Part shown: one piece after another, positions 1-64,000 of the stretch
Layout of the letters: every line of letters begins with the position of its first letter
Numbering within the stretch: position 1 is the first letter of the stretch
NCBI GenBank assembly: GCA_027364845.1
Contig: DAHXOO010000006.1
Location: 1 to 64,000 of the forward strand
Source of the DNA: Pseudomonadota bacterium
GTDB lineage: Bacteria > Pseudomonadota > Gammaproteobacteria > Acidiferrobacterales > UBA6901
DNA length: 64,000 bases
Direction: 5' to 3'
The notes under the pieces: model-generated
Told to the model about the DNA's origin: nothing
Seen by the model: only the letters and a program-made list of their open reading frames with translations
The model's database searches: none
Program-made: the position numbers and the translations under genes

Positions 1-1957
1 CCCCCCAGTCGCCCTCGATGAGGCGCTCGTCATGCTCACCGTGGTGACGCAGGGCATTCGGGCAATCGCTGCGGTGGACGGTAACACCCTGGCCACGCGT
101 GATGAAACCGACGATAGCGTCCCCCGGTACCGGATTGCAGCAGCGACCCATGCGCGTGAGCAAGTTCCCAACCCCCTGTATCGTCACCCCCGAACGCGAT
201 GGGTGTGCTGACTGCATACGTGCCGGCGGAATCGTTGCGGGCGTCACGACACGCGACGGTGCGAGATCCTGGACAGCCGCCACGATCTGTGCCGGACGCA
301 CATCACCCCGGCCGATGGCAGCGAGAAAATCCTCGACCTTGCTGAAATTGAAGTAATGCATCAACTTCTCATAGTTCACGTCGCTCATTCCGAGACGCTG
401 GAACTCACGCTCCAGTCCGGCACGCCCGGCCGAGACGCTGCTTTCATAGTTCTGCAGCCGGAACCAGGATTGCACCTTGGTGCGCGCTTTCGAGGTGTGC
501 AGATAGCCCAGGTGCGGGCTCAGCCAATCGCGGCTTGGCCCTCCCTCCTTGACTGTCAGGACCTCGACCCGCTCGCCAGTGCCAAGCACATAGGTCAGCG
601 GCACAATGCGCCCGTTAACCTTTGCGCCACGGCAGCGATGACCCACATCGGTGTGGATGTGGTAAGCAAAATCAAGCGGCGTCGACCCTTGCGGCAGGTC
701 AACGATATTCCCTTTCGGCGTGAAGACGTAGACGCGCTCGCTGAATACCACCGACTTGAACTGATCGACAAACTCACTAGCCTCGGCAATCTCGTCCTTC
801 CACTCGAGCAGCTGACGCAACCATGTTATCTTTCGATCGAAAATGGTGTCTGGCCTGGCGTCCTCCTTGTAGCGCCAGTGCGCCGCTACGCCAAGCTCGG
901 ACTGCTGGTGCATTTCGCGGGTACGCAGCTGCACCTCCACCGTCTTGCCATCGGGTCCGATCACGGCGGTGTGAATCGAACGGTAGTTGTTCTCCTTGGG
1001 GGTAGTAATGTAGTCGTCGAACTCCCCGGGAATGTAGGGCCACAAGGAATGTACGACGCCGAGCGCTGCGTAACAGTCGCGGACTTCATCAACCAGCACT
1101 CGAACCGCGCGCACATCGAAGATCTGACTGAAGTCCTTGCCCTTGCGCTGCATCTTGCGCCAGATCCCATAAATGTGTTTGGGCCGCCCGGTAACCTCGG
1201 CCCCGATGCCGGCGCGCCGCAGTTCCACGGTCAGCATGTCGACGAAACGCTCTATGTACTGCTCGCGATCCACCCGGCGCTCCGCGAGCCAGCCCGCGAT
1301 CTGGCGGTAGGCCTGCGGCTCAAGATGGCGAAACGCGAGGTCCTCCAACTCCCACTTGAACTGCCAGATTCCAAGACGGTTGGCGAGCGGTGCAAAAATA
1401 TCCATGGTTTCGCGCGCGATACGCCGTCGGCTGTCGTCGGGAAGCGCTCCGAGCGTGCGTATGTCATGCAACCGGCCGGCAAGCTTGATGAGCACCACGC
1501 TCACATCCTCGGCCATGGCCAACAGCATTTTGCGCAGGTTCTCGGCCTGAGCATGCTCCTTCCTGCCCCTGTCGGTCGGCTCATGAATCTCATGGATCAT
1601 GTCCATTTTCGTGACACCATCCACGAGCAGCGCCACGCGCTGGCCGAATTCCTGCCGGATCACATCAAGTCCAAGCTGCGCATCTACCACGGCATCGTGC
1701 AGAATCCCCGCCGCAATAGTCTCGTAGTCCACATGCAGGTTGGCCAAGATATGGGCAACAGCTAGGGCATGGTGGAAATCAGACGAAGCGCCGGCGCGCC
1801 CCTGACCGGCGTGCGCCGCCTGTGCGAAAAGACCCGCCCGGCGTATGAATTCGCATTCCTCAGGCCGGTAATCCGGATGCAGGCTCTCGAGCCAGCTTTC
1901 GATCTCAATCGCATCCTTGCTGCCGATTCCGGAATGTTTACTTGTGACGTTTACCAT
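1..1957 (-). CDS. relA: GTP pyrophosphokinase RelA (ppGpp synthetase), C-terminus runs off left edge
   Basis: Reverse-strand reading frame (not in ORF track because it lacks a stop in the window) starting ATG GTA AAC GTC at 1957; contains EFDDYITTPKENNYRSIHTAVIGPDGKTVEVQLRT and TGS-domain VFTPKGNIVDLPQGSTPLDFAYHIHTDVGHRCRGAKVNGRIVPL; EFDD is the RelA-type (not SpoT RFKD) synthetase motif. Confidence 0.93.
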   Translation of the reverse strand, partial: MVNVTSKHSGIGSKDAIEIESWLESLHPDYRPEECEFIRRAGLFAQAAHAGQGRAGASSDFHHALAVAHILANLHVDYETIAAGILHDAVVDAQLGLDVIRQEFGQRVALLVDGVTKMDMIHEIHEPTDRGRKEHAQAENLRKMLLAMAEDVSVVLIKLAGRLHDIRTLGALPDDSRRRIARETMDIFAPLANRLGIWQFKWELEDLAFRHLEPQAYRQIAGWLAERRVDREQYIERFVDMLTVELRRAGIGAEVTGRPKHIYGIWRKMQRKGKDFSQIFDVRAVRVLVDEVRDCYAALGVVHSLWPYIPGEFDDYITTPKENNYRSIHTAVIGPDGKTVEVQLRTREMHQQSELGVAAHWRYKEDARPDTIFDRKITWLRQLLEWKDEIAEASEFVDQFKSVVFSERVYVFTPKGNIVDLPQGSTPLDFAYHIHTDVGHRCRGAKVNGRIVPLTYVLGTGERVEVLTVKEGGPSRDWLSPHLGYLHTSKARTKVQSWFRLQNYESSVSAGRAGLEREFQRLGMSDVNYEKLMHYFNFSKVEDFLAAIGRGDVRPAQIVAAVQDLAPSRVVTPATIPPARMQSAHPSRSGVTIQGVGNLLTRMGRCCNPVPGDAIVGFITRGQGVTVHRSDCPNALRHHGEHDERLIEGDWG

Positions 1958-2577
1958 GCAAATCCGCCAGGGGGGTTCCCTGCTCCATTACGCTATGATG
2001 GGGTCGCTGCTGCTGACATCAACTCTCCCGGTTTCATCAGTGCCACCCCAGGATCGAAAACTACATGCAGGTGACAGGCTCGGGCCAATCCGACAGCCAC
2101 CCGCTCGCAAATGCCGTGCCAACCCCTTGCACTGGCCTCCCGGTACCGTTCCCCGCCAGGACCCCGACCATGTGCCCGGAATGCGGGCAGGCTTGGCATT
2201 TTGGGAGAGGTAAGGAAGGAAGGATAGCGCCGTTCATTTAGACTGAATATAATCTCCTTTACCCTCCACAGCTCGCGGGATTACACAGGCCTGCGGGACA
2301 AAGGGGCAGGACCGGGCAACGCATCGCCCAGGCGAGGAAACTGCGGCTGGATATCGCCGGCGTCGTGGGCACTGCGGCAAGATGGCCGCGAGCGGCTCAC
2401 GAAGAAGTCGCCGAGAAACGGTGGCATTTTTTCCAGGAAGAGGGGGATGACAAGCCGGAAAACGCTGCCGGTAGATCAAGGATGAGGAAGACGCAACGGG
2501 ATGAATCATTACACATTCAGAACGTAAAGATAACGAGCACAATAGGCAACACCAAGTTCAGTCAGGAGCAATGAAGA

Positions 2578-2916
2578 ATGCACAAACACAGCCTTTGCAG
2601 CCTAGTGACATGCAGTATCCTGGTCGCCGTCTCGGGAGCGGCATTGGCCACCGGCAATCCGATTTCCGGCAAAGCCAAAGCCTTCGACTGCGCCGGGTGC
2701 CACGCGGTACCAGACTACCGGTACCTTTATCCCTCCAACAGGGTGCCGAAGCTTGGCGGACAGCACGCAGCCTACATCGTGAACGCGCTCAAGGAATACA
2801 AGTCGGGGGCGCGTCCCAACCCGACGATGCACGCAAACGCCTCAAGCTTGAGCGATCAGGACATGCAGGACATCGCCGCATTCTTCGCCAGCCAGAAAAA
2901 CCAACCCGGCAAGTAA
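2578..2916 (+). CDS. Class I c-type cytochrome, periplasmic
   Basis: Signal peptide plus CAGCH haem motif; EYKSGARPNPTMHANASSLSDQDMQDIAAFFASQ tail typical of cytochrome c4/c553-like proteins. Confidence 0.88.
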   Translation: MHKHSLCSLVTCSILVAVSGAALATGNPISGKAKAFDCAGCHAVPDYRYLYPSNRVPKLGGQHAAYIVNALKEYKSGARPNPTMHANASSLSDQDMQDIAAFFASQKNQPGK

Positions 2917-2938
2917 CAGCCCAAGGAACAGTATCGTG

Positions 2939-3280
2939 ATGAGAACTGCAATCATTATGACCATGACAGGCGCACTCGCCCTCGCTTCCGCAAATGCGCT
3001 TGCCGATGGCAACGCGGCCGCCGGAAAGACGAAATCGACGGTGTGCCAGAGCTGCCACGGCGTCGATGGCAACAGCACCAATTCCGAGTTTCCTCGGCTT
3101 GCCGGCCAGTACCCGGACTACCTGATTCATGCGCTGAAACAATACAAATCCGGGGCGCGCAAGAACGCCATCATGAACGGCTTTGCCGCGAGTCTTTCGA
3201 CCCAGGATATGGAGGATATTGCAGCCTATTTCTCCAGCCAGAAGGGGTTAAATGTGCTGCGCTACAACATGCCAAAATAA
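2939..3280 (+). CDS. Class I c-type cytochrome (c553-like), periplasmic
   Basis: Signal peptide, CQSCHG haem motif, ALKQYKSGARKNAIMNGFAASLSTQDMEDIAAYFSSQ; start ATG 2939. Confidence 0.88.
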   Translation: MRTAIIMTMTGALALASANALADGNAAAGKTKSTVCQSCHGVDGNSTNSEFPRLAGQYPDYLIHALKQYKSGARKNAIMNGFAASLSTQDMEDIAAYFSSQKGLNVLRYNMPK

Positions 3281-3719
3281 TCCGCCCGATCCATACCCGG
3301 ATTTCGGCAGGGTTTAGATGTGTGTTTCACCCCTGCCTCACGTGAACGGAACCGACCCGGCCCGACGCGGCGTCGTGCTTTGCGACAGTCTGCGCAGGCC
3401 GGGATCGCCCCGGCAGATCGATGCGACAACAGCCATTCCAACTGCGAGCGCCGCTGTTATCTCGTGGCGGGTGCATTCGTCGCTCGGAAATCACCGCGGC
3501 GGGTTACCACGATCCGAGCCGTACGCAGCGCAGCTCCGTCAATCACGTTTTGCCGAGTCAGTTGCGTGACCGCTCTCGAACCTTTTGATGGGCGGCCATA
3601 GGCCGGTTTGCGGGTTCAGCCGCTAAGAAGTCTAGAGTTTCCTTTCGGTTCGCGCCGCGGTGGACAGGCCTGCGAAGACAAGCCCGCGGCCGGCTCCAGA
3701 GACGACGCGCTGCCTGCGA

Positions 3720-3747
3720 CTTGAACCGGCGCAGCGCAGCCCTCATA
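3720..3747 (+). promoter_or_regulatory. Candidate sigma32 (heat-shock) promoter upstream of cbpA
   Basis: CTTGAA-N14-CCCTCATA, close to CTTGAA-N13/14-CCCCAT, about 50 bp before cbpA. Confidence 0.4.
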
Positions 3748-3795
3748 GTGCTAGCAATCAGGGGCGTCGAAACACCGCGATGTCCGGATTGACCG

Positions 3796-4749
3796 ATGCA
3801 ATACAAAGATTACTACAAGATCATGGGGCTCACCCGTGACTCCAATGCGGACGCGATCAAGCGCGCCTATCGCAAACTCGCGCGCAAGTACCACCCCGAT
3901 GTAAGCAAGGAACCACAGGCGGAGGAACGCTTCAAGGAGCTTGGCGAGGCCTACGAGGTCCTGCGCGACCCGCAGAAACGTGCTGCTTACGATCACCTCG
4001 GCTCTACCTGGCAGCCGGGACAGGAATTCACCCCGCCGCCGGACTGGCAAACGGAAGGGTTCGGTTTTAATCGAAGCACCGCCGCCGGTGGCGCAACGGC
4101 GAACCACTTCAGCGACTTTTTCGAAACCCTCTTTGGGCACGCCTTTCATGCCAGACCCGACGCATCGGGCACGGGCGCGCGAGTGCGCGGGCAAGATCAG
4201 CGCGCCAAGGTCGCAATCAGCCTCGATGACGCATACCGCGGTACGACGCACGTCATTCAGGTAGCCGTAGCGGAAGCTGATGCAACCGGCAACAGAGGCA
4301 CACGCAACCACACGCTTCAGGTCCGGATCCCCTCCGGTATTGTACAGGGCCAGCAGATACGCCTTGCCGGGCAGGGTTCTCCGGGAATGGGCGGCGGTCC
4401 CCGCGGAGACCTCTATCTGGAGGTTCAATTGCAGCCACATCCGTATTTCGAAGCCGAAGGACGCGACATCTACCTCAATCTGCCGCTCACTCCGTGGGAA
4501 GCCGCACTCGGCGCTCAGCTCACGGTGCCGACGCTCGGAGGCAAGGTCGAGGTCAAGATCCCTGCGGGTTCGCAGGCCGGGCAGAAACTGCGGCTCAAGG
4601 GACGGGGCCTGGGCGGAAAAACGCCTGGGGACCAGTACATCGTGCTCCAGATTGTGGCGCCACCGGCCTTGACCCCCGCCGCCAGGGAGGCCTACGAACG
4701 GATGTCGCAGGAGCTGCAGTTCAACCCGCGCAGCCACATGGGGGTGTAA
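3796..4749 (+). CDS. cbpA: DnaJ-family curved DNA-binding protein / co-chaperone CbpA
   Basis: J-domain YYKIMGLTRDSNADAIKRAYRKLARKYHPDVSKEP with HPD motif, then DnaJ C-terminal domain. Confidence 0.93.
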   Translation: MQYKDYYKIMGLTRDSNADAIKRAYRKLARKYHPDVSKEPQAEERFKELGEAYEVLRDPQKRAAYDHLGSTWQPGQEFTPPPDWQTEGFGFNRSTAAGGATANHFSDFFETLFGHAFHARPDASGTGARVRGQDQRAKVAISLDDAYRGTTHVIQVAVAEADATGNRGTRNHTLQVRIPSGIVQGQQIRLAGQGSPGMGGGPRGDLYLEVQLQPHPYFEAEGRDIYLNLPLTPWEAALGAQLTVPTLGGKVEVKIPAGSQAGQKLRLKGRGLGGKTPGDQYIVLQIVAPPALTPAAREAYERMSQELQFNPRSHMGV

Positions 4750-4750
4750 G

Positions 4751-5080
4751 GTGCCGGACAAACCCGTGACAATTACCGCCACCGTGCTCGATGAAGATAT
4801 GACGCTCACCGTCGCTCAGCTATGCGAGTCACTCGGACTGGAACTGGATGAGCTCATTGGATACGTGCAGGAAGGCCTGGTGGAACCGCGCGGCATCAGC
4901 CCGCAAACATGGAGCTTTCCCGGCCCGGCGTTGAAGCGTCTGCACACTGCATTGCGACTAAGGCGGGAACTTGAGATTGACCTCGCCGGCACCATCCTCG
5001 CTGTCGAACTGCTGGAGGAGATCGAACACCTGCGCGCGCGCGTGCACGCGCTCGAGCTACTGCTGGGCGAGGCGCGTTAG
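4751..5080 (+). CDS. cbpM: Chaperone modulator CbpM (MerR-like)
   Basis: GTG start directly after cbpA; MTLTVAQLCESLGLELDELIGYVQEGLVEPRG...RLHTALRLRRELEIDLAGTILAVELLEEIEHLRARVHALE. Confidence 0.85.
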   Translation: MPDKPVTITATVLDEDMTLTVAQLCESLGLELDELIGYVQEGLVEPRGISPQTWSFPGPALKRLHTALRLRRELEIDLAGTILAVELLEEIEHLRARVHALELLLGEAR

Positions 5081-5795
5081 CACGCTATAGCATGCGGGCA
5101 GCCACACGCGCCCACTCTGCGCCCCTCGCCGACCATTGGAACCCCACCACCGGACCATGCTCGGGCACTCCACGCCCTTGGACATTGCCGCCCGATTGTT
5201 CAAGCCGGAATGCACAAAAGAAATGACGTCGTTCGCCGCCGATGAGACTGCTTGCAGAGGTGGTCATGGGTTGCTGTGACAAGCGGCGCAGTCAATGCAT
5301 CGATCCACGTTCGCTACGGCGGTGCTATCCCGACATCAAGTATCACAAATGGGGACTGGGCAGGGTGGCGCGCAAGTTCGACATCCGCTCGACGATCAAA
5401 GTCCGCTCCATGTCCGCCCGCACAACGGGCGCAGCCCGCAGAAGCAGCGATCGAGGAACTGCCGGCCAGTGCCTGCCCGATCCGGAATCGCGCCGAAACT
5501 GGGTTGCTTGAGCATGCTGCCCCGCAGCCGGAACTGCGGCCACTAACCCTAGGCTCCGACATAACGCTGCCGGCTGTTTCAACAGCAGCCAGCCGCTCTC
5601 TTGGGTGGGGCACAGCAACAGGGCATAATTCGCCTTGATCTTCCGGGTACCAACACGCCCTGCCCGACCGGGCCTGGCGGCGATCCGGCAGCGAAGATGG
5701 CATCGCTTTGCAGTTTGCGGCGAAGGACGTGCCAGGCCCGTCAAAGCAGGCTATCCTCACGGGAGGAGCCACACAAAAAAAGCAAATGGGGGGAA

Positions 5796-6392
5796 ATGCC
5801 TGTGTTCCAGCGGATAACCAGCCTCTCCGCCCTCTGGGCAATCATGGCATCACTGGTCTTGCTCACTCCAGCCTTTGGCGCCAACCGGCAAGCGGCGGTC
5901 GACCCGGCGCTCAAAGCGCTGCTCAAGAAGGCAGTGAACGATCCGCGCAGCTTCCGGGACCGGTTCGACGCTGAAGTCTGGCTCATGGACATGTCGCAGC
6001 GCCTCAAGTCACGCATCCCCAATGATGCCTTCCGCATGCAACTGCTTGAGAACGTTCACTACGAAGCTATCCGTGCCGGCCTGAAGCCAGAACTGGTGTT
6101 GTCCGTGATTCAGGTTGAAAGCAACTTTCACCGATTTGCAATTTCGGTTTCCGGCGCCCGTGGCCTCATGCAGGTGATGCCATTCTGGCTGAAAGAACTC
6201 GGGAAACCGGGGGACGACCTGTTCCGAATACAGACGAATCTTCGTTACGGGTGCACTATTCTCAAGTACTACCTGGACAAGGAACATGGCAACCTGAGCG
6301 ACGCTCTCGCCTTCTACAATGGCAGTCCGGGCCAGGAGCGGTATGTGGCGCAGGTATACCAGGCTTTCGAAACGAGTTGGCTTCCACAGTGA
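5796..6392 (+). CDS. Lytic transglycosylase (SLT domain), secreted
   Basis: Signal peptide MPVFQRITSLSALWAIMASLVLLTPAFGA; ELVLSVIQVESNFHRFAISVSGARGLMQVMPFW catalytic signature. Confidence 0.9.
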   Translation: MPVFQRITSLSALWAIMASLVLLTPAFGANRQAAVDPALKALLKKAVNDPRSFRDRFDAEVWLMDMSQRLKSRIPNDAFRMQLLENVHYEAIRAGLKPELVLSVIQVESNFHRFAISVSGARGLMQVMPFWLKELGKPGDDLFRIQTNLRYGCTILKYYLDKEHGNLSDALAFYNGSPGQERYVAQVYQAFETSWLPQ

Positions 6393-6401
6393 GCAACGAC
6401 G

Positions 6402-6680
6402 TCAATAGTGCACGCTGAATTCGGTGAACCGCTCATCCAGCGCGGGAAAACGCGTAACCATGGTTACCCGGGCGCCAGGGGGACCCCGCCATAACCATTC
6501 CTCGAGCTGCCTGATCTCCTGATCCCCGCCGCAGGCGACAACCTCGACAGACCCATCGTCCTGGTTTCTGACCCAGCCGCACAGCCCGAGACGCCGTCCC
6601 TCGCGCTGGGTCGCAATACGAAAAGACACACCCTGGACCCGGCCCGACACGACAAAACGCGCGCAGAACGACGAAACCAT
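6402..6680 (-). CDS. acyP: Acylphosphatase
   Basis: CARFVVSGRVQGVSFRIATQREGRRLGLCGWVRNQDDGSVEVVACG signature; start ATG 6680 inside the spurious 728-aa ORF. Confidence 0.9.
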   Translation of the reverse strand: MVSSFCARFVVSGRVQGVSFRIATQREGRRLGLCGWVRNQDDGSVEVVACGGDQEIRQLEEWLWRGPPGARVTMVTRFPALDERFTEFSVHY

Positions 6681-6944
6681 GTCCGCACCATGCACCATCC
6701 CGTTCACCTCAGATCCACAGACATTCGCAGGCACCCGCCCCTCGCAACGCCCGGCGGCCCCGGCCCGGCAGTAGTGCCCGTATACAAGCACCGCCGGACA
6801 TCGGCCGGGCGTACGAATTCCGCGGGCGCTCGACCTGAAGCGCTTGCCCGGACCGGCACGATCGCCTGCGATATAATGCCGCGCTGACGGATCTCGAGAC
6901 AACCGGGCCCGTCGTTTTTCGCCTTTCGCCACCCAGGAGCCGAT

Positions 6945-8345
6945 ATGACCGCATCCTTTCGCACGGAAAAAGACAGCCTTGGCGAGTTTCAAGTGCCCGC
7001 CGATGCCTGGTACGGAATCCAGACCGCGCGTGCCGCAGGCAACTTTCCGATTTCCGGACGCCGCCCTGACCGTGACTTCATCATCGCCCACGCCCGCATC
7101 AAGTATGCCGCGGCACGCGCAAACTTCGCCGCCGGCTGGCTTGATGAGCGCAGCACGCAGGCCATCCTGAAAGCTGCCGCGGAAATCATCGACGGGAACT
7201 ACCACGAGGAATTCGTGGTGGACCGCTTTCAGGCCGGTGCAGGAACCAGCCATAACATGAATACCAATGAGGTCATCGCCAATCTGGCCAACGTGGGCCT
7301 GGGAGGAAAAAAGGGCGAATACAAGCCGGTCAATCCCAACGATCATGTCAATATGGGCCAGAGCACGAATGACACGATTCCCACCGCGATCCGGCTTGCT
7401 GCACTCGCCAAACTGCCGCACCTTGTGGCGGCAGTCGAGGCGATGGCCTCGGAGTACGAGCGGATCGGCCAGCGGGAGGCGCGGACTATCAAAAGCGCGC
7501 GTACCCATCTGCAGGATGCCGTGCCGACTACGCTCGGGAGAGAGTTTCAGGCGTACGCCTGGACATTGCGCCGTTGCGCGCGCGGAGTTCTGGCCACACG
7601 ACCATTGCTGTGCGACATCGGGCTCGGCGGCACAGCGGCAGGCACCGGCCTCAACACGAGCCCTGGCTATGTCGAACGCGTCGCGCAGGAGCTCGTGCAG
7701 TTGACGCACGAGCCAATCTGCTTTGGCGCCGATCTGAGTGCCCAGATGCCGTCGATGTCCGACCTGATGCAGCTGTCCGGCGCCATACGAACGGTCGCGC
7801 TTGAACTGACCCGTATCAGCAATGACATGCGGTTGCTCGCATCCGGACCGCGTACTGGTCTGGCCGAGATCCAGCTGCCCGCGGTGCAGCCCGGATCGAG
7901 CATCATGCCAGGAAAGGTCAATCCAGTGATGTTCGAGATGCTGAACCAGGTCTGCTATCAGGTCATCGGGCAGGACACGGCAGTCGCGCTCATGGTCCAG
8001 GCAGGCCAACTCGAGCTCAACGTGATGATGCCCGCGCTCGCCTCGGCCTTGTTCGACGCAATGGATTGGCTCACCAACGCCGTCAGGGCCACCACCGAGA
8101 AAAACCTCAAGGGCCTGACCGTTGATCGCGCCCGCTGCCGCGAGTATGCGCACGCCAGCGTCGGGCTCGCCACGCTGCTCAATACGGCCATCGGCTACGC
8201 TGCGGCCGCCGAAGTCGCCAAGGAATCGCAGCATAGTGGCCGGCCGGTGCGTGACATCGTGGCAGCACGCGGCCTGATGAGCGCGGACAGATTCGAGCGT
8301 CTGGTGGAAGAGGCTGCCATTCGCGGCAACATCGAAAAGCCGTGA
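6945..8345 (+). CDS. aspA: Aspartate ammonia-lyase (fumarase/aspartase superfamily)
   Basis: FRTEKDSLGEFQVPADAWYGIQTARAAGNFPISG; GSSIMPGKVNP signature; aspartase-like rather than fumarase-like N-terminus. Confidence 0.85.
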   Translation: MTASFRTEKDSLGEFQVPADAWYGIQTARAAGNFPISGRRPDRDFIIAHARIKYAAARANFAAGWLDERSTQAILKAAAEIIDGNYHEEFVVDRFQAGAGTSHNMNTNEVIANLANVGLGGKKGEYKPVNPNDHVNMGQSTNDTIPTAIRLAALAKLPHLVAAVEAMASEYERIGQREARTIKSARTHLQDAVPTTLGREFQAYAWTLRRCARGVLATRPLLCDIGLGGTAAGTGLNTSPGYVERVAQELVQLTHEPICFGADLSAQMPSMSDLMQLSGAIRTVALELTRISNDMRLLASGPRTGLAEIQLPAVQPGSSIMPGKVNPVMFEMLNQVCYQVIGQDTAVALMVQAGQLELNVMMPALASALFDAMDWLTNAVRATTEKNLKGLTVDRARCREYAHASVGLATLLNTAIGYAAAAEVAKESQHSGRPVRDIVAARGLMSADRFERLVEEAAIRGNIEKP

Positions 8346-9289
8346 CGTCGGAAAACGGGCACAGTGCGACGATTCAGCCGGCCGCCCCGCGCCCTTCCCC
8401 GCTTTACCGTGGCCGTTTCGCGCCGTCCCCGACCGGTCCGCTGCACTTCGGATCCCTGATCGCTGCAACCGGCAGCTTCCTGCAGGCGCGTAGCCACGGT
8501 GGCGAATGGATTGTGCGCATCGAGGACCTCGATCCGCCACGTGCCGTTGCCGGCGCGGCCGACAGCATCCTGCACACGCTCGAGGCATTCGGACTCACCT
8601 GGGATGGCGCTGTGAGTTACCAGAGCTGGCGCGGCGCAGATTATCGCGATGCGCTTGCCCGGCTGGATTCCCAGGGGGCGGTGTACCACTGCAACTGCAC
8701 TCGAAGCGAAATCGCAGATTCGAGTGTTCATGGAATAGACGGCCCGGTCTACCCGGGAACCTGCCGCAACGCGCGGCGCGATGGCCGCGCCCTGCGGGTG
8801 CGGACCGACGACAGCGAACTTGCGTTCTTCGATCTCATTCAGGGCAAGGTGCGCTGTGCGCTCGCACGCGAAATCGGTGATTTCGTCGTACGGCGCGCAG
8901 ACGGCTTGTATGCCTACCAGCTTGCCGTGGTGGTAGACGACGCGGAGCAGGGCATCACCGAAGTGGTGCGCGGCGCCGACCTGCTCTTCTCCACCCCCCG
9001 CCAGATCCATCTGCAGAGGCTGCTTGGCCTTTCCACCCCCGGATATGCGCACCTGCCGCTGGTCGTGGATCAGCACGGCGAAAAACTCGGGAAGCAGACG
9101 TATGCCACCGCGGTTGACAGCCGCAATCCGGTTTCGGTCCTGCTCGAGGTACTGCGGTTTCTGGGCCAGCAGCTCCCGGACGAGTTGCGCGACAGCGATC
9201 TGGACAGCTTCTGGCATTGGGCGATCGATCACTGGCAGGTACAGCAGGTGCCGTCGGTCGGCGACCACATCACCGGAGCGGACCCCTAA
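8342..9289 (+). CDS. gluQ: Glutamyl-Q tRNA(Asp) synthetase
   Basis: YRGRFAPSPTGPLHFGSLIAATGSFLQARSHGGEWIVRIEDLDPPR; short GluRS-like protein without anticodon domain, Cys cluster CNCTRSE...YPGTCR. Confidence 0.9.
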   Translation: MTSENGHSATIQPAAPRPSPLYRGRFAPSPTGPLHFGSLIAATGSFLQARSHGGEWIVRIEDLDPPRAVAGAADSILHTLEAFGLTWDGAVSYQSWRGADYRDALARLDSQGAVYHCNCTRSEIADSSVHGIDGPVYPGTCRNARRDGRALRVRTDDSELAFFDLIQGKVRCALAREIGDFVVRRADGLYAYQLAVVVDDAEQGITEVVRGADLLFSTPRQIHLQRLLGLSTPGYAHLPLVVDQHGEKLGKQTYATAVDSRNPVSVLLEVLRFLGQQLPDELRDSDLDSFWHWAIDHWQVQQVPSVGDHITGADP

Positions 9290-9416
9290 GCATAATGCTT
9301 TTCTGATTGACATGACGCAACTGATGTAGTAGCGACTTTTGATGCGACCATGGTTGATAGTCTCACCTACGCCGGGTGTCCGACCAACATACGGCAGAAA
9401 ACGCCCCGCGTTCTGC

Positions 9417-12092
9417 CTATGCTGACTTCCTCGCCTTATCCTTGGCAGGGAAGAGTGCCATGATCTCTGGCACACAGGACCCGCAGTTGGTACCAGCCTT
9501 CAGATGTTGGCCGACCGCTTCGACGCTGGCGCAGCCGCCGGCAATGGCCGCGCGGATGGCAATTTCACCGACTCCGAAGCAAGCACAGACCTGGCGACCA
9601 ATTTCAACACCTCCCTTGTGCGGAATACCGGTCAGCAGGCTGACGCGGGTAGGAGCATCAAGGACATCGAGCAAAAAGAGTGACGCGAGCCAATCGCGCG
9701 GCGGAAGCCATGGGTCGGGACCGATGAAGATGCAGCTCTCAAGTTTTCCTTGGGTGAGACGGGCCGCGCGGTAGCGGCGCGCACCCTTGTCGAAATATTC
9801 TATCCACTCGACCTTTTCGTCACGGGTGCACAGCACCGTGCGTGCGGCCTCAGCCCAATCCCGGGGCAGTTCGTCGCCAGCGAGTTCGTAGCGCCACAGA
9901 CTCTGGCCGCGTGCCGCCGCCCAGTAAGTCGCATTGTCCGGCGTCACCTTGCGGCGCGACAGCAGAAATCCATACCACGCCGGGGCAAGCGGCGTAACGC
10001 TGACCGGGGTATGTTTGAATTCCGGCTCGCCTGAGAGCGGATCGGTGACGGGATTCACCACAGCATCGATGCAGCCGGCACTCGTGAACTGATCATTCCA
10101 GTGCATGGGCGAAAATACTGCACCGCTTCGGGTGCTCTCGGTCACGCGCACCCGCGCCAAGGCACTTCCCCAGCGCGAGGCGATGCGCGCGAGCGTGCCC
10201 TCGCCCAACCCAAGCGTAGCGGCGTCGTGCGGATGAATTTCGATGTAGGGCTCGATGGTGTGTGCAGTGAGGCGCGGCGACAGGCCAGTGCGGGTGAGCG
10301 TGTGCCAATGATCGCGCACGCGCCCGGTGTTGAGCACAAACGGATAGGCAGCGTCGGGCACGTACGCTGGTGGGCACGGCACCACCGCCACGAACCGCGC
10401 GCGGCCGCTCAACGTGAAGAATTCTCCGTCGCCGAACAGACGTGCCGTACCTTTAGGATTATCCTTCGTTACTGGCCACTGCACCGGCGCAAGCGTGGCG
10501 TAGTCCTCGTCGCTGATCGCGGCGATGCCGGAAAGATCGAAAGCGCGAGTACCGTCGTTATAAAGGCCCGAGAGCGCTGCATGCTCGCGAAAAATAGCGG
10601 CGGTGTTCGCGTAGTCGAAAGCTTTTCCGAAACCCAGACGCTTCGCCACCTCGGCCAGCATCCACCAGTCCGGACGGGCCTCGCCCGGCGCCGGAAGAAA
10701 CACCCGCTGGCGCGAGATGCGCCGCTCGGAGTTGGTGACCGTACCTTCTTTCTCGCCCCAAGCTAGCGCTGGCATCAACACATGCGCAAATCTGGTTGTA
10801 TCCGTATGGCGCACGCAGTCAGACACGATCACAAGCTCGCACTTGTCGAGCGCACGCCGCACCCGGCCAGCATCCGGCAGGCTCACCGCCGGGTTGGTGG
10901 CAATTATCCATAGCACCTTGATACGGCCATGCTCCACTGCGCGGAACAACTCGACCGCCTTGAGGCCGGGCTGGGTGGCGATGGTCGGCGCCTTCCAGAA
11001 TTCCTGTACCAGCGCGCGCTGCGCTGGATGATCGAGATCGAAGTGCGCCGCCAGTTGGTTGGCGAGCCCACCGACCTCGCGCCCGCCCATGGCGTTCGGC
11101 TGGCCAGTGAGTGAGAACGGTACCATGCCGGGGCGGCCGATGCGCCCAGTGAGCAAGTGACAATTGATGATGGCGTTGACCTTGTCTGTCCCGCTCGACG
11201 ACTGGTTCACACCTTGCGAGAACAGCGTCAGCACACGCTCGTTTCGTGCGAACAGATCATAGAACGCCAACACCTGCGTGGCTGAAAGACCACAACAGGC
11301 GGCGACGCTCTCGATGTCTGCGCCACCGGCGCGCGCCGCTGCCAGCGCTTCCTCGGGACCCTCTGTGTGCTCACCGACAAACAACGGGTGAGTCTCATCG
11401 CAGTCGTGCAGCCACACCAGGAGCCCGTTGAACAACGCGACGTCCGTGCCAGGCCTGAGCGCTAGGTGCAGATCAGCGATGTCGGCGCTGGCAGTACGGC
11501 GCGGATCGATCACCACCACCCGTATCTCCGGATGCTCGCGCTTCGCTTTCACCAACCGCTGGTAAAGCACCGGGTGACACCAGGCAGCGTTCGAACCGGC
11601 CAGCACCACGAGCTGGGCGCGCTCGATGTCATCGTAGCAGCCGGGTACGGTGTCGGCACCGAAGGCGCGCTTGTGTCCGGACACCGCCGAGGCCATACAC
11701 AGCCGCGAGTTAGTATCGATGTTGGCACTGCCGAGGAACCCCTTCATGAGCTTGTTGGCGACGTAATAGTCCTCGGTGAGCAGCTGCCCGGACACATAGA
11801 AGGCTACCGACTCGGGACCATATTTGTCGATTGCGGCGCGGATACCGGACGCCACGGTATCGAGCGCCGCGTCCCAGTCGACGCGCACGCCACGCAACTC
11901 GGGATAAAGCAGACGCGTGGTGAGGTCGAGGGTCTCGGACAGCGCCGCACCCTTGGAACACAGCCGTCCGAAGTTAGCTGGATGCTCGGGGTCACCCAAC
12001 ACCTCGACCCCGCCCGAGGGCTCGACACGCGCCAGCAAGCCACAGCCGACGCCGCAGTAGGGGCAGGTAGTACGTACGGTGCCTGGATTCAT
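9417..12092 (-). CDS. nasA: Assimilatory nitrate reductase catalytic subunit (molybdopterin, 4Fe-4S, C-terminal BFD-like [2Fe-2S])
   Basis: TTCPYCGVGCGLLARVEP N-terminus, MoCo oxidoreductase body, CACFGVGEIAIRAAI...GTNCGSCVPEI C-terminal BFD motif. Confidence 0.93.
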   Translation of the reverse strand: MNPGTVRTTCPYCGVGCGLLARVEPSGGVEVLGDPEHPANFGRLCSKGAALSETLDLTTRLLYPELRGVRVDWDAALDTVASGIRAAIDKYGPESVAFYVSGQLLTEDYYVANKLMKGFLGSANIDTNSRLCMASAVSGHKRAFGADTVPGCYDDIERAQLVVLAGSNAAWCHPVLYQRLVKAKREHPEIRVVVIDPRRTASADIADLHLALRPGTDVALFNGLLVWLHDCDETHPLFVGEHTEGPEEALAAARAGGADIESVAACCGLSATQVLAFYDLFARNERVLTLFSQGVNQSSSGTDKVNAIINCHLLTGRIGRPGMVPFSLTGQPNAMGGREVGGLANQLAAHFDLDHPAQRALVQEFWKAPTIATQPGLKAVELFRAVEHGRIKVLWIIATNPAVSLPDAGRVRRALDKCELVIVSDCVRHTDTTRFAHVLMPALAWGEKEGTVTNSERRISRQRVFLPAPGEARPDWWMLAEVAKRLGFGKAFDYANTAAIFREHAALSGLYNDGTRAFDLSGIAAISDEDYATLAPVQWPVTKDNPKGTARLFGDGEFFTLSGRARFVAVVPCPPAYVPDAAYPFVLNTGRVRDHWHTLTRTGLSPRLTAHTIEPYIEIHPHDAATLGLGEGTLARIASRWGSALARVRVTESTRSGAVFSPMHWNDQFTSAGCIDAVVNPVTDPLSGEPEFKHTPVSVTPLAPAWYGFLLSRRKVTPDNATYWAAARGQSLWRYELAGDELPRDWAEAARTVLCTRDEKVEWIEYFDKGARRYRAARLTQGKLESCIFIGPDPWLPPRDWLASLFLLDVLDAPTRVSLLTGIPHKGGVEIGRQVCACFGVGEIAIRAAIAGGCASVEAVGQHLKAGTNCGSCVPEIMALFPAKDKARKSA

Positions 12093-12136
12093 GACCGCTT
12101 GCGTGCGTGCATGTAATTGGGGACAGGTCGCCTGGC

Positions 12137-12508
12137 TCAGGATGAAACGCTCGTACCACTTTCCTCCGGCGTGAGCGACAGGAACACACGCCCGCCCTCG
12201 ACCCGAACCGGATAGCGCGCGGTACAGCCCTCGTCCGGTGCCACCGCGATACCGGTGTCGATGTGGATTTTCCAGTCGTGCAGAGGGCAGGACACGTTAC
12301 GGCCGTGGACCATGCCCTGCGAGAGCGGACCGCCCTTGTGCGGGCAGCGGTCGCGCAGCGCGAACACCTCATCGTTCACGGTGCGAAAAACCGCGATATC
12401 ACCGCTTGCGCGTCTGACCACGCGGGCACCCTGGCGCGGGATTTCATCGAGCGCGCCGATGTCGATCCAGTCTTCTGCGCACTGCGCAACCTTGTTTGCG
12501 GCATGCAT
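12137..12508 (-). CDS. nirD: Nitrite reductase [NAD(P)H] small subunit, Rieske-like
   Basis: RCPHKGGPLSQGMVHGRNVSCPLHDWKIHIDTG; adjacent to nirB. Confidence 0.92.
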   Translation of the reverse strand: MHAANKVAQCAEDWIDIGALDEIPRQGARVVRRASGDIAVFRTVNDEVFALRDRCPHKGGPLSQGMVHGRNVSCPLHDWKIHIDTGIAVAPDEGCTARYPVRVEGGRVFLSLTPEESGTSVSS

Positions 12509-12648
12509 CACCTGTCTCCTGTCAATTCGAGAACCGCCTTGCTTTCCCCCGTTCGCCCTGGGTACATCGCAGGGCCGAAGGCACCATTTTGCTTCGAGGA
12601 CTTCGGTGTGAACGGACCGCAGCTGATCCGGATTTCCGCTTACCATCT

Positions 12649-15087
12649 CTACCCGACCAGCTTGAGCGGGATGAATTCGTGCCGGTCTACACCGTTCGCA
12701 CGCTCCGTCCAGGGGTCAACCTGCGCAAACCGTTGCGAGTACTGAAAACGGCCGGCGAGGGCCTTGCGATTGACCTCATCCTCAACTATCCGCTGCTTCA
12801 CATACGCAAGACCGACGCGCTCCACCCAGGGTGCGGTGCGCTCCAGATAGTGCGCCTCTTCGCGATAGACCTGCAGGAAGGCAGCACAGTATTCAAGCAC
12901 CTCGTGCGACGTCTTCACGCTGCACAGGAAGTCAGTGGCGCGTACCTTCACGCCGCCATTGCCGCCGACATGCAGCTCATAACCAGAATCGACGCACACC
13001 ACACCGAAATCCTTGATAGTCGCCTCCGCGCAGTTGCGCGGGCAGCCCGACACGGCGAGCTTGACCTTGTGCGGCATCCACGAGCCCCAAGCCATCTTTT
13101 CTAGATCGATGCCCATCGCAGTCGAATCCTGGGTGCCGAAGCGACACCAGCTCTTTCCGACACAAGTCTTGACGGTCCGGACTGCCTTGCCATAGGCATG
13201 CCCCGACACGAATCCGGCCGCCGAGAGATCGCCCCACATGGCCGGCAGGTCTTCTTTCCTGACGCCCAGCATGTCGATGCGCTGGCCACCAGTGATGTGC
13301 ACCGTCGGCACCCGGTATTTTTCGGCAATCTCGGCGATGGCCTTCAGCTGCGCCGGCGTGGTCTCGCCACCCCAGATGCGCGGCACAACTGAGTAAGTGC
13401 CGTCCTTCTGTATGTTGGCGTGAGCGCGCTCATTGATGAAACGCGCCTGGTTGTCGTCCACGTACTCACCCGGCCAGGCGGTCAACAGGTAGAAATTGAG
13501 CGCCGGGCGGCACTTGCTGCAACCGTCCGGGCTCTTCCATTCGAGACAGTCTATGACTGCGCGGATACTCTTGAGCTCCAGGTCACGGATCGCACCGCGG
13601 ATTTCGTGATGGGTGTGGTCGGTGCAGGCGCAGAGCGGCTTGTTCTTCGGCGTCGTCGAATAGTCACCGCCAAGCACAGTAGCGAGCAGTGCCTCCACCA
13701 GTCCAGTACACGAGCCGCAGGAGCTCGATGCCTTGGTATGGGCGCGGACCTCCTCCAGGGTAAAGAGCTTCTTGTCGCCGATTGCCTCAACGATGGTAGC
13801 CTTACACACTCCGTTGCAACCGCAGATCTCGGTGCTGTCCGGCAGCGAGGCCACGCGGCTCCTGATGTCACCATGCCCGGCCTCGCCGAGGTGCGCCTGA
13901 CCGAAGAGCAACCTGTCGCGCAGGCTCGCGACATCAGTGTCATCGCGCATGAGCTGGAAATACCAGGCGCTGTCCAGAGTGTCACCGTACATGACGGCAC
14001 CGCGGATACGGTTGTTCTCGAGCACGACCTTCTTGTAGACACCGCGCCCCGCGTCCTTGAGCACGATTTCCTCGCAGCCGTCTTTGCTCTGGAAGTCGCC
14101 GGCCGAAAACAGCTCGATGCCTGTAACCTTAAGCCTGGTCGAACTCATGGAACCGGTGTAGCGTGCGAATCCGAGTTCGGCCAGGTGATTGGCGCATACC
14201 TTGGCCTGTTCGAACAGCGGCGCCACGAGGCCATAGGTCTGACCACGATGCTGCACGCACTCGCCCACGGCATAGATACGCGGGTCATAGGTCTGCATCG
14301 TATCGTTGACCACCACGCCACGCTCGCAATGGAGACCCGCACTCTTGGCGAGTGCGGCGTTGGGGCGGATGCCAACCGCCATGACGACGAGATCGGCAGC
14401 TATCTCGGTGCCGTCCTTGAAACGCACCGCCCGCACCCGGTCATCACCGAGAATCGCCTCAGTCTGGACCTGCATGATGAAGCGCAGGCCACGCTCCTCG
14501 AGCGAGGCCTTAAGCAGCGCCGCTGCCGCCGGATCGAGCTGCTTTTCCATCAACGCGTCAAGCAGGTGCACAACCGTGACCTCCATACCCTGCCTGAGAA
14601 GGCCGTTTGCAGCTTCCAGACCGAGCAGACCGCCGCCGATTACTACGGCGCGCCTGTGACAGCGCGCAGCGCCGAGCATCGCTTCAACATCATGGATATC
14701 ACGGAAGGTCAGCACACCCGCCAATTCCCTGCCCGGCACCGGGATAATAAACGGCAGAGATCCGGTAGCCAGCAGCAGCCGGTCATAAGGCGCGCTGGTG
14801 CCGTCCCTGGCGACCACCTTCCTCAATCGACGCTCGATGCGCTCCACCTCTTTGCCCGCGTGCAGGGTAATGCCGTTCGCCGCGTACCATTCCGTGTCGT
14901 TCAATACGATGTCGGTAAACTTCTTCTCACCGGTCAGTACCGGCGACAGCAATATGCGGTTGTAGTTTCCGTGCGGCTCGGCTCCGAACACGGTGACGTC
15001 GTATTTGTCGGGCGTGATCTTTAGCAGTTCCTCGATAGCCCGCATTCCGGCCATGCCGTTGCCTACTAAAACGAGTCTTTCCTTCAT
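12649..15087 (-). CDS. nirB: Nitrite reductase [NAD(P)H] large subunit
   Basis: MKERLVLVGNGMAGMRAIEELLK FAD/NAD domain, BFD-like Cys motifs, sirohaem motifs TCVGKSWCRFGTQDS and SGCPRNCAEA. Confidence 0.95.
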   Translation of the reverse strand: MKERLVLVGNGMAGMRAIEELLKITPDKYDVTVFGAEPHGNYNRILLSPVLTGEKKFTDIVLNDTEWYAANGITLHAGKEVERIERRLRKVVARDGTSAPYDRLLLATGSLPFIIPVPGRELAGVLTFRDIHDVEAMLGAARCHRRAVVIGGGLLGLEAANGLLRQGMEVTVVHLLDALMEKQLDPAAAALLKASLEERGLRFIMQVQTEAILGDDRVRAVRFKDGTEIAADLVVMAVGIRPNAALAKSAGLHCERGVVVNDTMQTYDPRIYAVGECVQHRGQTYGLVAPLFEQAKVCANHLAELGFARYTGSMSSTRLKVTGIELFSAGDFQSKDGCEEIVLKDAGRGVYKKVVLENNRIRGAVMYGDTLDSAWYFQLMRDDTDVASLRDRLLFGQAHLGEAGHGDIRSRVASLPDSTEICGCNGVCKATIVEAIGDKKLFTLEEVRAHTKASSSCGSCTGLVEALLATVLGGDYSTTPKNKPLCACTDHTHHEIRGAIRDLELKSIRAVIDCLEWKSPDGCSKCRPALNFYLLTAWPGEYVDDNQARFINERAHANIQKDGTYSVVPRIWGGETTPAQLKAIAEIAEKYRVPTVHITGGQRIDMLGVRKEDLPAMWGDLSAAGFVSGHAYGKAVRTVKTCVGKSWCRFGTQDSTAMGIDLEKMAWGSWMPHKVKLAVSGCPRNCAEATIKDFGVVCVDSGYELHVGGNGGVKVRATDFLCSVKTSHEVLEYCAAFLQVYREEAHYLERTAPWVERVGLAYVKQRIVEDEVNRKALAGRFQYSQRFAQVDPWTERANGVDRHEFIPLKLVG

Positions 15088-15116
15088 GCATCTGTCCTCC
15101 ATCTTCTCCTTCGGAC

Positions 15117-15917
15117 TCATGCTGCTTCGCCGCCCGCGACGCCCTGGCGCTCGTACAGAAACTCAAGCAGCGCCGTGCGCCGTGCGTGGTAAATCTGGTC
15201 GTTGGCAAGCCCCAAACGCATCCGCGGGCGTGGCAGGTCGACATGCACCACCGCACCGATGGTGGCGCTCGGCCCGTTGGTCAACATGACTACGCGGTCG
15301 GATAGCAGCACCGCTTCGTCCACATCGTGCGTCACCATGATCGTTGTACATCCACTCGCCGCAACGATGCGCAGAAGTTCATCCTGCAAGTGCGTACGCG
15401 TGAGTGCATCGAGCGCGCCAAGCGGCTCATCGAGCAACAGTACTTTGGGCTGCATCGATAGAGCGCGCGCGATGCCAACACGCTGCTTCATGCCGCCTGA
15501 TAGCACGTACGGTAGCTTGTTCGCCGCGTGCGCGAGCCCGACTATATCGAGCGCTGCATGCGTGCGCCGCTTGAGGCACGCCTTGTTTTCCTCCCGCCCG
15601 AACACGCGTTCGACCGCGAGATAAACGTTCTCGAAGCAGCTCATCCATGGCAGCAGCGAGTGGTTTTGAAACACAACCGCCCGATCAGGGCCGGGACCGG
15701 CAATCTCGCGCCCGCCGCAAAGCAGGATGCCGCTCGTGGCCTCGGTGAGGCCGGCAATTATATTGAGCAGTGTTGACTTGCCACAGCCGGAGTGGCCGAT
15801 GATCGAAACAAATTCGCCTTCCCGGATGGAGAGATTCACATCGCGTAGGGCGACAAACCGTCCTTTCCTGGTGTCGAATACCTTGCTCAGATTTTCGATG
15901 TGGACGTAATGGCTCAT
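15117..15917 (-). CDS. nrtD: Nitrate ABC transporter ATP-binding protein
   Basis: Walker A GHSGCGKSTLLN, LSGGMKQRVGIARALSMQPKVLLLDEPLGALD; operonic with nrtB. Confidence 0.92.
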   Translation of the reverse strand: MSHYVHIENLSKVFDTRKGRFVALRDVNLSIREGEFVSIIGHSGCGKSTLLNIIAGLTEATSGILLCGGREIAGPGPDRAVVFQNHSLLPWMSCFENVYLAVERVFGREENKACLKRRTHAALDIVGLAHAANKLPYVLSGGMKQRVGIARALSMQPKVLLLDEPLGALDALTRTHLQDELLRIVAASGCTTIMVTHDVDEAVLLSDRVVMLTNGPSATIGAVVHVDLPRPRMRLGLANDQIYHARRTALLEFLYERQGVAGGEAA

Positions 15918-16834
15918 GACCCACCCCCGTAGTAGTCGAAACGCTTTGCAACCAGCAGCAGTGCCTCCTCGAGCAGATATCCGACGATACCCACCACAAA
16001 GATGGCGATGATGATGTGCGCGACATTTAGGTTATTCCACTCGTCCCATATCCAGAACCCGATACCCACACCACCGGTCAGCATTTCGGCAGCGACGATT
16101 ACGAGCCACGCGATACCCATGGACAGACGCATGCCAGTCATCATGTACGGCAACACTGCCGGAAACAGAATCTTAGTGAACACCTTCCATTCGGACAGCT
16201 TGAGCACGCGCGCCACATTGAGATAGTCTTGTGGCACACGCGTCACTCCGGTCGCGGTGTTTATGATCATCGGCCAGATGCTGGAGATGAAAATGACCCA
16301 GATCGCTGCTGGCTGCGCCGCCTTGAATACGTACAACCCGATCGGCAGCCAGGCAAGTGGTGATACCGGACGCAGCAGGCTGATGATCGGTTTGCTCATG
16401 CGGCTCAGAAAAGCGAACCGACCTATTAGAAAACCGAGCGGGATGCCGACAACCGCCGCCATGCCGAAGCCGATCGCGACGCGCGACAGCGAGCGCAGTA
16501 CGTTCCATCCGATCCCCTCATCATTCGGGCCGTTACTGTAAAATGGATGCGCAAAGACCTTCAGTGCCGATTCCCAGGTCTTGACCGGCCCCGGTACACC
16601 GGAGTGTTCCGCCACCAGCATCCACGCCAGCACGAACAGCACGAACCCCAGCAGAGGCGGAATGCTAGAGCGCAACGCGGCTATCACGATCAACGCAAGC
16701 CGCGAACGTCGCTTCGGCGGTTCCAGCTCCATCGCTGGCCGGCTAACCTGCCCCCCGTCTTCCGGTGGCCGCTTCGCCGGATGCTCGTGCGCTACCGTCT
16801 GCTTCCATGCCTTATCAATTTTGACCACACCCAT
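15914..16834 (-). CDS. nrtB: Nitrate ABC transporter permease
   Basis: Multi-TM protein with permease EAA-type loop VARVLKLSEWKVFTKILFPAVLPYMMTGMRLSMGIAWLVIVAAEM. Confidence 0.92.
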   Translation of the reverse strand: MGVVKIDKAWKQTVAHEHPAKRPPEDGGQVSRPAMELEPPKRRSRLALIVIAALRSSIPPLLGFVLFVLAWMLVAEHSGVPGPVKTWESALKVFAHPFYSNGPNDEGIGWNVLRSLSRVAIGFGMAAVVGIPLGFLIGRFAFLSRMSKPIISLLRPVSPLAWLPIGLYVFKAAQPAAIWVIFISSIWPMIINTATGVTRVPQDYLNVARVLKLSEWKVFTKILFPAVLPYMMTGMRLSMGIAWLVIVAAEMLTGGVGIGFWIWDEWNNLNVAHIIIAIFVVGIVGYLLEEALLLVAKRFDYYGGGS

Positions 16835-17020
16835 GACTCACCCCCTCACACAACCTTTATTTCGAATACCACGGGCTAGAATATCCGGCTCTTCCTCGTT
16901 CCATGACACACTGCCGAATCGCTTAGCGCTGCACATCGGATCGGTCTGCAACGACACCGATGCCTCGTGACACTGGTTGGCGACCTTGACATCAGCGACC
17001 AGAAAGCTTTTTACCTCCGT

Positions 17021-18469
17021 TCAGGCTGAGGCATTCAGTTTCGCGAGCGCGGCGAGATCCACTTTCAGGTTCTTCATCTTGAAGGACTTCACGTAGTCGA
17101 TCGGTTTGGCGGGATCGTACGCCAGGCCGTCGAGAAACTTGTCCGGCCCCATGAGTATCGGCTTACTGGCCTGGGCCAGCGTCCAGTGACCGGAATGCTT
17201 GCCTTCGATCTTGTAATCGATAGTCGGAACAGCAATGCCCAGCGCCTTGGCCGCGTCTCGGTAGATATCCGGGCGGTACACCGAGGCGGCAGTCTTCTTG
17301 ATATCCAGTGGTTTTTCGATCTGCCCCCAGCGGATCATCTGAGTGATGAACCACTCGGCGTGCGAAAGCCACGGAAAGGTCGCGGCGTAACGATAGAACA
17401 CATTGAAATCCGGCAGCGGCCGCGGCACCCCACCATGCGAGTAGCGGAAGGTGCCGGTCATAGACATCTTCACCACATCCTCGGGTGCATTGACATATGA
17501 CTTCTGAGCAATAATCTTCACCACCTCGATGCGGTTCTCAGGCTTATCCATCCACTGCGCTGCTTCGATCAGCGCCATCAAGGTCGCGTGGTGGGTTTTC
17601 GGATACTTTTCCGCCCATTCGAGATTCACACCGAATACTTTCTCTGGATTGTTGTTCCAGAGCTCGTAGCTCGTGATCAGCGTATGGCCGATGCCGGCGG
17701 TCACGGCGCGCTCGTTCCATGGTTCGCCCACGCAATAGCCAACGATGCTATTCGACTCCAGATTGGCCACCATCTGGGGCGGCGGTATGACAATCAGCCG
17801 TACATCATTGTCCGGATCGATGCCGGCCGAAGCCATCCAGTAGCGGATCTGGTAGTTGTGGGTCGAGACTGGGAACACCATGGCAAAGGTCATCGGCGGC
17901 TTGCCGGACTTCTTGTCGGCATCGATCACTTTTTTGAGTGCGCGCGCCGTCACCGGCCGTTCCTTCATCGCCGCTGGGTCGGCCTTGACCATGCGTTCAT
18001 AGAGTGCTTTGGAAACAGTGATACCGTTTCCATTGAGGTCCATGCTGTAGGCCGTCACAGTGGCCTTCCGCACCGCTCCGATCCCGAGTGTTGCGGCAAT
18101 CGGCATGGGGGCCAACATGTGTGCGCCATCGAGCACTCCCAGCGCCACTTTATCCCGGATATTGGCCCAAGATGCTTCTTTGGAGACGGTGCTGTTGAGC
18201 CCGTATTTCTTGAAGTAACCCTTCTCATGTGCCACTACGATCACGGCACAATCCGTGAGCGGGATGATGCCGAAACTGACGTTTGGCTTCTCTGGACCGG
18301 TTTTCTCGCCGGCATAGGCGACGCTCCTCGCCCCACCAGGCACCATGCCGAGGATTCCCGCGGTGGCAATGCCACCGGCCAGGCCTGCCTTCAAAAAGTT
18401 GCGGCGCGACACACTGGCGTCGTCCGGAGCCGGGAACTGGGTCTTGTCCGCTTGTTCATCGTGCTGCAT
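17021..18469 (-). CDS. nrtA: Nitrate ABC transporter substrate-binding protein (Tat-exported)
   Basis: Tat signal SRRNFLKAGLAGGIATAGIL; KPNVSFGIIPLTDCAVIVVAHEKGYFKKYGL NrtA/CmpA family; GGAGGTAACG-ATG start at 18469. Confidence 0.9.
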   Translation of the reverse strand: MQHDEQADKTQFPAPDDASVSRRNFLKAGLAGGIATAGILGMVPGGARSVAYAGEKTGPEKPNVSFGIIPLTDCAVIVVAHEKGYFKKYGLNSTVSKEASWANIRDKVALGVLDGAHMLAPMPIAATLGIGAVRKATVTAYSMDLNGNGITVSKALYERMVKADPAAMKERPVTARALKKVIDADKKSGKPPMTFAMVFPVSTHNYQIRYWMASAGIDPDNDVRLIVIPPPQMVANLESNSIVGYCVGEPWNERAVTAGIGHTLITSYELWNNNPEKVFGVNLEWAEKYPKTHHATLMALIEAAQWMDKPENRIEVVKIIAQKSYVNAPEDVVKMSMTGTFRYSHGGVPRPLPDFNVFYRYAATFPWLSHAEWFITQMIRWGQIEKPLDIKKTAASVYRPDIYRDAAKALGIAVPTIDYKIEGKHSGHWTLAQASKPILMGPDKFLDGLAYDPAKPIDYVKSFKMKNLKVDLAALAKLNASA

Positions 18470-18487
18470 CGTTACCTCCAAGTAGCC

Positions 18488-18537
18488 AAAAAAATGGCGC
18501 CCTGCCTGTCACCAGAGCGACAGGCGAGGACGCCATT
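18488..18537 (-). terminator. Intrinsic terminator in nrtA leader
   Basis: Minus-strand AATGGCGTCCTCGCCTGTC-GCTCTGGT-GACAGGCAGGGCGCCATTTTTTT: long stem followed by U7, upstream of nrtA start. Confidence 0.85.
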
Positions 18538-18542
18538 GTCCT
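18527..18542 (-). promoter_or_regulatory. ANTAR-target hairpin P2 (hexaloop)
   Basis: AGGAC-[AAUGGC]-GUCCU: 5-bp stem, hexaloop with A1 and G4; overlaps 5' arm of the terminator. Confidence 0.7.
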
Positions 18543-18584
18543 AACTGCGGGCCATCACGACCCGCTCTATTATCTTGCGCCGCC

Positions 18585-18600
18585 GACCCGTCATTGGGCC
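18585..18600 (-). promoter_or_regulatory. ANTAR-target hairpin P1 (hexaloop)
   Basis: GGCCC-[AAUGAC]-GGGUC: 5-bp stem (one G-U), hexaloop with A1 and G4, upstream of P2. Confidence 0.6.
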
Positions 18601-18621
18601 CGGGCATTACTTTAAATTCTG

Positions 18622-19200
18622 TTACGTCAGCAGATCCACCATAGCAATCACGCTTTCCGCCACCGACGACAGCCGTATGTTTCGATCCATCGCCGTCTTG
18701 CGCATCAGACGGTAAGCTTCTTCCTCGCTGCAATGGCGCTGCTTCATGACAATCCCCTTGGCACGCTCGATCACCTTGCGCTCCGCCAGGTTTGCCTGCG
18801 CCTGATCCAGCTCTTGGCGCAACGCCTGCCATTGCTCAAAGCGCGCCAGGGCCAAGTCCACGATCGGCCGCACGCGTTCTGCCGACAATCCGTCCACGAT
18901 GTAGGCGCTGACCCCGGCTTTCAGGGCTTCACGCATCATTGTCCGATCCTTGTCCTGCGTGAACATAACGATCGGTCGCGGATCGTCACGCGTGATCATG
19001 CACAGGTGCTCGAGCGTATCGCGGTCCGGCGAGTCACGGTCGATGATGATGACGTCCGGCTTCACCACGCGCACGCGCACCATCAACTCCACGGCCGACC
19101 GCACTTCCGCAGCAACCTCATAGCCGCCCCCCTGCAATGCTGTCCGCAAGGTAGCCGCACGCTCGGCATCGTCATCGAACAGCAGCACACGCAATGTCAT
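18622..19200 (-). CDS. nasT: ANTAR-domain response regulator NasT (nitrate/nitrite antiterminator)
   Basis: Receiver-like N-terminus MTLRVLLFDDDAERA and C-terminal ANTAR VIERAKGIVMKQRHCSEEEAYRLMRKTAMDRNIRLSSVAESVI; upstream of nitrate cluster. Confidence 0.9.
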   Translation of the reverse strand: MTLRVLLFDDDAERAATLRTALQGGGYEVAAEVRSAVELMVRVRVVKPDVIIIDRDSPDRDTLEHLCMITRDDPRPIVMFTQDKDRTMMREALKAGVSAYIVDGLSAERVRPIVDLALARFEQWQALRQELDQAQANLAERKVIERAKGIVMKQRHCSEEEAYRLMRKTAMDRNIRLSSVAESVIAMVDLLT

Positions 19201-19234
19201 TTCGATGTTTCCCGTGCGTCTGATTAAAGTCTAT

Positions 19235-19250
19235 AGCAATCGTTATGCCA
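19235..19250 (-). promoter_or_regulatory. Candidate sigma54 (RpoN) promoter for nasT operon
   Basis: Minus strand TGGCATAACGATTGCT; GG and GC dinucleotides at the exact spacing of TGGCACG-N4-TTGCA, 35 bp upstream of nasT ATG. Confidence 0.65.
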
Positions 19251-19313
19251 GACTAAAAAGTACCATTCCATCCTCTAGTTACATCATGCCGGTCATTTTA
19301 GCGAAGCAAAATC

Positions 19314-19330
19314 TGCACCGGGATAATGCA
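19314..19330. promoter_or_regulatory. Candidate NtrC enhancer site
   Basis: TGCACC-GGGAT-AATGCA, near match to TGCACC-N5-GGTGCA, about 65 bp upstream of the sigma54 element. Confidence 0.45.
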
Positions 19331-19996
19331 TAGCCACTCATCCGTGCTCCATCCTGATGCAGAACCGAGCATGCTTAGCCCGCCTTTCTCAACCGGCGGG
19401 GTTAAGTACGCAAAGTCCCGCGTAAATACACCTCTCTGCCCTGCCTGACAGGTCTTCACTACAACATCCGCCGAGACGGTTCAAGGTTGCGGGCAAGATC
19501 AACCTACCGGGATACCGGCAGCGGTGATGCGCGGGGGCAGGGCCAGGTTCATCTGGGCAAGCAGCATCTGCCGATCGCTCCCGGTTCGGTATAGCACGTG
19601 AGGATGGGTTCCCGACCGTCGGTAGTCACGGAGTGCGCATCGAGTATCTGGGCGACAGCAAACTTATCGTGCACCGCACACAGAGCGATCCCTACGGCGA
19701 GCCATTTTAATTTCGCGCGCGGCGCGATATGCAGACAGTTACTTATGGGGGACGAAGATGCATGCTTCAATGCCATGCGCGAACTGATGGCAGATCCGTC
19801 GTAACGCGAGATCGTCTTTGAGGCTTCGAACATCGCCTATACCTCGCTCAGTTGCACAGAGAGCGTCCACAGTTCAGCCGGGTCGCGCGAGTCAAGTACG
19901 TGCGCAGCAGATAACAGCCGTCGCGTTGGCGGGCCGGACTATGCTTTCCTCGAACAAGCCGATCGGCAAATGCAACACCGGTGCCGTGGTTTCAGA

Positions 19997-20695
19997 TCAG
20001 GCGAGATCAAACACCAACAGCTCTGCGCCTTGGGCCGCATCCAGCCTGAGTTCTGGCTCGCCGGTAATCTGTGCGCCGTCGCCCGCTGCAAGGGTCCGAC
20101 CATCGAGAAATACCGTACCGCGTGCCACCTGCACATACGCCCGCCGCAGCGGCGCCAGCGGGTAGCGAACGTGGTCATTGCCATCGAGTCGGCCGGCATA
20201 CAACGACACATCCTGATGGACAATGACGGAACCGTCGCGTCCGTCAGAAGACGCCACCAATCGCAACCGCCCGGTAAGCTCTTGCGGATCGAAATGACGC
20301 TGCTCGTAGCTCGGCGAAAGTCCGCTTTCACGTGGCACAATCCAGATCTGCAGAAAATGTACGATTTCATCCGATGATGCATTGTATTCGCTATGGCGCA
20401 CGCCCGTGCCTGCGCTCATGCGCTGCACGTCGCCGGGCCGGATTACCGAGCCATTGCCCATGCTGTCCTTGTGCTCCAGCGAGCCTTCCAACAGGTAAGT
20501 GATGATCTCCATGTCGCGATGGCCGTGGGTCGGGAAGCCGGTCCCGGGATTCACCCGATCCTCATTGATAACACGCAAGTGACTGAACCCCATGTGCGCT
20601 GGATCGTGGTAATCGGCAAAAGAGAAGGTATGGTGACTGTCGAGCCAACCGTGATTGGCATGACCACGCGTCGCAGACTGGCGGATTTCAATCAT
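19997..20695 (-). CDS. Pirin family protein (quercetinase-like cupin)
   Basis: SHHTFSFADYHDPAHMGFSHLRVINEDRVNPGTGFPTHGHRDMEIITYLLEGSLEHKDSMG. Confidence 0.93.
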   Translation of the reverse strand: MIEIRQSATRGHANHGWLDSHHTFSFADYHDPAHMGFSHLRVINEDRVNPGTGFPTHGHRDMEIITYLLEGSLEHKDSMGNGSVIRPGDVQRMSAGTGVRHSEYNASSDEIVHFLQIWIVPRESGLSPSYEQRHFDPQELTGRLRLVASSDGRDGSVIVHQDVSLYAGRLDGNDHVRYPLAPLRRAYVQVARGTVFLDGRTLAAGDGAQITGEPELRLDAAQGAELLVFDLA

Positions 20696-20947
20696 GACAG
20701 ACTCCTATTCTCTTGTTTTCACAGAACATACATATCAATCGATCAAGTATTTTATAGCCAAGATGGTGGAGCTTCGCGAAATCTCCCTAAGCAATCGATC
20801 CATCCTGCGCATTGTACACTCGCCGTTCATAATCATTCGCTAATACGTGCGCGCCTATCCATCACGAGACATGGTCTGACACTCCTTGCGCGAAACCACA
20901 AGCCCGAATATCTTGTGGTTCTTCATCCACAACACTGGGGGCATGTT

Positions 20948-21532
20948 ATGGCGGCAGAAGCCTCGAAATTAGCTAACCCTGCACCTCTCGGTCTCGTTGG
21001 CTTCGGACTCACCACAGTAATCCTGAGCTTGATCAACGCCGGTGTATTGCCGGCGGGTGGCGAGCAGGTGGTGATTCCATTAGCCTTTGCGTATGGCGGT
21101 CTGATACAGATGCTCGCTGGCATGCTTGAGTTCCGCACTGGCAATACCTTCGGCACTGTGGCATTCCTCAGTTATGGCGCGTTCTGGTGGTGGTTTGCCC
21201 TTCTGGTCCTGCTCGGTGGCCATGGCATACTCGATTTGTCACAGGCCGGAACCACCATCGGCGTCACACTGATCGGATGGGGCGTTTTCACGCTTTACAT
21301 GTGGATAGCCACTTTCCGGCTCAGCAAGGCACTGTGGTGGGTATTTCTCACCTTGTGGATCACATTATTTTTGCTTGGTTTCGGTGCATTGCTTGGTATA
21401 AAAGGACTGCATGTTGCAGGAGGTTGGCTGGGCCTCGTCTGCGGTTTGCTCGCCATGTACACCAGCTTTGCATTAGTCACGAATGAAACATTCGGCAAAA
21501 CAGTAATACCGGTAGGTGCACCCCATAATTGA
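20948..21532 (+). CDS. satP: Acetate uptake transporter, GPR1/FUN34/YaaH (SatP) family
   Basis: KLANPAPLGLVGFGLTTVILSLINAG family motif, six hydrophobic segments; upstream of acs; start ATG 20948. Confidence 0.9.
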   Translation: MAAEASKLANPAPLGLVGFGLTTVILSLINAGVLPAGGEQVVIPLAFAYGGLIQMLAGMLEFRTGNTFGTVAFLSYGAFWWWFALLVLLGGHGILDLSQAGTTIGVTLIGWGVFTLYMWIATFRLSKALWWVFLTLWITLFLLGFGALLGIKGLHVAGGWLGLVCGLLAMYTSFALVTNETFGKTVIPVGAPHN

Positions 21533-21897
21533 CGAAGGATGGCGTGCTTTTTTGGGCGGCCGCAACAGGCGGCCGCCCGCACCGGCACCCGGAAAACGTG
21601 GCTTCCGAACCACATTCCGCGCACGTCACAGCTTGCATACTCATTCACGTGATCAATTGTGACGACCGCACTGCCGCAACAATGGACACACTGGGAGCGA
21701 CAGAAAAGTTACCGGGAAGATGCGCGGATAGTCACAACGAATTCTGCGCTCCGTAGTGCCCCGCTGAAATAAGGATGCATTATGTTATTTTCCGATCGCG
21801 GGTGAAATCCCGGTTTTGCGCTCGGCAGGATAGCGACGCAACCTTCTCGGGCCCACGCGCTGCGGTTCGCGAAGACAGATAAAGAGAGGTGAAAACC

Positions 21898-23835
21898 ATG
21901 TCAAACGAGAAGATATACGACGTTCCAGCAGCGTTCGCCAAAACTGCCCACATTTCCGCACAGCGCTACCAGGAAATGTACGCCCGCTCGATCGCCGACC
22001 CGGACCGCTTCTGGGATGAACAGGCGAAGGAGCTCCTCATTTGGTCCAAGCCATGGAGCAAGGTTTCCGATTGGGACTACAAAGAGGTCAGCATTCGCTG
22101 GTTCCTCGGAGCAAGACTCAACGCCTGCTACAACTGCGTAGACCGTCACCTGGAAAAGCACGGCGATCAGGTTGCAATCATCTGGGAAGGAGATGACCCA
22201 TGGGCCGACCGCAAGATCACCTATCGCGAGCTGCATGAACAGGTATGTCGTCTGGCAAACGTTCTGAAGAGCCGCGGCGTCAAAAAGGGAGATCGTGTCT
22301 GCATCTACATGCCGATGATTCCGGAGGCAGCCTATGCCATGCTCGCATGCGCCCGCATAGGCGCAGTGCATTCTGTGGTGTTCGGGGGCTTCTCTCCGGA
22401 ATCCCTGAAGGACCGCATTCTCGACTCCGACTGCCGCGTAGTGATTACGGCGGACGAAGCCATCCGCGGCGGCAAGAAGATCCCGCTCAAGAACAATACT
22501 GACAAGGCGGTGATGGCGTGTCAGAACGTGCACACCGTACTGGTCGTCAAGCGCAGTGGTGGCCCGGTGATATGGCACGACAGCCGCGATGTCTGGTACC
22601 ACGAGATGATGGCCAAGGCGGCACGCGACTGCCCGGTCGAGGAGATGGATGCCGAAGATCCATTGTTCATCCTCTACACCTCTGGCTCCACTGGCAAACC
22701 CAAAGGTGCCTTGCATACGACCGGTGGTTATGTATTGTTTGCCGCAATAACACACAAGTACATCTTCGATTACCACGAGGGAGACATCTACTGGTGCACG
22801 GCAGATGTCGGCTGGGTAACCGGACATTCGTACATCGTCTATGGGCCGCTCGCAAACGGCGCCACCACGCTCATGTTCGAGGGCATACCGACCTATCCGA
22901 CCGCATCGCGCTTCTGGGAAGTCATCGACAAACACAACGTCAATATCTTCTATACCGCGCCCACTGCGATCCGCGCCCTCATGCGCGAAGGGGACGAGCC
23001 GGTCAAGCGCACGCGGCGCACGAGCCTGCGCCTGCTTGGGACCGTGGGCGAGCCGATCAATCCCGAGGCATGGGAGTGGTACCACCGGGTGGTCGGCGAT
23101 GCCCGCTGCCCGGTGGTGGACACTTGGTGGCAGACAGAAACGGGTGGAATCCTGATAACACCGCTGCCGGGAGCAACTCGCCTTAAACCCGGCTCTGCCA
23201 CTCGCCCGTTTTTCGGAATAGTGCCAGCATTAGTTGACAGCGAAGGCAAGCTTGTCGAGGGCGCCGGAAGCGGAAACCTGGTGATCACCCGCTCCTGGCC
23301 GGGCCAGATGCGCACCATCTACGGCGATCACCAGCGCTTTATCGACACCTATTTCAAGGCCTATCCAGGAATGTATTTTTCTGGCGACGGCGCGCGTCGC
23401 GACGCTGACGGCTATTACTGGGTCACCGGGCGTGTGGACGACGTGATCAACGTCGCGGGACATCGCCTCGGAACGGCGGAGATAGAAAGCGCATTGGTGC
23501 TGCACGAAGCAGTGGCTGAAGCGGCGGTCGTCGGCTTTCCCCATGACATCAAGGGCCAGGGGATCTACGCCTACGTAACCCTGATGGCCGGGATCGATCC
23601 GAGCGAACAATTGCGCCAGGAACTGGTCATGCTGGTCCGCAGCGAAATCGGCGCCATCGCTACGCCCGACGTCATACAGTGGGCACCAGGGCTACCTAAG
23701 ACGCGCTCCGGCAAGATCATGCGCCGCATCCTGCGCAAGATCGCAGCCAACGAAACGGATTCCCTGGGGGATACCACGACACTTGCCGATCCGGCAGTTG
23801 TCGACGATCTCATCAAGAATCGCATCGGAAAGTAA
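21898..23835 (+). CDS. acs: Acetyl-CoA synthetase
   Basis: [55 protein letters not shown] acylation site. Confidence 0.95.
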
Positions 23836-23954
23836 AAGCCGGTTGCGCACCCGGCAGGGTGAAACTGGGTCAGTTTGCGGCCCGTCATGGCTGCGGCATG
23901 CGCCCGCCACGCGATGCGGGAATACGCGGATCAGCAGGCGGTTACGACCGCCAG

Positions 23955-24346
23955 TCAGCCAATCGTCGATTGCCCCCGGCGCCGTTCGATGCCCAACCAT
24001 GTACGCACGAGCGCCCCGGGACCAGCCGCACGAGCAGAGCGGCCCATCGCCAGGCTTACGATAACGCGGCGTCCGGCGGCACCGTCTGCCATGACCTCCA
24101 GGGCGGTAAGCGCCAACCCCGCCACCAGCGCAAGTAGCCGCCACAGCACTGGATCCAGTGCCCGCTACCAGCGCGCGGTTGCGCCCGTCAGCAGTATGCC
24201 CAGCACCAGGTAGGTGCCCGCATACCACCCCAGCACCTCGCGCATGGCCCCGGCTGTCGGTGCCGGAAGCGGTGGAACCCAGTCGGCGAGCAATACGCTG
24301 TAAGCCGCGACGATCACCAAAAGCTAGGTCCATTTCGAGTTCACCG
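23955..24346 (-). pseudogene. Membrane protein reading frame interrupted by two in-frame TAG codons
   Basis: Minus strand VNSKWT*LLVIVAAYSVLLADWVPPLPAPTAGAMREVLGWYAGTYLVLGILLTGATARW*RALDPVLWRLLALVAGLALTALEVMADGAAGRRVIVSLAMG...: one continuous frame, hydrophobic helices on both sides of the second stop. Confidence 0.45.
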
Positions 24347-24516
24347 GTTCCCCACCATGAATGATGGGATTCGCCCGGGAACGGCTGGGAAAGTGGTATC
24401 ACACCGGAAAGATGCTAGATTTATAAATAAGCCGGTAAAAGAACCAGCCGAAAAATTTTTAAGACAAATAAACAGGTTTATACACCTTCTGCCCCAGGTT
24501 CTCCCAACAAAACCGC

Positions 24517-26145
24517 ATGTGCGCGATGACCCTACAATTCGTCGTTCCGCCGCTGTCAGGTCAGGACGCAGACAACGCCGGCCTTGCCGAAACCGAGCGC
24601 TGGCTCGCTAACCTGCCGGTACTGAATGCCGCCGAATCCAGTTACCAGCTGTTTAACGCGCTTACCAGCCTGAACCGCCAACCGCTGGACGACATGACCC
24701 GGCTCCAGATTCTGGAACTTTACCGCCGGCCTGTTCATGTCATCTGTGCCGAACAGCAGAAGCGCTATCTTGGCCTGCCTGTACCGCTGCCACAAGACAG
24801 CAGGCTGGTGGCGGAACGCGTGCGCCAGTTTCAGGTTGAGATGGCATATGGCTACAAGCGTATCGTTCTCGGCTTCAGCGAGAACCATGGCCGGGACGCA
24901 GAAACGAAATCCGGACTCGCGCTAGCCGTGCAGCGCACAATCCGCTACCTCACAGAAACGCTCGCCAAATCCTATGAGCTCTACACGCCAGGCCCGGAAG
25001 GAACATGGCGCGAGCTGCATCAGCTTTATCTTTATACCGAGGCAGAGGGAATCACTGAACTGCCCGTGACCGACGAACTCAACGCATCCGTCACCCACAG
25101 CAGTATCGGACATGCGTACAAGCAGGCATTGCTGCTCGACTTCAGCGATCCCTACCATCTGCCGGCACAGATGCTGCAGAAAATCTGTCAATACCTCGAC
25201 GCATACGCGCCGCTTGCTCAGATCGTCCCGGTGACGGACACACTCAAGCAAGAGTGCCAATTCCTGGTGAATCTGGGCAATGACCGCGCCGGCGTCACCA
25301 ACACCGAGAACCCGCCGATCACCATGGAATCCCAGTACCGTCTGCTCACCACGGTCTGGCTCACGCGGGCCCTGCACCAACAGCTCAGCGCACTGCAAAA
25401 TGGCGAGCCACCACCGGCCGATGCCCTCGGAAAGGACTTCTACACCAATCGCGGCAAAGAGATGCTCATGCGTCTCATTACCTCATGGGGAGTGAATCCC
25501 AGACGGTATTTTCCGCGAACGCCGAAGGAAGGTGTGAAAATCGAGGTAATCCGCGGAGTCGACAACATAAACCGTTGCGTCAACGGCGGTGCGCCATTCA
25601 TGCTGAGCACAACCGAGGTCGGGCCGCAGCCGGCGCGCGATGAAATCGGCAGGCAGGCCGAAGATCCGAGCACAACCGTAGACCAGAGGGTGGACTCAGG
25701 TGAGCTGTGGGACCTACTCGATGAAAGCGCGGGTGGATTTTCACTCGCACGGGCAAGCACATCCAATCAGCACGTTCACGTCGGAGACCTCATCGCGACC
25801 CGGATCATCGACCAGAAGATGACGCGGGGCATTGCGGTCGTGCGCTGGGCGCGCAGTTCCGGACCAGACCACATCGAAATCGGAGTTGAGCGTCTCGCCC
25901 CCTCAGCGAAACCGGTCGCAGTCGCGGCAGGCAATGCGCCTGGAAGCAGTTTCGCCATGGCATTGCGACTGCCAGAGATCAAATCTTTGCGGATGCCGGA
26001 AACCTTGATCACTCCGTACGGATCGTTCAAACCTCAGCGCATCCTGATTCTGGACGACGGCTACCGTACCTATCAGATACGCGCCATCAAGCTGGTGAAC
26101 CTTACCCATTCTTTCGAACAATTCCAGTTCGCGTTCCTGGAATAA
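24517..26145 (+). CDS. Conserved hypothetical protein, about 540 aa (possibly PilZ/c-di-GMP-related C-terminus)
   Basis: Long ORF with coding-like composition, followed by a strong terminator; family not recognised with certainty. Confidence 0.8.
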   Translation: MCAMTLQFVVPPLSGQDADNAGLAETERWLANLPVLNAAESSYQLFNALTSLNRQPLDDMTRLQILELYRRPVHVICAEQQKRYLGLPVPLPQDSRLVAERVRQFQVEMAYGYKRIVLGFSENHGRDAETKSGLALAVQRTIRYLTETLAKSYELYTPGPEGTWRELHQLYLYTEAEGITELPVTDELNASVTHSSIGHAYKQALLLDFSDPYHLPAQMLQKICQYLDAYAPLAQIVPVTDTLKQECQFLVNLGNDRAGVTNTENPPITMESQYRLLTTVWLTRALHQQLSALQNGEPPPADALGKDFYTNRGKEMLMRLITSWGVNPRRYFPRTPKEGVKIEVIRGVDNINRCVNGGAPFMLSTTEVGPQPARDEIGRQAEDPSTTVDQRVDSGELWDLLDESAGGFSLARASTSNQHVHVGDLIATRIIDQKMTRGIAVVRWARSSGPDHIEIGVERLAPSAKPVAVAAGNAPGSSFAMALRLPEIKSLRMPETLITPYGSFKPQRILILDDGYRTYQIRAIKLVNLTHSFEQFQFAFLE

Positions 26146-26193
26146 TTCCTGCTTCGCTCAGGCCGGGACCATTGACCTGCCAGGCACACAAAC

Positions 26194-26220
26194 AAAAAGG
26201 ACCCCGTAGGGGTCCTTTTT
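26194..26220. terminator. Bidirectional intrinsic terminator
   Basis: aaaaaggaccccgtaggggtccttttt palindrome between converging genes. Confidence 0.9.
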
Positions 26221-26260
26221 GCCTGACGCGCTGAACCTTAAAGTCGATCAGTAACGCGGT

Positions 26261-26725
26261 TCACTCGCCGGTCAGAAAGGCGCGGTCGGCGGATCCTTCC
26301 ACACCCAGCTTCCAGGCACCGCGGGTCTTGGCATAGTGCATTGCGCGATCCACTTCCGCGCTCGATGCGCCATGCTCGATGCTGAGCGTCTGCCCCGGGA
26401 AAATCAGGTCAGGGCCGTGCTTGATCTCGGCACTGTTCGCCTTGTAGATGAGCGGCCATTCGTAGGGATTGCCGTAGATCCCGCTCTGACCAGCGATTGT
26501 CCACAGGCAGTCCCCGTGGTTGACCTCATAGCTCGAGACCAATCCGGAATTCGTGGGTGCTGCCGTGCCTTGGGATTCCGAGGGCTGTGTAGCCGGCGCG
26601 CTCGCTGCCGGTGTCTGCGTCGGAGGCGCCGTCTCCTGCTTCGGTGTCGTCGCGCACGCACCCAAGGTTACGGCCATCGCCACAAACAGAGAGGCCTTCA
26701 TGCCCCCCACCAGCTTGTTACTCAT
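26261..26725 (-). CDS. LysM-domain lipoprotein-like envelope protein
   Basis: Signal peptide with VTLGACATT lipobox-like site; SSYEVNHGDCLWTIAGQSGIYGNPYEWPLIYKANSAEIKHGPDLIFPGQTLSI LysM. Confidence 0.88.
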   Translation of the reverse strand: MSNKLVGGMKASLFVAMAVTLGACATTPKQETAPPTQTPAASAPATQPSESQGTAAPTNSGLVSSYEVNHGDCLWTIAGQSGIYGNPYEWPLIYKANSAEIKHGPDLIFPGQTLSIEHGASSAEVDRAMHYAKTRGAWKLGVEGSADRAFLTGE

Positions 26726-27028
26726 TTTTTGATTCTCCGAAACAGGTTAGTTGTTATTGCAATTGGATCTGTCTACCGAAAAAGCTAGCATTCTGCGCAC
26801 TGCAATGTCAAGAAGATACTGTTTAAAATTCCCTTTTCCTTGAACATTTCGCCAGCGATCGCTGCGATCATGATAGGCTTCTCGAAAGAGCGTATTGCAC
26901 CTAGCATCCACCGAATCCGAAATGCTCATTAACGACTCCATCCACGCGCCTGCGAATGGTACGCCTTACCGTCTTATGAGCGCGGGTATTTGCGCATGTG
27001 GCGCCTGGCGGAACCATACTGGGTGTAA

Positions 27029-28256
<1,228 letters not shown>

Positions 28257-28278
28257 CACCGGCGGCGACATCCGGGCG

Positions 28279-29028
28279 CTATGCGCGCTCCTCCTGTTGC
28301 AGAACACGCAGGAACGGAATCGTCAGACGGCGCTGGGCTGCCAAAGACGCCTGGTCGATGCGATCGAGCAGGCGGAACAAGGCATGCGGATCACGCGGAT
28401 AACGCGACAGGACATAACGCGCCACGTCCTCACTCATGTCCAAGCCGCGGTTGCCTGCCCGCAGACACAGCGCAGCAATCTTGTCGTCGTCGGTCAAGGC
28501 TTGCAGCTGGTACACCAACCCCGCACCAAATCGCGTCGCGAGATCCGGCAGAACCGTCCCGAGGTACGCCGGATTAGCCGTCGCGGTCACCAGCATCAGG
28601 CCCCCAGCTGTGCGCGTGCGTTCATACAGGTGCAACAACGCAGACTCCCACTGGCGGTTGCCGCCGACCACGTGGATGTCGTCGAGGCAGACCAGTGCCG
28701 AGGAGTCCAGACCCTCAAGAACATCGGGCGGAAACGTCGGGATCAATTGCAGCGGCACGTACGCCGGTGCGAGGTCCTGTTCCTGCATCCGGCGAGCCGC
28801 CGCCTCCAGCAGATGGGTCTTACCGCAGCCGGATTCTCCCCATAGGAAAATCTGCTCGAATCCGCCCCGACCACCGTGCGCCGCCGCAGCGGCCACCCGC
28901 TGCACCGCTGTCTTGATGCGCTCCAGGACTTCGCGATTGCGGAGGTCATGGAAATTGTCAAACGACGAAGCATCGCGCAGCCGCACATCGAGGGCAAGCT
29001 GCCGGCCCGCACGCGGCGCCCCACTCAC
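28279..29028 (-). CDS. hda: DnaA regulatory inactivator Hda-like
   Basis: DnaA AAA+ fold without DNA-binding domain: QIFLWGESGCGKTHLLEAA, LVCLDDIHVVGGNRQWESALLHLYERTR. Confidence 0.88.
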   Translation of the reverse strand: MSGAPRAGRQLALDVRLRDASSFDNFHDLRNREVLERIKTAVQRVAAAAAHGGRGGFEQIFLWGESGCGKTHLLEAAARRMQEQDLAPAYVPLQLIPTFPPDVLEGLDSSALVCLDDIHVVGGNRQWESALLHLYERTRTAGGLMLVTATANPAYLGTVLPDLATRFGAGLVYQLQALTDDDKIAALCLRAGNRGLDMSEDVARYVLSRYPRDPHALFRLLDRIDQASLAAQRRLTIPFLRVLQQEERA

Positions 29029-30095
29029 TGCGGCCCCGCTGGTCCAGCGACGGAACTAGACACGCTGCGGTGCGTACGAAAATGGCGGCCTGCCACCGCC
29101 AGGATGGCGGCCCCGGGCAAAGCCAGAAGCACACCCATGAAACCGAAAAGCCGCCCTCCTGCCATGACAGCGAAAATCACTGCAACCGGATGCAGCCCGA
29201 TGCGTCCGCCGACCAGATAGGGGGTCAACACCATACTCTCCAGCGCCTGCCCGATACCAAAGACCATACCGACCCAGGCCAACACGGAAATATGCTGGAA
29301 CTGCAGCCACGCGGCCAGCCCGGCGGTCACGAGACCCGTGATGAATCCAAGGTAGGGAACAAAACTCGCGATGCCCGACAACAGCCCGATCGGCAGCGCC
29401 AGATCAACCCCGACAAGCCAAAGCCCCAGCGAATACACCAGCGCCAGTACCAGCATGACGGAAAGCTGACCACGAAGCAGAGCGGCAAGAACCTTGTCGG
29501 TCTCGCGGGCTATTGCAACTACCGTGTCACGGCTGGCGCTCGGAAAGATTCCCGGCGCCCGTTCGAGGATACGGTCCCAGTCGCGCAGCAGATAGAACGT
29601 TACAACTGGAATCAGCACAAGATTCAGCATCCAGCCGGCAAGACCAGCCCCGGAGCGGGTCACATAGCCCAGAAACAGCCCTGCCACGCTACCCAGATCA
29701 CGCCAGTGCCCGGCGAGTTCGCTTTTCAGTGTGTTCACATCCAGGTGCCATGGACCACCTGTAACCCGGTCGATCCATGGCAGCCACTGGTTCTGAATCA
29801 GGGCCAGATAATCGGGCATCTTCGCAGCGAAGGCAGTCAGCTGTCCTTGAATCTGTGGAATAAGCCCCACGATCAGGCCCACCAGGACTAGGATAAACAG
29901 CGCAAATACCAGCGTCACACCAAGGATACGCGGAACACGCCAGCGCTCCAGCCGCGCCACCAGCGGGCTGGCAACATAAGCCAGGAGAGCGGAAAACAAG
30001 AATGGCGTCAGCACTGGGCCTAGCAGACGCAGCAATATCCCCGCGGCGCCAATCCCCAGCATCCACCACAGCCACGAGAACTGCGTCCGGGTCAT
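29025..30095 (-). CDS. AI-2E/PerM family transporter
   Basis: Multi-TM; LLGIRLLGPVLTPF-type N-terminus, PLVARLERWRVPRILGVTLVFALF; overlaps hda start. Confidence 0.88.
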   Translation of the reverse strand: MTRTQFSWLWWMLGIGAAGILLRLLGPVLTPFLFSALLAYVASPLVARLERWRVPRILGVTLVFALFILVLVGLIVGLIPQIQGQLTAFAAKMPDYLALIQNQWLPWIDRVTGGPWHLDVNTLKSELAGHWRDLGSVAGLFLGYVTRSGAGLAGWMLNLVLIPVVTFYLLRDWDRILERAPGIFPSASRDTVVAIARETDKVLAALLRGQLSVMLVLALVYSLGLWLVGVDLALPIGLLSGIASFVPYLGFITGLVTAGLAAWLQFQHISVLAWVGMVFGIGQALESMVLTPYLVGGRIGLHPVAVIFAVMAGGRLFGFMGVLLALPGAAILAVAGRHFRTHRSVSSSVAGPAGPQ

Positions 30096-30697
30096 CGCGG
30101 ATCGCGCTCCGGCCGCTCGTCCGACGGACGAGACGCAGTCGACGAAGTCTTGGCCGGGGTAATATCCTTCATCACTCCCCAGGTCCACAAATAGTGCACG
30201 CCACTCGCGACCGTTGTGGCGAGCACAGCATAGTCGAGGACACGATCTGCGCCGGCAAGCGTGAGGCCCATGGCCTGTTGCGCGAGAATGACGCAGATCA
30301 GCGAAATCTGCATGAACGTGTTGAGCTTGCTGAGATAGCTGGGGCGCATGGTTACCGGCCCGAACAGCGAAGTATAGGCAAGATAGCCACCAACGATCAG
30401 CAGATCGCGAAACGCCACACCGAGCATGAGCCAGAACGGAATATACTCGAGCACGGTTAGCATTACATATGCGCTGACCAGAAGAATCTTGTCCGCCGCC
30501 GGATCCAGGATTGCACCGAGGCGGCTGGTCATGTTGAGGCGCTTCGCCAAAAAGCCGTCGAGCGCATCGGAAATGCCCGCGACCAGGAAAATCGCCAGCG
30601 CCGTCCCGAAATGGCGGCCCTTGAGCGCCAGGATCAGCACCGGCACCAACGCTATCCGCGACAGGGTAATGGCATTAGGCAGCTGCGACAGATTCAT
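30092..30697 (-). CDS. CDP-alcohol phosphatidyltransferase (PgsA-like)
   Basis: Signature [27 protein letters not shown]. Confidence 0.9.
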
Positions 30698-30896
30698 AGG
30701 TTTGGGAACCAGCTTCAGCTATAGGTCGGGAACCGGGAACCGCACCCACCGGGGCGCTTCCTGGCGGGTCGGCCACGCGCAAATGGACCGTGTTTCCGCG
30801 GCTGCACCCACGCTATGCGAAGCCATGGAGGGAAGTCAAGGTTTGCAGCGATGTCCGCGGCGGCCTACCATTGCCGTCCATGCCCTGGAGGCTTTC

Positions 30897-31943
30897 GTGA
30901 ACAAGCCACAAAACACATCTCTGACCTACCGCGACGCGGGGGTAGATATCGAGGCGGGTGACGCCCTGGTCGAGGCAATCAAGCCGATCGCGTACAGTAC
31001 CCGGCGCGCGGGGGTATTAGCAGGACTGGGCGGGTTCGGTGCCTTGTTTCAGATTCCGCCAGGCCAGTATCGCGAGCCAGTGCTCGTCTCCGGCACGGAC
31101 GGTGTCGGCACCAAGCTCAGGCTGGCAATCGAGAGCGGCCGGCACGACACGATCGGAATCGACCTCGTGGCCATGTGTGCGAACGACATCGTTGTGCAGG
31201 GGGCCGAGCCTCTGTTCTTCCTGGACTACTTTGCGACCGGCAAGCTCGACCTGGAGGTGGCGCGGTCGGTGATCACCGGCATCGGCGAAGGGTGCAGGCA
31301 GGCCGGCGCTGCGCTGGTGGGCGGCGAAACCGCCGAAATGCCGGGCATGTACGCCGGAGACGATTACGATCTCGCCGGCTTTTGTGTGGGCGTGGTGGAG
31401 AAATCCCGGATCATTGACGGCACGGCGGTCAAACCGGGCGATACCCTCATCGGCATCGCTTCCAGCGGCCCCCATTCCAACGGCTATTCTCTGATCCGGA
31501 GGGTCATCCAGGAGCGCAACGCACATCTTGCTGATCCGTTCGCCGGTGGCAGCCTTGCAGACGCGCTGCTCGCGCCGACGCGCATCTATGTCAAACCGTT
31601 GCTGCGACTCATCGGCGAACTGCCGGTGCATGCGCTCGCGCACGTCACTGGCGGCGGACTGCCGGGAAATGTTCCACGCGTGCTTCCTGCAGGCACGCGC
31701 GCAGTCATCGACAGCCGCGCATGGAGTCGTCCAGCCATCTTCGACTGGCTGCAGGAGGGTGGCAATATTACCAGCGACGAGATGTACCGTGCGTTCAACT
31801 GCGGCGTAGGCATGGTGGCTGTGCTTTCCGCCGCCGACGCGCGTGAGGCGGTGCGCATTCTTGATGAGGAAGGAGAAAGGGCTTTCGTCATCGGCCATGT
31901 CGAGGCGCACCGTGGCGACAGCGAACTCGTCATATCAGGATGA
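30897..31943 (+). CDS. purM: Phosphoribosylformylglycinamidine cyclo-ligase
   Basis: [65 protein letters not shown] start. Confidence 0.95.
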
Positions 31944-32635
31944 CCATGAATCTTCCCGTCGTGGTTCTGATATCCGGACGCGGCTCAAACTTACAAGCCA
32001 TCATCGATCAGCGCGACCACGGCGACCTGCCGGTGGACATCCGCGCCGTAATCAGCAGCCGTGCTGATACCGAGGGTCTGGAGCGCGCTCGTCGCGCCGG
32101 CCTGGAAAACGTAGTTGTGGACCGGGAAGCCTTCCCCACACGCGCTCAGTTCGAGCAGGACCTCGTGCAACGGATTGATTCCTACGGCCCCGAACTGGTG
32201 GTACTGGCGGGCTTCATGCTTATCCTCGGACCTGACTTTGTCCGCCACTATTCAGGGCGCCTGATCAACATCCATCCGTCCCTGCTGCCCCGGTTCAGAG
32301 GCCTCAATACGCATGAGCGGGCGCTGAAAGCCGGGGTGCGCTACCACGGTGCAAGCGTCCACTTCGTGACGCCCGATGTCGATGGAGGACCCATTATCAT
32401 TCAGGCACCGGTAACGGTGCGTCCTAACGACACGCCGCAAACGCTGGCCTCGCGCGTCCTCGAGGAAGAGCACCGCATCCTCCCCCAGGCGATCCGATGG
32501 TTCGCACAGGGACGCCTGTCGATGGACAACGGCCAGGTACTGCTGGATGGTCACTCGTGCGCACATCAGGGTACTGGCGACGTCGAATCCCAGGCCATGA
32601 CTACCGACCGGTCGCCTGACGGGATGGCCTCTTGA
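31940..32635 (+). CDS. purN: Phosphoribosylglycinamide formyltransferase
   Basis: [43 protein letters not shown]. Confidence 0.95.
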
Positions 32636-33363
32636 ACACTGCGGCACTGACTCGCACCCTGCTTGCGGCGCTAACGGTCATGGCAGGCGGCGCGCTGGCG
32701 CAAGCTCCGCACACAGCCCCGTTCCCCGACCATATGGTGCTCAGTTACCGCGTATACTACGGCCCGATTCCGGTCGGCATCAGTACACGCACTCTGGACC
32801 GCCGGCCGGACAACACCTACCACTACACCCTGCACTCTTTCCCCACCGGCGCCGCGCGGCTGTTCACACATCTTCAATGGTTCGAGCAAGGCCGCTTCCG
32901 GGTCGCCAACGACCAAGTATACCCATTGGAATACCTAAAATACCGCGTCGGATCCCCGGACGCGCAGCGCAAGGAGGCCAAATTCGATTGGGACAAATCA
33001 CGGATCTTTTATGCCGATCAGCGCAGCGAGGTACTACCGGCAGGCACACAGGACGAAAACACCGTCATTTTCGAGCTCATGCTGCATCCGCCATCGACGG
33101 CAGCGTTCCGGGAACTGCACATCACTACTGGCAGTCAGATTATCATTTATAGGTATAAATACCTGCGGAACGAAACCCTCGACAGCGCTCTGGGGAGGCT
33201 GCGCACCATAGTGGTCTACTGGGCGGAGAAGACTCGCCATGGGCACGGCAAGCGGTTCACCGCCTGGCTTGCCCGGGATCGGCACAATATTCCCATCAGG
33301 ATTGTCGCACAGGAGCACGGTCAGACCGCTTCCATGCAGATCCGTTACGCTACAGGTATCTGA
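32632..33363 (+). CDS. DUF3108 periplasmic protein
   Basis: TTG start overlapping purN stop; signal peptide; MVLSYRVYYGPIPVGISTRTLDR. Confidence 0.82.
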   Translation: MNTAALTRTLLAALTVMAGGALAQAPHTAPFPDHMVLSYRVYYGPIPVGISTRTLDRRPDNTYHYTLHSFPTGAARLFTHLQWFEQGRFRVANDQVYPLEYLKYRVGSPDAQRKEAKFDWDKSRIFYADQRSEVLPAGTQDENTVIFELMLHPPSTAAFRELHITTGSQIIIYRYKYLRNETLDSALGRLRTIVVYWAEKTRHGHGKRFTAWLARDRHNIPIRIVAQEHGQTASMQIRYATGI

Positions 33364-33401
33364 TTTGTAAGGATTGCTCCCATCGCCTCCGTGACGGTTG
33401 T

Positions 33402-33427
33402 GGAATAAAAGTAGCGCCCACATCGTC
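33402..33427 (+). promoter_or_regulatory. Candidate ECF-type promoter upstream of the sigma factor
   Basis: GGAATAA-N15-CGTC (33402-33408, 33424-33427), followed about 30 bp later by the sigma gene. Confidence 0.55.
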
Positions 33428-33460
33428 ATATCTTACGATTAACGAACATGAGTGAAATGC

Positions 33461-34033
33461 ATGGACTTTCTCAAGCTATTTGGCCAGTCGAGCGACGTCG
33501 CAGCGGCGCTGCAGCAAAGCCGCTCCAGACTCTACCGCATGGCTTATGCGTGGTGTCACAATCGCGCCCTGGCAGACGATCTGGTGCAGGAGACGCTGAC
33601 AAAGGCGATGCAAAAATCCTCGCAGCTGCGCGACCCGAAAGCCCGCGACGCCTGGCTCTTCAGCATTCTGACCAACTGCTATCGGGATCACTTTCGGCGC
33701 CAGCGGGAGACGGAGGATATCGACGAAATCGAGTTGCCGCACAACTCCACTCCGGAAACCGAGAACAGCCAACTCGAGATCGTCCGTAAGGTACGCGCGA
33801 CCATTGCGCGACTTCCGGAAGGACAGCGTCAGGTGATCACGCTCGTGGATCTAGAAGGCTTTTCCTATGTTGAAGTCGCCAAAGTACTGGACATACCTAT
33901 TGGAACCGTCATGAGCCGCTTGTGCCGTGCACGCAGCGCCATGCTGCGGCTGCTGACAACTGAGTTCGGGAGCCCAGATGCGCTGAAGATGGCCGGAATG
34001 CGGCAGGAAGCCAATATACGGAGAATCAAATGA
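33461..34033 (+). CDS. ECF-type RNA polymerase sigma factor
   Basis: Region 2 MAYAWCHNRALADDLVQETLTKAMQ...DAWLFSILTNCYRDHFRR; region 4 LPEGQRQVITLVDLEGFSYVEVAKVLDIPIGTVMSRLCRARSAML; alternative GTG start at 33452. Confidence 0.93.
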   Translation: MDFLKLFGQSSDVAAALQQSRSRLYRMAYAWCHNRALADDLVQETLTKAMQKSSQLRDPKARDAWLFSILTNCYRDHFRRQRETEDIDEIELPHNSTPETENSQLEIVRKVRATIARLPEGQRQVITLVDLEGFSYVEVAKVLDIPIGTVMSRLCRARSAMLRLLTTEFGSPDALKMAGMRQEANIRRIK

Positions 34034-34791
34034 GTGATGAAGGGACATTTTCGGACGAATATCTGAACGCCTTTGTCGATGATCAGCTGACGCTCGACGA
34101 AAAGAGCCACCTGTACAGCGAAATTGGCAAGGACGAGACGATTAACCGCCGGGTTTGCGAGCTGCGCAAGGTGCGCGATCTCGTACAAATGGCATACAAG
34201 ATCCCGCCTGAGGTCCCGACCGACACGCCTGCCGGGACGAAGCACTTTGCTTGGCTGCGGCGCAATTTCGCTGCCAGTGCGGCGGCGATCATAGGCACCT
34301 TGGTGCTGGTGAGCGCATTGCATCAGGACAGCAGCATCGGGTTCGTCGCGGGACATACCACCGTTACGCTGAAAGCTCCGGCGGGAGGCGCGAGGCAGGT
34401 CGCGAGCACGGCAACATTGGGCAGCCAGGAGATCAAGGTCCTTTTTCACCTGAACAGTGGCAACCCGGTGCACATGAAGGAAGTGCTGGATGAAACTGAA
34501 AGCTTGCTCAAGCTTTACAGACGCACCCATCAGAAGGCGCGCGTGGAGGTCATCACCAATGGCGAGGGACTCAACCTGCTTCTGGCCAGCCGCTCGCCCT
34601 ACCCCGCGCGCGTCGCTTCAATGCTGAAGAAGTTCAAGAATCTGCAGTTCGCGGCCTGCCTGAATACGCTGGACCGCTTCGGCAGCGAGGGCATCGAAAC
34701 CAAGCTTCTGCCCGGCACCACTGTGGTCAATTCGGGCGTGGCTCAAATCATCCGTCTGCAACGCAGAGGATGGATTTACATCCAGGTTTGA
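34030..34791 (+). CDS. Putative membrane anti-sigma factor with C-terminal extracytoplasmic DsrE-like domain
   Basis: Start overlaps sigma stop (ATGA); N-terminal FSDEYLNAFVDDQLTLDEKSHLYSEIGKDETINRRVCELRKVRDLV anti-sigma-like; one TM (FAASAAAIIGTLVLVSAL); C-terminal domain alignable to the next ORF. Confidence 0.78.
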   Translation: MSDEGTFSDEYLNAFVDDQLTLDEKSHLYSEIGKDETINRRVCELRKVRDLVQMAYKIPPEVPTDTPAGTKHFAWLRRNFAASAAAIIGTLVLVSALHQDSSIGFVAGHTTVTLKAPAGGARQVASTATLGSQEIKVLFHLNSGNPVHMKEVLDETESLLKLYRRTHQKARVEVITNGEGLNLLLASRSPYPARVASMLKKFKNLQFAACLNTLDRFGSEGIETKLLPGTTVVNSGVAQIIRLQRRGWIYIQV

Positions 34792-34851
34792 CCGGCTGGG
34801 GCCGAAAGGGTCGGACCTACGACCTGGAAACAGCGATGGGACAGTAATGGC

Positions 34852-35277
34852 ATGCAACCGGTGGGCGCATCGGCACCGACACCTGATTCAGAAGCGACTC
34901 AGGCAGCCGGATATGCCAGCCAGAAGGTCGTATACCATGTCAACTCCGGCGATCCGAAGCTGCTGAAGGGAGTGCTGGGCAATATCCGGAATCACATCAA
35001 TGCGGTCGGCCAAGGCCGGATCGAGATCATAGTCGTGATGCACGGCGACGGCTTGAGTCTGCTCAGACTTGCGAACCAGGATACACACATGCAAAAAGCG
35101 ATCGACGGACTCAGGGTTCAAGAGGTTCGATTCAGCGTCTGCAACAATACACTGGTAGGCGCGGACATAAACTACAAGACCGATCTCTACCGCGTTTCGG
35201 AATCCGACATCGTGCCGAGCGGAGTGGCGCAGATCGCCAAACTCCAGCAGGAGGGCTACGCCTACATCAAGCCCTGA
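34852..35277 (+). CDS. DsrE-like domain protein
   Basis: KVVYHVNSGDPKLLKGVLGNIRNHINAVGQGRIEIIVVMHGDGLSLL...CNNTL...VPSGVAQIAKLQQEGYAYIKP. Confidence 0.82.
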   Translation: MQPVGASAPTPDSEATQAAGYASQKVVYHVNSGDPKLLKGVLGNIRNHINAVGQGRIEIIVVMHGDGLSLLRLANQDTHMQKAIDGLRVQEVRFSVCNNTLVGADINYKTDLYRVSESDIVPSGVAQIAKLQQEGYAYIKP

Positions 35278-35302
35278 CCCATTGCTTCCTCTCCTCCCTT
35301 CC

Positions 35303-35328
35303 AGCCCGCAAACGCGGGCTCTTTTTTT
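35303..35328 (+). terminator. Intrinsic terminator of the sigma/DsrE operon
   Basis: AGCCCGC-AAAC-GCGGGCT followed by CTTTTTTT. Confidence 0.9.
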
Positions 35329-35468
35329 GGCCGACGTTGTCGGCAAGAGCGTCCGGACAGCCCGCCATGCATTCCACTGCGATCCGCGCCGGACGGGCAC
35401 GGCGGTCATGCCGCCGGATCCAGCAACGGCCCTGGCAACAAGAACGTCTTCCCTACCGAGCCCACAGT

Positions 35469-35906
35469 TCACGGGTGCGGCAGTGGAATCTCACCTCGTT
35501 GGCGATACACCAGATAATCCCGCAGGATCTGGGCATGATCGAATGCCAGAACAGAGGGGAAGTCGGGTAATGTAAACAGGCTAACTGCGGCGGCATCATC
35601 CTGCGCAACAGGCTCGCCCCGCGCCTCACCCACATATACGATCGACGCGGTATGGCCGCGGGGGTCGCGTGCCGGATCGGAATAGCACCCCAGCAACCGC
35701 GTGAGACGGACGACCAACCCGGTTTCCTCCCACGCCTCGCGGATCGCGGCCGACTCCGCGCTCTCGCCGCGATCGACAAACCCACCAGGCAAGGCCCAGC
35801 CAAACGGCGGATTCTTGCGTTTGATAAGCACGATGGGACGAGCGTCTCGATCCACGAGCTCAATCACGACGTCAGTCGTCAAAAGCGGAGTCACCGGCGG
35901 ACCCAT
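35469..35906 (-). CDS. NUDIX hydrolase
   Basis: Nudix box GGFVDRGESAESAAIREAWEETGL. Confidence 0.93.
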   Translation of the reverse strand: MGPPVTPLLTTDVVIELVDRDARPIVLIKRKNPPFGWALPGGFVDRGESAESAAIREAWEETGLVVRLTRLLGCYSDPARDPRGHTASIVYVGEARGEPVAQDDAAAVSLFTLPDFPSVLAFDHAQILRDYLVYRQRGEIPLPHP

Positions 35907-36344
35907 CCGTTACCTCACATACACGCAGCAGGAACCCGAGTATCATATCGCCGATCTCACAATGCCTCCATCGGCAGTGCAATGCTGTGGGTGGTGGCTG
36001 GGCACCTTAAGGATGTGGGCGGAGCAATCAACGCATCAAAATCGGAGCAAGCCCAAAGTGCCCATCAAGCGAACAATGCAGTCGGGTCGTCGGCAACGGA
36101 GATCCACCGAAATTGTTTGCGGACGATTTAATGCCGCGTCTGAACGCGGCAGCGGTTGCCACTCTTCAGGACGGCGGATGCCAACAGTCGGATGATCGCA
36201 AGCAGGCGCCATGCCCCGCTTTTCGATCGCACTAGCTGGGGGGGTCCAGACCGCGAAGATCGCCATGCTACGTCGATGATTGGGCCAAAAAATGGCGTCA
36301 TCCGCGGGTACAAACGGATTTGCATCGACGAAAAAAGAATTTTC

Positions 36345-36377
36345 CAGTAAAATGATGTATCATTTTTAATATTACTG
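36345..36377. promoter_or_regulatory. AT-rich nested inverted repeat upstream of desaturase
   Basis: cagtAAAATGATgtATCATTTTtaatattactg: inner 8-bp arms with 2-bp spacer, outer CAGTAA/TTACTG. Confidence 0.45.
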
Positions 36378-36490
36378 AATCCTTGCAGAGCGTGCCATCC
36401 GGGCATTTTCGCTATTCTGCAGAACACTTGGATGCGCCCGCATCCCTGCAAAGTCGTAAACCCGCATCTCGCTCAGGAGTCTACCGCACC

Positions 36491-37684
36491 ATGTTCCACG
36501 GATTGATTGTCATGCCTTGGTGGGGCTACGCCATCGTTGCCCTGGTCCTGACCCATATCACCATTGCGAGTGTCACTATTTTTCTTCACCGTCATCAGGC
36601 GCATCGCGCCCTTGATTTGCATCCTGTAGCTAGTCACTTTTTCCGCGGCTGGCTGTGGCTGACAACAAGCATGGTAACCAAGGAGTGGGCTGCGATTCAC
36701 CGTAAACACCACGCCAAGGTAGAGACCCCGGAAGACCCGCACAGTCCGCAGCAGCATGGCATTCACAAAGTTCTTTGGCTGGGTGTTACGCTGTACCACC
36801 GGGAATCTATGAATGCGGAGACAATGACGCGGTACGGTCATGGAACGCCCGACGACTGGCTGGAACGGCACATCTACACAAAACGCCACAACCTCGGGCT
36901 TTTTATCATGCTCGCAATCAATCTGCTGTTGTTCGGCACAACCGCAGGCATGCTGATCTGGCTGGTCCAGATGGTTTGGATACCGTTTTGGGCCGCTGGC
37001 GTCATCAATGGAATCGGACATTTCTGGGGCTACCGCAATTTTGAGGTCAGCGATGCCAGCACGAACATCTTTCCCTTGGGAATTCTCATCGGCGGGGAAG
37101 AACTGCACAACAACCACCACACTTTCGCGAGCTCGGCCAAGCTTTCATCGAAGTGGTGGGAGTTCGATATCGGTTGGATGTACATCCGTCTAATGCAGGC
37201 GATAGGGCTCGCACACGTCCGAAAAATTCCCCCCGCGCTGGCGTTCGACGCCAACAAAGAGAATATCGACCTGGATACGGTCAAGGCGGTTATTGCTAAC
37301 CGTTTCAATGTGATGGCACAGTTTGCACGCGAGGTGATGCGTGCCGTGCACCGCGAAGCGCTCAGGAACACCGACCGCGCCGACCGAGAATCTTGGACCC
37401 TGCTGAAGCGCGCACGCCGCCTGATGGTGCGGGAAGCGCGTCTGCTCGACAAAAGGAGCAACGAGTGGCTTCAGCGCGCGCTCGAGCGTTACCAGGATCT
37501 ACGCACCGTATACACCATGAAGCAGAAACTGCAGGATATCTGGCACCGCTCGGCAACGACCCAGGAGTACCTCCTGCGCGCGCTGCAGGACTGGTGCCAC
37601 GAGGCGGAGGAAACGCGTATCCAAGCACTGCACGCATTTGCACGGAAGCTGCGCGGCTGCACGCTTTCACGGGCAGCCGCGTAG
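36491..37684 (+). CDS. Acyl-CoA/fatty acid delta-9-type desaturase
   Basis: His boxes HRHQAHRA, HRKHHAKVE, HNNHHTF in a membrane protein. Confidence 0.92.
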   Translation: MFHGLIVMPWWGYAIVALVLTHITIASVTIFLHRHQAHRALDLHPVASHFFRGWLWLTTSMVTKEWAAIHRKHHAKVETPEDPHSPQQHGIHKVLWLGVTLYHRESMNAETMTRYGHGTPDDWLERHIYTKRHNLGLFIMLAINLLLFGTTAGMLIWLVQMVWIPFWAAGVINGIGHFWGYRNFEVSDASTNIFPLGILIGGEELHNNHHTFASSAKLSSKWWEFDIGWMYIRLMQAIGLAHVRKIPPALAFDANKENIDLDTVKAVIANRFNVMAQFAREVMRAVHREALRNTDRADRESWTLLKRARRLMVREARLLDKRSNEWLQRALERYQDLRTVYTMKQKLQDIWHRSATTQEYLLRALQDWCHEAEETRIQALHAFARKLRGCTLSRAAA

Positions 37685-37864
37685 GCTATGCCGCAACGGC
37701 TTATCTGCGGCCAGACGCCCTCGAAGAGATGATCAGTGGGCTGAATTCGACTTGCGGCCTTCGTGAACAACACGCCTGCCTACGATTTTATATTGAGTCA
37801 ATAACAATCCACTAGCGACGGTCGCCATCGACAATGCCCTGTGGCGAGACTTCTCGCCCTATGG

Positions 37865-38302
37865 TTAGCGGACAACATTACGGATGGTATCGTTGACGGT
37901 ATCTGTCGCATAAATGTTCGTGCCATTGGCGGTGATACCGACCGGAGTATTGAACAACGCCGCGGTGCCGACACCATCGGCAGAGCCGGCGACACCTGTT
38001 TGGCCGGCAAGCGTGGTCACGGCCCTCGCGGCAATGACAATCTGACGGACGGTGTCGTTGAAGGTATCCACAACGTAAAGATTCGTGTTATCGGTGATGA
38101 CGCCCTCCGGGAAAAAGAGCGATGCCGCGGTGCCGGTGCCGTCGGCGAATCCTGGAATACCAGTTTGGCCCGCGAATGTCGTCACGACTCTGGATTCCGG
38201 GGAGCTTGAAGAAACGATATTGGTTGAACTGCCAGCACTATCGGTACTCACTGCATTCCCGTTGCAAGCCGTCAGGAACGCAGCGAGAGCCGTGGGTATC
38301 AC
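37865..38302 (-). CDS. Short NHL-repeat protein (possibly truncated)
   Basis: Two in-tandem repeats TTFAGQTGIPGFADGTGTAASLFFPEGVITDNTNLYVVDTFNDTVRQI and TTLAGQTGVAGSADGVGTAALFNTPVGITANGTNIYATDTVNDTIRNV. Confidence 0.65.
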   Translation of the reverse strand: MIPTALAAFLTACNGNAVSTDSAGSSTNIVSSSSPESRVVTTFAGQTGIPGFADGTGTAASLFFPEGVITDNTNLYVVDTFNDTVRQIVIAARAVTTLAGQTGVAGSADGVGTAALFNTPVGITANGTNIYATDTVNDTIRNVVR

Positions 38303-38829
38303 CGCAAAACATTCTCTGGCCAGCGTTTTTATGGTGCCTTGGGCATCATCGTGAGCCGTGATCGAATGTCAACGCTGGCAGGATCGCATAATCCATGCCG
38401 GCTGCGCCCAATTTTTTCCAGATGGCTACACATATCATGATCATCCCCTATGCCACCACCTACTGCAACCGGCACTGCAGATTTTCACGCGGAAATGACC
38501 CGGCGTTCGCCGCTATGTTGACTGAGAAAATCGCGACAATATTGGCTGACGTAGATAGTCGTCAGGTTATGCAAGGTGCGAAACCGGCGATGGCGCCTAT
38601 GGCTACCGGGCCACTGCGCTTCGGCCCCGGACCGGAAATGCAATCACAAACGGGTGCATGGCAAAAGGAATCAGGGGCGACATCATTGCCGCTCTTTCAA
38701 TGACACTGTCGAATGTGGTCAGGAGCCTCAGCGCCCCTGGTTAGCCGATTCGGTGGCAGCCTGAGCCAGTTCACCCTATTCAGCGTGGTCATCAAGAGCA
38801 CGCGCTCGCTGCCAGGCAGTCTCGGAGTA

Positions 38830-39184
38830 TAACGGCGACACAGTTTCCGTGGCCCACACCTGACGCCTCCGGCTGACGCGGATAAGCACGACTTGCGCGA
38901 GATTTGCATAGTGACGGGGTTGGGCAATCACAAGATGTTGTTATCCGCCGTGACGGGTCTTTCGCGCCACGGCAGATAAGAGAAACGGATGACTGGTGAT
39001 GCCCCCGCGCTTTCCGATTCACGAGTCGAACAAACAGCGACCACCAGCTATATATGAGCACCGCCACTGCCCTATTGAAGCGACGGCGTCTAAGATCACG
39101 GGTGGCCAAGCCGCCGAAACTCCACTGATTCTTCAACTCATCCCGGGTTTTCCGTAGGTCACGGGCGGTACGAATTTGGCCCAC
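38830..39184 (-). mobile_element. Degenerate transposase C-terminus (IS1380-like DDE family), frameshifted
   Basis: ARDLRKTRDELKNQWSFGGLATRDLRRRRFNRAVAVLIYSWWSLFVRLVN, continuing in another frame as EAITSHPFLLSAVARKTRHGG*Q. Confidence 0.65.
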
Positions 39185-39727
39185 CTAGCAGATAGCCTGA
39201 CTCAACCCCCGCCGCCGGCCGCTCAGCCCGTTTGACCGGGAATTCCAGAGTGGCCTGGACTAGGTTCGAAGCACCCGAACGGGTTCAGGCACGTTCCTTG
39301 CAGACCTTTCCGATGAACTGATTAAAAGGGGACAGCGAACGCTGGAAATCACTAAGCAAAACGCCGCAATGCCTTATTGCAAGCGAACAAAGGAAGAACC
39401 GGGAAAACAGTCTGGGCCAGGAAGACACCGGCGTTGCGGTTAAGTGGCCGATCGTCCCAGCCTGACGACTGGCTACCGCCGCCGTTCCATTCTGTATCAA
39501 CTGGATTTCAGAGAGGATATCGGGCCTACTGATGAACATTTTCACCCGCGCTATCGTGCGAAGATCGAAATCGCTGGATAGAACGCACCGTTGTGTTATC
39601 AGGTGTTCCATGCCGACACCTTCCGGGTGGTGGAATTGCTCATCGCAAAACCAATTTTACCCCGGGTGGCGAAAAGCTTCTGTTTCCGGGAATTTTGTTG
39701 ATTATCAGGACCAACGCTTGCCACCCA

Positions 39728-41467
39728 ATGACTGATTTTTCTTCCAACAAGAGAGATACTGACGCACGCTCCGCTCCGGATCAGGATGCGGCGTTTTATC
39801 TTGGTCTCATGCGCGCCTATCTCGACAGCGCCAATGATGGGATCTTCGTCTTGTGCGATGAGCAAAAATTTCTTATCGCCAACCGAACCATGGCCGAATG
39901 GCTCGGCGAGCAAGAGGAAACATTGACGGCACATAACCGTCGCGTATCCATTTCGGAATTCTTGGGCCCCGATTCCTCCCAGAGACTTTTCGCTGTTCGT
40001 TTCCAGGAAGCACTTTCCGGAACGGTGGTACGCTTTGAATGCCCTATTCACCCTCCCAAAGGCCACCCACGCTGGGTCGAAATCAGCATGAATCGGGTTG
40101 ACGTCGGCAATGGGGATATGGTGATCGCCGTGGTACGCGATGTAACCGAACAGAAGATGGTCCAACTGCGTCTCGAGCAACAGGCTTTGCGCGACGACCT
40201 CACGGGTCTGCTGAATCGCCGCGGCTTTATGTGCTGCCTTGAGAAACTGACGCAAACGTCCGCCCACGACCAGCACCATCATGCGCTGCTATGCCTGGAT
40301 CTCGATCAATTCAAATTGATAAATGACACTTGCGGGCATTCCGCGGGCGATGCACTGTTGCAACAAACAGCGATCCTGCTCAAAAACACTGTGCGTGAGA
40401 ACGACACGGTATGTCGGCTCGGCGGAGACGAATTTGCCGTTCTGCTCAGTGATTGCAGCTCGTCGAAGGCCATGGAAATCTCACAGCTTATTCAGCGGTC
40501 ATTTGCTAACTTCCGGTTTGCATGGCAAGACCGCACATTTGATTTGGCTGCCAGTATTGGTGTAGCCGAGTTTGGCGAAACTGCGCAAGACAGTCTGTCG
40601 GTGCTCATGCAGGCGGACGCCGCATGCTACGCTGCAAAGGAAAGTGGCCGCAATCAGGTAGCGCGCTATACAAAGAGCGACAAATTCACAAAAATGCATT
40701 CCGATATGGACTGGGTCTCAAGAATAACCCAGTCGCTCGACCAGAATCACTTTCGTCTGTATTTCCAAAAAATCGTTCCCACCAAAGAGACGATTCAAGG
40801 CAAGACCCACCACGAGATTCTACTGCGCATGGTGGATGCTGCGGGGCAAGTTATGGTACCGGAAAAGTTCATGAAAGCGGCCATCAAATACAACATGATG
40901 ACGGTTATTGATCGCTGGGTTATTCGGAACGTTTTCGCGAAAATGGGGCCACGCTGGAGAAAGTTAGCACAACGCCATGCGATTACGGAATTCACCGCTA
41001 TTAACCTTTCCGGTGCAAGTCTCAACGATGACTCGTTCTTTGATTTTTTGAAGGATCAGATCCGCGAGCACGAGGTGCCGTCACACGCAGTGTGTTTCGA
41101 GATCACGGAAAGCGTCGCTGTTAACGATTTAACACGCGTGGCCAGTGTCATGGCTGAACTCAAGAAGTTTGGCTTGCGCTTCGCGCTGGATGATTTTGGC
41201 AGCGGTGTGTCATCATTCTCGTACCTAAAGGCCCTGCCCATTGATTTCATAAAGATTGACGGAGGTCTGGTACGGGAAGTCGTGCAAGCCTCGCTGGACT
41301 ATCGCATCATCGAATCCATTGCGTATGTTGCCCATAAAATGGGCGTGAAGACAATTGCCGAGTACGTGGAAAATCAGCGGATACGCGACTGTTTAGCTAC
41401 AATCGGGATCGATTATGTGCAAGGCTACGCGATACATCACCCGGAGTCACTGGGCATTATCGTTTGA
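39728..41467 (+). CDS. PAS-GGDEF-EAL protein (diguanylate cyclase/phosphodiesterase)
   Basis: RLGGDEFAVLL; EAL features FEITESVAV, LDDFGSGVSSFSYLKALPIDFIKIDG, DYVQGYAIHHPE. Confidence 0.92.
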   Translation: MTDFSSNKRDTDARSAPDQDAAFYLGLMRAYLDSANDGIFVLCDEQKFLIANRTMAEWLGEQEETLTAHNRRVSISEFLGPDSSQRLFAVRFQEALSGTVVRFECPIHPPKGHPRWVEISMNRVDVGNGDMVIAVVRDVTEQKMVQLRLEQQALRDDLTGLLNRRGFMCCLEKLTQTSAHDQHHHALLCLDLDQFKLINDTCGHSAGDALLQQTAILLKNTVRENDTVCRLGGDEFAVLLSDCSSSKAMEISQLIQRSFANFRFAWQDRTFDLAASIGVAEFGETAQDSLSVLMQADAACYAAKESGRNQVARYTKSDKFTKMHSDMDWVSRITQSLDQNHFRLYFQKIVPTKETIQGKTHHEILLRMVDAAGQVMVPEKFMKAAIKYNMMTVIDRWVIRNVFAKMGPRWRKLAQRHAITEFTAINLSGASLNDDSFFDFLKDQIREHEVPSHAVCFEITESVAVNDLTRVASVMAELKKFGLRFALDDFGSGVSSFSYLKALPIDFIKIDGGLVREVVQASLDYRIIESIAYVAHKMGVKTIAEYVENQRIRDCLATIGIDYVQGYAIHHPESLGIIV

Positions 41468-41588
41468 AATCGTTGGATACTCCAACGAAACGATTCGCCA
41501 ATTTCCTGGTCCACCACGAGCAACGCACTACCGGTCCGGTTTCTTTGCCTTCACGCAGGACCTTGCCACACAAAGGCCACAGAACAGA

Positions 41589-43223
41589 TCACTCTGACTG
41601 CGCCTTCCGCAGCCGGCCAGATGCCCGCACCGACAGCTCTTCCTGTCTGCGTAGATATTCGTCATAGCTTCCGCCGAAATTCACAACGCTTTGCGGGGTC
41701 ATCTCAATAATGCGCGTTGCCAAGGACGAGACAAATTCACGATCATGGCTGACAAAAATCAACGTTCCGGAATATTTTTCCAGCGCAGTATTGAGCGACT
41801 CGATGGATTCCATGTCTAAATGGTTAGTGGGCTCATCCATTATCAACACATTGGGTTGCTGTAGCATCAGCTTGCCGAACAGCATACGTCCTTGCTCGCC
41901 GCCGGAGAGTGCCTTCGTCGATTTTTTGATGTCATCCTGCGAAAACAACAGCCGGCCCAAAACGGCACGAATCGCCTGCTCGTCGTCACTGGGGTTCTTC
42001 CATTGATTCATCCAGTCGAGAAGCGACATCTCCGCCGAGAAATCGGAGGCGCGGTCTTGCGCGTAGTAACCGAGGCTGGCGTTCTCTGACCACTTGATCG
42101 CTCCGCTCGCGGGGGTGAGCTCGCCGATCAGGGTACGCAAAAGGGTGGTCTTACCGATACCGTTCGGGCCGATCACGGCGACGCGCTCGCCGGCCTCGAC
42201 CGACAGGTTAAGCCCCTTAAACAGCGGCAACGTTCCATAGCCCTGACTCATCTTCGTCACTTCCAGCGCCAGACGATACAGCCGCTTGGATTGATCAAAA
42301 CGCAGAAACGGATTCTGCCGGCTCGATGGCTTGACTTCGGTCAGCTCGATTTTTTCGATCTGTCGTGCACGCGAGGTGGCTTGCTTGGCTTTGGAGGCAT
42401 TGGCGGAAAAACGGCTTACGAAGGTCTGAAGCTCCGCGATCTGGGCTTTCTTCTTAGTGTTCTCCGACAACAACTGATTGCGCGCCTGGGTAGCGGCGGT
42501 CATGTATTCATCGTAGTTCCCCGGATAAATGCGCAACTCTCCGTAATCCAGGTCGGCCATATGTGTACATACGCCGTTCAGAAAACGCCGGTCGTGAGAA
42601 ATAATGATCATGGTGCTGGCACGCGCATTGAGCAAGTCTTCCAGCCAGCCGATGGCATTGATGTCGAGATGGTTGGTGGGTTCGTCCAGCAGCAGTATGT
42701 CCGGATCTGCAAACAGGGCCTGTGCCAACAAAACGCGCAACTTCCAGCCTGGCGCCACCGCACTCATCAGGCCGGTGTGCTGTTCCAGTGGGATGCCGAC
42801 GCCAAGCAACAATTCGCTTGCGCGTGCTTCAGCGGTGTAGCCGTCGAGCTCAGCGAACTTGTGCTCGAGATCGGCTATCTTCATGCCGTCCTTCTCGTCC
42901 ATCTCAGCGAGGCCATAGAGGCGGTCACGCTCCTGCTTCACGGACCACAATTCGGCATGACCCATAATCACCGTGTCGAGTACGGTGTACCCTTCGAAAG
43001 CGAACTGATCCTGACGCAGCTTACCGAGACGCTCATTGGCATCGACCGCAACGTTGCCTGAGGTCGGCTCCAGATCGCCGCCGAGAATTTTCATCAGTGT
43101 CGACTTACCGCAGCCATTGGCGCCGATCAAGCCGTAGCGGTTGCCGTTTAAGAATTTGACTGAGATGTTTTCGAACAGGGGCTTGGCCCCGAACTGCATC
43201 GTAATGTTGGCGGTGGTAATCAC
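41589..43223 (-). CDS. ABC-F family ATPase (YbiT-like)
   Basis: Two ABC domains: [17 protein letters not shown] and [56 protein letters not shown]. Confidence 0.93.
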
Positions 43224-43598
43224 AGCGATGTTCCAGTAAAAAGTCGTCTTTTATGGACTGTCTTGGCCACGAAGGCGTCGTTCAGGTCTTCACGCAATAT
43301 GCTCATACATACCCCGCCATAAAATGCTCACCTTTCTGAGACGATGCGCAATTTTTAATAGCGGTTCCATGTCATAATCTGCCTCTCGCGTGTCAGGACA
43401 GACTCGGAATTCTCATGCCCGGCGCAATAAGAGATTGCCGCACCGACGTTGCATGACGTGGATGAGACCCTCTATCAGACCGAGCTTACGCTGCTCAGCT
43501 CATTTCCTGACAAAGGTTCAAACTCGTCGATTCCCTAAATTGCTGCCACCTTCAAATAAGCCTGTATCTCGCGCATGGCGCGAGTGGTCAGGCTCATT

Positions 43599-45062
43599 TC
43601 ACCCAGTCCTTTTGCTCAGCGCCACACGGGGACGTCGCGATTGCTGGTGCGTCCTATTGTGCGAATTAGGTACGGTAGCGTGGCGACTCGCACCTTCCGG
43701 CGCGCGCCAGTTGCCATCCACCTCTGCACGCTGCACCTGGCCATTCGTGTGGTGCCCCGCCGCAGATCGGGCAGACGGCTGCGAAGGTGAACGTTGCCCG
43801 CCGCCACGAACTTGCGACCGGGTCGGTGGCCGCTGATCGCGGCGATGATCGCCACCTTGGCGCGAGGCAGCCGGCCTGTCGCTGCCGCCCTGGCCACGCC
43901 CGCGACTGATCGGCTCCGCCTTGATCGACAGGTTCGGCTCGAAGCCTGGAATCACAACCTTCGGGATGTCGCGTTTGAGAAGACGCTCGATATCACGCAG
44001 GAAACCGCGCTCGTCGATGCACACTAGCGAGACCGCCTGGCCTTCCTTGCCGGCGCGCCCGGTACGCCCGATGCGATGCACATAGTCCTCTGGCACATTC
44101 GGCAGCTCGTAGTTCACCACGTGCGGCAGTTGGTCAATATCAAGCCCACGCGCGGCGATGTCGGTTGCCACCAACACCTGCACCCCACCTTTCTTGAAAT
44201 CCGCCAAAGCTTTGGTGCGCGCACTCTGGCTCTTGTTGCCGTGGATCGCAGAGGAGCTGATTCCGTCCTCCTCCAGTTGATCGGCCAAGCGATTGGCGCC
44301 GTGCTTGGTGCGGGTAAACACAAGCACTTGCTTCCAGCCTTGCGATTGGATGAGGTGTGCCAGCAGCTCACGCTTGCGAATGCGATCCACCGGATGGCTT
44401 ACCTGCGAAACGAGTTCAGCGGCGATGCTCTCGCGCGCCACTTCGATCAGCACCGGCGCATTCAGCATACTGTCGGCGAGCTGCTTGATCTCGGCAGCAA
44501 AGGTGGCGGAGAACAGCAGGTTCTGACGCTTGCGCGGCAACAGTGCGATAATCTTACGGATATCTCGGATGAAGCCCATATCGAGCATGCGGTCAGCTTC
44601 GTCCAGCACCAGGATCTCGACCTTGGAGAGATCCACGGTCCTCTGGCCGACGTGGTCGAGCAACCGCCCCGGTGTCGCGACCAGTATATCCACGCCGCGG
44701 CGCAGCATATCAATTTGGGGACGGATACCAACACCGCCGAAGATCACGGTGGACTTCAGTGGCACATGTCTGCCGTAGATGCGCACGCTCTCTTCCACTT
44801 GGGCGGCAAGCTCACGTGTTGGGGTCAGAATCAGCGCCCGGATCGCGCGGCGCGCACCTGGCTGCTGGCAATTGAGGCGTTGCAGCAGCGGCAGCGCGAA
44901 ACCGGCGGTCTTACCGGTGCCGGTCTGCGCGCCAGCAAGAATATCGCGTCCCTCGAGAATGACAGGAATCGCCTGCATCTGAATGGGGGTAGCCTGAGTA
45001 TAGCCCTTTTCGGAAACAGCACGGAGTAATTCGGCCGAAAGGCCGAGAGTTGAAAATGACAT
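43599..45062 (-). CDS. rhlE: DEAD-box RNA helicase RhlE
   Basis: [42 protein letters not shown]; basic Arg/Gly-rich tail. Confidence 0.93.
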
Positions 45063-45736
45063 AACTATTGGTTGCTCCTGGTGGGCCTACCCAAAATATC
45101 GGGCCGATCTAGGCGCTACCTATATTTCGTTGAAATTATTCGAGGTAAGCCAGGATGGATGACCGCGAAGGGATCGGTGCAGACCGGGATCCACCGATGA
45201 CCGCATTGTAGCAGAGATTGCAGGAAAACGGGTAAATCTGATGTCTAGCTCGTAATACGGGGCTCCGCAGCTCGAAGTACTCATCAGGAAAGACACCGGG
45301 CGCCCTGACGGCGGGGCATGAAAAACGACTGCGGAGGTATGGCACGCTACAAGTTCGGTGATCATCGCTTGCAGGCGCACAAGCGTGTTTGACCCGCCCT
45401 TGCGGCGGCGGCAGCTGATAAGAACCGGCAAGATTGACCGACGACTGTAAATACGATGGCTCCACGTCCAGCGCTTTGACTTTCCCGGGCAGGACGGCAA
45501 GTCGATGTCTACCGGCCGAATCTTGATCAGTGCCACGCCTGCAACCACCTGATGCCAACGCCTGCCGGACAGAAGCAAGTCAGACGCCGTGTGAGGATAG
45601 CAAGTGGTTTATCCAGGAGAGGTCTCCACTAGTTATCATCGGGAGGAGGAAGATGGCTGTCCATCATAGTGAGTCACGAGTGGCGCACCATCGGACCTGC
45701 CCGCTCCCTTCACGCCGAAGGCGGCTGTGCAGCAAC

Positions 45737-46333
45737 CTAGATTTTGCGTGATAGACGCTTATGCAGCGGGCTGCTGCGCGGGAAGTGCGCCAGCAGAAAT
45801 TCCATTTGATCGGCCAGCACGCGTCTGCCCTGCAGATACACGTATTCGGCATGGGTAGGAGTGAACGGTACGGCAATGAGCGTCATTCCGGCAGCCTCAG
45901 GCGTTGCGCCGGCTTTGTGGTTGTTGCAGCGCTTGCAGGCCGTCACGACATTCATCCAAGTATCTGTTCCACCCTTGCTGAGGGGAGTGATATGGTCACG
46001 CGAAAGATCATGCGCAGGGAACCGTGTCCCACAGTACATGCACAAGTGCGCATCGCGGGCAAACAGCGCTGGATTGCTAAGCGGAGGAACGTAGTGCTCG
46101 CGCGCCTTGATAAAAGCGTGGTCCCCGACAGTCGCGATGATTGAATTGACTTCAATGACACTGCGCAGGCCGCTGATGGCGTTATATCCGCCGCGAATCC
46201 GGTACAGCGGCACACCACAGCTGTAGGCCACCTGCCCCAGATGGTAAACGCGGACCGCATCCTGAAAATCTATCCATTCGAGCGGCATGCCCGCCACGTC
46301 GGTACGCAAAACTTGCTGACTCAGTGGGTGCAC
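45737..46333 (-). CDS. HNH endonuclease
   Basis: CMYCGTRFPAHDLSRDHITPLSKGGTDTWMNVVTACKRCNNHKAG. Confidence 0.9.
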   Translation of the reverse strand: MHPLSQQVLRTDVAGMPLEWIDFQDAVRVYHLGQVAYSCGVPLYRIRGGYNAISGLRSVIEVNSIIATVGDHAFIKAREHYVPPLSNPALFARDAHLCMYCGTRFPAHDLSRDHITPLSKGGTDTWMNVVTACKRCNNHKAGATPEAAGMTLIAVPFTPTHAEYVYLQGRRVLADQMEFLLAHFPRSSPLHKRLSRKI

Positions 46334-46647
46334 AACTGACCCTTTCCGTATGCCTCAGTGTTTGTTCACTATTTATCGCAAAAAACAAGCTACGTATACA
46401 TATTCCATGACTTTTTGCGCGCTGTATTTATACGACAACACCGCATCATTGTCCATTTTCCGGGTAGGTTCCGGGCAGGTACATAGGAGCATGTCAATCT
46501 TCTGCCGCTCGCGGCGCCGCTTCGCTGGCCGTACGGCCAGGCCCGTCATGGGACTGGGAGCTACAACATTTGTGCATGCCGGCGGCGACGGCTAGACTGA
46601 TTCGATTGCCCAAACCGGGCCGACAGTAGGCATAACCGGGTGGAACC

Positions 46648-47208
46648 ATGCAATTGCGACAGGAGCTGGTCGAACATTACCGCTGGTTGCGTCAGTACGG
46701 AATTAATGATTCCCACAGCGGCAACGCCTCAGTACGCGTCGCGGAACGCATCTGGATTACGCCGACGGGCGCCTGCGCTGACACTCTTACCGCCGAAGAT
46801 TTGGTTGAATGCCATCTGGACGGTCGCATCGGAGACGGTGCCTCGCAGGATGCGGTACTTCACTTGGCGGTATACCGTGCCAATCCCGAAGCAGCCGCAG
46901 TGCTGCATAGTCACGGACCGCACACGGTCGCTCTCACTCTTGATGGCAATGACTTCGAGCCGCCGGATTTCGAGGGGCAGCTGTATTTCCCGCGCGTACC
47001 CGTCATTCACATACCCTACGACCGGTACTTTGCGGACGCCCCGTCGCACGTTTCCGCTACGCTTTCCCGGCACTCGGTCACGGTAGTGCGCGGCCACGGC
47101 GTGTACGCCTGCGCGGCGAGTCTTAACCTCGCCTACAAATGGACATGCTCTCTGGAGCAATCGGCGAAAACCGCTTTTATCGCTCGCGTTCTTGCTCGCC
47201 CGACCTGA
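46648..47208 (+). CDS. Class II aldolase/adducin family protein
   Basis: NASVRVAERIWITPTGACADTLTAEDLVECHLDG; AAAVLHSHGPHTVAL; VVRGHGVYACAASLNLAYKWTCSLEQSAK. Confidence 0.88.
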   Translation: MQLRQELVEHYRWLRQYGINDSHSGNASVRVAERIWITPTGACADTLTAEDLVECHLDGRIGDGASQDAVLHLAVYRANPEAAAVLHSHGPHTVALTLDGNDFEPPDFEGQLYFPRVPVIHIPYDRYFADAPSHVSATLSRHSVTVVRGHGVYACAASLNLAYKWTCSLEQSAKTAFIARVLARPT

Positions 47209-47252
47209 CCGATCGGGCGATACAGCTTCTGCGCATACCCCAAAACCAAAAA

Positions 47253-47271
47253 GCCCGACGTTACGCCGGGC
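47253..47271 (-). terminator. Intrinsic terminator of rpmB-rpmG
   Basis: Minus strand GCCCGGCG-TAA-CGTCGGGC followed by TTTTTGGTTTT. Confidence 0.8.
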
Positions 47272-47301
47272 CCTTGGTCATACGCCGCGACGTGAAGCCA
47301 A

Positions 47302-47469
47302 CTACTTGATCTTGGCTTCCTTGTAGACAACGTGCTTGCGCACCACGGGATCGTACTTCTTCATCTCGATCTTATCCGGGGTCGTGCGCTTGTTCTTGGT
47401 GGTCGTATAGTAGTGGCCAGTGTCAGCAGTCGACACCAGCTTAATCTTTTCACGTACCGCTTTGGCCAT
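47302..47469 (-). CDS. rpmG: 50S ribosomal protein L33
   Basis: 55 aa, below ORF-track cutoff: [55 protein letters not shown]. Confidence 0.96.
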
Positions 47470-47480
47470 GACCCTACCTC

Positions 47481-47717
47481 CTAGATCTTATCGCCGCGCG
47501 CGCGGATGTCCGCCAACACGCTGTCGATGCCGTTCTTATCCAGGGTGCGCAACCCTTTCGTTGACAGCCTCAGACTCACCCAACGCTTCTCACTCTCCAC
47601 CCATAGACGGCGGTAGTGCAGATTCGGCAGGAAACGACGTTTGGTCTTGTTGTTGGCATGGGACACGTTATTGCCCCTCATCGGGCGCTTTCCGGTGACC
47701 TGGCAGACTTTCGGCAT
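47481..47717 (-). CDS. rpmB: 50S ribosomal protein L28
   Basis: [65 protein letters not shown]. Confidence 0.96.
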
Positions 47718-47984
47718 GACTGGATTCTCCATACACATCCCGCATGGCGGGAAGGGCCCGACTTTATACCAGATTCCGACGCGCGCGGGTAGTCCCTGGA
47801 CACTTCTGGGCAGTGCTACCCCGTTACTATGTTCCTGCCGCCAGGGTTCCTGGCTGAAAGTCTGCGGGTTCACACCGTACCTCGGCTCTCGGTGTATGAT
47901 TTTCAGACTGGCAGTCCACATCCTGCCCTGGGCTCGTTCGGATCGAATCCTGCACTGCCGGCAGCAGAGCGGCAGCTACCTGCG

Positions 47985-48659
47985 TTACAACAGGCCCCGA
48001 TCGCAAAACGACACCACTTCGCGATCACCGATTACCAGGTGATCCAGCACACGGATATCCACCAGGGAAAGCGCTTCCTTGAGCCGCTGGGTAAGCACTT
48101 CGTCTGCGCGACTGGGGTCAGCCACACCCGAGGGATGGTTATGCGCGAAAATCACCGCAGCAGCATTGTGGGCAAGCGCTCGCCTCACGACTTCGCGCGG
48201 GTAGACCGCAGTGCCGTTAAGGGTGCCCTTGAACAACTCCTCGAATGCCAGCACCCGGTGACGATTGTCGAGGTACAGGCACCCGAAAACCTCATACGGC
48301 CGATCACGCAGGCACGCGCGCAGGTAGCTTTGAGTGTCTTGCGACGATGTCAGGGCGGTACCTCGGTGTAGCTCTTGCTCGAGGTGGCGCCGCCCCATCT
48401 CCACCGCCGCCTGCAGCTGCGCATACTTCGCATCACCCAGCCCGGGCGCGGCACAGACCTCCCCACGCTGGGCTGCGAGCAATTCCCTCAGTCCGCCGAA
48501 GCGCGAGAGAAGCTCGCGCGCCAGATCCACCGCGGTCTTACCCGGAATACCCGTGCGCAGAAAGATCGCCAACAACTCGGCATCCGACAGAACTCTCGGC
48601 CCATCTTTAAGCAGTTTCTCGCGCGGCCGCTCGTTGACCGGCCATTCACTGATCGTCAT
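47985..48659 (-). CDS. radC: RadC family JAB/MPN-domain protein
   Basis: [63 protein letters not shown] motif. Confidence 0.95.
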
Positions 48660-48813
48660 ACCTCACCTCCATTGTGTGGTTATGCGCCTAAACCCGGCGA
48701 AGCCATTCCTCAGGTATCCCAGTCCATCGCATCCGGCGAACAGGACCAGGGAACTGGCCTCGGAGGGCCACTATGTATTTGCCGAGCCGCTCCAAGTACA
48801 CTTTAATCCCATT

Positions 48814-50049
48814 ATGGTTTCACTGACAAATAAGCGCATTTTGCTGGGCGTTACGGGCAGCATCGCGGCATACAAAAGCGCCGAGACCGTTCGGCGTCTG
48901 CGCGAAGCAGGCGCCGAGGTGCGCGTGGTGATGACCCGGGCGGCAACCGAGTTCATCACGGCCCTTACCATGCAGGCAGTAAGCGGCCATCCGGTGCGCC
49001 AGCATTTGCTGGATGAGCAGGCTGAATCCGGCATGGGCCATATCGAGCTCGCTCGCTGGGCAGATGCGGTGCTGGTGGCGCCGGCCAGCGCCAATTTCAT
49101 GGCCAAGGTGGCCCAGGGTCGCGCCGACGATCTGCTCAGCACGCTGTGTCTTGCGAGCGGCGCCCCGCTGGCCGTGGCGCCGGCAATGAACCGGCAGATG
49201 TGGGACAACCCGTTAACTCAGTCCAACGTGGCAACGCTTCAGAAAAACGGGGTCAGGATCTTCGGCCCCGATAGCGGTACCCAGGCGTGCGGCGAGACCG
49301 GCGCCGGGCGAATGATCGAGCCGAATGATCTTGTCACCATGACCGCCGCCATGTTCGAAACCGGGGAACTCGTCGGCCTCAATGTTCTCGTGACTGCAGG
49401 GCCCACATGGGAACCGATCGACCCGGTGCGCATGATCACCAACCGCAGCTCCGGGAAAATGGGCTACGCCGTGGCCACGGCAGCCATGGAAGCGGGGGCA
49501 CGCGTCACGCTGGTGTCCGGCCCAACCGCACTCGCGTCGCCCGAACGGGTGGAGTGCATCCGAGTAACAACGGCGCGGGAGATGTTCGATGCGGTGCAGG
49601 CGCGGGTGGCGACTGCCCATGTTTTCGTCGGCGCGGCCGCCGTTGCCGACTACCGGCCTGCGCAGACGGCTGTGGATAAGATCAAGAAAACCGCCGATAC
49701 CCTCGATCTCGTACTGATTCGCAATCCCGACATCCTCGCCAGCGTTTCGGCGCACACACCGGCGCCATTCGTGGTCGGCTTCGCCGCCGAGACCGGAGAT
49801 CTGGAACGCAATGCGGTCGCGAAACTGCGGGCGAAGCGCGTTGATCTGATCGCCGCCAATCTCGTCGGCCAGCCGGGCAGCGGATTCGAAGCGGACGACA
49901 ACCACCTTATACTTGTCGATGCCGCAGGAACGGTCGAACTGCCGCTTCTTTCCAAGGCAAAGGCCGCACGCGAACTGATCCACCATATCGCCGTCAGATA
50001 CCATGCAAAAAATCCAGCTGAAAATCCTCGACTCGCGCATCGGCAGTGA
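48814..50049 (+). CDS. coaBC: Bifunctional phosphopantothenoylcysteine decarboxylase/phosphopantothenate-cysteine ligase
   Basis: [64 protein letters not shown]. Confidence 0.96.
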
Positions 50050-50458
50050 ATTCCCGATGCCGCGTTACGCCACTGACGGTTCCGCCGGCGTCGACCTGTG
50101 CGCCTGCATCGATGAACATCTGCGCATCGAGCCCGGCGAAACCCATCTGATTCCGACCGGGATCGCCATTCACATTGGCGAGCAGCACCTGGCCGCGATG
50201 CTGCTGCCGCGCTCCGGGCTTGGCCACAAACACGGTATTGTGCTCGGCAACCTGGTCGGACTCATCGATTCCGACTATCAAGGTCAAATACTCGTTTCCT
50301 GCTGGAACCGAGGCCACGCACATTTCGTAATCGAACCCGGCGACCGGATCGCACAAATGGTGTTCGTGCCAGTGGTACAGGCTGAATTCCAGGTGGTGGA
50401 GGAGTTCGAGGAAAGCCACCGCGGCAGCGGCGGCTTCGGGCATTCGGGCCGCAAATAG
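50003..50458 (+). CDS. dut: dUTP diphosphatase
   Basis: [52 protein letters not shown]. Confidence 0.96.
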
Positions 50459-50802
50459 TCTCGAAACCGTCGCGATTTGGGCGCCACGCACTGCCATATA
50501 CAGACTTACCGGAGTGCGCGGAAAGCCCCAGCATTCACGCCGGGGATGGATAGCGCAGAGTCCGTAGGACTCCATTGCGAGTACCATGGATTCGATATCC
50601 GCAGACTCGTGTCTCCCACTCCCGACCGAAAAAGCGGCATACTGCGCCTGACGGCGAGCCCGGTGAAAAGCAGACCGGGCACGCTGGAAGCAGGCGCAAC
50701 GAACCCGAAATCGCAGCAGAGGTCGTCGGGCAGTGGCATAATTTAAACTTTCCGTACTAGATTAAGAGTTACGTCTCCAAACACATTCGAGAAAGATCAG
50801 CC

Positions 50803-52209
50803 ATGTCCAACCCCCGCCCAGCGGCCCCGCTGCTAAACGAACTTCCAGCAGAAATCTTCAAGGCTTACGACATTCGCGGCATCGTCGGCAAGACGCTTAC
50901 TCCCGCGATCACTGAACAGATCGGCCGGGCAATCGGCAGCGAGGCGCTTGCACGCGGCACGCATCGCATCGTGGTGGCGCGGGATGGCCGGCTGTCCGGT
51001 CCGGCGCTGGTGGAGGCGCTAGCGCGCGGCCTCACTGGTGCCGGATGCGAGGTCGTGGACATTGGCATGGTGCCGACGCCAGTTTTGTATTTCGCCACAC
51101 ATCACCTCGGGACACGCTCAGGCGTCATGGTGACCGGAAGCCACAATCCACCCGAGTACAACGGGCTTAAGATGGTTCTAGGGGGAGAAACGCTCTCAGG
51201 AGCGGCGATAAAGGATCTTCGTCGCCGATTGGTGGAAGGCGATCTCGCGTCCGGACAAGGCACGCTAAGCCGGGCGGATGTGCGCGAAGCATACCTCCAG
51301 CGCATCACCTCGGATGTCAAACTCGAACGCAAACTGCGCATCGTCATCGACTGTGGTAACGTGGTCGCAGGCGTACTTGCACCGGAGCTTGCGCGTCGCC
51401 TGGGATGCGAGGTACGGGAGCTTTACTGCAACGTCGATGGCCACTTCCCGCACCATCACCCCGACCCGAGCCAACCGAAGAACCTAGTCGATCTCATCAA
51501 CGCAGTGACCTGCAGCACAGTGGACGTAGGACTCGCCTTTGATGGCGATGGTGACCGGCTCGGAGTGGTATCACCGGACGGCTCAATCATATGGCCTGAC
51601 CGGCAAATGATCCTGTATGCACGCGACGTGCTTTCACGTCACCCGGGCGCAGAGATCATCTACGACGTCAAATCCTCGCGCACCCTTGAGACTTCCATCC
51701 GCGAGGCCGGCGGCCGGCCGCTGCTGTGGAAAACCGGACATTCCTTCATTAAGGCCAAGCTCCAGGAATCCGGCGCGCTGCTCGCAGGCGAAATGAGCGG
51801 CCACATTTTTTTCAAGGAGCGCTGGTACGGTTTCGACGATGGACTGTACGCCGGCGCGCGGCTGCTGGAGCTGCTGTCGCGTGACCCCCGGCCACCGGCA
51901 GAAATCTTCGGGTCTCTGCCCAACACCCTCAATACCCCAGAGCTGCACATCATGCTGAGCGAGGGCGAGCAGTACGCTGTCGTCAAAGAGCTCGTGGAAC
52001 GCGTACAGTTACCGGGCACACGATTGACCACACTCGACGGGCTGCGCGTGGACTACCCGGATGGCTTCGGCCTCGTGCGTGCCTCCAACACAACGCCGGT
52101 CCTGGTGTTGCGGTTCGAGGCCGACAACGCCACGGCGCTTGCGCGCATTCAGGACGACTTTCGCGCCTTGATCTGGCAGGTGCGGCCCGGGCTTTCACTG
52201 CCGTTCTAA
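50803..52209 (+). CDS. algC: Phosphomannomutase/phosphoglucomutase
   Basis: IFKAYDIRGIVGKTLTPA; VMVTGSHNPPEYNGLKMVL catalytic Ser loop; FDGDGDRLGVV metal site. Confidence 0.92.
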   Translation: MSNPRPAAPLLNELPAEIFKAYDIRGIVGKTLTPAITEQIGRAIGSEALARGTHRIVVARDGRLSGPALVEALARGLTGAGCEVVDIGMVPTPVLYFATHHLGTRSGVMVTGSHNPPEYNGLKMVLGGETLSGAAIKDLRRRLVEGDLASGQGTLSRADVREAYLQRITSDVKLERKLRIVIDCGNVVAGVLAPELARRLGCEVRELYCNVDGHFPHHHPDPSQPKNLVDLINAVTCSTVDVGLAFDGDGDRLGVVSPDGSIIWPDRQMILYARDVLSRHPGAEIIYDVKSSRTLETSIREAGGRPLLWKTGHSFIKAKLQESGALLAGEMSGHIFFKERWYGFDDGLYAGARLLELLSRDPRPPAEIFGSLPNTLNTPELHIMLSEGEQYAVVKELVERVQLPGTRLTTLDGLRVDYPDGFGLVRASNTTPVLVLRFEADNATALARIQDDFRALIWQVRPGLSLPF

Positions 52210-52499
52210 TCTGCACCACGGTATCGGTTCGCTCCTCCTCCCGGGGCTGCAGACCGGCAGCGAGAGAGGAAACCAAGCGGGAACCGCAGCGGTGCAACCT
52301 GGCCAAAGTGACGCCTGACGGCACGACCAGCCATCTCCTGTGAGCCACCTCCGGTCGCGTTTCCCCAGAGTATCCGCGCCATCCAACCCGGAACAGTCTT
52401 GCAAAGTCGCCTGGCTCAACTAGGGTTAATCAACCGCCTCAGTGGCATCCCGCAGGCACCGGCGGCCGATCTTCCACTCAAGAAAAAGGAGCTCTTTAC

Positions 52500-52748
52500 A
52501 TGCTAGGATACAAGGTACAGACCGCTTCCGTGGAAACGCCGATCCCCGCAACCCCGTTTTATTTCGGTGCAATCCAGGACCCAGGCAAATCGGGTACGCA
52601 CGGGCACATGAACGGCCGGGTCAGCACCCGAACCGCGGATGCTGAAAACAGCGAAGCCAATGCATTTTTCCGGGCCCATCCAGATGTTTTTCTAGCAGGT
52701 CTGTTATTCGAGACTGCCGCGGCGTTTGGTAACACGGCGCCAGACTGA
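52500..52748 (+). CDS. Small hypothetical protein (82 aa)
   Basis: AAAAAGGAG Shine-Dalgarno about 9 nt before ATG; no recognised family. Confidence 0.45.
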   Translation: MLGYKVQTASVETPIPATPFYFGAIQDPGKSGTHGHMNGRVSTRTADAENSEANAFFRAHPDVFLAGLLFETAAAFGNTAPD

Positions 52749-52759
52749 TCGCGCCCTGC

Positions 52760-52808
52760 GGAGATCGGGTCCGTCCGGATTGCCAGAGAAATCTGGCGGC
52801 CGATCTCC
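52760..52808. other. Branched inverted-repeat structure (outer 9-bp stem enclosing a GAAA-tetraloop hairpin)
   Basis: GGAGATCGG ... GCCAGA-GAAA-TCTGGC-GG-CCGATCTCC. Confidence 0.55.
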
Positions 52809-53144
52809 TGAAACACGCATGATTTGTATCACAAATATCTGTTCCGACACTAACCGCAACACCGTTTCCTGGCGATCCAGCCGGTAGCGTCTATATTTGT
52901 ATTATTAAGCCAGGACGATGGGCAGGGCCGAGTCGGGAATTACCCTTATCTTTCTTTGACAGTAATCTCGGACCGCCGCTGCTAACGGGTACAAATCGTT
53001 GCGCCACAACTTTGCCGTTGGCGAACTGCATTCATATCGAGCCCCCCAGCGTGATGGCATATTTTATGCTTGTACTGGATTAAGGTCAGAAGGACATGCC
53101 GAGTCAAGACGACTAAATTAATTACCAAAAAGGGGGCCAGTGTC

Positions 53145-54077
53145 ATGGCATGCAGTCACACAAAAAACTGTGAGCTATTCCCGCAGTTCGCACTGAACCC
53201 AGCGCTGAAGGTCTGGCAGACCCACTACTGCGAGGGTGAGTTCGCCCAATGTGCGCGCTATCAGCTATCCCTCGAAGGGAAAACGATTCCCCTGAATCTG
53301 CTGCCCAACGGCAAGCGCGTCGAAACACCACGCACTTCGAGCGCTTATGGCGCAGCGGCCCTGTTCAACGCGATCGTCAAGGACCGGGTGCATATGGTGG
53401 AGTCCCTGTTGCGCACTGGTGTCGACATCAGTGTCCGCAATGCCGAAGGCATGACTCCGCTGATGGCGGCGGCAAGTCGCGGCAATATTCCGATCATCCG
53501 CTTGCTGCTCTCCAAGGGAGTCGACGTCTCCGCGATCAATCTGAATGGGGCGAATGCCCATGACTTCGCAGTCCAGGGAGGTTTTTCGCAGGTGGCGAAA
53601 CTCATCGCTGCCGCGGGCGGGCGACCAAGTGGCATACCGGTGTCACCCGTGGTCACGGAACACCGCGCGCCAGTGGAGCACCATGAGCCGGTAGAATACC
53701 ACGAACCGGTGGAACAGCCCCCGCGAATTCAGACCGCGCAGGTCGTGCCGCTTGCGGCCGAGCGGCCCCGCGTTGTCGACGGCGGACATGGCTTTTGCCT
53801 GCGCATCCCGACGAATGATGCCCAGGGGCTCGCTCAGGAAATTGCACATGCCTGCGCGGACTGCTTCGTTGCCATTGAGGCAATGGTCCACAAGACAAGT
53901 GCCGGCATCCAAAGTGGCGCCTCAGTCATCGTACTCACCGGGCCGGTTGCGGATCAGGACACGATTCTGCGCATCGTCCACCGACTTGAAACCCTGGGCG
54001 CAGTGTCCGGTCCTATCAGCTGCATGCGACTAGAGTCACTTGCAATGCCCGAAATGGCGAGGACGGCGACATGCTGA
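53145..54077 (+). CDS. Multidomain protein: Cys-rich N-terminus, ankyrin repeats, hexapeptide-repeat linker, C-terminal ACT-like domain
   Basis: NCELFPQFALNPALKVWQTHYCEGEFAQCARY; ankyrin NAEGMTPLMAAASRGNIPIIRLLLSKGVDVSAINLNG; ACT-like FVAIEAMVHKTSAG...VIVLTGPVADQDTILRIVHRLETLGAVSGPISCMRLESL. Confidence 0.82.
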   Translation: MACSHTKNCELFPQFALNPALKVWQTHYCEGEFAQCARYQLSLEGKTIPLNLLPNGKRVETPRTSSAYGAAALFNAIVKDRVHMVESLLRTGVDISVRNAEGMTPLMAAASRGNIPIIRLLLSKGVDVSAINLNGANAHDFAVQGGFSQVAKLIAAAGGRPSGIPVSPVVTEHRAPVEHHEPVEYHEPVEQPPRIQTAQVVPLAAERPRVVDGGHGFCLRIPTNDAQGLAQEIAHACADCFVAIEAMVHKTSAGIQSGASVIVLTGPVADQDTILRIVHRLETLGAVSGPISCMRLESLAMPEMARTATC

Positions 54078-54697
54078 ACTACTGGCCGTGGTGGCTCGGA
54101 TCGCTGGCGCTGGCTGCGATCACAATCGGCTTCTGGCTGCTATTGCGGCGCCCTCTCGGTGTTTCCGGCAGCTGGGCGCGCATCGTCGGTTGGCGCGAAG
54201 CCCGGGCGGTCGCACGGGCGGAGGCCCCTTTTCGCGTCAACGCGGCAGCCATGGGCGACGCCCTGCTGGCTGCAACGCTGGCCGAATTCGGCGAACAAGC
54301 AACTTTTCAATCGCTGTCGACGTCGGGTGCAGGCGCCGCGTCTCCGTCCAGGGCAATGGCGCCATCGTCGCGCACACACTGGACCGTCCACCTGACATTT
54401 CTCGGCACAATGTTGCTGGGTGGATTTATTGCATCAACGTCGAACGGCACCTTCGCGCTGCGCTTTGACCTCGGTTCCGTGTACACGCAACTGTTCGGCT
54501 CAGGCTGGCATTCCTGGCTGCTTCTGATGCTCGGCGGCGGCCTTGTGGGGTTCGGCACCCAGATGGCGGGCGGATGCACCTCGGGGCATGGATTGAGCGG
54601 CTGTTCCCGCCTGGTGCCGGCAAGCCTGATCGCCACCTCGATATTCTTCGCTACCGCGGTCGGAGTTTCCTTCCTCGCACAGGTGATGGCAAGATGA
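54071..54697 (+). CDS. YeeE/YedE-family sulfur transport protein, first half
   Basis: LVGFGTQMAGGCTSGHGLSGCSRLVPASLIATSIFF; overlaps previous ORF. Confidence 0.85.
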   Translation: MLNYWPWWLGSLALAAITIGFWLLLRRPLGVSGSWARIVGWREARAVARAEAPFRVNAAAMGDALLAATLAEFGEQATFQSLSTSGAGAASPSRAMAPSSRTHWTVHLTFLGTMLLGGFIASTSNGTFALRFDLGSVYTQLFGSGWHSWLLLMLGGGLVGFGTQMAGGCTSGHGLSGCSRLVPASLIATSIFFATAVGVSFLAQVMAR

Positions 54698-55119
54698 AAA
54701 CGCGTTCAACCTTAGAGCAACATTTCATCTACGGGCTTTTTGGGCTGGTCTTGGGGTTCGCCCTGAGCCGCATCGGTTTTGCCAGCTACAGCCAGGTGCA
54801 CCGGATGTTCGTTTTCTCCGATCTGCGCCTGCTGTATACGTTCGCCGGCGCCGTAGGTCTCACCATGGCCGGATTCATGGCTTTTGCCCGTGGCCACAGG
54901 ATTCCCACCAAACCCTTCCATCCCGGCACGATCCCCGGCAGCATCCTGTTCGGCGCTGGCTGGGCCCTGACCGGGTCCTGTCCGGCGATCGCAATCGTCC
55001 AGATCGGCGAAGGCCAGTTGGCAGCGGCGTTTACCCTGCTGGGCATTCTGTTCGGCGTATGGGCTTACCGTCAGGTGCACGCCCAGATCTTTCATTGGGA
55101 CACGGGCAGCTGCGAATAG
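54694..55119 (+). CDS. YeeE/YedE-family (DUF6691-like) sulfur transport protein, second half
   Basis: GLVLGFALSRIGFASYSQVHRMFVF; GSILFGAGWALTGSCPAIAIVQIGEG; ATGA overlap with previous ORF. Confidence 0.87.
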   Translation: MKTRSTLEQHFIYGLFGLVLGFALSRIGFASYSQVHRMFVFSDLRLLYTFAGAVGLTMAGFMAFARGHRIPTKPFHPGTIPGSILFGAGWALTGSCPAIAIVQIGEGQLAAAFTLLGILFGVWAYRQVHAQIFHWDTGSCE

Positions 55120-55270
55120 GCGTAGACATATCACCCTGGAATCGGGTCCACTGCTAGTCGCTGAAATTTCCTCCCCGCCAGATGTCCGAAATGGCGGAGA
55201 ACCTTGTGCCACGGCGCGACATGCGCGATGCTTCCGTCCGTCTCCAAGATAAATAGTTCAGGAGCGACTG

Positions 55271-55708
55271 ATGCGTTACGCATGCATGACAGGGTTCCTC
55301 ATCGCCACCCTGGCGCTGTCTCTGTCGCCCGTTCCTTCCCAGGCAGCGGCGACTCCGCACCGGCACCGCCTCGGCGTCGTCGTCCAGGTGAGCAATGACA
55401 ACCCCGAGGCATGGGATTTCACTCTGCTGAACATCAGCTACATCCAAGCACAGCTCGGAAAAAATAGGCTTCCCATCGAGGTGGTCGCGTTCGGTCCAGG
55501 CATTTTCATGCTCACGCGCAATTCGGTGGTACGCGAAAGACTGGGCAAGGCAATGAAAAATGGCGTGCGCTTCGTCGCCTGCGAGGACAGCATGCAGGCA
55601 CACAAGCTTGCCCGCGAGGATATGTACCCGGGAATCACTTTTGTTCCGCTCGGGATCGCTGAGATCGTCAGCAAGCAGCGCCAGGGCTGGTCCTACCTGA
55701 AGCCGTAA
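55271..55708 (+). CDS. Secreted DsrE-like domain protein
   Basis: Signal peptide; VSNDNPEAWDFTLLNISYIQAQLGKNRLPIEVVAFGPGIFML...VRFVACEDSM...VPLGIAEIVSKQRQGWSYLKP. Confidence 0.82.
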   Translation: MRYACMTGFLIATLALSLSPVPSQAAATPHRHRLGVVVQVSNDNPEAWDFTLLNISYIQAQLGKNRLPIEVVAFGPGIFMLTRNSVVRERLGKAMKNGVRFVACEDSMQAHKLAREDMYPGITFVPLGIAEIVSKQRQGWSYLKP

Positions 55709-55754
55709 ACGCGGCTGCACCCGACATGGCTGCCGCGCACCTGCGGTGGGGCAA

Positions 55755-56321
55755 CTACGTCTTGGGCAGGGTCACCCCGGTCTGCCCCTGATATTTTCCG
55801 CTGCGGTCCCGGTAGGAAACCTCGCATACCTCATCGCCCTCGATGAAGATCACCTGCGCCACGCCTTCGTTGGCATAGATCTTTGCCGGCAGTGGCGTGG
55901 TATTCGAAAACTCGAGCGTCACATGGCCCTCCCATTCGGGCTCGAGCGGCGTCACGTTGACGATGATGCCGCAACGCGCGTAAGTCGATTTACCGAGGCA
56001 GATCGTAAGCACGTTGCGCGGGATACGGAAGTATTCGACGGTGCGCGCCAGCGCAAACGAGTTCGGCGGAATAATGCACACCGCGCCGGTGAAGTCGACA
56101 AAACTGGTAGGAGAAAAATCCTTGGGGTCGACGATCGCCGAGTTGATGTTGGTAAATATCTTGAATTCTTCGGAGCAACGGATGTCGTAGCCGTAGCTTG
56201 ACGTGCCGTAGGAGATGATCGGACCGCCGCCGTTGCGCTTCACCTGCTTCGGCTCGAACGGTTCGATCATTCGCTGCTCCAGCGCCATGCGCCGGATCCA
56301 CTTGTCGGACTTGATACCCAT
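55755..56321 (-). CDS. dcd: dCTP deaminase
   Basis: [69 protein letters not shown]. Confidence 0.96.
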
Positions 56322-56394
56322 CGATTTGTATTGTGCTCCGGGCCGCAGGCCCAGCATCTCTCGACACCAGCCCTGAAGTCCGAAATATTTATCT

Positions 56395-57486
56395 TCAGCT
56401 GTTCTGGATCACGATGTTCGGGAACTTGGCGCTGAAGTCCTTCTTCTGAAGCGAAAGCTTCGCTGCCACGCGCCGCGCAAGCTCACGGTAGACCTGCGCC
56501 AGACGTCCGTCGGGTTCGGCCACCACAGTCGGCTTGCCGCTGTCGGTCTGCTCGCGGATACGAATATCGAGCGGAATGGCCCCGAGGAAATCGACGTCAT
56601 ACTGCTCGGCCATGCGCATCCCGCCGCCCTCACCGAATATATGCTCCTCATGTCCGCAATTGCTGCAGATATGGGTGCTCATGTTCTCGACGATCCCGAG
56701 GACCGGTATCTCTACCTTCTCGAACATCTTAAAACCCTTGCGCGCGTCGAGAAGCGCGATGTCCTGGGGCGTGGTGACAATCACAGCACCCGTGACCGGA
56801 ACTTTCTGGGCGAGCGTGAGCTGGATATCTCCGGTGCCAGGCGGCAAATCGATAACGAGGTAATCGACATCGGTCCAGTTGGTTTCTTTAAGGAGCTGCT
56901 CCAGCGCCTGCGTAACCATGGGGCCGCGCCAGATCATCGGCGTTTCCTCGTCGATCAAGTAACCGATGGACATGGACTGAAGGTGGTAACTTACCACTGG
57001 CTCCATCTTGTGGCCGTCCTTCGACTCCGGCTTGGCATGGGTTCCGAGCATGCGTGGCTGGCTCGGCCCATAGATATCCGCGTCCAGGATGCCAACGTTC
57101 GCTCCCTCGACCGAAAGGGCCAGGGCCAGGTTTACCGCGACTGTCGACTTGCCCACACCGCCTTTGCCGGAAGCGACGGCGATTATGTTCTTCACTCCGT
57201 CGATCGGTTTTACACCTTTCTGCACGCCATGGGCGGCGATCTTGGAGGTCACGTTTATATTGGCCTCTTTCACTCCCGCGATCGCGGCGACCTTTTCCTT
57301 GAGCTTGGCGGCCAGACTGTCTCTGGAACCCTTTGATGGATATCCCAGGACCACGTCGACGGTAACCTTGCCGCCGTCCACGCCGATCTTCTTTACGCAC
57401 TTGGCGGACACCAGGTCCTGCTCAAGGTACGGGTCGATGACCTCTTTCAATGCCGTCTCGACCTGCAACTGGGAAACTTCTGCCAT
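56395..57486 (-). CDS. apbC: Iron-sulfur cluster carrier protein Mrp/ApbC
   Basis: [80 protein letters not shown]. Confidence 0.95.
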
Positions 57487-57709
57487 AAACTTCTCCGCGC
57501 AGTGCTCAGATTTTTGGACTCGCAATGCTACACCGGGAGGGTTGAAATGTCATGTTAGGCATGAATTAACAGGAGCTTATCCCATGCGGGATCTGTGGAT
57601 GTTGGCTGTCGGACCCGCGCATCACCTCCAGCGAACGCTATGCCACGCGCACGCTCCCGGGTCATGCCGCACGACCAGGGCTGCGGCATTTTGGTTTACA
57701 ATGCCAGCC

Positions 57710-59827
57710 ATGGCCCAAGCAAAACGCAAGATTCTCGTTACCAGCGCCCTGCCTTACGCCAATGGCCCGATTCACCTCGGGCACCTCGTGGAATACATCC
57801 AGACCGACATCTGGGTCCGGTTCCAGAAAATGTGCGGCCACGACTGTTACTATGTCTGCGCCGACGATGCCCATGGTACGCCCATCATGCTGCGCGCCCA
57901 GCAAGAGGGTATCGAGCCAGGGGCACTCATCGCGCGCATGGGCCAGGACCATCTGCGCGATTTCACGGATTTCGGGATTGGATTCGACAACTATGGATCC
58001 ACGGACTCGGCGGAGAATCGCGAGCTCGTAACGCAGATCTACCGGACGCTCAAGGCCGGCGGCCACATCAGCACGCGTACAATCAAGCAGGCATACGATC
58101 CGGTAAAGAACATGTTCCTGCCGGACCGCTTTATCCGTGGCACCTGTCCCCGCTGCGGCGCGCCGGACCAGTACGGAGACTCGTGCGAAGTGTGCGGGGC
58201 AACCTATTTGCCGACCGAACTCAAGAACCCGGTATCGGCCATTTCTGGCGCCACCCCGGTGCAGAAGGAATCGGAACATTATTTCTTCAGGCTCGGGGAC
58301 TTCGAGGATACGCTGCGGACCTGGCTCTTTCCAGACATCACCCAGCCGCGCCATGTACAGGCGGAGGTCGCCAACAAGCTCGACGAATGGTTCTCAGCGG
58401 GGCTTCAGGATTGGGACATCTCGCGCGATACACCCTACTTCGGCTTCGAAATCCCGGATGCACCTGGGAAGTATTTCTATGTATGGCTGGATGCGCCGGT
58501 CGGTTACATGGCGAGCTTCAGGCAACTGTGCGAGCGTGCGGCAATCGGTTTCGACGAATACTGGGCAGCGGACGCGAAACCCGAACTCTACCACTTCATC
58601 GGCAAGGACATCCTGTACTTCCATGCACTGTTCTGGCCGGCGATGCTCGAAGGAGCGGGGTTTCGAAAGCCCACTGCGATCTTCGCCCATGGCTTCCTGA
58701 CGGTGAATGGGAAAAAGATGTCCAAGTCACGCGGCACATTCATCAACGCGCGCACTTACCTCGACCATCTCAGCCCGGAATACCTGCGGTACTACTTCGC
58801 CAACAAGCTGGGGGCACATGTCGAGGACATCGATCTGAACCTCGACGACTTCATCGCCCGCGTCAATAGCGATCTCGTCGGCAAATACGTCAACATCGCC
58901 AGTCGCGCGGCTGGTCTGCTGCACCGGCATTTCTCTGGAGAGATAGCGGCAAGAAGTTCCGGGACAGGCAATACCAGAGATCCTGCCGCAACCCCCTCGG
59001 ACGATATAATTGAAAGCGCCCTCCAGGCCGCCGCGCGCATCGGCGATTCCTATGAAGAACGGCGCTTCGGGTCGGTCGTGCGGGAAACCATGAATCTAGC
59101 CGACGCCTTCAATCAGTGGTGGGACCGGCACCGGCCATGGGAACTGTCGAAGCAGTTCGAACATCCGGCGCGGCCGCAGGACAATGAGGCTCTGCACGCG
59201 ATCTGCTCGACGGCGCTGGAAGGTTTCCGGATCCTGACGCTGTTCCTCAAGCCGGTGCTGCCGGAACTCGCGCGCAATGCCGAACGCTTCCTGAACCTTG
59301 CTCCGCAGACATGGAAGGATCTCGCAGTTCCGCTGGCCACCGGCCACCGCATCAATCCGTATCAGCATCTTGCCACGCGTGTGGACCCAAAACAGGTACA
59401 AGCCATGCTGGATAACTCAAGAGAGAACCTGACGATGACGACTCAAACGACAGCAACTGAGCCGGCGGCCGGTGCCGCAGCAGCGGAACCGATCAAGCCG
59501 GAGATTGCCATCGACGATTTCGCGAAAATCGACCTACGCGTTGCACGCATCGTGAAAGCGGGTTATGTCGAGGGGGCGGACAAGCTGTTGCAACTTACCG
59601 TCGATATCGGAGAAGGCCGGACCCGCAATATCTTCGCAGGCATACGCTCTGCCTATGCCCCTGGGGACCTGGAGGGCAGATTAACGGTGGTGGTTGCCAA
59701 CCTCGCTCCACGCAAGATGAAATTCGGGGTCTCGGAAGGCATGGTGCTTGCCGCGGGTCCCGGAGGCAAGGATTTGTGGGTACTCTCACCAGACACCGGA
59801 GCGCAACCTGGTATGCGCATAAAATAA
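57710..59827 (+). CDS. metG: Methionyl-tRNA synthetase with C-terminal tRNA-binding domain
   Basis: [40 protein letters not shown]-terminal [17 protein letters not shown]. Confidence 0.96.
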
Positions 59828-60101
59828 AATCTCATCCGGGTGGCCAGAATATCGTTATGCTGATGCAGCCGCTTGGATCATGGTGGCGGCAGGCGCAGGA
59901 AATACCCGCCCTGATAGCCTGCTGACATCGCACGGCACTCTTGTTGGTGATCGGCCGTATTGTGTAGTTGGCCACTGCAGTGGCCGAGGATATGCCAGCA
60001 AGGGTCAAAGGTCGACCAGTCACGGTATCGCCTCATGGCGGCCACAAAATCCGAGAGGACTGCTGGCGATCGTCGCACAGGGCAACAGCACAATTACGCG
60101 T

Positions 60102-60587
60102 TCAGTAGATCCGGGGAATCAGTTTCTTGACACGCTTCTGGTAGTCGGAGTAAGGCGCGAATTTACGGCACAGCCAGTATTCCTCGTACGAGGCCTTGCG
60201 ATCGAAAAACAGGCCGAGAAACACTGCGAACACCACCCCCGGCCAGCTCAGGGACCACAGCGCCCAGCCGGCCGCGGCAATGATGATGCTGGAATACAGC
60301 GGATGGCGCACAAAACCATAGACGCCACGTTCCCGAAGGCGCGCCTTCTCCATGGGGCGCGGGAAAGGCGTCAGAAAGCGCCCCAGAGTGGCGAAGGCCG
60401 AGAGAGCCATTGGCACCGCCACCAGTAAAAGACCGGCGCCTGCAAACCGGACGAACTGCCCCATAAGTGTCTGTGGATCGTCGCGAAACCACACGGGCAG
60501 AAAATAGGCAAGCGCTATCAGCGGAAACTGCACCAGCACCCACCACCCGTCACGCACAATCATCGGCACCAGCCTGCTCTTGCTCAT
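60102..60587 (-). CDS. Isoprenylcysteine methyltransferase-like/phospholipid methyltransferase family membrane protein
   Basis: RERGVYGFVRHPLYSSIIIAAAGWAL; FDRKASYEEYWLCRKFAPYSDYQKRVKKLIP. Confidence 0.82.
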   Translation of the reverse strand: MSKSRLVPMIVRDGWWVLVQFPLIALAYFLPVWFRDDPQTLMGQFVRFAGAGLLLVAVPMALSAFATLGRFLTPFPRPMEKARLRERGVYGFVRHPLYSSIIIAAAGWALWSLSWPGVVFAVFLGLFFDRKASYEEYWLCRKFAPYSDYQKRVKKLIPRIY

Positions 60588-60682
60588 GAATCTGGGAACC
60601 CTCCGTGGCGTGGGTCATGCAAGGACCCTGCCATAAGCAAGATTATTGCTTCAAATCCGACCCAAGGCCATACTTCGCCATC

Positions 60683-61375
60683 ATGCCGAGATTCGAAACA
60701 CCCTCACGCCGGTCCGCCGATCCACCACTGGCTGTGTTGATCGACGCACGGCTGCCGCAGACCCAGTGCATGCGCTGCGGCTATCCCCGCTGCCGCACAT
60801 ACGCCGAGGCCATCGCCTGCGGCGAAGCGGACATAAACCGCTGCCCGCCGGGTGCCGATGCGACCATCGAAGCGCTGGCGGCACTGCTGAACCGTCCCGT
60901 CAAACCGCTCGATCCTCAGTACGGCAGTGAAACTGCACGCCGGCGTGCTGTCATCGACCAAGAGCACTGCATCGGTTGCCGCAAGTGCATCGATGTCTGC
61001 CCGGTGGATGCGATTATCGGGGCGCGCCGCTTTCTGCATATCGTAATCGCGCGCGCGTGCAGCGGCTGCGAGCTGTGCCTTGCAGCCTGTCCGGTCGACT
61101 GCATAAGCTTGACGGAGGTGGCCGAAGATGAGACCCGACGTGGACTGTGGCGCACCTACGGTGCGGACGAGGCGGACAACTGGAGGCAGCGTAATGAGGC
61201 GCGCCTGACGCGGCACGTACGCCTTGCGCACTCGCGACAAGCACCAGCGGCCCGTCACGTTCGTGCTCCAGATCAGGACCGCGCGCTGCGCAGGGCTGAG
61301 ATACATGCCGCAGTTGAACGCGTTCGCCGCAAGAAGCAGAAAGCTCCGCCGCTTGACCGGCAGCCTCCCGGCTGA
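60683..61375 (+). CDS. RnfB-like ferredoxin (two 4Fe-4S clusters plus Fe-S domain)
   Basis: QTQCMRCGYPRCRTYAEAIACGEADINRCPPG; CIGCRKCIDVCPVDAI; CSGCELCLAACPVDCI. Confidence 0.9.
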   Translation: MPRFETPSRRSADPPLAVLIDARLPQTQCMRCGYPRCRTYAEAIACGEADINRCPPGADATIEALAALLNRPVKPLDPQYGSETARRRAVIDQEHCIGCRKCIDVCPVDAIIGARRFLHIVIARACSGCELCLAACPVDCISLTEVAEDETRRGLWRTYGADEADNWRQRNEARLTRHVRLAHSRQAPAARHVRAPDQDRALRRAEIHAAVERVRRKKQKAPPLDRQPPG

Positions 61376-61427
61376 ACCAATGATCAGTCCGTGACAATCG
61401 CCGCTCCCGACAACGGCGGCTCTAACC

Positions 61428-63983
61428 ATGAAGAAACGGATACTTAATTCGCTCGGTTCCCTGTTCGGCCTGCTGATTTTCGGCGTTGCGCTGTGGGCAC
61501 TGCATCATGCTCTGCGACACCACCAATACCATCAGGTGGTCCGGCAGCTCAGCGCCATACCCATAGCACACATCCTGCTTGCCTTTGTCCTGACATTTCT
61601 CGACTACGCCGTTCTGACCGGCTACGACACGCTCGCATTTCGCTATATCGGTCAGCCGCTGGAACTCGGCAAGATCCGGCTGGCATCGTTCATCGGCTAT
61701 GCCTTCAGCCATAATCTCGGGTTCTCGCTGCTTTCGGGCGGATCTGTACGCTACCGGCTGTACTCGTCCTGGGGGCTGTCGGCAATCCAGGTCACCAAGC
61801 TCGTCGCGTTCTGTGGGGTGACCTTCTGGCTCGGCTTTCTTGCCCTAGGCGGGGGGGCATTCCTGCTTGTGCCGCCCACCATACCTGGAGGCCTGCATCT
61901 TCCGTTCGATTCAGTCCGGATCGTGGGCATGCTGTTTTTGGTGCTTACCGCGATCTACCTGGGCTGGTCCGTCCTGCAAAAGAAGCCGCTGCGCGTCTTC
62001 GGCTGGGAATTCTCACTGCCGCGCCCGCAGCTGGCACTCGCCCAGATCGCAGTCGCCGTAACCGACTGGGCGCTGGCGGCCGCCGTGCTGTATGTGCTGC
62101 TGCCGACCGGCAGCGCCTGGAGCTACCCCAAGTTCCTCGGCATCTTTCTGCTGGCCCAGATCAGCGGCATGGTCAGCCAGGTGCCCGGCGGCCTGGGGAT
62201 CTTTGAAACCGTAATATTGCTGTTCCTGTCGCCGGCGATCCCTTCCGCCTCAGTCATCGGATCACTGCTCGTCTTCCGGGGACTGTACTATGTCTTGCCC
62301 CTGGTGCTGGCAGCATCGCTGCTGGGCGGACTTGAGTTGCTTCAGAGGCGCGAGGGCATCAAGCGCGTGGGACGTCTTGTTGGCCAATGGCTCCCGGTCG
62401 TCACACCGCATGTCATCGCCTTTACCGTATTTGTCGGCGGCGCAATCATGCTGTTTTCCGGCGCCACACCAGCCGACCACTGGCAGATCGAGTGGCTGCG
62501 CCGGTTCGAGCCGCTGCCGCTGCTTGAAATATCGCACTTCACCAGCAGCGTCATCGGCGTCTGCCTGCTGATACTCGCGCGCGGTCTGCAGCGCCGGCTG
62601 GATGCGGCCTACCATCTGACCACGGTGCTGCTCGGCCTAGGCATCGTGGTATCCATTCTCAAGGGCTTCGACTACGCAGAAGCGGCAACGCTGGCGGTGA
62701 TGTTCACTGTACTACTTCCGACCCGGCGGCATTTTCACCGCAAGGCCTCGCTCATCAGTGAGCGCTTCAGTGCCGGCTGGATCGCAGCCATCATCTTGGT
62801 TCTGGCCGCCTCGATCTGGCTCGGCATGTTCTCCTACAAGCACGTCGAATACCAAGAAGACCTGTGGTGGCGCTTTGCGTTCTCCGGCAACGCACCGCGG
62901 TTCCTGCGTGCCTCGGTCGGGGCGCTCAGCGTAGTGCTGATCTTCGCGATCATGCGGCTGATGCGCTCGTCGCCTGCGGAGCCGGAACTGCCGGGCCCGG
63001 TCGAACTCGGACAAGCCCGCGATATTGTGCACCGCTCGCGGTATGCAGCCGCCAATCTAGCGCTGCTCGGCGACAAGCATCTGCTGTTCAGCGAACGCGG
63101 CAATGCACTACTCATGTACGGCGTGCTCGGACGCACATGGGTCGCCATGGGCGACCCGGTCGGGCCGCACGAGGAGTGGGAGGAACTGGTATGGCAGTTC
63201 CGGGAGATGGTCGATGGCCACGAAGGCTGGACCGCGTTCTACCAGGTTCGGCCGGACAGCCTGCCCCTGTACCTCGACCTCGGCCTAACGCTGCTCAAGC
63301 TCGGTGAAGAGGCACGTGTGCAGATCGATAGGTTTTCACTGGAAGGCGGGGTCGGCAAAGGAAAACGCAACCTTGTAAACCGCCTTGAAAAGGAAGGCTG
63401 CGAATTCGAGGTCGTGCCTGTAGCCAATGTGCCGCTGCTACTGGGACGTTTCCGGGAGATCTCCGACGCCTGGCTGAACCTGAAGGCAACGCGCGAAAAG
63501 CGCTTCTCGCTCGGGTTCTTCGATGACACCTACTTGCGCAATTTTCCGGCGGCGGTCGTGCGCCGTGGCGGAAATATCGTGGCCTTTGCCAACCTGTGGC
63601 TGGGAGCTGAAAAGGAGGAAATTTCGGTCGACCTCATGCGCTTCGTCCAGGACGCCCCGGAGGGCGTCATGGAGTATCTTTTCATCAAACTCATGTTGTG
63701 GGCAAAGGCTGAAGGTTTCGGCTGGTTCAACCTGGGCATGGCGCCTCTGGCCGGGTTAGAGGACCACACGCTGGCGCCGCTGTGGACTCGTCTTGGCGCC
63801 ATGGTGTTCCGCCACGGCGAACACTTCTACAATTTTCAGGGCCTGCGTCAGTACAAGGCGAAGTTCGATCCAGTCTGGACACCGCGCTATCTGGCAAGCC
63901 CTGGCGGCATCGCACTGCCGCGCATGCTGACCGGCATCGCGACACTGATTTCCGGTGGCTTGAAAGGAGTTATCGTAAAATGA
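61428..63983 (+). CDS. mprF: Bifunctional lysylphosphatidylglycerol flippase/synthetase MprF
   Basis: N-terminal multi-TM flippase; C-terminal GNAT-like domain LLFSERGNALLMYGVLGRTWVAMGDPVGPHEEW...FNLGMAPLAGLEDH. Confidence 0.92.
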   Translation: MKKRILNSLGSLFGLLIFGVALWALHHALRHHQYHQVVRQLSAIPIAHILLAFVLTFLDYAVLTGYDTLAFRYIGQPLELGKIRLASFIGYAFSHNLGFSLLSGGSVRYRLYSSWGLSAIQVTKLVAFCGVTFWLGFLALGGGAFLLVPPTIPGGLHLPFDSVRIVGMLFLVLTAIYLGWSVLQKKPLRVFGWEFSLPRPQLALAQIAVAVTDWALAAAVLYVLLPTGSAWSYPKFLGIFLLAQISGMVSQVPGGLGIFETVILLFLSPAIPSASVIGSLLVFRGLYYVLPLVLAASLLGGLELLQRREGIKRVGRLVGQWLPVVTPHVIAFTVFVGGAIMLFSGATPADHWQIEWLRRFEPLPLLEISHFTSSVIGVCLLILARGLQRRLDAAYHLTTVLLGLGIVVSILKGFDYAEAATLAVMFTVLLPTRRHFHRKASLISERFSAGWIAAIILVLAASIWLGMFSYKHVEYQEDLWWRFAFSGNAPRFLRASVGALSVVLIFAIMRLMRSSPAEPELPGPVELGQARDIVHRSRYAAANLALLGDKHLLFSERGNALLMYGVLGRTWVAMGDPVGPHEEWEELVWQFREMVDGHEGWTAFYQVRPDSLPLYLDLGLTLLKLGEEARVQIDRFSLEGGVGKGKRNLVNRLEKEGCEFEVVPVANVPLLLGRFREISDAWLNLKATREKRFSLGFFDDTYLRNFPAAVVRRGGNIVAFANLWLGAEKEEISVDLMRFVQDAPEGVMEYLFIKLMLWAKAEGFGWFNLGMAPLAGLEDHTLAPLWTRLGAMVFRHGEHFYNFQGLRQYKAKFDPVWTPRYLASPGGIALPRMLTGIATLISGGLKGVIVK

Positions 63984-64000
63984 GCAAACTGTCGAAATCG
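63980..64000 (+). CDS. Start of the next CDS, truncated by window edge
   Basis: ATGAGCAAACTGTCGAAATCG overlapping mprF stop (ATGA). Confidence 0.45.

Follow-up and report, generated by a model that had tools for sequence, protein, structure and literature searches.

To what signal does an ECF sigma factor answer when its membrane partner ends in a DsrE domain, the fold of a family of sulfur carriers? The question is raised by positions 33461-35277 of a 64,000-nucleotide stretch of DNA (the window), which hold three co-directional genes for an ECF sigma factor, a DsrE-fused anti-sigma-like protein, and a stand-alone DsrE protein. The reading favored here, to which a probability of about two in three is given, is that they form the control operon of a sulfur-oxidation regulon, in which the DsrE-bearing membrane anti-sigma factor senses periplasmic sulfane sulfur and frees the sigma factor for transcription of sox genes.

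The operon, its sigma factor, and its promoter

The original prediction of three same-strand genes ending at a strong intrinsic terminator agrees with the layout found. The first gene (33461..34033, + strand) encodes a protein of 190 residues that contains sigma-70 regions 2 and 4 only, as is characteristic of ECF sigma factors. Pfam Sigma70_r4_2 (E=3.5e-17) and Sigma70_r2 (E=6.1e-13) both match above cut-off, as does the NCBIfam sigma70-ECF model TIGR02937. Translation starts at the ATG at 33461 and not at the alternative upstream GTG at 33452, as relatives begin MDFLK. The second gene overlaps the sigma stop by 4 bases (ATGA at 34030), again as anticipated. The terminator (35303..35328, + strand) consists of a G+C-rich hairpin at 35303-35320, with a 7-pair stem that includes 6 G-C pairs, followed by CTTTTTTT, the T-tract extending to 35328. 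Further downstream, the window ORF at 36383-37684 (+ strand) matches a fatty-acid desaturase domain and then the ISL3 transposase family in Pfam, an apparent desaturase-transposase-like fusion.

An ECF-type promoter is located upstream of the operon (33402..33427, + strand), with the -35 element GGAATA at 33402-33407, a 16-base spacer, and the -10 element CGTC at 33424-33427. No housekeeping sigma-70 promoter was found 5' of the operon; its start is explained by this ECF motif. GGAATA-N16-CGTC recurs before the sigma gene in 80 of 89 distinct upstream regions, at a median of 60 bp from the start, and the window promoter is identical to the consensus published for sulfite-responsive ECF26 sigma factors (-35 GGAAT, -10 CGTC; PMC6527743). 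This identity suggests kinship of the window sigma factor with ECF26, making it a candidate member on the basis of its promoter. Sigma factors from the Sinorhizobium meliloti megaplasmids are among its best plasmid-borne relatives by coverage and score, at about 37% identity.

The ECF26 factors RpoE4 of S. meliloti and SigE of Starkeya novella share with the window system their promoter consensus, a link to sulfur metabolism, and the order of a sigma gene followed by its anti-sigma gene, and RpoE4 is autoregulated (PMC6527743, PMC3511301). However, these factors control sulfite oxidases and are paired with COG5662 anti-sigma factors, whereas the predicted targets of the window system are sox, YeeE, and DsrE genes. 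The definition of the ECF26 group does not demand a COG5662 anti-sigma factor in every member (PMC3511301).

A membrane protein with a C-terminal DsrE domain

The second gene (34030..34791, + strand) encodes a protein of 253 residues, here called the fusion, which is kept in most genomes of the order and has 111 distinct full-length homologues. It comprises three predicted N-terminal helices (residues 9-55), one transmembrane segment, a linker for which the model is poor, and a domain at residues 134-253 for which it is good. The predicted cytoplasmic sigma-binding domain (residues 1-57; 34030..34200, + strand) holds the helices, placed at 9-16, 22-32, and 36-55 in the AlphaFold model, and Cys43 (34156-34158), present in 106/111 fusions (95%). 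The transmembrane segment covers about residues 80-98 (34267..34323, + strand); the best hydropathy segment begins at residue 80 (maximum 1.92) and is preceded by WLRR. By the positive-inside rule the N-terminus is predicted to face inward, which agrees with the earlier placement of the C-terminal domain outside a single membrane span; the DsrE domain would thus be periplasmic.

A gene beside that of the sigma factor, an N-terminal helical domain, and a single transmembrane segment make up the layout of class I membrane anti-sigma factors, such as RseA and the zinc-binding type, which likewise end in a C-terminal extracytoplasmic sensor and are encoded directly after the sigma factor. The fusion differs from these in its missing zinc motif, its weak similarity to zf-HC2 and RseA_N, and its DsrE sensor domain. 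The HxxxCxxC motif, already reported missing from the window protein, occurs in the first 90 residues neither of that protein nor of any of 111 homologues, which rules out a zinc-binding anti-sigma factor. Weak zf-HC2 similarity was detected in 8/18 fusion members (best E=0.006) and RseA_N similarity in 2, while a direct comparison of RseA (its sequence checked against 1or7) with the N-terminal domain was not significant, and a profile search of this domain against the PDB gave no meaningful match. Although sequence similarity is weak, the position and helices of the N-terminus fit a domain that may bind the sigma factor.

The DsrE fold proposed for the second and third genes is borne out by both sequence and structure comparison. 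The domain of the fusion (residues 134-253; 34429..34788, + strand) is modelled with pLDDT above 90, and the third gene (34852..35277, + strand) encodes a DsrE-family protein of 141 residues. The Pfam DsrE model matches the third gene above cut-off (E=7.5e-10) and the second by itself below it (0.017). Both genes match the DsrE-family structure 1l1s (MTH1491) by sequence (E=6.5e-10 for the second and 6.7e-11 for the third), and the AlphaFold models of the fused domain and the stand-alone protein superpose on 1l1s in Foldseek with TM-scores on the target of 0.90 and 0.88. The models also superpose on 2pd2; ST0148 ranks next after 1l1s, and DsrEFH and YchN match more weakly. The two proteins are alignable with each other at 32% identity over 133 columns, a resemblance that is not due to chance (pairwise E=9e-15).

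One Cys had been noticed at the same position in both, and this correspondence extends through the family. Cys210 of the fusion (34657-34659) is invariant in 111/111 distinct fusions, among which W248 and Y250 are also invariant or nearly so, and Cys97 (35140-35142) is nearly invariant in the stand-alone alignment. The position, a candidate counterpart of the sulfur-accepting catalytic Cys of DsrE/TusD, matches the conserved Cys of MTH1491 and ST0148, the two proteins that this comparison covers. DsrE/DsrF/YchN sulfur carriers such as MTH1491, ST0148, and DsrEFH have the fold in common with the window domain, but they are stand-alone soluble proteins, neither anchored in a membrane nor fused to a sigma-binding domain.

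The stand-alone gene had been taken for a duplicate of the fused domain. This origin is contradicted by a maximum-likelihood tree in which fused domains and stand-alone proteins form two groups without exception, divided by a single branch (97/95), long branches calling for caution; recent local duplication of the fused domain is ruled out by it. Since the tree splits the two groups, the stand-alone protein is, on phylogenetic grounds, an old paralogue and companion and not a copy. Its proposed role as a direct partner of the sensor is complicated. Nearly all copies in relatives carry an obvious N-terminal hydrophobic signal sequence, but those of the window genome and one congener have none, so the stand-alone protein of the window genus would sit across the membrane from the sensor domain. 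At loci outside the order, the sigma and DsrE genes often point away from each other, with a porin gene (Porin_O_P or Porin_4) downstream of the DsrE gene, and there GGAATA-N16-CGTC also faces the divergent DsrE gene. A second DsrE-family protein is encoded in the window at 55271-55708 (+ strand; Pfam DsrE E=8.5e-09), just downstream of membrane-protein ORFs at 54071-55119 that by eye look like split YeeE/YedE-type transporters.

Known DsrE-fold proteins, among them DsrEFH and YchN, form oligomers, and secreted DsrE genes lie nearly always near the fusion gene or under the same promoter. The fused domain could therefore be pictured as a docking or oligomerisation platform of a sigma factor that still controls Sox genes, the signal coming from a Sox protein or from one or more secreted DsrE proteins, which might act as sulfur-loaded ligands. 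We consider this unlikely: the Cys of the fused domain is invariant also at loci without an adjacent stand-alone gene, and the adjacent copy in the window genus lacks a signal peptide.

Distribution of the system and its predicted regulon

The anti-sigma query matches 50/57 genomes of the window's Acidiferrobacterales-like order, 2 of these 50 (G023 and G024) through the DsrE part only. Linkage of the three genes, as originally described, holds for the first two, which are adjacent at 30/30 distinct loci read in the order; the third gene follows at only 22/30, one of the eight absences being a contig end. Across the class, full-length fusions were counted by eye from the match list in about 64/369 genomes. 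Among named records with relatives are Acidiferrobacter, Sulfuricaulis, Sulfuricella, Thiobacillus, Sedimenticola, Parasulfuritortus, and Hydrogenophilus; many of the relatives are known from metagenome-assembled genomes. On plasmids only matches to the DsrE domain, and no copies of the fusion, were found. At Acidiferrobacter-type loci without the stand-alone gene (such as L058, L062, and L072), the fusion is followed in the same direction by a lactonase-type beta-propeller gene (Pfam Lactonase). At L042 and L043 (about 4.7-8.8 kb), the sigma/anti-sigma-DsrE pair occurs twice in tandem, with a promoter for each copy; a divergent DsrE gene with its porin gene and a further DsrE gene downstream are also present. 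Targets may be split between the duplicated pairs.

The promoter pattern is enriched in genomes that carry the system. It occurs 13 times in the window's own genome against 3 for the reversed pattern, 28 times against 1 in six congeneric or confamilial genomes, and 22 times against 1 in six further genomes of the order (50 against 2 for the 12 relatives together). Eight genomes chosen for absence of the fusion show no enrichment (8 sites against 9 control). The position weights of the motif were trained on sites upstream of sigma genes, which makes the scores of those same sites circular; the fixed-pattern counts, the reversed-pattern control, and the soxB test described below are free of this circularity. 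The own genome also has low-scoring matches, most of which fall within ORFs or ahead of unrelated genes such as guaB; these were discounted as chance.

High-scoring sites in the own genome lie before the sigma operon and soxY, as well as before genes for a Tat-type DsrE protein (contig C100) and a YeeE/YedE transporter (C106). The soxY gene is carried by two contigs, and it belongs together with the promoter because the end of C108 and the start of C97 share 77 identical overlapping bases. The assemblies of this genome and of three congeners (L157, L169, L180, and L186) each break off within soxY, a short way past the promoter, which suggests that the region is repeated or variable. Behind the Tat-type DsrE gene (L152, about 32.0-33.2 kb), on the same strand, lies an ORF that by eye looks like the MsrP/YedY molybdoenzyme, and the two are possibly one operon. 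A fifth high-scoring site (C182:431-456, L161; score 21.8) has no clear ORF directly downstream and a serine/threonine-kinase-like ORF about 1.1 kb away; it possibly belongs to a small RNA or a long leader. In relatives, the genes downstream of sites encode SoxB, SoxY, SoxX, Sulf_transp, Tat-DsrE, and porin proteins, as well as YeiH-like, DUF302, carbonic anhydrase, and thioredoxin-like proteins, the YeiH-type putative exporters standing under weaker sites.

A recognition site before sox genes is the mark of a Sox regulon, and it was found before soxB as well as before soxY and soxX. When soxB loci of the order were located by a family model and not by the motif, a site lay within 600 bp upstream in 21/30, and these 21 were the only sites in 270 kb with both strands counted. 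Class-wide, soxB is present in 51/64 genomes with the fusion as opposed to 70/305 without it (odds ratio 13, p=1.6e-17, relatedness uncorrected). When the spacer was allowed to vary by one base in a class-wide sample, a site was located before soxB in 5/15 genomes that carry the fusion, as opposed to 0/14 that do not. Several fusion genomes have no site directly before soxB, and 13 of the 64 class genomes with a full-length fusion, the own genome among them, have no soxB match. The own assembly is incomplete (96%); it gave no soxB match above the family cut-off and contains soxY with its promoter. A thiosulfate-oxidation regulon of an ECF sigma factor is well supported, and because the sigma factor's own promoter recurs before soxB, soxY, soxX, YeeE-type transporter genes, and secreted DsrE genes, the original proposal that an extracytoplasmic DsrE domain links a sulfur signal to the sigma factor is strongly favored.

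The sites before sox genes might instead serve another ECF sigma factor with similar specificity, leaving the window operon a local role only. Overlap of this kind is seen in S. meliloti, where RpoE1 and RpoE4 share ECF26-type promoter recognition, and the present comparison covers this one sigma factor among those that the genomes may encode. Yet the site is nearly invariant before this sigma gene, as expected for autoregulation, and no enrichment is seen in those tested genomes that lack the system, so that a second reader of the sites appears improbable. It also seems rather unlikely that the system of the window responds, as its ECF26 relatives do, to sulfite or to oxidative or redox stress instead of sulfane sulfur, possibly through the cytoplasmic Cys43. 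The shared promoter consensus with RpoE4/SigE, the conservation of Cys43, and the YeiH-type genes speak for such a signal, but the targets seen include no sulfite dehydrogenase gene and represent the front end of thiosulfate oxidation together with sulfur transport, and the described ECF26 anti-sigma factors bear COG5662 domains and not DsrE (PMC3511301).

The proposed sensor among known sulfur regulators

Under the favored reading of a periplasmic sulfane-sulfur sensor, the membrane anti-sigma factor would keep the sigma factor inactive through its cytoplasmic N-terminus, and its DsrE domain would report sulfane sulfur in the periplasm, whether thiosulfate-derived, polysulfide, or protein-bound. 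The signal would most simply be persulfidation of Cys210, or docking with a sulfur-loaded secreted DsrE protein, and release of the sigma factor could follow by conformational change or regulated proteolysis. Once freed, the sigma factor would transcribe its own operon from GGAATA-N16-CGTC, as well as soxB, soxY, soxX, and genes for YeeE/SoxT-like transporters, secreted DsrE proteins, and porins elsewhere in the genome. The periplasm is where thiosulfate is acted on by SoxXAB and SoxYZ, making this a sensible place to read the substrate (PMC11582611). What computation establishes here is the gene order, the DsrE fold, conservation, the promoter with its targets, and the link with soxB; binding of the sigma factor, placement of the DsrE domain in the periplasm, the ligand, the part played by the Cys, and the mode of release are inferred. 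The strictest version, in which a sulfur-carrier DsrE domain has been turned into a periplasmic anti-sigma sensor and sulfane sulfur on Cys210 releases a sigma factor dedicated to thiosulfate oxidation, is put forward tentatively, at somewhat less than even odds.

The window system follows the pattern of an ECF sigma/anti-sigma pair, its sensor domain being new. Sulfur-responsive control of sox and SoxT-like genes is known from the sulfane-sulfur-responsive repressors SoxR/sHdrR, with SoxT, in Hyphomicrobium and Paracoccus, and control of sox genes in response to sulfur from the sigma-54 system TspS/TspR of Acidithiobacillus (PMC10451225, PMC11582611, PMC12194929). In contrast to the window system, with its ECF sigma factor and membrane anti-sigma sensor, SoxR/sHdrR are cytoplasmic ArsR-type repressors and TspS/TspR is a two-component system. 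In the open-access papers searched, neither a DsrE domain on an anti-sigma factor nor an ECF sigma factor assigned to sox genes was found.

The means by which regulators in sulfur oxidisers detect external sulfur are said to be poorly understood (PMC11582611). The present system, which occurs in many environmentally important sulfur oxidisers, supplies a candidate sensor with one invariant cysteine, along with a defined promoter and a predicted regulon, and it could explain how sulfur is sensed outside the cell. With it, ECF signalling would reach beyond sulfite defence into the main energy-yielding sulfur pathway. If the sensing model is true, external sulfur would be sensed directly and Sox controlled by activation, in a manner widespread among chemolithotrophic beta- and gammaproteobacteria.
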